A stretch of DNA of 26,624 nt from a virus. Shown here piece after piece: positions 1 to 26,624 of this stretch (positions are counted from its first letter, which is position 1; each line of letters opens with the position of its first letter). The DNA lies in the IMG/VR virus record IMGVR_UViG_3300010391_000028, positions 1 to 26,624 of that record. One strand, given 5' to 3'. The notes under the pieces are model-generated. The model was not told the DNA's origin. It saw nothing but the letters and a program-made list of their open reading frames with translations, and did not search any database. The translations under genes were made by a program, and so were the position numbers.

Positions 1-1
1 A

Positions 2-2737
2 GTGGATGTGCCAGCGAACGGTGAAGCTGAAGGCGTGGTGACGTTTCCCTACACCGATCAGCCGACGAAACCACGACCGAAGCAATACATTGCTGTAAAC
101 CAGGGCGGAGTGTCGCTCACGAACTTTCCATTCGGACGACCAGTTACCATTCTGCTCCTGACGGCGCTGACGAGCAGTGGGGCGGCGGCAGGCAATGTCG
201 GTTGGGCTATCGACACGACGCAAAGCTCCGTGGGAAGTGGCAACCTACTTCAAAGTCGCGCGCTAACTAGTCCCTATCCAGGTGGGCCCGAACTCGGGGG
301 CGGCGATTACGGTGATCTCGGTTCAGCGGCCGGCGTGCCCCGCATGGCCATCGAGACAGGCAGCTTCACGAGCGACGAGATTGCCTTCACCGCAGCGGGG
401 AACCGGCTGGACCTTGGGGCGACACCTACGGGCGACGTGATCTTCGCCACGACCTATGAGGCACCCACTGGGACCAGCATCGTCCCGCAAGTGCTCAAGG
501 ATTCCGGCAACCCAGCCACGGAGGGCGACTGGCGCACGTTCACGGATGGGCAAAAGAGTACCGAGTTGGCCGATGTCTCCAAGCGCCAGACCTACGAGAT
601 CCGGGCCAAGCTCCTGACCAATGCCGCCACCAACCTCACGCCGACGCTGCGGCGCCTAGGCGTCGAGGAAAAGGCGATCACGGACTTGTCGGACGTGGCC
701 GAACTTCGGGCGGCTCGTTGGGCGGTCGATCCTGTGACCCTCACCGGGGAGATCACCGAAGGCCAGATCGTCGCGCTCACGGATGGGGAACGCGACTTCC
801 ATGCCGCTATCGAGGCCCTTCTGGCCACGACGGACATCGGCAAGATTCTGCTGCGCTACTATGTGGGCGACCGGGCTTTGGGACGTAGCCAGTGGCTCCA
901 CGTGGACGACTTCCTGATCGATGACGCTGAGGCCATGGGCGGTGGCCTGACGATCACGGTGCTGGGCGTCCTATCGCTTGTGCGGGCCCAACTCCCGAAG
1001 TTGAACTTGTCCGGCGCGGGCGTCGAAACTCCCGACACCGATCTCTACAACGGCGACGGCTGGACCGATCAGGACAACGGGACCTCGAATCTCTACACGC
1101 GGATCGACGAGGACCCACCCGACGACACGGACTACGTGCGGTCGGCTACATCCCCCTCGACCGATGCAGTCGTGTTCCGGCTCTCAGACTTGAGCGACCC
1201 CGGCCGGGATACTGGGCACTTCGTGGATTTTCGGTACAAGAAGGACAGTTCGGGTGGCGAACTGTTGGATCTGACGATTCAGTTGCGCCAGGGCTACACG
1301 AATGAGGGCAGCCCGGGCACGCTGATTATGACGGGGACCGTCACGAACATCGCGAGCGAATGGACCGAGCAAACCCTGGCCCTGACGACTGCGCAAGCGG
1401 CCGCCATCACGAACTACACAGCGCTTGCGCTACGACTCGTCGCGAACGTCGCCAGCGGATCCGGGGCTCGCCGCGTACAGATTTCCTGGCTGCGATTCCG
1501 CATCACTGGGCAACGGGAGACCTTGACGTACACGAACCAGTCGGGGACGACGATCTACGCCGACTTGTTGGATCAAACAGAACTGCCTACACGGTATCGG
1601 GGTCCTGCTGTGGTATCGGCGGAACTCTTGACCAAGACGATCACCGACTCCGATGCTAAGGGCGAACTCGATGCCGTGGCTCGGTTGTTCGGCCATGGGA
1701 TCATCTCCTCGCAGGGCCGGGTCAAGGCGGTGGACTTCGTGAGCCCGCAGGGCGTGGCCGTGATCGTCCCGTCCGAGGAATTGGAACCGTTGCAAATCAC
1801 GCCTGGCTATCGGGAGCGCATCCCCGAGTTCTTCGTGCCCTGGAACTGGGATCAAGGCACGGAGCGGTTCTTGGATGAGGAGCGGGCCTTCCACACGGCC
1901 GGGCTCACTGCCTTGGGCCGGGGGCGCACGGATGCGGTCGTGCGCTTCGATGATGAATCCTCGAAGTATCTGTACAACCGGAGTCTCGCCCAGACGATCG
2001 CCACCCGGCAGGTGCAGCAACTCGGGACCGGGCTCCTGCGCTGGCGGGTCCGCACGAGCTACGCCCACCCTGAGCTGGAGCCCGGCGATGTCGTGGCGGT
2101 GCAGACGGATCGCTTTGTCGCCAAGGACCCGAACTCGAGCCGGGCGCTCCGGGGGCGGTTATGGGCCATCGGGCGCGTGGTGGAAGTCGGCGATCCCTGG
2201 GGTCGCGAGCTCTCTATCTGGGTGCAGGGTTACGCCGATATCCTAGGTCAAGCTGGTGCGACGACCGTTGTGCCGACGGTGCCCGTGGTCTGCAAGATCT
2301 ATCGCACAGCAGACTATACGACCCTGAACGTGGCGATCCCGTTCACGGCGGAAGCCAGCGATCCACTGGGGCAACACAGCACATCCGTCAACACTGAACG
2401 GGTGCTGGTGCTTTCTCCTGCGCCGCGCGCATTCCGTGTCACCGCCAACGTGCCCTACCAAGGATTCGTAGCCACGGCCTGCGAACTACATGTGCTGATT
2501 CGTCATTGGGACGCGGCGGGGACGATCAAGCGAACCATCGCCCGGGCGATACTGACAGCAGGCGGTTCGACCTCTGGGACGCTCAACTTCAGCGGGCAGA
2601 CGCTCGATCCGATCGCCGCCGGTGACTACTTCGACCTCGCAACAGCAGAAACCGGCACCTGTTTCCCGGTCACGACCATGACAATCGTCGGCGGTGACGA
2701 CGGCGATGTATTCTTAGAGGTCGTTCCAGTCTTCTAG
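2..2737 (+). CDS. Phage tail hub / baseplate-type protein, possibly 5'-truncated
   Basis: A protein of about 911 aa, open from the first bases of the window (GTG at 2), so the true start may lie upstream. Three parts can be read. Residues ~1-330 are a beta-rich N-terminal part. Residues ~340-510 form a jelly-roll-like insert, rich in Thr/Asp and ending in a Trp-Leu-Arg-Phe-Arg strand, resembling carbohydrate-binding modules. Residues ~530-750 have the character of phage tail hub proteins (an 'ERAFHTAGLTALGRGR' stretch, then 'ATRQVQQLGTGLLRWRVR' and 'HPELEPGDVVAVQTDRFVA'). The last ~150 residues are another beta domain. The likely role is a tail-tip or baseplate structural protein that may contact cell-surface glycans. 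It is followed by the lysis-type genes, as in many siphophage late operons. The tail assignment is fairly secure; the exact hub role is inferred from these motifs. Confidence 0.75.
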   Translation: MDVPANGEAEGVVTFPYTDQPTKPRPKQYIAVNQGGVSLTNFPFGRPVTILLLTALTSSGAAAGNVGWAIDTTQSSVGSGNLLQSRALTSPYPGGPELGGGDYGDLGSAAGVPRMAIETGSFTSDEIAFTAAGNRLDLGATPTGDVIFATTYEAPTGTSIVPQVLKDSGNPATEGDWRTFTDGQKSTELADVSKRQTYEIRAKLLTNAATNLTPTLRRLGVEEKAITDLSDVAELRAARWAVDPVTLTGEITEGQIVALTDGERDFHAAIEALLATTDIGKILLRYYVGDRALGRSQWLHVDDFLIDDAEAMGGGLTITVLGVLSLVRAQLPKLNLSGAGVETPDTDLYNGDGWTDQDNGTSNLYTRIDEDPPDDTDYVRSATSPSTDAVVFRLSDLSDPGRDTGHFVDFRYKKDSSGGELLDLTIQLRQGYTNEGSPGTLIMTGTVTNIASEWTEQTLALTTAQAAAITNYTALALRLVANVASGSGARRVQISWLRFRITGQRETLTYTNQSGTTIYADLLDQTELPTRYRGPAVVSAELLTKTITDSDAKGELDAVARLFGHGIISSQGRVKAVDFVSPQGVAVIVPSEELEPLQITPGYRERIPEFFVPWNWDQGTERFLDEERAFHTAGLTALGRGRTDAVVRFDDESSKYLYNRSLAQTIATRQVQQLGTGLLRWRVRTSYAHPELEPGDVVAVQTDRFVAKDPNSSRALRGRLWAIGRVVEVGDPWGRELSIWVQGYADILGQAGATTVVPTVPVVCKIYRTADYTTLNVAIPFTAEASDPLGQHSTSVNTERVLVLSPAPRAFRVTANVPYQGFVATACELHVLIRHWDAAGTIKRTIARAILTAGGSTSGTLNFSGQTLDPIAAGDYFDLATAETGTCFPVTTMTIVGGDDGDVFLEVVPVF

Positions 2738-2753
2738 GATGGAGGAACAGTAA

Positions 2754-2903
2754 ATGCGTATGCTCTTGATAGCTGGGCTGCTCGCATTCCCGGCGTGTAC
2801 GACACCGACAGGCCCCGACGACCGAGAACTCAACGATGTTATCCCCTGCACATGGGTCCCCGTCAGTCCGGGCGTGGCTCGGTGTATCCCTTCTGATCCA
2901 TGA
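2754..2903 (+). CDS. Small putative lipoprotein
   Basis: A 49-aa ORF with a strong Shine-Dalgarno (GGAGGA about 8 bases upstream of ATG 2754). A short hydrophobic stretch (residues 3-12) is followed by Pro-Ala-Cys at 13-15, an imperfect lipobox, and then a Pro/Thr/Asp-rich tail with two further Cys. Its stop overlaps the next gene's start (ATGA at 2900). Together with the downstream TM/coiled-coil protein and the amidase at 4182, it could be an outer-membrane spanin-like (Rz1-like) lysis lipoprotein. The sequence is too short to prove this, and the gene order is the reverse of the usual Rz then Rz1. Confidence 0.5.
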   Translation: MRMLLIAGLLAFPACTTPTGPDDRELNDVIPCTWVPVSPGVARCIPSDP

Positions 2904-3235
2904 CCCCTCCGCCTGGGGGTGTCGAGCGCCGCGCCGAAGAGCGCCGCAACGGCTGGCCGCCGCGCCACTTGTCGGAGCGCACGTGGGTCTCGGTGGGCCT
3001 CATGGCGACGCTCGTGACGGGGGCCATCACCGTGGCCCTCGTCGTGGGTCGGGACCGCGGGCGGATCGATACCCTAGAACGCCGGATGGCCGAGGAGTTG
3101 GTGCGTGTCCCGATTAGCCATGCAGACATGGAAACGCGCGCGCGGCTCTACACCGATCAGCGCATCGCGGAACTCATCGCCAAGATCGACGAAGCCAATC
3201 GGCGACTTGAGAGGATTGAGAAGCGCCTCCCATGA
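2900..3235 (+). CDS. Small membrane protein with C-terminal coiled coil
   Basis: A 111-aa protein whose start overlaps the preceding stop (ATGA). The first ~28 residues are charged, followed by one transmembrane segment at about 30-50 (Val/Leu/Ala-rich) and a long charged, heptad-like helix at about 52-110. This single-pass topology with a coiled coil is typical of small phage membrane proteins in lysis regions, such as inner-membrane spanins or holin accessory proteins. It is tightly coupled to the lipoprotein upstream and to a 36-aa membrane protein downstream. Its exact function cannot be set from sequence. Confidence 0.6.
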   Translation: MTPPPGGVERRAEERRNGWPPRHLSERTWVSVGLMATLVTGAITVALVVGRDRGRIDTLERRMAEELVRVPISHADMETRARLYTDQRIAELIAKIDEANRRLERIEKRLP

Positions 3236-3342
3236 CGGAACTTCTGTTGACGTTCGCGTTCTTCCTGGGTGTAGCCCTGATTCCGCTCGCCGTCTGGGCG
3301 GTCTGGGCCAAGCTCAAGGACGGGGAGTGGCCATGGCGCTAG
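3232..3342 (+). CDS. 36-aa single-TM protein
   Basis: ATG at 3232 overlaps the previous stop (ATGA). The 36-residue product is almost entirely one hydrophobic helix (residues ~4-25, Leu/Phe/Val/Ala/Trp), followed by a short charged tail with Lys, Asp and Arg. Coding is supported by overlaps on both sides, since its last bases overlap the start at 3333. A small holin-like or accessory membrane peptide is plausible in this lysis block, but no family is recognised. Confidence 0.45.
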   Translation: MTELLLTFAFFLGVALIPLAVWAVWAKLKDGEWPWR

Positions 3343-3662
3343 GCCGCATCTCCCTGCCGAATGCCGTGAAGGCGGGAACGGCCCAGGCGGGCCGGTTCGT
3401 CAGTTCGCGGCCCGATTGGATGCTTGAACGCCTCTCGCGGCTGAACACCACCAACTTCCGCGTTCTTGTCACGCTCTACCTCGCCGTGCGAACAGGCGAG
3501 CATTACTTCACCCATCCAGGCTGGGAGCCAAGCATCGAATGGATGGGGTTCGTCTTGGGCTTGGCCACGGCTGATGTCCTACAATGGTCCCGCAAACGGA
3601 CGACGGACCACGAGTATCAGCGGATTCAACGCGGCGCCGCAGCCACAGAGAGGGAAGCGTAA
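3333..3662 (+). CDS. Small putative membrane protein (holin-like context)
   Basis: A 109-aa protein starting at ATG 3333, which sits behind a good Shine-Dalgarno (GGGGAG) inside the end of the preceding gene. It has two moderately hydrophobic segments (about residues 41-53 and 69-85) separated by a polar turn rich in His, Tyr, Pro and Trp, and a basic, Gln/Arg-rich C-terminus. Its stop TAA shares a base with the next ATG (3662). Size, two candidate membrane segments and position just upstream of the endolysin fit a holin or holin-associated protein, but the hydrophobicity is weak. An unrelated small phage protein is possible. Confidence 0.5.
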   Translation: MALGRISLPNAVKAGTAQAGRFVSSRPDWMLERLSRLNTTNFRVLVTLYLAVRTGEHYFTHPGWEPSIEWMGFVLGLATADVLQWSRKRTTDHEYQRIQRGAAATEREA

Positions 3663-4198
3663 TGGCGAAGTTGACTGCTGAACAACACATAAAACGGCGC
3701 GCACTATATGCGGCAAAACTCGCCGGTGGATGGGTATCTCCAAAACGCGGGCGAATCAGCCAGCAGCGAATTCCAGCGCAGCAGCGATTCTGGGCAAAAG
3801 TGCAGCGCACACTAACATGCTGGAATTGGATGGGTGCACGCACTACCGCTGGCTACGGCAGGTTCAATCCCGATATCAAGACATTCACCTATGCGCATCG
3901 CTATGTGTATGAACTCATCATTGGTCCGATCCCACCGGGCCTGACGCTTGATCACTTCATCTGTAACAATCGCGCCTGCGTCAATCCGGCCCATTTGCGG
4001 CCGGCGACGCATCGTGAAAACATCCTCCGTGGTAATGGAGCTTCGGCAACGAATGCAGCAAAGACGCATTGTCCGAAGGGGCATCCGTATGATTATGTGA
4101 GAACGACTGGCGGCAGGTGGTGCCGCACATGTGATCGCGCGCTCAACGCAGCATCTAAGCGGCGCGCCAAGGAGCGGCAACATGGCCTACTTGCCTGA
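3662..4198 (+). CDS. HNH homing-type endonuclease with C-terminal zinc motif
   Basis: A 178-aa protein. The start is ATG 3662, overlapping the previous stop (TAATG). Around residues 53-120 it carries the phage HNH_3-type nuclease core: a 'CWNWMGARTTAGYGRF' entry strand, 'YAHRYVYEL', then Leu-Asp-His (96-98), a Cys pair (C101, C106), 'NPAHL' and 'HREN'. A C-terminal zinc motif follows (CPKGHPY, then CRTC). Such HNH proteins are free-standing homing-type or nicking nucleases and are common passengers in phage genomes. It lies between the membrane genes and the endolysin and may have inserted there. It is clearly a relative of the HNH protein at 11768. Confidence 0.88.
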   Translation: MAKLTAEQHIKRRALYAAKLAGGWVSPKRGRISQQRIPAQQRFWAKVQRTLTCWNWMGARTTAGYGRFNPDIKTFTYAHRYVYELIIGPIPPGLTLDHFICNNRACVNPAHLRPATHRENILRGNGASATNAAKTHCPKGHPYDYVRTTGGRWCRTCDRALNAASKRRAKERQHGLLA

Positions 4199-4643
4199 TA
4201 GTAAGTACACGCGGCGCGCCACCACCAAATGGATCGTGATTCACTGTAGCGCCACGACTGTAGATCAGGATGTGGGCGTCGAGGAAATCCGCATCTGGCA
4301 CATCCGGGACAGGGGATGGCTCGATTGTGGCTATCATCGCGTCGTGAGGCGTACTGGTGAGGTGGAACAAGGACGCCCGGAGTGGGCCATCGGATCGCAT
4401 GTCGTGGGCTTCAATCGCGATTCTGTAGCCGTCTGTCTCGTCGGCGGCGCCGACGCGCAAGGGAAGGGCGAAAATAACTTCACGCCCACCCAGTGGGAAA
4501 CGCTCGAGGCCATCGTCCGCGAACTCCTGGCGAAGTATCCCGACGCGCAACTCCGGGGGCACCGTGACTTCCCCGACGTCAAGAAAGCGTGTCCGAGCTT
4601 CGACGTCGGCCTGTGGGCGCGCACGCAGGGATTGATCGCGTGA
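4182..4643 (+). CDS. N-acetylmuramoyl-L-alanine amidase endolysin (T7 lysozyme type)
   Basis: A 153-aa amidase that should cut the bond between N-acetylmuramic acid and L-alanine in peptidoglycan during lysis. The start at 4182 has an AAGGAG Shine-Dalgarno at the right spacing and lies inside the end of the HNH gene. The amidase_2/PGRP fold is evident: zinc ligands H21 (in 'WIVIHCSAT'), H127 (in 'LRGHRDF') and C137 (in 'KKACPSFDV'), with catalytic-type Tyr51 (in 'CGYHRVV') and Lys135, matching the H/Y/H/K/C set of T7 lysozyme. It is a single catalytic domain of the usual length without a wall-binding domain, typical of phages of Gram-negative hosts. There is no signal peptide, so a holin is expected. 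Confidence 0.93.
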   Translation: MAYLPDSKYTRRATTKWIVIHCSATTVDQDVGVEEIRIWHIRDRGWLDCGYHRVVRRTGEVEQGRPEWAIGSHVVGFNRDSVAVCLVGGADAQGKGENNFTPTQWETLEAIVRELLAKYPDAQLRGHRDFPDVKKACPSFDVGLWARTQGLIA

Positions 4644-4647
4644 TGCC

Positions 4648-4899
4648 GTGGGTCAGAATTTCTACACCGTGCTCTGGTGGCCACAGCCGATGATCTACAC
4701 CGTGGTCCCGTCACGCCATGTCTACGATCAAAGCCGCCAAATGCGGGTGCCCGTAGTCGTGCGCCGCAAGCTCTCGCTCACAAGCGCCCTGCAACTAGCC
4801 GAGCGGCTGAATGCCTTGCGCCGGGGTGGGCAACTCCTTCCTAGGGCGCGCGGCGCCGAGCAGCAGTCGGTTCCCGCCGACCACCCCGGTCTTCCATGA
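4648..4899 (+). CDS. Hypothetical small basic protein
   Basis: An 83-aa ORF from GTG 4648 (ATG 4690 is an alternative) that ends in an ATGA overlap with the next gene. It starts beta-rich ('FYTVLWWPQPMIYTVVPS') and has a basic helical middle ('SLTSALQLAERLNALRRGG'), with no Cys motifs or TM. It sits between the amidase and a run of tiny genes. Coding is supported mainly by tight packing and the overlap. No family is recognised. Confidence 0.5.
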   Translation: MGQNFYTVLWWPQPMIYTVVPSRHVYDQSRQMRVPVVVRRKLSLTSALQLAERLNALRRGGQLLPRARGAEQQSVPADHPGLP

Positions 4900-5024
4900 C
4901 CGACCAGCTGAAGCCGCCGACATGCCCGCACTGCCCCACGAAGTTGGAATGGATCGCCGCTGATCGGCTGTGGCGCTGCCCGACTTGTGGTACATTGGTG
5001 AGGGAGGAGGATGTCGCTCAGTGA
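4896..5024 (+). CDS. 42-aa zinc-ribbon mini-protein
   Basis: ATG 4896 overlaps the preceding stop (ATGA). The short product has two Cys pairs, C-P-H-C near residue 10 and C-P-T-C near residue 29, about 16 residues apart, forming a classic minimal zinc ribbon. The stop lies in a GTGA overlap with the next start at 5021. Its function is unknown; such mini-ribbons usually bind nucleic acid or protein partners. Confidence 0.55.
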   Translation: MTDQLKPPTCPHCPTKLEWIAADRLWRCPTCGTLVREEDVAQ

Positions 5025-5344
5025 GATTGATTGTTTACCTGCTCGCGCGCTGTGGCCGTGTCGGTGACTGGCTCCTCCATCGACTCGGCTGGCTTGAGTT
5101 CCACACGGATACATTCACCCATGCCCACGCACCGAGATGTCTGAACCCAGATGTCCGATTCGAATTGCGACCCCAAGGATGGGTGAAGCGGTGTGCGACG
5201 TGTCGCTATCCCATCGAGGTGCATTACGCGTGTTGGGAGGTCGCTGGCGGTGCGATGCCAGGCGAAGTCGTGAAGTGGATCGCGGAGGAAATCCATGCGA
5301 CGGCTAATCTGGACGCTAGCACGTCGGATTCAGTGTTGGGCTGA
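5021..5344 (+). CDS. Hypothetical protein with Cys motifs
   Basis: A 107-aa product from GTG 5021, chosen because it overlaps the previous stop (GTGA) and sits about 10 bases after a strong GGAGGAGG. The hydrophobic N-terminus ('LIVYLLARCG') could be a short amphipathic or membrane-associated helix. A middle region follows with His/Thr and 'CLNPDVRFELRPQGWVKRCATC', which looks like a zinc-binding or disulphide cluster. It ends with an acidic helix. Its last 50 bases overlap the next small gene. No family is recognised. Confidence 0.5.
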   Translation: MRLIVYLLARCGRVGDWLLHRLGWLEFHTDTFTHAHAPRCLNPDVRFELRPQGWVKRCATCRYPIEVHYACWEVAGGAMPGEVVKWIAEEIHATANLDASTSDSVLG

Positions 5345-5444
5345 GAATCATGGCGGGTTCAGCCATTGGCCACCCACCGTGATTTGCGGAAATTGCGGGC
5401 GCTACATACCTAAGAACTGCGTTACCGGGAATTGGAATCAATGA
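5295..5444 (+). CDS. 49-aa Cys-containing mini-protein
   Basis: ATG 5295 follows GGAGG at ideal spacing, and the stop overlaps the next start (ATGA at 5441). The product is basic at the N-terminus and has a 'VICGNCGRYIPKNC' cluster, so it is another candidate small zinc or thiol protein. The 50-base overlap with the preceding gene is larger than is typical here, but the ribosome-binding site and stop-start coupling support it. Function unknown. Confidence 0.45.
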   Translation: MRRLIWTLARRIQCWAENHGGFSHWPPTVICGNCGRYIPKNCVTGNWNQ

Positions 5445-6070
5445 AGCGCGTCCCAATTCTACTGATGGTTCTGCTCGCTGGGCTCACCTGGTTCTTTTGG
5501 ACCAAGGCGCGGAGCGTGGGCTACGAGCTGCTCGAGGCGCGGACCCGCCAGTTCCAGGCGGATACCGCCTTCCGCCATGCCTTGGTCGCAGCCCAGGCCA
5601 GGGAGGACAGCGCCCTAGGCCAGATCGACGCCCTCGTGGCGGTGCGGCTGCGTCAGGACCGAAGTCTAGCGGCGATTCGCGCGCAAACGGCCCGTCTAGG
5701 GCCGATCCCGCCTGAGTCCTTGTCCATAGCCGCCCAAGCGGTAGGGTTGGAGCCTGTGCCCGGGGGCTTCTTGGCGGATGCTCAAGACGTGCAACAACTT
5801 ACCGCTTGGCGGGCACAGGCCCAGCTCGTGCCGTCGCTGGACAGCGCCTTGGCCACGAGTGAGGCGCTGGTCGTGCAGTGGTCTAGCGCTTATCTCGCGG
5901 CGAAGGATCAGGCCGCGCTTTGGGAACAGCGGGCCGTGTTGGCGACGGAGTTGATGGAATCATGGCGGCGCCACGCGGGCTGCCGGATCACGTTCCTGCG
6001 GACGACGGATCGCATGTGCGCAGTGGTCGCTGCTGGTGTTGGAGCTGCACTCGTCTTGGCCGCGCGGTAA
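5441..6070 (+). CDS. Membrane-anchored coiled-coil protein (spanin-like topology)
   Basis: A 209-aa protein starting at ATG 5441 (ATGA overlap). One N-terminal transmembrane helix (residues 4-22, no cleavage site visible) leads to a long Ala/Gln/Arg/Glu-rich helical region to about residue 180 ('AAQAREDSALGQIDALVAV', 'AAKDQAALWEQRAV'). A second hydrophobic stretch (about 192-206) sits near the C-terminus. An anchored periplasmic coiled coil near an endolysin suggests an inner-membrane spanin or a unimolecular spanin-like protein. The C-terminal hydrophobic segment is unusual for Rz. It is the last plus-strand gene before a convergent minus operon, with a one-base gap to the gene ending at 6072. 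Confidence 0.6.
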   Translation: MKRVPILLMVLLAGLTWFFWTKARSVGYELLEARTRQFQADTAFRHALVAAQAREDSALGQIDALVAVRLRQDRSLAAIRAQTARLGPIPPESLSIAAQAVGLEPVPGGFLADAQDVQQLTAWRAQAQLVPSLDSALATSEALVVQWSSAYLAAKDQAALWEQRAVLATELMESWRRHAGCRITFLRTTDRMCAVVAAGVGAALVLAAR

Positions 6071-6071
6071 G

Positions 6072-6638
6072 CTACTTCCCTATATCGCGGGTGTGAAGAA
6101 TTGTCCACGGTGGGCGCACGTAGGCGCTGAACTCTGCTGCTGCCTCCAATGCTTTCTTTACACGCGCTTCAGCAAGGGACAAGTTAATCATCGCCGATGT
6201 GTGTAGTGATCCCAGTGCGAAATCTTGGCCGCATCCACAGGCCGCATAGCCACGGCCGGTATGCTCCATGATGTGGTAATCACTCTCCACACTGAACAGG
6301 CGTGCGAAGCCGTCCGGGGCCAGCAGAAACTGCCCACCTTCCTCGACGTTGTTTTCCTTCTTCGCGTAGCCAGCCACAGAAAAGAGGTCACGCAGTGCAG
6401 CCACGAAATCCGTTGCAAGCCAACGAGGGAGATCAGTGTAATCCGCAGCGGGCATCACGAGTTGATGTTGAATCAGTTGCCCCATGCGGAATGAACTGGT
6501 AAAGCCAAAGAGCCATCCGGCCTTGCGAAACACCTTGGGGCCTGAACTCAGAATGCGCCACTGTTGGCTATTGGCTGCCGCTGCGTCGGCGCCCATCCAA
6601 ACACAAGCGCCATCTACAAGTCCGACGATGCACGTCAT
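6072..6638 (-). CDS. HslV/proteasome beta-like Ntn hydrolase
   Basis: A 188-aa protein that looks like the 20S proteasome beta / HslV family of N-terminal nucleophile proteases. The sequence begins Met-Thr, and removal of Met would expose Thr1 as the nucleophile. With that numbering, Asp17 lies in 'WMGADAAAA' and Lys34 in 'GPKVF', one residue off the canonical Lys33. This is the full Thr-Asp-Lys catalytic set. 'GWLFGFTSSFRMGQLI' corresponds to the HslV-like beta strand and helix, and 'GCGQDFALGSL' to the conserved Gly-Ser-Gly loop region. The length is close to HslV (about 175). It is the last gene of the minus operon. No HslU or other ATPase is visible, so the partner is unknown. It could be a free-standing Ntn hydrolase with another substrate. 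Confidence 0.78.
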   Translation of the reverse strand: MTCIVGLVDGACVWMGADAAAANSQQWRILSSGPKVFRKAGWLFGFTSSFRMGQLIQHQLVMPAADYTDLPRWLATDFVAALRDLFSVAGYAKKENNVEEGGQFLLAPDGFARLFSVESDYHIMEHTGRGYAACGCGQDFALGSLHTSAMINLSLAEARVKKALEAAAEFSAYVRPPWTILHTRDIGK

Positions 6639-6659
6639 GACGGCTCGCCACGATCCGCG

Positions 6660-7025
6660 CTAAGGGATGATCGCATCCATGAGTTCGACCGCCACGGCGC
6701 CCAGCACATCGAAGCCCAAGTCTTTGAGTGAGAAACCGTAGCCGGGCTGGCCTAAGGTGCCATTGGCGCGGGCCTCGAAATACTGAAGCCCCTCATATGC
6801 AGCTCCGATGGTCGCAACCCAGGCGATGCGCTTGATCGGCGTGTCCCGCCACGAATCCGTGATGTAGGGTCCGCGCACAACAACATCCAGTGCGGCACCA
6901 GCCGCGAAATGCTGCCAACTGTCGGCGCACGTAAGGCACCGATCAGGATCAAGGACCTGGGCCGCAAGCGGCGCCGCGCCGAGGAGCGCCATAAAGACGG
7001 CGAGGAACCAGCGGGGCGCGGTCAT
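6660..7025 (-). CDS. Exported YfiM-like small membrane-associated protein
   Basis: A 121-aa protein with an obvious signal peptide (residues 1-22, ending Ala-Ala-Gln). The mature part has a conserved-looking pattern: 'DSWQHFAAGAALDV', a hydrophobic helix with 'AAYEGLQYFEA', and 'SLKDLGFDVLGAVAVELM'. The His…Glu…Lys-Asp spacing resembles the YfiM/DUF2279-type envelope proteins. It starts in a 4-base overlap with the upstream gene's stop (7022-7025). Its position next to a protease and a membrane-anchored protease suggests an envelope-related accessory or lysis role. The family call is from memory and moderate. Confidence 0.55.
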   Translation of the reverse strand: MTAPRWFLAVFMALLGAAPLAAQVLDPDRCLTCADSWQHFAAGAALDVVVRGPYITDSWRDTPIKRIAWVATIGAAYEGLQYFEARANGTLGQPGYGFSLKDLGFDVLGAVAVELMDAIIP

Positions 7026-7354
7026 GGCTCGTCAACCACGCTGGCCAGCACGACGGCGGCCCGGCGTATAGCCTCATCGTAGTCGTGAGGGACGACCGCT
7101 AACGCCCCAGCAGCCAATTGCATTTCGCTGCGGCAGTCGTCCAGCACGGCCCGTGCCTCGCGGAGGGCGGCGAGCAGAGTATCTTGTGATGCCGCAAGTC
7201 GCTCCAACAACTCAGCGATTTCCCTAGGGTTCAGCCGGTCCCACACAAGAGGTCCACTGCGGTCATTCAATTGAACCGCGATACTTGCCACGCCCTTCGC
7301 TTCTCCTGACAGCGCCTCCACGGCCCGCAGGTCCAGCGGCGCGCGGTCGGTCAT
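7022..7354 (-). CDS. Hypothetical helical protein, paralogue of the 13415 gene
   Basis: A 110-aa protein beginning M-T-D-R-A-P-L-D-L-R and ending in a 'VLASVVDEP' tail. The 82-aa protein at 13415 starts with the same ten residues, shares the central 'LAALREAR' helix and ends 'VLDSVKDEP', so the two are paralogues on opposite strands. The middle of this copy is a long amphipathic helix ('REIAELLERLAASQDTLLAALREARAVL'). It overlaps both neighbours by 4 bases. No function is recognised; the length difference sits in the middle. Confidence 0.65.
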   Translation of the reverse strand: MTDRAPLDLRAVEALSGEAKGVASIAVQLNDRSGPLVWDRLNPREIAELLERLAASQDTLLAALREARAVLDDCRSEMQLAAGALAVVPHDYDEAIRRAAVVLASVVDEP

Positions 7355-8400
7355 CCGCAGGTCTTGGCCAGCAGGGCGATGATGGCGAGCACCACGGCGA
7401 GCAGGATGGCCACGATCAGCGGCCGGTCCTCCATGGGCGCTTCGGGGGGTGGCTGCGGTTCGCCGACCCCTGTTTCGATCGTCACGCCGAGCGCTTGCTC
7501 GACGGCCTGAATCGGGTTGCAGATCGTCTGAGTGCCGTCATCCGAGCCCGCGAACAGCAGTCCCACGCCCGCGTTGCCCGCCGCGTCCTCCATGACGAAC
7601 GACCCCGAGTCACCGCCCTGCGAGAAGGCGCCGACGGATTCGACGAGGATCTGGTCCTCGAAGTAGGCCAGTCCATCGGGGCCGTAGTCCACGTCGAGCG
7701 CTAGGTCCACGGCGGCGATGATGCCGCGCGTCTGATCCGTGGTCCGCCCGACCTTGACCACCGACATGCCGAGCGCCGGGGTCTTCGTGCCGTTCGGCGC
7801 ATAACCGCCCGTGACCGTGACCGCCAGCTCCTCGGACTGCATACTGCGGATCGCGGCGTCCACGAGATTCGGATCGCCATTGAACCTGAGTGGGATGAAG
7901 TCGACCAAGGAGCCCACCGTGTCATTGGCACTACCACCGTCATAGGGGCCTGGTTGCCTGATCGCGTCACCCAGCGCCGCTTGATTGCTGTTGGCATACA
8001 CATGGTTGTTGCTGATCCGTATCCGCCCATACCCCTGGCTGACCGCCACTGGCCCGCCTGTGCCGGCGGTGATCGCGAAGTGGCCCTCTGAGCAGCCCGT
8101 CGCCACGGGTCGCACGCGACCAGATGCCCGCTTTTTGATCGGTTTCAGCACCTTGACGTCGATGTCGTCCAGTGGGTTGTCCACGGCTCCCTGCAGTGCC
8201 CCGTCCAGATCGGCGCGGTCCTCATGGCCCAATGCGGGAGGCGGCTTCTTCTCGCGCACGTAGATCGTCAGGGCCAGTGTGCCAGTCGGCTGCCCACCGC
8301 GCGTCTTCTCGGAGACGCCGACGCCCACGACGCCAGGGTAGCGTTGCTTGAGTCGCCGCGCGTGCGCGGCGACGAGAGCTTGCAGGCGAGATGCATTCAT
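7351..8400 (-). CDS. Trypsin-like serine protease with C-terminal membrane anchor
   Basis: A 349-aa protein. Residues 1-90 are an N-terminal region ('YPGVVGVGVSEKTRGG', 'LTIYVREKK'). Residues ~100-300 look like a chymotrypsin-fold protease with His133 in 'SNNHVYAN', a candidate Asp181 in 'NLVDAAIR' and Ser265 in 'GGDSGSFV'. A Pro-rich linker (312-323) is followed by a single TM helix (about 328-346). No N-terminal signal peptide is visible, so the anchor may be a C-terminal tail. It is in the same operon as the HslV-like protease. Possible roles are virion or host protein processing, or interference with a host function. The protease call is strong; the role is unknown. Confidence 0.8.
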   Translation of the reverse strand: MNASRLQALVAAHARRLKQRYPGVVGVGVSEKTRGGQPTGTLALTIYVREKKPPPALGHEDRADLDGALQGAVDNPLDDIDVKVLKPIKKRASGRVRPVATGCSEGHFAITAGTGGPVAVSQGYGRIRISNNHVYANSNQAALGDAIRQPGPYDGGSANDTVGSLVDFIPLRFNGDPNLVDAAIRSMQSEELAVTVTGGYAPNGTKTPALGMSVVKVGRTTDQTRGIIAAVDLALDVDYGPDGLAYFEDQILVESVGAFSQGGDSGSFVMEDAAGNAGVGLLFAGSDDGTQTICNPIQAVEQALGVTIETGVGEPQPPPEAPMEDRPLIVAILLAVVLAIIALLAKTCG

Positions 8401-8409
8401 GGGCCGCTC

Positions 8410-8817
8410 CTAGAAGGCGAACTCGAGTCCTTCACGAAGATACGCGCGCCAGTACGTCCCTGCCATTCGCCGCAGGTTCACTTTGTATTTCCGACTGAAG
8501 CTCCCGATACCCATGGTATGTAACTCGCCGATGTGGTGCCAGTGGCAGAGTGGTACGCAGTTCTCGCGATCGCCGTGCCGACGTTTGCCGCCCACGTGGG
8601 CGCACTCTGATCCACTCGGCACGGGCCTGCCCGGCGTTAGACAGCAGATGGCGCACGGATGTGTCCCAATCCACGCTCGGTACGCGTCGTCCACGACCCG
8701 CTCGGGCTTGGGCACCGGCTGCGGCATGGGTCCCATGAGCGGGGCGTTCTTGAGCGCCGCTCGCATCTGACGCCGCAGGGCCAGCGGGAGATCAGCGAGA
8801 CGGAGGGGACGGCTCAT
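8410..8817 (-). CDS. Ref/DUF968-type HNH nuclease
   Basis: A 135-aa protein with a basic, Pro-rich N-terminus and a C-terminal zinc/HNH core: Cys55 and Cys58 ('HPCAICC'), 'ECAHVGGKRRHGDRENCVPLCHWHHIGELHTMG' spanning about 71-103 with Cys91, His93, His94 and His100, then 'SF' and a helical end. This arrangement resembles the phage P1 Ref (RecA-dependent nuclease) and DUF968 families, which act on single-stranded or recombination-associated DNA. The start at 8817 overlaps the upstream gene by 26 bases and has GAGG in front of it. No RecA is seen in the window. An alternative is a generic HNH nuclease. Confidence 0.75.
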   Translation of the reverse strand: MSRPLRLADLPLALRRQMRAALKNAPLMGPMPQPVPKPERVVDDAYRAWIGTHPCAICCLTPGRPVPSGSECAHVGGKRRHGDRENCVPLCHWHHIGELHTMGIGSFSRKYKVNLRRMAGTYWRAYLREGLEFAF

Positions 8818-9019
8818 GGGGCCTCGGCACGAGAAGAAGGTGCGTTAGCGCGAGTGCTTCACATCTGCGCTCGATGATTAGTGGTGGCGAGCACGGGCAG
8901 GCTTCAAATGGACGCTCGCAACAGGCACAGACCATTTCATCGACGCCGAATGGATCGGGTATTGCCGGGCGGGCACAAGCCGAGCAATAGCGCACCAGAC
9001 CAACTTCCTCTGGCGTCAT
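8792..9019 (-). CDS. 75-aa zinc-finger mini-protein
   Basis: ATG 9019 overlaps the upstream stop (ATGA). The N-terminal half has three close Cys pairs: 'YCSACARP', 'MVCACCERPF' and 'CPCSPP', a dense zinc-finger or treble-clef-like arrangement. The C-terminal half is hydrophobic/basic and shares 26 bases with the next gene. Operon position suggests co-expression with the nuclease downstream. Function unknown. Confidence 0.55.
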   Translation of the reverse strand: MTPEEVGLVRYCSACARPAIPDPFGVDEMVCACCERPFEACPCSPPLIIERRCEALALTHLLLVPRPHEPSPPSR

Positions 9020-9213
9020 CGCTGGCCCACGATCGCTTCTTCGCTGATGCGCACGACGAAGCGCCGGCCCTCGACCGTCTCGACGGTGAACAGCGCCTCG
9101 GGCCCACCAATGAAGCGGACGGCCTTGCGGTCCCCTGCCACGGATTCACCAATGGTCTCGCGCCGCACGGCGTCGGCCAGCAACTCAGCCAAGTCTTCCG
9201 GGGATCCGATCAT
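9016..9213 (-). CDS. Hypothetical 65-aa protein
   Basis: The start at ATG 9213 makes a 4-base overlap with the upstream stop; an in-frame ATG at 9231 is less likely. The product is an acidic-to-basic alpha/beta protein ('DLAELLADAVRRETIG', 'FTVETVEGRRFVVRISEEAI') without Cys or TM. It looks like a small compact phage protein. No family is recognised. Confidence 0.55.
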   Translation of the reverse strand: MIGSPEDLAELLADAVRRETIGESVAGDRKAVRFIGGPEALFTVETVEGRRFVVRISEEAIVGQR

Positions 9214-10118
9214 GAGGTGCCTTCCTCGCACATGGCCCAGCCGAGCGTCGTGGGTCTCCCAGGCACCGCGATCTCGAGGCCCGTCGCATAGGCATCACGC
9301 AATCCCACCGTCAGCAGATCAGCGCGGTAGGTGGTGAGCCATCCAGCGTGCACGGCGGTGAATAGTGTGAGGGCGGCCCAGGCGGCCCAGGCGGCCCTGG
9401 CGTCCCAGGCGGCCTTGGCGTCCCAGGCGGCCCAGGCGTCCCTGGCGTCCCAGGCGGCCTTGGCGTCCCAGGCGGCCTTGGCGTCCCAGGCGGCCCTGGC
9501 GTCCCAGGCGGCCCTGGCGGCCCTGGCGGCCCAGGCGGCCCTGGCGTCCCAGGCGGCCTTGGCGTCCCAGGCGGCCCTGGCGTCCCAGGCGGCCCTGGCG
9601 GCCCTGGCGCGGGTATCGGCGCGTTGCAGCGCCCAGTTGGAGAGGCCGCGTGCGTTCAGGGCGGCCTTGAGACCAGCCTCGACGCTAGCCACATCCCGCC
9701 AGGGTCGCGCCAACGCACGACCCCACGCGAGCGTCTCCGCAATCAATGGTGCTTGTACCGTGGCTGGGAATGCTGTGTAGAGCGCGCGAAGTCCGTCTAC
9801 CATCTCCGCTTCGGTCGCCCGCGCCATCAGAGTCAACTGTGAGCAACGGGACTTGTTACCATGGTGGATGGTGTCGGCGCTAGACGCGATTCGGAGCACG
9901 ACACTGGGGCGGCCGGTGGGCCAGAGGCCAGCAATCCGCAGCGCGTCGGCGAGTTCCCGGCAGTAGTGCCAGCCCGGCGCGCAGTCCTCGGGTCCCGTGT
10001 CGAGACTCACGGCCGGCAATGAGAATGGCAACGTCTGCCCGTCCCAAATCGGGGCGCCGCCTTGCAGCGGCGAGCGATAGTCGTGGGTCAACACCTTCCA
10101 GCCCGCGGCTTCGGTCAC
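9210..10118 (-). CDS. DUF7666-like protein with a tandem Trp-Asp-Ala repeat
   Basis: A 302-aa protein from GTG 10118 (GTGA overlap, GGAGAG upstream). Residues 1-80 have the phage DUF7666-like pattern ('CAPGWHYCRELADALRIAG', 'LWPTGRPSVVLRIA'). Residues ~100-170 are helical. Residues ~173-250 are a 6-residue repeat: Trp-Asp-Ala-(Arg/Lys)-Ala-Ala, with Trp every 6 residues and about a dozen units. The C-terminus (251-302) is non-repetitive ('VGLRDAYATGLEIAVPG'). The repeat is in frame, so unit number can vary without loss of the gene. A neighbouring gene (10303) appears to belong to the same broad family and also has a repeat. The biochemical function is unknown. Confidence 0.7.
   Translation of the reverse strand: MTEAAGWKVLTHDYRSPLQGGAPIWDGQTLPFSLPAVSLDTGPEDCAPGWHYCRELADALRIAGLWPTGRPSVVLRIASSADTIHHGNKSRCSQLTLMARATEAEMVDGLRALYTAFPATVQAPLIAETLAWGRALARPWRDVASVEAGLKAALNARGLSNWALQRADTRARAARAAWDARAAWDAKAAWDARAAWAARAARAAWDARAAWDAKAAWDAKAAWDARDAWAAWDAKAAWDARAAWAAWAALTLFTAVHAGWLTTYRADLLTVGLRDAYATGLEIAVPGRPTTLGWAMCEEGTS
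9373..9606. repeat. 18-bp in-frame tandem repeat inside the 9210 gene
   Basis: On the plus strand the unit reads gcggcc(c/t)tggcgtccca with small variants (some units lack or add 'ccctggcgg'). In the coding direction it encodes Ala-Ala-Trp-Asp-Ala-(Arg/Lys). Roughly a dozen units lie head to tail. Length changes by slippage would keep the frame in 18-bp steps. It is too short and too regular to be a CRISPR array. Confidence 0.85.
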
Positions 10119-10302
10119 GGCTCACTCTCCACATTGATGACGGGCGTGGCGCTGTCAACGCGCCCGCAGTGCGAGCACTTGACCACAAGCCACCACTGAC
10201 AGCGGGCCATGCTCCGCAGGGGATTCGGCGTCATGAGCATCACAAGCGGCGCGTTGCAGCCGAACGGGCTGGCCACCGTGTGACGGGCGAGTGGCGGCTT
10301 GG

Positions 10303-10306
<4 letters not shown>
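10115..10306 (-). CDS. 63-aa Cys-pair protein
   Basis: ATG 10306 overlaps the stop of the upstream gene (ATGA) and its own stop overlaps the next start (GTGA at 10118), so it is a real link in the coupled operon. It has a central Met/Leu-rich stretch and 'CQWWLVVKCSHCGRVD' near residues 40-55, a single zinc-knuckle-like Cys cluster. Function unknown. An upstream in-frame ATG at 10411 would lie inside the preceding gene and is unlikely. Confidence 0.55.
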
Positions 10307-10982
<676 letters not shown>

Positions 10983-10995
<13 letters not shown>

Positions 10996-11270
10996 GGTGC
11001 CGCCTCCCATTTCCTCACCGCTTCTGGAGAGACCGTGACGATGGCGGTGATCGCCCGCAACTCGATGTCAGCGGGCGGGCCGATCCGACATCCGGCCGAC
11101 GGGCCCAGTGCGGCGAGTCCCATGAACCCTCGGAGATCGGCGGTCCAGTACACACAGAGGCGGGCGCGCTTCAAGATGATGGTCTCGCCATCGGTGTCCG
11201 TGGCATAGCCGAAGAACACGCCGCGATGGGCGGTCGTGACCAGCACGGGTCGTTCCTGCTTGGTTGCCAT
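10983..11270 (-). CDS. DUF6948-like phage protein
   Basis: A 95-aa protein with ATG 11270 behind AAGGGG. Its strings 'VLVTTAHRGVFFGYA', 'ILKRARLCVYWTADLRGFMGLAALGPSAGCRIG' and 'VSPEAVRKWEAAPW' closely resemble a phage family I know as DUF6948, whose function is not established. The family length is about 90-95 aa, which fits. It is second in the minus-strand operon and overlaps the repeat-protein start. Larger open frames extending upstream to 12020 are chance extensions over the plus-strand HNH gene. Confidence 0.7.
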
Positions 11271-11281
11271 GCGCTTCCCCT

Positions 11282-11479
11282 TCAGTCTTTGGAGTAGAGA
11301 TATTCGGCGCGGCACGTCGTGCCCGCGCACATGGGCTTGTTGAGATCGACGTCCCAGTCCGTCGTGGGCCGCCCGCACCACGCGCATCCTTGGGGTTCGT
11401 CGGCGTCTGCCGTGCCCATCGGCTCGGGGCACGTTGGGCAATCCCAGAAGGCGGTGTAGCCATGCGGGCAGAGGCTCAT
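11282..11479 (-). CDS. 65-aa Cys-rich zinc protein, first gene of minus operon
   Basis: ATG 11479 is the first start after the divergent region and follows AGGGGCG. It has several Cys motifs: 'CPHG…CPTC' near the N-terminus, 'CAWC' in the middle and 'CAGTTC' toward the end, consistent with a two-zinc mini-protein. Leading an operon, it could be a regulator, but nothing proves that. Confidence 0.55.
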   Translation of the reverse strand: MSLCPHGYTAFWDCPTCPEPMGTADADEPQGCAWCGRPTTDWDVDLNKPMCAGTTCRAEYLYSKD

Positions 11480-11597
11480 AGGGCGCCCCTAATATTGGAG
11501 GCCCGTAACGGTAACGCAAGGGGGCCATTGTAACAGTAACGTTAAGCTTTGGGTACGGCCCTTGCGCCCCGCCCGAAGTGTCGTAGTTTGTCATATC
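11480..11597. promoter_or_regulatory. Divergent control region with GTAAC repeats and inverted repeat
   Basis: This region separates the leftward operon (from 11479) and the rightward block (from 11598). It holds four GTAAC(G/A) hexamers in two pairs, at 11505 and 11511, then 11530 and 11536, with the pairs 25 bases apart. It also has an inverted repeat, CGCAAGGG-GGCC at 11515-11526 against GGCCCTTGCG at 11558-11567. This is operator-like and fits phage promoter control on both sides. No -10/-35 pair is convincing. A weak leftward candidate is TTGCGT followed by TATTAG with a 19-base spacer. Confidence 0.5.
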
Positions 11598-11771
11598 ATG
11601 GCTAATGTGTCTACTCGGCCCGGTACCGCTTGCCGCTCCTGCCAGCGCACGCTCAGCCAGGCGCATCACGGGCCGCCGCGGAAGTTCTGTGCGCGGGCCG
11701 AATGCCAGCGCGCGGCAAACCGGGAGCGGCAGCGCCGCTACCGGCTCCGGGCCAAGGCGCGGGCCGCATGA
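11598..11771 (+). CDS. 57-aa basic zinc-finger protein
   Basis: ATG 11598 is the first rightward start after the divergent region. The product has 'CRSCQRTL' and 'KFCARAECQRAANRERQRRYRLRAKARAA'. Two Cys pairs set in a strongly Arg/Lys-rich background suggest a nucleic-acid-binding mini-protein or regulator. Its stop overlaps the next start (ATGA at 11768), tying it to the HNH gene. Confidence 0.55.
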   Translation: MANVSTRPGTACRSCQRTLSQAHHGPPRKFCARAECQRAANRERQRRYRLRAKARAA

Positions 11772-12448
11772 GGCAAACCCAGACTGCCATTCCTCCATTG
11801 ATCCGTTTCCAGCTTGTGATCTGGCCGCGGGGGGACTGTTGGGAATGGCGAGGTTCCCGCACCATGGCTGGTTATGGCCTTCATCATTGGCTGCGTTGGG
11901 ACCAACCCGAATATGCGCATCGCCATAGTTTTGAGCTGGCCAAAGGTGCCCTTCCCAATGCATCGACCGGGATCGAGTTAGATCATCTCTGCAACCATCC
12001 TTGGTGCGTGCGACCATCACACCTTGTTGCCGTGACGAGCGGTGAGAACACTACTCGGGGCATCCGGTTGCGGCTCAAACCACACTGCCCGCATGGGCAT
12101 CCCTATGAACTGGTAGGGACGAAACGAGTTTGTCGGACGTGCAACCGCGAGCGATGCACCGCACACTACAGAAAACATGCTGTGGAGATACGGGCATCCT
12201 GGAAACGACGGTATGCAAGTGATCCAGCGTTTTGTGAATCGGAGAAGCGACGGGCTAATGCCGCGTATCACCGACTCTATGCCAAGCCTCGCGTAGCTGT
12301 CACGCATTGCCCTAGCGGGCATCCATACAGCGGCAGCAATCTTAGCTATAGCAAGGAGGGCCATCGTCGCTGTCGAGCTTGTGGCAGAGAGTACTACCAC
12401 CGCACTAAGAATCTATTCAATCGGAGAGGAACCCATGGCAGAGGCTAA
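11768..12448 (+). CDS. HNH endonuclease with duplicated C-terminal zinc motif
   Basis: A 226-aa HNH protein (ATGA overlap). The core at about residues 23-100 has 'CWEWRGSRTMAGYGLH', 'YAHRHSFEL', Leu-Asp-His (71-73), 'CNHPWCVRPSHL' and 'GENTTRG'. A zinc motif follows (CPHGHPYEL … CRTCNRE), then a basic linker and a second copy of that motif (CPSGHPYSG … CRACGREYYH). The HNH protein at 3662 has only one copy. It is likely a homing-type nuclease. Its end overlaps the 12435 gene by 14 bases. Confidence 0.88.
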   Translation: MRQTQTAIPPLIRFQLVIWPRGDCWEWRGSRTMAGYGLHHWLRWDQPEYAHRHSFELAKGALPNASTGIELDHLCNHPWCVRPSHLVAVTSGENTTRGIRLRLKPHCPHGHPYELVGTKRVCRTCNRERCTAHYRKHAVEIRASWKRRYASDPAFCESEKRRANAAYHRLYAKPRVAVTHCPSGHPYSGSNLSYSKEGHRRCRACGREYYHRTKNLFNRRGTHGRG

Positions 12449-13418
12449 AAGTCTGGCGCCATCGCCAGCGAAGCCGTCCATGCTCGAACGCTTGTTGACG
12501 GTCGCCCAAACACCGGAGGAACGCTGGCGGGCATTCGCGATCGCCGAGCGTCATCAGCAAAACCTCATCGTGCAGGAAATCTTGGCCGAGGTTAAGGCCA
12601 AGTCGTGGGGTGATCGCGTGTCTCCCGCCTTGCGTGCAGAGATCGTGCGCTGGGCGTTGGATCACGGAGCTGATCCCGTGGATGAGGTCGATGTGCTGGG
12701 CGGTGCTCCATGGCTCAACGCCCGCTTCTGGCAACGGATGGTTCGAGGCGAGCCAGATTTCCTGCGCGCTGAGGAAGTCTGGGTGCATGACGATCCACGG
12801 GCCACGGAGGAGGTACGTGCCGAGCGCAGGGCCTTGCGTGTACAGTATGCCGTTCCTGATACCATCGACGGCAACCTCGGCATCAAGCAGGCTGACCGAA
12901 AGAAGGATCCCACGCCCGTGCCAGTGCGTGCGGCCGTGCTACTCTGGCTCTACTTCGATGGTCGGGGCCCCTTTCTCGGTAAGAAACACAGCCCGTCGCG
13001 GGCCAATGACGATGTTGGTCTTGATTTTCCTGAGCCTACGGCACTTACTCGTGCGTGGCGTAAGGCCGCACTGCAAGCCGTGCGACGCGAAACGCCGCTG
13101 ACGGCACGCCTGCGTGATTTGGCGGCACAGCAGCGCGTGTTCTCCAAGGTCCCGCCCGGCCCCGGCGAGGAGCAGTTGGGCGCCATCATCGAGGGAATGC
13201 CAGCCGAGCCGTTGCAGATCAAAGCGGGCACGCAGGCGCGGCCCGTCAGCACGGAGGAGGCCGCCGACCTGAGCGAGCAAGCCGTGGTGACGGTGAGCGA
13301 GTCAGCGCAGCCCACAATGACACGGCACAGCCCGAATCTGATTTGCCCCACGGCTGGCGAACACGAGTGGGCGAACTGCGGGCACAACAAGCCGCAGCCC
13401 CCGAAGGCGGCGGCATGA
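12435..13418 (+). CDS. Unknown 327-aa protein, possible DNA-metabolism role
   Basis: ATG 12435 has GGAGAGG upstream. No catalytic motif is certain. Residues 1-90 are helical and charged. Residues 85-105 read 'LDHGADPVDEVDVLGGAPWLNARFWQRM', a pattern I associate with phage proteins near recombination genes. A later 'GKKHSPSRANDDVGLDFPEPTALTRAWRKAALQAVRRETPL' stretch also looks conserved. A disordered Pro/Glu-rich stretch follows, and the end carries possible zinc ligands (C…H…C…H in 'CPTAGEHEWANCGH'). It could be a recombination or annealing protein, but this is weak. It ends in an ATGA overlap with a small gene. Confidence 0.6.
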   Translation: MAEAKSLAPSPAKPSMLERLLTVAQTPEERWRAFAIAERHQQNLIVQEILAEVKAKSWGDRVSPALRAEIVRWALDHGADPVDEVDVLGGAPWLNARFWQRMVRGEPDFLRAEEVWVHDDPRATEEVRAERRALRVQYAVPDTIDGNLGIKQADRKKDPTPVPVRAAVLLWLYFDGRGPFLGKKHSPSRANDDVGLDFPEPTALTRAWRKAALQAVRRETPLTARLRDLAAQQRVFSKVPPGPGEEQLGAIIEGMPAEPLQIKAGTQARPVSTEEAADLSEQAVVTVSESAQPTMTRHSPNLICPTAGEHEWANCGHNKPQPPKAAA

Positions 13419-13663
13419 CCGACCGCGCGCCGCTGGACCTGCGGGATGTGGAGGCGCGGCTCGAACAGTGGCCGACGAGCGGAGCACGTAACGATGATCT
13501 GCGCCGCGTGCTCGCCGCCCTCCGCGAGGCGCGGACGCGTGCCTACAAGCTCTTAGAATGGGATTTCCACGACATTGAGCGGATGGGCATCGGCTATGAC
13601 GGTATCGCTGAAGATGCGGACGCACTTGCCGCCGTGCTGGACAGCGTGAAGGACGAGCCATGA
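13415..13663 (+). CDS. Hypothetical helical protein, paralogue of the 7022 gene
   Basis: An 82-aa protein with start and stop both in 4-base overlaps. It shares its first ten residues, the 'LAALREAR' helix and the terminal 'SVKDEP' pattern with the 110-aa minus-strand protein at 7022-7354. It is shorter in the middle and has its own segment 'AYKLLEWDFHDIERMGIG'. A duplicated small phage gene carried on both strands is the simplest reading. Function unknown. Confidence 0.65.
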   Translation: MTDRAPLDLRDVEARLEQWPTSGARNDDLRRVLAALREARTRAYKLLEWDFHDIERMGIGYDGIAEDADALAAVLDSVKDEP

Positions 13664-13890
13664 TCCGCGCTCGCCTGGTGCGCTGGCTGCATTGGCGCTT
13701 GCCGTTCGCTTGGCTGCCACGGTGGGCCAACAACGCCTTGGCACGCTTCGCGTGGAGAAGCCACACTTACCGGACGGAACTTATGAGTTGTGTGGGCCAA
13801 AGGTGCAGGGCAATCCCGAGGGCTTGTCTGCTCATGTGCTCGTGCGGCACGGAGTGGAAATCATTCAGGATGCGCCCCGCGAATACTTAG
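13660..13890 (+). CDS. Small basic ORF, doubtful
   Basis: ATG 13660 overlaps the preceding stop (ATGA), which favours it, but the product is Arg/Trp/Cys-rich and low-complexity ('WLHWRLPFAWLPRWANNAL'). Another frame (13752) looks more protein-like from about base 13750. The N-terminal part may be real and joined to the other frame by a frameshift. Kept as a low-confidence candidate. Confidence 0.3.
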   Translation: MIRARLVRWLHWRLPFAWLPRWANNALARFAWRSHTYRTELMSCVGQRCRAIPRACLLMCSCGTEWKSFRMRPANT

Positions 13891-14018
13891 CGCTCAAGTA
13901 TTATTTCGCTCGCGTGAACATCGAAGGCATCGTTTGGCATCACCAGGATGGCCGCATGGTCAAGATCAAAGGCAAGGATTTCGGCATCAAACGTGCGCTG
14001 ATCATTGTGGGAGGGTGA
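13752..14018 (+). CDS. Hypothetical 88-aa protein
   Basis: GTG 13752 gives a natural-looking product with Pro/Gly-rich turns, 'GTYELCGPKVQGNPEGLSAH', 'YYFARVNIEGIVWHHQDG' and 'KIKGKDFGIKRALIIVGG', likely alpha/beta. No good Shine-Dalgarno precedes it, and TTG 13692 is an in-frame alternative. It is the last protein-coding gene before the long non-coding stretch. It overlaps the 13660 ORF in another frame, and only one of the two frames may be used at each position. Confidence 0.5.
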   Translation: MEKPHLPDGTYELCGPKVQGNPEGLSAHVLVRHGVEIIQDAPREYLALKYYFARVNIEGIVWHHQDGRMVKIKGKDFGIKRALIIVGG

Positions 14019-14039
14019 GCGACTGGCAGAACTGAAGCG

Positions 14040-14745
14040 TGAACGGCAGGGCGTGGCCCTACGGGTGGAATCCGTAACCGGGGCCTGTCTCGTAAGCCGC
14101 GGACGAAATCCCGGTCAGCCGTGGCACCGCGCGTGCGGTAGGGAATGGGTCGTCCTGCCGGCCTCTTGACAGAATCGCCGTAGCCCGTACCTTGTCGGAG
14201 TACCGCTACTAGCCCGCGAACTGGTGGGCGGTGCGAACAACTAGGGTCAGATCGGTGGAGCGCCTGTCTTTGTTCCTCCCGCCTCGGTCCTGACCCGCCG
14301 AGATCGGGGTTCGCGGAATGAAGCGGGCGCTTCTCTTTGCGCCCCAGAAGTCGGGTTGGCTCCCTGCCTGTCCGAGCCACGCAAGGCTAGCGAGGATGCC
14401 GCTAGCGCCCGGTTGCGGTGCCAGGCGAGGTCGAGCGTGTAGGCCAACGATCCCGAATAGGAGAATCCTGTACGGGCTCAGTAGCGCGGTGAAGCTCGGC
14501 GCGGGTTCAAGTCCCGCCACCGCCGTCAGTCGGTAGGGTCGCGTAAAGCCGGTCCCTCGTCTCATGGCGGCGCAGCGGTGGAAACACTGACTGGCATGCC
14601 AGGGACAGCATGAGGCAGGGAGCAGTCCCACGGCCCAGAGCCGCGCCGGAGTGGCGAGCGCGGGGGCCCTACCGATGGCAGAACACGATGACGGCCGCCA
14701 GTCTGCCGCCAGTCCCGTGCGGCGGAGTACCAAGGGACTGGCCAT
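14040..14745 (+). ncRNA. Candidate large structured non-coding RNA (~700 nt)
   Basis: No convincing gene lies between 14019 and 14763, yet strong stems follow each other. These are 14048-14060 (AGGGC/GCCCT), 14061-14075 (ACGGGT/ATCCGT), 14077-14115 (ACCGGG/CCCGGT), 14126-14139 (ACCGC/GCGGT), 14244-14296 (GGGTCAG/CTGACCC), 14325-14344 (GGGCGC/GCGCCC), 14357-14379 (TGGCTC/GAGCCA), 14386-14406 (GCTAGCG/CGCTAGC), 14452-14476 (two-part stem), 14641-14663 (CCGCGC/GCGCGG, with outer GGCCC/GGGCC) and 14708-14742 (GCCAGTCCC/GGGACTGGC). Strand, ends and family are uncertain. Length, phage context and an internal tRNA-like arm recall large phage RNAs such as GOLLD or ROOL, but I cannot recall their consensus well enough to assign one. 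Overlapping minus-strand ORFs look like shadows. Confidence 0.5.
14227..14525 (+). other. tRNA-like element: acceptor-type closing stem plus near-perfect T-arm
   Basis: At 14501-14517 there is a canonical T-arm (GCGGG, loop TTCAAGT, CCCGC), followed at once by CACCGCC (14518-14524), placed exactly where an acceptor 3' strand belongs. Its perfect 7-base complement GGCGGTG lies at 14227-14233, so the two can close a ~299-nt domain. Just before the T-arm is a D-arm-like stretch (GCTCAGTAGCGCGG). No anticodon arm is visible, and CCA is not encoded. tmRNA is disfavoured: there is no G3-U70 pair and no recognisable tag with stop. An intron-bearing, degenerate or mimic tRNA remains possible. Confidence 0.4.
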
Positions 14746-14763
14746 CGCGCTGGTTCAGGTTGC

Positions 14764-14910
14764 ATGGGTGAATCATTGAACGAAGCAATAGAGCGGGAGA
14801 TTGATGCCGTCCTTGACCGCATCGAATTCCGGCTCCTGAAACTGGAAGCACAGTACGGAGACACGTCCCATCCGCTCCGGCGGTGGTGGCGGCAGTTGCG
14901 AAATCGGTAG
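14764..14910 (+). CDS. 48-aa helical mini-protein
   Basis: ATG 14764 begins a compact, charged product ('LNEAIEREIDAVLDRIEFRL' then an aromatic/basic end with 'RRWWRQLRNR'), strongly predicted helical. Composition is unlike the random frames nearby, which favours coding, but there is no good Shine-Dalgarno. It follows the structured non-coding region directly. Function unknown. Confidence 0.45.
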   Translation: MGESLNEAIEREIDAVLDRIEFRLLKLEAQYGDTSHPLRRWWRQLRNR

Positions 14911-15026
14911 GGCCGGAGGACAACCGTCGTCGCACCGATGCCTCGCCTCCCGGGGGGCCTAGTGAGTGAATTCGGTCGCGCGATGTTCAGAGCCGCCAAC
15001 TTTGCCCCAACGGGAGGAAGGTCGCC

Positions 15027-15491
15027 GTGCGCCCAAACCTGACCCCCAATACCAATACAAAGACGGGCTACCCAGAGGCTAGTACGGACACCGATGCCGA
15101 GGTCCCTGCCTCGACGGTGACTGGAATCCAACTAGCCCTTGAGACCATCCGCAGCAGGGCATTCGTTCCCCCCTCGACCTACTGGCCGATGTACCAACTC
15201 TCCGATGGGGAACTGGATCTCTTGCTGGCGAGCCTCATGGAGCACGATGCCCACGCCAACTATCCCGTGCGCTGCTACGTCGGTAAGTACGACGGGGACG
15301 ACTGGCTACTGGCCTTCGGGGAGAGCCAAGAACACGGCGAGGTGCAGGTGAGCACCGACCGGGTCCACTGCTCTCAGGTGCGCGGCGATGCATGGGACGA
15401 CGCCCAGGCCTACGTGGGCCTCCGAAACAACCTGCCGAGCATCATCGCCAGCCTCGAGGAACTCCTCCAGTGGCGCTTGGGGCGGCGATGA
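15027..15491 (+). CDS. Hypothetical 154-aa protein
   Basis: GTG 15027 follows a strong GGAGGAAGG. Residues 1-30 are Thr/Pro-rich and probably disordered. The rest is acidic and alpha/beta ('YQLSDGELDLLLASLMEHD', 'CYVGKYDGDDWLLAFGESQEHGEVQV', 'LRNNLPSIIASLEELLQWR'). No TM or catalytic motif is visible. Its end overlaps the next start (ATGA at 15488), so it begins a coupled plus-strand run leading to the helicase. Function unknown. Confidence 0.6.
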   Translation: MRPNLTPNTNTKTGYPEASTDTDAEVPASTVTGIQLALETIRSRAFVPPSTYWPMYQLSDGELDLLLASLMEHDAHANYPVRCYVGKYDGDDWLLAFGESQEHGEVQVSTDRVHCSQVRGDAWDDAQAYVGLRNNLPSIIASLEELLQWRLGRR

Positions 15492-15694
15492 ACGACGCTC
15501 CCAGCCTCTCGCCTCCGCACATGGCGCGCGCCGAACTGGAAGCCTATCTCCTCAATGTGTTGCAACTGATAGGTGTGCGGGCCGCCATCATGGACCCGAC
15601 CGCTGGTGTGGGCGCCATCACGATTTGGCGGCCTGAGCGCCTAGCTCAGCGCTTGGCGCTACATGTAGTTCCCAAACCAGTGAGCGGATCATGA
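15488..15694 (+). CDS. Hypothetical 68-aa protein
   Basis: Starts in the ATGA overlap with the gene above and ends in another with the gene at 15691. The product has an Ala/Leu-rich helix ('MARAELEAYLLNVLQLIGVRAAIM') then a short beta-like end. It has no Cys and no recognisable family. Support comes from overlaps on both sides. Confidence 0.5.
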   Translation: MNDAPSLSPPHMARAELEAYLLNVLQLIGVRAAIMDPTAGVGAITIWRPERLAQRLALHVVPKPVSGS

Positions 15695-15894
15695 GCCTCT
15701 GCCGTGCGTCAGATGATCCGACCGCCCCTTGCCCGTTCGTCGGCCAGTGCCCCGAGCTGCGTCGCGAGACGGCGGTGCGCGCTGGGTTGCGGGGCAACGG
15801 CTGTATCTGGTACCAAAAGTTCGCGGTCCTGCTGCCCGGCTTGACGCGCACCCCGGAGCAGGAAGAACGCCTCGCCCTCCAAGCTGGAGCCTAA
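15691..15894 (+). CDS. 67-aa Cys-containing protein
   Basis: ATG 15691 (ATGA overlap). Cys residues lie near both ends of the core ('CRASDDPTAPCPFVGQCPELRRE … GNGCIWYQK'). Four Cys could bind zinc or a cluster. The C-terminus is a helix ending in Ala-Gly-Ala. Function unknown. Confidence 0.5.
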   Translation: MSLCRASDDPTAPCPFVGQCPELRRETAVRAGLRGNGCIWYQKFAVLLPGLTRTPEQEERLALQAGA

Positions 15895-15899
15895 ATCGA

Positions 15900-16115
15900 A
15901 TGGCTCTGCCAAATCCCAACCTCACGACGCCGGGCGATCCGGCATCACGCGCTTGGCTGTCCCAGGACCGCGACGGCGAACGCTATTGGCTCGTGTTTGG
16001 AACGCGGAAGATCGCCTACGTGCGTGCGGAGACCGTGCAGCAGCTCGCGGCCCTCGACAACGGCTTCGGACCGCGGGAGTTAGTCTCCATGGAACGGCTC
16101 TCCGTTCACCGATGA
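15900..16115 (+). CDS. Hypothetical 71-aa protein preceding the helicase
   Basis: ATG 15900. The product contains 'WLSQDRDGERYWLVFGTRKIAYVRAETVQQLAAL', a small beta-beta-alpha fold, and ends in a 4-base overlap with the helicase start at 16112 (ATGA), so the two are co-translated. It might be a helicase partner, but no family is recognised. Confidence 0.55.
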   Translation: MALPNPNLTTPGDPASRAWLSQDRDGERYWLVFGTRKIAYVRAETVQQLAALDNGFGPRELVSMERLSVHR

Positions 16116-16588
16116 CCGCGACGTATAGCGAGTTCCTGCAGCGCAAGGCCCAGTTGGGTGGCCAGCACGGCTTCGCGCCCGTCTGGATGCCATCCTTCCT
16201 GTTCGATTTCCAAGCGGCACTCGTGGACTGGGCACTTTGGAAAGGCCGCGCCGCGATCTTCGCCGACTGCGGGCTCGGCAAGACACCGATGCAACTGGTC
16301 TGGGCGGAGAACGTCGTTCGGCACACCAACAAGCGCGTGTTGATTCTCACGCCATTGGCGGTGACCCATCAGACGCTCGCCGAAGCGGCGAAGTTCGGGA
16401 TTGCTGCGCGCCGGGCGCATACACCGACCGACGGCTTGGCCGACATCACGGTCACGAACTACGAGCGCCTGCACCACTTCGATCCGACGGAGTTTGTCGG
16501 CGTGGTGTGCGACGAGTCCTCCATTCTCAGCGTTCATGCGGAAGCTGCCCTATCGGCTACTCTGCACGGCCACTGCTGCGCCGAATGA
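16112..16588 (+). CDS. SNF2-like helicase, N-terminal fragment (frameshifted)
   Basis: The 158-aa fragment holds the ATPase front half: a lead-in 'FDFQAALVDWALWKGRAAIFADCGLGKT' (Walker A GLGKT at 54-58), 'RVLILTPLAVTHQTLAEA' (motif Ia) and 'ITVTNYERLHHF'. It reaches 'VVCDESS' (134-137, a DExx motif) and then runs into unrelated sequence until the stop. The proper continuation is in another frame (16536), so a gene of about 450 aa is broken at about 16530. Motor proteins of this SNF2/DEAD type use ATP to move on DNA; in phages they often sit beside methyltransferases, as here. Either a real indel or an assembly error explains the break. Confidence 0.8.
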   Translation: MTATYSEFLQRKAQLGGQHGFAPVWMPSFLFDFQAALVDWALWKGRAAIFADCGLGKTPMQLVWAENVVRHTNKRVLILTPLAVTHQTLAEAAKFGIAARRAHTPTDGLADITVTNYERLHHFDPTEFVGVVCDESSILSVHAEAALSATLHGHCCAE

Positions 16589-17462
16589 TTACATCGAGAT
16601 GGGCACGAGTAGCGAAGCCTTGGGCTACCTCGGGCATATGGACATGCTCAACCGCTTTTTCAAGAACGACGCGAACAATGTTTCGCAAGGACGGAAATAC
16701 GGACAAGTCGTGAAGTGGCGTTTCAAGGGCCACGCCGAAGTCCCCTTCTGGCGCTGGGTCGCCTCATGGGCTCGAGCGGCCCGACGTCCGTCCGATCTAG
16801 GCTTCGCCGATGATCGATTTCATCTCCCGCCGCTGACGGAACGCGAACATCCAGTCGTGGCTCGAGAACTTGCCGAGGGCATGTTGTTCGCCCTGCCGGC
16901 GCTGTCGCTGCCCGAACAACGGGAGGAACGGCGCCGGACGATTACCGAACGCTGCGAACAAGTGGCGCGGCTCGTGGTTGGTACTGGACAGCCCGCGCTT
17001 GTGTGGTGCCACCTCAACCCCGAAGGTGATCTGTTGACCAAGTTGATTCCTGGGGCTGTACAAGTGAGCGGATCCGACAGCGACGACGCCAAAGAGGAGA
17101 AGTTCCAAGCGTTCACCAGCGGTGCCGTCCGGGTGCTGGTGACCAAGCCGAAGATCGGCGCTTGGGGGTTGAACTTTCAGCACTGCGCTCACGTCGCCAT
17201 GTTCCCGTCGCACTCCTATGAGCAGTACTATCAGGGTATTCGGCGGTGCTGGCGGTTCGGCCAAACGCGCCCCGTCGTGGTGGATGTGGTCACGACCGAA
17301 GGTGAAACACGCGTGCTGGCGAATCTACAGCGCAAAGCCGCACAAGCTGATGCGATGTTCACGCGATTGGTCGCGGCGATGCGCGATGCGCTGAGCGTCA
17401 CGCCGACAGTGGCCGCGACGGCTACCACGGAGGTTCCGGCATGGCTGTCGCCCAGCAGTTGA
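16536..17462 (+). CDS. SNF2-like helicase, C-terminal fragment (frameshifted)
   Basis: The 308-aa fragment continues the helicase in another frame, beginning 'MRKLPYRLLCTATAAPNDYIE' (motif III, TATAAPND). It then carries the second RecA-like domain: 'PALVWCHLNPEGDLLTKLIP', 'VRVLVTKPKIGAWGLNFQHC' (motif V) and 'YEQYYQGIRRCWRFGQTRPV' (motif VI, with the Arg finger pattern QxxRRxxRxGQ). The conserved stretch between DESS and FMRKL (about 13-17 residues in related proteins as I recall them) is missing. This suggests a deletion not divisible by three rather than a simple single-base slip. Its end overlaps the methyltransferase start by 22 bases. Confidence 0.8.
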   Translation: MRKLPYRLLCTATAAPNDYIEMGTSSEALGYLGHMDMLNRFFKNDANNVSQGRKYGQVVKWRFKGHAEVPFWRWVASWARAARRPSDLGFADDRFHLPPLTEREHPVVARELAEGMLFALPALSLPEQREERRRTITERCEQVARLVVGTGQPALVWCHLNPEGDLLTKLIPGAVQVSGSDSDDAKEEKFQAFTSGAVRVLVTKPKIGAWGLNFQHCAHVAMFPSHSYEQYYQGIRRCWRFGQTRPVVVDVVTTEGETRVLANLQRKAAQADAMFTRLVAAMRDALSVTPTVAATATTEVPAWLSPSS

Positions 17463-18418
17463 TTACCGAACGGTACGCTCTCTACCAAGGCGATTGCTGC
17501 GAGGTGATGCCGACGCTTCCCACGCAGTCGATGCACCTCTCGCTCTACTCGCCCCCCTTCGCTGGACTGTACCACTACTCGTCGAGCGACCGCGACCTGT
17601 CGAACAACGACAGTTATGAGGCCTTCTTCACGCACTACGCATTCGTTGTCCGCGAGCTCGCCCGCCTCACGATGCCCGGGCGGATGACGGCCGTCCATTG
17701 CATGGATGTGCCGAGCGGCAACTCGGGGAGCGATCACCTTGTTGACTTCCCCGGTGACATCATCCGTCTGCACGAGCGCGAAGGCTGGCACTACATCGCG
17801 CGCTATGCTGTCTGGAAGGAACCGCTAGGTGTGCGCAATCGGACAATGGCCAAGAACCTCGCGCACAAGACAATCGTGGAGGACTCCTCGCGTTGCAGTG
17901 TGGCGAGTGCCGACTACCTGCTGGTGTTCCGACGCCATGGGACCAATCCCGTGCCGATCACCCATCCACAGGGCTTGACGGAGTATGCTGGCGAACGGCT
18001 GCCGCCCGCCGACGTGCCGCGTTATCGCGGCTGGACCGGCAAGCAGATCGAGAATCGCTATTCGCATTGGATCTGGCGCCAGTATGCGTCGGCCTTCTGG
18101 GATGATATTCGGATCGGGCGCGTATTGCCGTTTCGACCAGCGCGCGAAGCAGACGATGAGAAGCATGTTCACCCACTACAACTTGACCTGATCGATCGCG
18201 TGCTGGTGCTGTGGTCCAACCCCGGAGAAACCGTGCTAACGCCATTCATGGGCGTGGGGTCTGAGGTCTACGGAGCGGTGAGCGCGGGTCGCCGAGGCGT
18301 GGGGATCGAGCTCAAGGCATCGTACTATCGCCAAGCGGTTGCGAATCTCGCCGCTATTGGCCACCATGAGGCTGAACAACACCAACTGCTGGATGCGGTG
18401 GAAGAAGTCGCCGAATGA
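17441..18418 (+). CDS. Site-specific DNA methyltransferase (amino-methylating)
   Basis: A 325-aa enzyme. Motif IV 'SPPF' is at 37-40, motif I 'TPFMGVGSEVYGAVSAGRRGVGIEL' at about 267-291 (FxGxG AdoMet site), and motif X is near 'YYRQAVANL'. Motif IV precedes motif I, the beta-class order of amino-methyltransferases. SPPF is commoner for N4-cytosine enzymes but N6-adenine is also possible. Its start overlaps the helicase end by 22 bases, and its stop overlaps the next start. It probably protects phage DNA from host restriction, but no cognate nuclease is seen. The recognition site cannot be read from sequence. Confidence 0.88.
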   Translation: MAVAQQLITERYALYQGDCCEVMPTLPTQSMHLSLYSPPFAGLYHYSSSDRDLSNNDSYEAFFTHYAFVVRELARLTMPGRMTAVHCMDVPSGNSGSDHLVDFPGDIIRLHEREGWHYIARYAVWKEPLGVRNRTMAKNLAHKTIVEDSSRCSVASADYLLVFRRHGTNPVPITHPQGLTEYAGERLPPADVPRYRGWTGKQIENRYSHWIWRQYASAFWDDIRIGRVLPFRPAREADDEKHVHPLQLDLIDRVLVLWSNPGETVLTPFMGVGSEVYGAVSAGRRGVGIELKASYYRQAVANLAAIGHHEAEQHQLLDAVEEVAE

Positions 18419-18723
18419 ACCCCAGCCTCCAGCTCGGCCTCGAGCTTCTGAGCCGCACGGCCGCGCGCCATGCGGGCCTGCTGGACCGGCTCACGCCCTT
18501 GGCCCGCGAACTCGCGGCGCAGCCCCACGGGGCAACGATCGCCGATGTCCGAGAGATGGCCATGGCGCGCGGCCTGCTCACGGGCCACGAGCAGGGCCGT
18601 AGCCTCTCGTGCCTCGGCGCGCTGATGCAGCGGGCGGGCTTGGTGGCTACGCCGCACTACCGTAGGAGTATGATTCGCCAAGCACACGGAAATCTGGGTC
18701 GCGTCTGGAGGCTCGTGCCATGA
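18415..18723 (+). CDS. Putative small winged-helix-like protein
   Basis: A 102-aa protein starting in an ATGA overlap with the methyltransferase. The C-terminal ~65 residues read 'ATIADVREMAMARGLLTGHEQGRSLSCLGALMQRAGLVATPHYRRS', a helix-turn-helix/wing-like layout, then basic residues. I recall similar proteins after phage helicase/methylase pairs. It could be a DNA-binding partner or regulator. The fold is inferred from helix pattern only. Confidence 0.55.
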   Translation: MNPSLQLGLELLSRTAARHAGLLDRLTPLARELAAQPHGATIADVREMAMARGLLTGHEQGRSLSCLGALMQRAGLVATPHYRRSMIRQAHGNLGRVWRLVP

Positions 18724-19004
18724 TTCTTCCCGATGCGCGCCGTGGGGGAACGGTGCCACGCTGCGCCTGCGGTACCCCGCTCGCGTTCGCCACGTGGGAC
18801 GGATACCTCTACGAATGGTGCGCGGCCTGCCGACGCGAAGCCCCGGTGCCACTCGTTGGGAAGCGGCGCTATCCCCAGACGGCGGATCACGTGGCTTTGT
18901 TGCGGGCGGGTGTGGCTCGGGCACGCCGACGGCTTCCAGCGATCAAACGCAAGCCGGGCTCGCTGGGCAGTGCCAAAGGCCCACATTTGTGGAAGGGGGC
19001 ATGA
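18720..19004 (+). CDS. Zinc-ribbon protein
   Basis: A 94-aa protein with an N-terminal ribbon ('PRCACGTPLAF … EWCAACRREAP') and a basic C-terminus ('ARARRRLPAIKRKPG'). ATGA overlaps link it to both neighbours. It is probably a nucleic-acid-binding accessory protein of the replication/modification cassette. No specific family is recognised. Confidence 0.6.
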   Translation: MILPDARRGGTVPRCACGTPLAFATWDGYLYEWCAACRREAPVPLVGKRRYPQTADHVALLRAGVARARRRLPAIKRKPGSLGSAKGPHLWKGA

Positions 19005-19081
19005 CGGCCGTGCTGGCGCGCGCGGTGAAGCGGGCGCTCGGCCTGCCGCTTGACCAATCCGCACCCTGTGGTCTACCTTAG
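19001..19081 (+). CDS. 26-aa ORF, doubtful
   Basis: ATG 19001 overlaps the preceding stop (ATGA) and encodes a 26-residue Ala/Leu/Arg peptide. Only the coupling supports it. It ends before the holin-like gene and may be spurious. Confidence 0.25.
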   Translation: MTAVLARAVKRALGLPLDQSAPCGLP

Positions 19082-19114
19082 GGCCTAGCAGTGCACCTTT
19101 TACGGGAGGGCAAT

Positions 19115-19429
19115 ATGTTCGGACTTCAAGCCGCCCCCGACGTTCCCGGCCTTCTGTCCAGCCTCTTGGCCATCGTGATTCCCGCGGCGGCCACTTGGCT
19201 GGCGATGCAGGCGGCCAAGATGAGCGCCTTCGTCGCTGGGCTAGGCGACATGCTGAAGCGTGGCATCGCGTTAGTCGTGGCGTTCGTGGTCGCCTTCGTG
19301 CAGTCCCATGTCCCGGGCCTGCCACAGCTCCCGGTGGAGTTGGCAGGCTTCGACGCAACGATCTTCGAGGGCGTGCTGAACTTCGCGCTCTCACAGGTGC
19401 TCTTCCTGCTGTTCAAGCCGAAAGCCTGA
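19115..19429 (+). CDS. Small multi-pass membrane protein, holin-like
   Basis: A 104-aa protein, ATG 19115 with GGGAGG upstream. There are three hydrophobic segments, about 12-32 (Leu/Ile/Ala), 50-63 (Val/Ala/Phe) and 84-100 (Leu/Phe), with a short charged tail (KPKA). Size and topology resemble class I holins, which have three TMs. Its distance from the endolysin (about 14.5 kb) is unusual but the two could still act together. A structural or membrane-remodelling role is an alternative. Confidence 0.6.
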   Translation: MFGLQAAPDVPGLLSSLLAIVIPAAATWLAMQAAKMSAFVAGLGDMLKRGIALVVAFVVAFVQSHVPGLPQLPVELAGFDATIFEGVLNFALSQVLFLLFKPKA

Positions 19430-19451
19430 AGCGCTCCCAGAGTAGAACTTT

Positions 19452-19482
19452 CCGCGCCCGTCGTTGTTCTAGGCGGGCGCGG
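19452..19482 (+). terminator. Perfect 9-bp hairpin after the holin-like gene
   Basis: CCGCGCCCG (19452-19460) pairs perfectly with CGGGCGCGG (19474-19482) around a 13-base loop, just 22 bases after the 19429 stop. No T-run follows, so a rho-independent terminator is not certain. It might instead be a processing or pause hairpin. Confidence 0.4.
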
Positions 19483-19524
19483 CTTGACGAACGGCTAGCC
19501 TCTCCCCCATCATATAGCCATCTG

Positions 19525-19548
19525 CTGCGGGGCCTGTGTGCCCCGCAG
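19525..19548 (+). promoter_or_regulatory. Second 9-bp hairpin in the leader of the structural genes
   Basis: CTGCGGGGC (19525-19533) pairs with GCCCCGCAG (19540-19548) around a 6-base loop, 24 bases before the GTG start at 19573. A Shine-Dalgarno (AAGGAG at 19561) lies between the stem and the start. The pair of hairpins in ~100 bases suggests a junction between transcription units or a leader that affects translation. Confidence 0.4.
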
Positions 19549-19572
19549 ATCATCGAGGCAAAGGAGAACACC

Positions 19573-19896
19573 GTGGGCGCGATCACGGCTGACTGCGTGC
19601 GCCAAGCCTGCTCCATTTATGAGCGGCAGCATGGTGTCCCGCCTCGCTTCTTGCATATCCCCGTCGCTGAATTAGAAGCCATCCGCTACGCGTTGCGCGA
19701 CGTCATGAATGACGCCTGCGTCGTGCACTTGCCACCCTATCGGCTCATCAGTCGCCTTGATGAGACGGGGCGCCTGCCCGGGTTCGTGTTCGTGACTCAC
19801 CAGACCATTCCCCGCACGCTGCGCGTCGGCCGCACTGTGTGGCTGCCCTTCAGCCGCCGACCGTTCACATGCCACTATCGTGGGGGATCGCCATGA
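19573..19896 (+). CDS. Hypothetical 107-aa protein at head of structural block
   Basis: GTG 19573 with an ideal AAGGAG. A helical N-terminus ('DCVRQACSIYERQHGVPPRFLHIP'), then an alpha/beta part ('AIRYALRDVMNDACVVHLPPYRL'), then beta strands toward the end. The stop overlaps the next start (ATGA at 19893). No family is recognised; position suggests a small structural or regulatory protein of the following virion genes. Confidence 0.6.
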   Translation: MGAITADCVRQACSIYERQHGVPPRFLHIPVAELEAIRYALRDVMNDACVVHLPPYRLISRLDETGRLPGFVFVTHQTIPRTLRVGRTVWLPFSRRPFTCHYRGGSP

Positions 19897-20522
19897 GTAC
19901 CACCTATCTCGCGGACGCCCTGCTCAACCACGTCTATCGCAACACGGCCCTGACGAGCCCGACGACCGTCTATACCGGGCTCATCCAGACGATCACCGAC
20001 ATCGAAGCGGGCACGGTGACCGAATCGTCCTACTCAGGGTACGGGCGCCAGGGAACGGCGTTCGATGCGCCAGCGGCGGGGCTCGGGGGACGCTTCGTCC
20101 AGAGCACGGCCCAAGAGTCCTACGGCCAGAAAGGCGATGCGGGTTCGATCACGGTCATCGCGGTCGGGGCCTGGGACGCCTCGACGGCGGGCAACCTGCT
20201 CTCGGTCACGCTGGTTGATGCCGATGCGCCCGTGTTCGCGACGGTGACGCTCGCGAGCCCCGGGGTCTTCACGGCTCCCGGCCACACGCTCTCGAACAGC
20301 CAGACGTGCCGGCTCGAGGCCGTACCTGGAGCAGCGCTTCCGGCTGGCCTGAGCGAGAACACCACCTACACGATCGCGAGCGTCTCCGGCGACACGTTCA
20401 CCGTCAGCACGAACACGACAACGAGCGGGAGCTGCCTCGTGCGTCCCTTCACGGGCGTGACGGTCAACCAGAACGACACGCCGCAGGTGGCGGCGGCCGC
20501 GCTGAAGATCTACATGGACTGA
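19893..20522 (+). CDS. Phage structural protein (tail/fibre-type)
   Basis: A 209-aa protein. Its opening 'TYLADALLNHVYRNTALTSPTTVYTGLIQT' is a common start of phage virion proteins placed near receptor-binding genes, and the rest is Thr/Ser/Gly-rich beta sequence ('TVTLASPGVFTAPGH', 'TYTIASVSGDTFTVSTNTTT'). No enzymatic motif is seen. It is likely a virion surface or tail component and is coupled to the 19573 gene. The specific position in the virion is unknown. Confidence 0.7.
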   Translation: MSTTYLADALLNHVYRNTALTSPTTVYTGLIQTITDIEAGTVTESSYSGYGRQGTAFDAPAAGLGGRFVQSTAQESYGQKGDAGSITVIAVGAWDASTAGNLLSVTLVDADAPVFATVTLASPGVFTAPGHTLSNSQTCRLEAVPGAALPAGLSENTTYTIASVSGDTFTVSTNTTTSGSCLVRPFTGVTVNQNDTPQVAAAALKIYMD

Positions 20523-20531
20523 GCGGCCCCA

Positions 20532-21332
20532 GTGGTCGATCTGCTACTCGGACCGCTTCGCACCCCGGTGCCCGTGGCGGGGCGAGATGTCGGCCTTGAG
20601 TTGGGCCGCGCACCGCTCGGGGCGCAGCGGGCAATCGCTGGTCGCATGTACGGGCGCTCATTGGCCAGCAGTGCTGTGAACGTCCTGGCCGGTGGTGGTG
20701 GCGGGGGCAACGCCGACCCGACGCTGCTCCCGGTGGCGACTGGCCAGACTCCCGGTTCGCCGTCCTTCCCTGGTGCTGCCGGTGGCTCCTACCTTGATCC
20801 GGTAACCAATCGGCGCGTCTGGCGTGTCACGGATGCTACTACGCCGGTCGCGAACGAGCGCGGCAACATCGACTACGCGGACGGTGGGCCATTCATCAGC
20901 CTGCCGTGGACCGCAGCGGGCAAGACGAAGTACACCATTTTGCACGTTGCCCGTGTGCCGCCGAACAATCACTACCTCGTGGACTTCAACTATACGGACG
21001 AAGTATTCGAGAATCGTCGAGGCCCGGTCGCCAGTACCCAAGAGTTGACGTGGGCGTTCTCCTGCAATCCGGCCACACCGCGGATCGCCTACTACATGAC
21101 GCCGACCCAGATCCGGCGCTACGACACGGCGCTTGATGCGGATGCCAACATCGGCAACTTCCCCCACACGCCGGCATTTCTCGGTGGGCTCGAAGCCGAC
21201 TGGTTCTCCGTGGACAAAGACGACAGGTGGTTCTCGTGCCAGAAGGAGTTCGATGGCGGGACCGCAGGGATGTGGGACTCGGTCAACAATGTCGAGCGTA
21301 GCACGAGCCCGAACTCGGCGAGCCGCACATGA
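20532..21332 (+). CDS. Propeller-like virion protein, N-terminal part
   Basis: A 266-aa product from GTG 20532. After a Gly-rich linker (~54-60), it has repeated beta blades ('LDPVTNRRVWRVTDATTP', 'NHYLVDFNYTDEVFENRRG', 'DDRWFSCQKEFDGG'), as in TolB/WD40/oligogalacturonate-lyase-like propellers. It ends abruptly in 'RSTSPNSASRT', while the next gene starts mid-blade in another frame. The two are probably one protein split by a frameshift or by true gene fission with ATGA coupling. A host-surface binding or glycan-active role is plausible. Confidence 0.65.
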   Translation: MVDLLLGPLRTPVPVAGRDVGLELGRAPLGAQRAIAGRMYGRSLASSAVNVLAGGGGGGNADPTLLPVATGQTPGSPSFPGAAGGSYLDPVTNRRVWRVTDATTPVANERGNIDYADGGPFISLPWTAAGKTKYTILHVARVPPNNHYLVDFNYTDEVFENRRGPVASTQELTWAFSCNPATPRIAYYMTPTQIRRYDTALDADANIGNFPHTPAFLGGLEADWFSVDKDDRWFSCQKEFDGGTAGMWDSVNNVERSTSPNSASRT

Positions 21333-21904
21333 TTCGTGACGGCTGGGGCATCATGATGGCCGTCAACCGCGCCAGTTTCCATGAGGAGTTGACGGGACAA
21401 GTTGTCTCCAACACAGCATTGCTGCGCGCCTCCGATGGAGCGGTCACGACGCCCGATCAGCCGGAAAGCCACCCGGCTGGTACGGCGACGGGACATTTTG
21501 TGGCGGTAGACCCGAATCAGTCTGGCGGGAACCAGCTCTACCGCTTCGAGGTGGCAACTGGGATCGAGACGCATCTCGGCGCTCGTGGGGCGATCATCGG
21601 CAGCTCGAACCACTCAGCTGCCCAGTGGGTCGTGAACAACCTGAGTGGAGTTAACCACTGGTTCCTGAACAGTGGCTGGGGCAGTTCTCCGATCTTGGTG
21701 GATCACATCGCGTTCATCCCCCTGAACGCGACAACGAGTAACTGCCGGCTGCTGTGCCGCCACTACTCGGCGGTGACAGGCGATTACTACACCCAACCCC
21801 ACGCGACGATGAGCCCGGACGGGAAGCTCGTGATGTGGGAAGGGAACCGGAACAACGGGGCGAATCGGATAGATGTGTGGCTGACCAAAGTCCCCACGAA
21901 CTGA
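21329..21904 (+). CDS. Propeller-like virion protein, C-terminal part
   Basis: A 191-aa product starting in an ATGA overlap. The same frame extends upstream as 'HEPELGEPHMIRDGWGIMM', which reads as a natural blade continuation, so the start may be artificial. It continues blades such as 'GTATGHFVAVDPNQSGGNQLYRFEVATG' and 'HATMSPDGKLVMWEGNRNNGANRIDVW' (a typical 'SPDGK…' propeller turn). Read with the 20532 product it would make a ~450-aa propeller. No catalytic residues can be assigned. Confidence 0.65.
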   Translation: MIRDGWGIMMAVNRASFHEELTGQVVSNTALLRASDGAVTTPDQPESHPAGTATGHFVAVDPNQSGGNQLYRFEVATGIETHLGARGAIIGSSNHSAAQWVVNNLSGVNHWFLNSGWGSSPILVDHIAFIPLNATTSNCRLLCRHYSAVTGDYYTQPHATMSPDGKLVMWEGNRNNGANRIDVWLTKVPTN

Positions 21905-21915
21905 AAGGCTAGCCG

Positions 21916-22402
21916 ATGGCTACGCGCGCAGTCTTTACCCCGAAGGCGGCCGAATACGGAGCGACGATCTTTCCGCAGCTCCTGCTCGTGAATCGCCGGC
22001 CCGTCCTGCGGTTCGATGGGGCGACTGACGAAGAGTGTCAATGGACAACGGTTGCACCGCAGGGCCTGACTGGGACAGTGACCTGCTTGATCTTTTTCAT
22101 GGCCGTAAGCGCCACCACTGGGACGATTCGGTGGGAAGCGACTCTCGAAGCGATCACACCTGGGGATGCGACTGATCTTGATGCCGGTGATAGTTTCGCT
22201 GCCTCAAACTCGAATGGCGGCGCGGTGCCGGGGACGGCCGGCTTCCTGGAGACAATCGGCATTACGCTGACGAACGCCGATAGCATCGCGCCAGGACTAC
22301 TATCGCTTCCGCCTGCGCCGTGATGCCGACGGAACGACTGGCACGGACGACGTGACCACAGAGATCGACGTACTGGCTGTTGAGTTCCGGGACGCGGCAT
22401 GA
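21916..22402 (+). CDS. Phage structural beta protein, frameshifted near its end
   Basis: From ATG 21916 the main frame gives 135 aa to 22323, but its end ('SIAPGLLSLPPAP') looks wrong. In another frame from about 22295 the sequence continues 'DYYRFRLRRDADGTTGTDD' and 'IDVLAVEFRDAA' to a stop at 22402, which overlaps the next start (ATGA). This matches a known-looking phage structural family with a 'WE…DADSFAA…PGTSG…FRLRRDADGT' pattern, as I recall it. I therefore place the true end at 22402, with a +1 shift at about 22290. It is likely a tail or decoration protein of the receptor block. Confidence 0.65.
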
Positions 22403-23121
22403 GCGTTCGCACCAACGCCTCCGGCGAGGACCTGCGCCGCACAGTGAATCTCCCAGCATCGGGGGATGGGCCCTGGACCTGTAGCGCGTGGGTGCGGATT
22501 GTGAATCTTCCAGGAGTGGTCGGCGTTGTTTGCAGTTTGGAAGATATCGCAGCCGCGCAAGATCGCTATCATCTTGTAGGTGTTACCACGACATGGTGGA
22601 TGGAAACAATTTTCGATACTGGACCACTCAACGCCACTGGGAGCGCCGTCAGCGCCGGGGTGTGGTATCACATCGGCATCATCCGTGGTGCGGTCGCACA
22701 ACGCACCGATGTCTATGTGGACGGGACACTCCAACTCCAGCTCACTGATGATCTCTCGTGGACGCCGGATATCCTGCGATTCATGAACGATTCGTTCGAC
22801 GATTGGGTGGATGGCCGCATCCAGCACGTCAAGTTCTGGGAAGCGGCGCTCACGACGGCCGAACTGGACAATGAGCGCTTCGTCGCGGTGCCGCAGCGCA
22901 CCGCCAATCTTGCTGGCTGGTGGCCGTGTCTGGATCAGCCGACGGGTTCGGAAGATTGGAGCGGCCTGGGACGGAATCTCACGCAGACGGGCACCCTCAC
23001 CACGGAGGATGGGCCGCCCGTGAGTTGGGGCGTAGACGCAGAACTCATCATCGCCGCAGCGGCCGCTGCACCCTATGTGCCGCCCGGTGGCTTCGTGATC
23101 GAACTCCAACCCGGCAGCTAA
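22399..23121 (+). CDS. LamG/concanavalin-A-like lectin domain protein
   Basis: A 240-aa protein (ATGA start). The main domain has the LamG layout: 'WTCSAWVRIVNLPG', 'VSAGVWYHIGIIRGA', 'TDVYVDGTLQLQL', 'GRIQHVKFWEAALTTAEL', then 'NLAGWWPCLD'. Such jelly rolls bind glycans, and in phages they sit on tail tips or fibres. A C-terminal Ala-run and Pro/Gly tail ('PYVPPGGFVIELQPGS') follows. A receptor-binding or virion-decoration role is inferred. Confidence 0.75.
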   Translation: MSVRTNASGEDLRRTVNLPASGDGPWTCSAWVRIVNLPGVVGVVCSLEDIAAAQDRYHLVGVTTTWWMETIFDTGPLNATGSAVSAGVWYHIGIIRGAVAQRTDVYVDGTLQLQLTDDLSWTPDILRFMNDSFDDWVDGRIQHVKFWEAALTTAELDNERFVAVPQRTANLAGWWPCLDQPTGSEDWSGLGRNLTQTGTLTTEDGPPVSWGVDAELIIAAAAAAPYVPPGGFVIELQPGS

Positions 23122-23130
23122 CCCACCCAT

Positions 23131-25320
23131 ATGGCGACCGTCGTATCACTCGGCGCGACCTGGAACACCACCGCCGGGAATAAGACGGTTGTCGCTACTC
23201 CCACCCTAAACGATCTCATCGTCGTTGTCCACGGGATGTCTGGCTGGGCCTCCGGTGATACCTCGGTCGTTACCGACAACAACAGCGATGGTCTCGGGAC
23301 CTACACACAGATCGAGGCGAATCCACTTTCGACCGGCGGCGGCACGGCGGGCGCTCTCTGGATCTCGGTGCGCAACGCGCTCATCGGCTCAGCCACCTCC
23401 ACGACATTCACCGTCACGAATTCGGGGGATACGGGTGGCGGACTAACGGTCCTTCGTGTGACGGGGATGGTTCGTGTCGGCGCTAATGCCGTGCGACAGT
23501 CGATGGGCGAATCGACGCAGACGGAGAATCCCCCCGTTCTCACCTTCGGCGGCGCTACGCTGAGTATCAATGCAATCATCCTCGCCGTGTTCGGCGAAGA
23601 TAACCCAGCGGGCGTCACGGCTCCGACCGATTTCACCGAGCATACCGATACGGGCTGGGCTTCACCCACATCGGGCATTGAGGTCTGTTCGATCAATTCC
23701 GGCAAGACAGCCTCAACTTATAGCTGGTCTGGTGGCGCGCTGACCGACCATAATGAGGTCGGTGTTGAATTGGATACCACTGTGCCTGTGGTCCCCTCAT
23801 GGGACGCGACCCACAGTGCGCGATCGCATGTCAGTGATCTCCACCGGGTGCATTACCTGTCGCGGAGTTTCGGCCATCAGAGCCTGTCCCGCACGACCGC
23901 GCAAGCGCTCCGGGGATTGCTTGCCGCCAGTGCGACGTTCGCCGTGGCCAGCAGTGTTGCCCTCACTGCGGTGCCGCCGCCACCTATTCAACTGGAAGGC
24001 CGCAGCAGTGCGTATGCCACAGGCCGCAGCCACATGGTGGTGGTGCGCGGGCTGGTTGGGCAGGCCTCGGCCTACGCGCCGAGCCGCGCTGCGCTCGGCA
24101 CGCTGCGGGCCGTCGCTGGGGTCTCCGCCTCCTATGACATAAGCCGGGCGTCGGCGACCAATGCGCCGATCGTCAATCTCGAGGCCCGGTCGGCCGCCTA
24201 TAGTCTCACTCGCACTACCGTGCTCATGGGGCGCGGATTGGTCGGGCAAAGCGCAAGCCTGACGGCCGATCGCATCGAGATCAGCACGTTGCGGGCTCTT
24301 GCTGGCCGCTCCGTTGGGACGAGTGCTAGCCGTGTCGCCGTCAACATCGGCGTCTTCCAGCCCGTCGCCATCCTGCCGAGCCGCAGTGCGACCCACAGCA
24401 CGAGCCGCGCCACGGATCTGCATCGCGTCCATTATCTCCGTCGCGACACCTCGTACAGTGTCAGTCGAAGCACCCTTAGCCTGCTGATCGGGCAGGAGAT
24501 CCCTGGCGGTCGCAGCGTCACGATCAGCACCGGGCGCGCGGTCATCCACAAGTACGCGCACCTCTCGGAGACTTACAGCTACTGGCTCAGCCGCGCCCAG
24601 CTCAATCGCGTCTCGCTGCAAGCAATCCAAGGTCGCTCCGTCTCCCTGAGCACAAGCCGGGTGGCCATGCAGCTGCTGCGTCCCCTGTCTGGCGGCACAG
24701 CGGCCACGCTCAGCATCAGTCGCGCCATCGTCGGCGTCGTCCGAGAGAACCTCCGCGGCCACAGTGCGATCTACAGCATCAGTCGGACGCCCGTCCAGCT
24801 TGGCATTGCTGGGATTGCAGGGCGGGATCTTGCCCTCTTGGTCTCGCGGGTCGTCCTCAGCACGGCCAAGCTGCCGCAACTGCAAGGCACGGTCCGCACT
24901 GGGAGCCTCAGCACGGTCCTCCTCAGTGGGACGTGGGCGCTCCGTGGTGCGAGTAGCGCTCACAGCGCCAGTAGATCCCAAGTCCAAGTCGCGCGGGGAC
25001 TTCTCGGGTCAGAGATCAGCATCCTTGCGAGCCAGGGCGCGCTGTCGGTCGCCCGGCTGCGATTCCTCGAAGGCCGTAGCAGTGCGTACCACCCCACCCG
25101 AGCAGTCGTGGTCATTGGTGGCATCGTCTTCCTCGAGCTGCCTGGGCAATCCGCCAGCTACAGTGTCGGCACGGCCGAAGTGCGCGTCTCCATGGCCGTG
25201 CGGGTCGAGATGTCGAGCTTGGTGCGCTATTTGACCGACGACCGATCCAGTAATACCTTGCGGATGGTGGACTTGTCCCATGCGCGCCTACACTCGTTGG
25301 CTGAAACGGGTGGCCCATGA
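23131..25320 (+). CDS. 729-aa repeat-rich fibre-type structural protein
   Basis: A 729-aa protein from ATG 23131. The N-terminal ~225 residues are a beta-domain with Gly/Thr-rich loops ('LNDLIVVVHGMSGWASG', 'GGLTVLRVTGMVRVGANAVR', 'ILAVFGEDNPAGV'). From about residue 225 to 690 there are some 20 imperfect repeats of about 20-24 residues with the core Gly-x-Ser-x-x-(Tyr)-Ser-x-Ser-Arg followed by a hydrophobic stretch, such as 'GQSASY', 'TYSYWLSRAQL' and 'SAIYSISRTPV'. A solenoid or shaft-like structure is likely. No family is recognised for the repeat. It ends in an ATGA overlap with the next gene. Confidence 0.7.
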   Translation: MATVVSLGATWNTTAGNKTVVATPTLNDLIVVVHGMSGWASGDTSVVTDNNSDGLGTYTQIEANPLSTGGGTAGALWISVRNALIGSATSTTFTVTNSGDTGGGLTVLRVTGMVRVGANAVRQSMGESTQTENPPVLTFGGATLSINAIILAVFGEDNPAGVTAPTDFTEHTDTGWASPTSGIEVCSINSGKTASTYSWSGGALTDHNEVGVELDTTVPVVPSWDATHSARSHVSDLHRVHYLSRSFGHQSLSRTTAQALRGLLAASATFAVASSVALTAVPPPPIQLEGRSSAYATGRSHMVVVRGLVGQASAYAPSRAALGTLRAVAGVSASYDISRASATNAPIVNLEARSAAYSLTRTTVLMGRGLVGQSASLTADRIEISTLRALAGRSVGTSASRVAVNIGVFQPVAILPSRSATHSTSRATDLHRVHYLRRDTSYSVSRSTLSLLIGQEIPGGRSVTISTGRAVIHKYAHLSETYSYWLSRAQLNRVSLQAIQGRSVSLSTSRVAMQLLRPLSGGTAATLSISRAIVGVVRENLRGHSAIYSISRTPVQLGIAGIAGRDLALLVSRVVLSTAKLPQLQGTVRTGSLSTVLLSGTWALRGASSAHSASRSQVQVARGLLGSEISILASQGALSVARLRFLEGRSSAYHPTRAVVVIGGIVFLELPGQSASYSVGTAEVRVSMAVRVEMSSLVRYLTDDRSSNTLRMVDLSHARLHSLAETGGP

Positions 25321-25649
25321 AAGCCTACGCCTTGGACAACGACTGGGAGGTGGAGTATACCTTCACCCGCAAGAACGCCGCGACGGGCGTGTTTGAGGCG
25401 GCCACTGGGCTCACGGGTATGAACGCTCGCGTGAGTCTCACGGATGGTGGTGCGGCTGTCCATGCCGATCTCAATAAACCCCTCGCCGAACGCGGCACCA
25501 CGGGCATCTACTTCTGCGTCTTTGATGGAGACAAGTTGCGCACCCACTTAGCGAGCAAGATCGGTGAGGTGGTCTACGAGGTCATCGGTGACGGCACAAA
25601 CGTGCTGCGGTCGAGTCCTCGTCGGGTGATATGGCCGCCGCGGCCCTAA
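25317..25649 (+). CDS. Small beta-rich structural-type protein
   Basis: A 110-aa protein in an ATGA overlap with the repeat protein. It is beta-rich ('WEVEYTFTRKNAATGVFEAATGL', 'ARVSLTDGG', 'IGEVVYEVIGDGTNVLRSS'), resembling small baseplate or fibre-associated immunoglobulin-like domains that often close receptor modules. No exact family is recognised. Its stop (TAA) shares a base with the ATG of the HNH gene at 25649. Confidence 0.55.
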   Translation: MKAYALDNDWEVEYTFTRKNAATGVFEAATGLTGMNARVSLTDGGAAVHADLNKPLAERGTTGIYFCVFDGDKLRTHLASKIGEVVYEVIGDGTNVLRSSPRRVIWPPRP

Positions 25650-25960
25650 TGCCTACGCTGCCCATGCGTCCCTGTCCTGTGCCCGGGTGCCCGGCATTGG
25701 TCCAGCGGGGGCGGTGTCGCACGCACAGCCGACAACGCGAGGGTCAGCGTGGTAGTGCTCACGCTCGAGGCTATGGCCACCGCCACCGCCAGTGGCGGTT
25801 GCTGGTGTTAGCCCGACACCCCGTCTGCCCATGCGGTCAGGCAGCGATGGAAGCTGATCACATCGTGCCTCTCGCACAGGGGGGCACTTGGGCGCTAGAA
25901 AACGGGCAGGGATTGTGCAAGCGATGCCACAGTCGGAAGACGATGCGGGAGCAGCAGTGA
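25649..25960 (+). CDS. Small HNH endonuclease (packaging-associated type)
   Basis: A 103-aa protein from ATG 25649 (TAATG overlap; ATG 25631 adds six residues). It has an N-terminal Cys/His cluster ('CPVPGCPALVQRGRCRTH'), 'RGYGHRHRQWRLLVLARHPVCPCGQ', then Asp70-His71 ('ADHIVPLAQGGT'), Asn85 and the 'CKRCHSRKT' end with His94. This is the classic HNH fold seen in HK97 gp74-like proteins, which support terminase in DNA packaging. It is followed by a head-tail connector gene, which fits a packaging module. Confidence 0.88.
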   Translation: MPTLPMRPCPVPGCPALVQRGRCRTHSRQREGQRGSAHARGYGHRHRQWRLLVLARHPVCPCGQAAMEADHIVPLAQGGTWALENGQGLCKRCHSRKTMREQQ

Positions 25961-25967
25961 GTGCCCT

Positions 25968-26585
25968 ATGACCCATGACATCGCATGGACCCTGAACCGC
26001 ACAGTCCCACCCATCGGCTCAGTGGTTTCCCTCTCTGAGTTGAAGAGCCATCTTCGCATTACGTGGGATGAGGAGGATGCTGACATCGAGTCCTTCGGAG
26101 CGAGTGCCGAGGAGACTGTCGAGAACGAACTAAGTGCCGCCCTACTCACCCAGGCGTGGGTCCTACGGCTTGGTTGCTTTCCGCGCTCGGAGATTCCGCT
26201 ACCACGTCCACCCCTACAGTCTGTGACGAGTGTCCAGTACGTGGATGCTGATGGGGTCACGCGGGTCTTGGCTACGACCGAGTACACCGTGGAGAGTCCA
26301 CCAGCCAACAGTCAATGGCAGGCCACACCAGGACGGATTCACTTGGCCTTTAATAAGAGTTGGCCTGTGACGCGGGACATCCCGAATGCGGTCATCGTGA
26401 CTTACGTAACTGGCAAGGCCACTGGTGTTGAGGTGCCCGAAATGGTACGTATGGCGATCAAGCAGACCGTAGGCGATCTCCATGAGAACCGCGAACGTAG
26501 CGCCCTTGAGGTCCTCCAACAACTGGACATTTACGAACGCCTCGTGGCTAACCACCGCTGCGTGGCGGAGTTCCGCTATGCATAA
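25968..26585 (+). CDS. gp6-like head-tail connector
   Basis: A 205-aa protein. Its start 'VVSLSELKSHLRITWDEEDADIESFGASAEETVENEL' is the hallmark of HK97 gp6-like and phiE125 gp8-like connectors, which form the ring between portal and tail. The family's later features are visible: 'PLPRPPLQSVTSVQYVDADG', 'ATPGRIHLAF', 'VIVTYVTGKAT', 'VPEMVRMAIKQTVGDLHENRE'. Length is normal for the family. Its last 8 bases overlap the next start. Confidence 0.88.
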   Translation: MTHDIAWTLNRTVPPIGSVVSLSELKSHLRITWDEEDADIESFGASAEETVENELSAALLTQAWVLRLGCFPRSEIPLPRPPLQSVTSVQYVDADGVTRVLATTEYTVESPPANSQWQATPGRIHLAFNKSWPVTRDIPNAVIVTYVTGKATGVEVPEMVRMAIKQTVGDLHENRERSALEVLQQLDIYERLVANHRCVAEFRYA

Positions 26586-26624
26586 GCCCCGGCCCGAAGA
26601 ACTCTACAGGCATCGCAAGAAGAC
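26578..26624 (+). CDS. Partial gene at window end
   Basis: ATG 26578 overlaps the connector's end by 8 bases and runs to the window edge with 15 complete codons ('PEELYRHRKK'). A head-closure or tail-completion protein often follows gp6, but these few residues cannot establish it. Confidence 0.3.
   Translation, partial: MHKPRPEELYRHRKK

Follow-up and report, generated by a model that had tools for sequence, protein, structure and literature searches.

A gene-free interval in a phage genome fragment

The whole stretch of DNA analysed here (the window) is a complete IMG/VR record of 26,624 bases, a fragment of a phage genome, and the question it raises is what lies in an interval of more than 700 nt in which no gene can be recognised. 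The record has recognisable genes for tail, lysis, head and connector functions, for a helicase and for a DNA methylase; the collections searched contain nothing closely related to it. An earlier note had described the interval as gene-free, had proposed it as a candidate large structured RNA (GOLLD, ROOL, a divergent relative or a new class), and had stated that conserved protein coding would speak against this. With codon log-likelihoods trained on the record's own genes, all six frames are negative or near zero from about 13981 to 14760, and one frame is clearly positive on each flank; a self-trained gene caller placed nothing across 14019-14763 (745 nt, 66.7% G+C). None of the open reading frames in this gap matched a Pfam or PHROG family at a credible E-value, and the longest, of 178 amino acids on the minus strand (14209-14745), gave no hit when compared by tblastn with 50,697 phage records. 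Protein coding with frameshifts was considered and rejected, as codon scores, profiles and tblastn gave no hit for it. The gap is non-coding, as had been claimed, and conserved protein coding was not found there. The further statement that it is the only gap above 300 bases holds in part: the caller also left 8401-9015, 18724-19114 and 25650-25967 empty, but each of these has a plausible open reading frame, and the present gap is the longest without one. A weak frame of 48 amino acids on the plus strand (14764-14910; codon score 0.13, no family match) lies downstream of the gap, before the next convincing gene (15027-15491).

The surroundings of the gap are poorly represented elsewhere. The upstream gene at 12381-13418 has a single relative in IMG/VR, in locus L049, and for the 154-amino-acid protein downstream no relative was found in IMG/VR. 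The gap in L049 was considered as kin of the window gap and rejected as unrelated (best E 0.31); the same locus carries, on its minus strand at 8350-8408, a type-P5 twister ribozyme that scores 44 bits and exceeds its cut-off. Two HNH endonuclease genes are present in the window (3830-4198 and 11630-12448), and the gap begins about 1.6 kb downstream of the second. Tandem repeats of 18/63 nt (9372-9609), collagen-like in character, and of 12/36 nt (10627-10956) lie within minus-strand open reading frames. An SNF2-type helicase at 16112-17462 is divided between two reading frames with a break at about 16.5 kb, the DESSIL motif being in one frame and CTATAAPNDYIE in the next; this may be an indel, an assembly error or a broken gene.

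A tRNA-derived element within the gap

Within the gap, the plus strand at 14484-14525 reads GCGGTG-AAGCTCGGC-GCGGG-TTCAAGT-CCCGC-CACCGC and forms an acceptor and T-arm minihelix (GCGGTG/CACCGC and GCGGG-TTCAAGT-CCCGC). The Rfam tRNA model (RF00005) has its sole match in the record here, at 14485-14525, with 20.9 bits and an E-value of 0.001, a score under the 29-bit family cut-off and so short of RF00005 membership. The model aligned from the first to the last position of the element, which has a T-arm with a TTCRANY loop and a paired acceptor and folds as expected. The D and anticodon arms are missing, only 9 nt separate acceptor and T stem, and ARAGORN called no tRNA. ARAGORN likewise gave only a spurious hit elsewhere for a tRNA with an intron in the anticodon loop, a candidate that was dropped.

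On its 3′ side, T-arm and acceptor together are identical at 25 of 26 nt to a tRNA-Met gene from Nocardia phage P3.1 (MW582532.1, L296:1456-1531). That gene shares the GCGGTG acceptor 5′ strand and also lies in a gene-free gap, but it has a full cloverleaf with a CAT anticodon and CCA, whereas the window element lacks the D and anticodon arms and CCA. When tiles of 1008 nt were compared with 54 distinct tRNAs, the tile holding the element was the best of 26 (E 1.9e-5, with 0.003 for the runner-up). Across 168 sequences (1.6 Mb), T-arm hairpins with TTCRANY loops were 7.5 times denser in non-coding than in coding DNA (0.068 against 0.009 per kb), so when one lies in a gap it is usually related to tRNA. 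The whole set contained 3 acceptor-plus-T-arm hairpins with a short insert, compared with 11 across 18 control loop classes; given this rarity, one within a 745-nt gap is unexpected by chance. Judged from these comparisons, a tRNA origin of 14484-14525 is well supported, and the link to tRNAs suggested earlier stands, through the single tRNA-model match in the gap and its identity to a phage tRNA-Met.

A larger tRNA-like fold at 14415-14525 (plus strand), with the same T-arm, the same GCGGTG/CACCGC acceptor and one arm of about 70 nt, may be an alternative; its predicted minimum free energy (MFE) is -48.4 kcal/mol (z -1.64). In a phage with an RLIG1 gene (L009:3155-3260, and likewise L010), we also observed a tRNA-like hairpin that apparently has no anticodon arm and is closed by a perfect stem of 22 bp, CTTTGATACGCGCTATCGGGGC / GCCCCGATAGCGCGTATCAAAG.

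A truncated RNA ligase directly upstream

The gene ending at the upstream edge of the gap (13692-14018, plus strand) encodes an RLIG1-type RNA ligase reduced to its C-terminal half. It matches Pfam RLIG1 (PF17720) with an E-value of 9e-11 over profile positions 179-272 of 324, the RNA ligase family phrog_14301 over positions 106-186 of 186, and RNA ligase 1 in PDB entry 9c6m with an E-value of 5e-7. Motifs III, IV and V of RLIG1 (C12orf29) are present (GTYELCGPKVQGNPE, EGIVW and KIKGKDFG), but the half with motif I is not: N-terminal halves taken from 11 full-length homologues, used as queries, found no such sequence in the window. The ligase is truncated relative to its homologues, and since the missing half carries the lysine that is adenylated in RLIG1 (K57 in the human protein, PMC11494293), the encoded protein is expected to have no ligase activity. 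The pairing of RLIG1 genes with large gaps was also considered as a recurrent arrangement and set aside; several such pairs were seen in other phages, and some of those gaps contain genes that had been overlooked, or the ligase itself.

Stems, folding and known RNA families

The earlier note had called the region packed with stems. The stems that it quoted (14244-14250 with 14290-14296, 14386-14392 with 14400-14406 and 14708-14716 with 14734-14742) pair exactly, but their number is no more than chance provides. Counting perfect Watson-Crick stems of at least 7 bp with loops of 3-45 nt, we found 4, against 2.52 ± 1.68 in dinucleotide shuffles, 26% of which reached 4, and 2.19 ± 1.62 in other 706-nt windows of this G+C-rich genome. 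The perfect 9-bp hairpin GCCAGTCCC/GGGACTGGC near the downstream gap edge (14708-14742, plus strand) is equalled in stem length in 16.5% of shuffles and, having no T-run, is no standard terminator, as a terminator scan confirmed by not calling one there. A cloverleaf can be drawn on the plus strand at 14324-14411, with a 7-bp stem CGGGCGC/GCGCCCG and a 5-bp arm TAGCG/CGCTA. It is not preferred by MFE (z -0.60); acceptor-plus-arm combinations of this type occur 8 times on the plus strand of the window, with about 0.2 expected in the gap. This drawing, like another at L049 12026-12115, was rejected because such drawings arise by chance at the observed rate, and it is probably a chance product.

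Folding gave a mixed answer. The energy of the 706-nt region, -345.6 kcal/mol, is below that of all 20 shuffles in one comparison (z -3.3) and has z -2.3 against 80 shuffles, and the minus strand folds less well (z -1.8). Tiled genome windows average z -0.18 ± 1.36 (12 shuffles each), z falls to -3.2 in a coding window at 19096 (12 shuffles), and in 150-nt windows the gap has a mean z of -0.64 against -0.07 ± 1.11 genome-wide. The whole region folds moderately lower than shuffles, the local z-values and the stem count are at background, and an excess of structure is not confirmed. The structure of the gap is compatible with a large RNA but does not establish one.

Nor did the search for known families identify the region. 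Rfam gave no match in the record at gathering score, and at E ≤ 10 only tmRNA and mascRNA fragments below cut-off, both through one T-arm; the tmRNA candidate (19 bits) was rejected because the T-arm alone carries its score. The GOLLD model (RF02032, conserved 3′ region), run directly, had no candidate in the record at E ≤ 10, and the ROOL model (RF03087) no match at E ≤ 10, a silence that is weaker evidence as the control set contained no positive genome. The group II intron domain RF01998 did not match either. GOLLD resembles the gap as a phage non-coding stretch of several hundred nucleotides with an embedded tRNA-like element, and ROOL as a phage non-coding RNA often found near tRNAs (PMC12286853), but neither model matches, and evidence of conserved structure was not obtained for the gap. 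With models silent, stems at chance and a fold energy unexceptional for this genome, the proposed GOLLD or ROOL identity is not upheld. DNA searches of phage and plasmid records and of fetched loci (up to 2.7 Mb) found short matches alone, strongest at the T-arm, and nothing homologous to the gap.

A 24-nt string from the T-arm and acceptor occurs exactly in only 2 of about 85,000 genomes, within YrlA-like RNAs of Actinomadura and in no ordinary tRNA. These bacterial RNAs share the string with the gap, but in the window element the acceptor is not followed by a permuted D-arm, a Ro60/TROVE gene was not found, and the YrlA model (RF02553) has no match in the window. A permuted tRNA, which the match to Actinomadura had suggested, was rejected; the matched sequences are YrlA-like RNAs, and the window lacks the downstream half. 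The Actinomadura loci themselves (L087:2160-2600 and L088:6480-6920) hold tandem permuted tRNA-like elements that ARAGORN labels tRNA-Pro and that score 38-47 bits with the YrlA model, under its 69-bit cut-off. We regard them as divergent Y RNA-like genes.

What the gap may be

The explanation that we favour, tentatively and at slightly less than an even chance, is that the gap is the remains of a phage tRNA and RNA-repair region in which both the tRNA and the ligase have lost their working parts. The ancestor would have carried a tRNA, or several, together with an RLIG1-type ligase. RLIG1 can join cleaved tRNA in vitro (PMC11494293), which makes such a region a natural ancestor. Recombination or deletion would then have cut short both genes: a tRNA-Met-type gene would have lost its middle, the D and anticodon arms, leaving an acceptor and T-arm hairpin of about 42 nt, and the ligase gene directly upstream would have lost its N-terminal catalytic half. 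The other ~700 nt would be decaying non-coding sequence, with demonstrated structured RNA confined to the tRNA-derived element. We infer a common history for the two losses and the lack of any function in the element itself. Stem density and fold energy near background outside the element support this course of events. Against it stand the G+C content of 66.7%, which is not lowered as that of old decaying DNA might be, and the low plus-strand fold energy of the whole gap (z -2.3 to -3.3); moreover, phages seldom retain some 700 nt of useless DNA. No homologue with an intact tRNA and ligase at this position was found, so the deletions are deduced from distant relatives.

The same length and gene-free state would also suit a single large RNA, structured, functional and of a new class, GOLLD-like in style and with an embedded (pseudo-)tRNA, which we consider unlikely. 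A fold below all 20 shuffles, z -2.3 with 80 and a plus strand stronger than the minus agree with it, as do the pseudo-tRNA predicted in the GOLLD of Mycobacterium (PMC6582537) and the location of GOLLD and ROOL near tRNA islands (PMC12286853). It is opposed by the chance-level stem count, the ordinary local z-values, the lack of an Rfam match, the silent GOLLD and ROOL models, kissing-loop candidates within the gap that are no better than those of shuffles, and the failure to find gap homologues, hence any covariation. A reading of the gap as a single transcript, representing a new class of large phage RNA that has an armless tRNA built in and was originally produced or repaired by the neighbouring RLIG1-type ligase, appears distinctly unlikely. 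A smaller functional unit, a non-decoding tRNA-like RNA in the form of the 42-nt hairpin or of a 112-nt form at 14415-14525, is rather unlikely; it might act, for example, as a decoy for host factors that cleave or bind tRNA or as a ligase substrate, roles to which we give the same low standing. Intact acceptor and T-arm pairs, a tRNA model aligned from end to end and the adjoining ligase relic would fit it, but the discriminator is followed by TCA and not CCA, the first acceptor pair is C-C, a close homologue sharing the deletion was not found, and the adjacent ligase has no catalytic half.

The gap might instead have a cis-acting DNA role, as an attP with a tRNA 3′ end in common with the host, a replication origin or a packaging site. 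In its favour, the cores of phage attP sites often match tRNA 3′ ends, and GC skew rises mildly at about 13.7-15.0 kb. We consider such a role improbable: no tyrosine or serine recombinase was found in the record, itself a fragment, iteron-like repeats are absent, and the 24-nt string recurs exactly in those two genomes only, in YrlA-like RNAs rather than ordinary tRNAs. Least probable is an assembly error or mis-joined metagenomic sequence, which the split helicase (perhaps an indel) and the abrupt start of the ligase might suggest; G+C content and surrounding genes are continuous, and the gap far exceeds what an indel could explain.

A kissing-loop RNA in related loci

In two of the phages with RLIG1 genes (L003 and L029), a non-coding element lies immediately 5′ of a tRNA. 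This element (L003:4150-4320, L029:6125-6335) recurs at L174:6448-6580, L206:1190-1295 and about 70 other loci. Drawn from 62 distinct sequences, its layout is an outer stem of any sequence within which GAAT is followed by a hairpin with loop AGGCTGAT, a variable stretch of 30-160 nt and a second hairpin, with loop AGATCAGC. In the 62 sequences, six columns of the outer stem are 95-100% paired and show all four Watson-Crick types, with 160 compensatory cells where shuffles give 43 (maximum 55). Neither loop varies among these sequences, and the two are complementary and predicted to kiss. Because the search pattern fixed the first hairpin, the constancy of that hairpin is in part built in; the pattern played no role in finding the second hairpin and the outer stem, with rows chosen, however, for GATCAGC.

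An exact-pattern scan of IMG/VR with the first hairpin gave at least 120 matches, and the RNA is present in at least 240 phage records. One variant occurs, unannotated, in 107 of 5,426 E. coli genomes; an example site is the interval between a Q-like antitermination gene and the holin gene of a lambdoid prophage. tRNAs or T-arm-like sequences are often found alongside. Rfam 15 has no match to it, and a limited literature search found no paper naming it. A relaxed two-hairpin search on both strands found no such pair in the window. In L003 and L029, the 5′ strand of the outer stem has an apparent second partner upstream, of the same sequence as the normal 3′ partner (ACCAACAC..TGTGTTGG..CCAACACC; GCTCTC..GAGAGC..GCTCTC), so two mutually exclusive, switch-like pairings are possible.

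Implications

As it stands, the gap is a modest case of the erosion of phage tRNA and RNA-repair genes, and the kissing-loop RNA, which is widespread, strongly covarying and not in Rfam 15, is likely the more valuable lead. The armless tRNA would matter more if it were a true stable RNA, since phage RLIG1 ligases have, to our knowledge, no known substrate and tRNA mimics are plausible weapons against host defences that cut tRNA.
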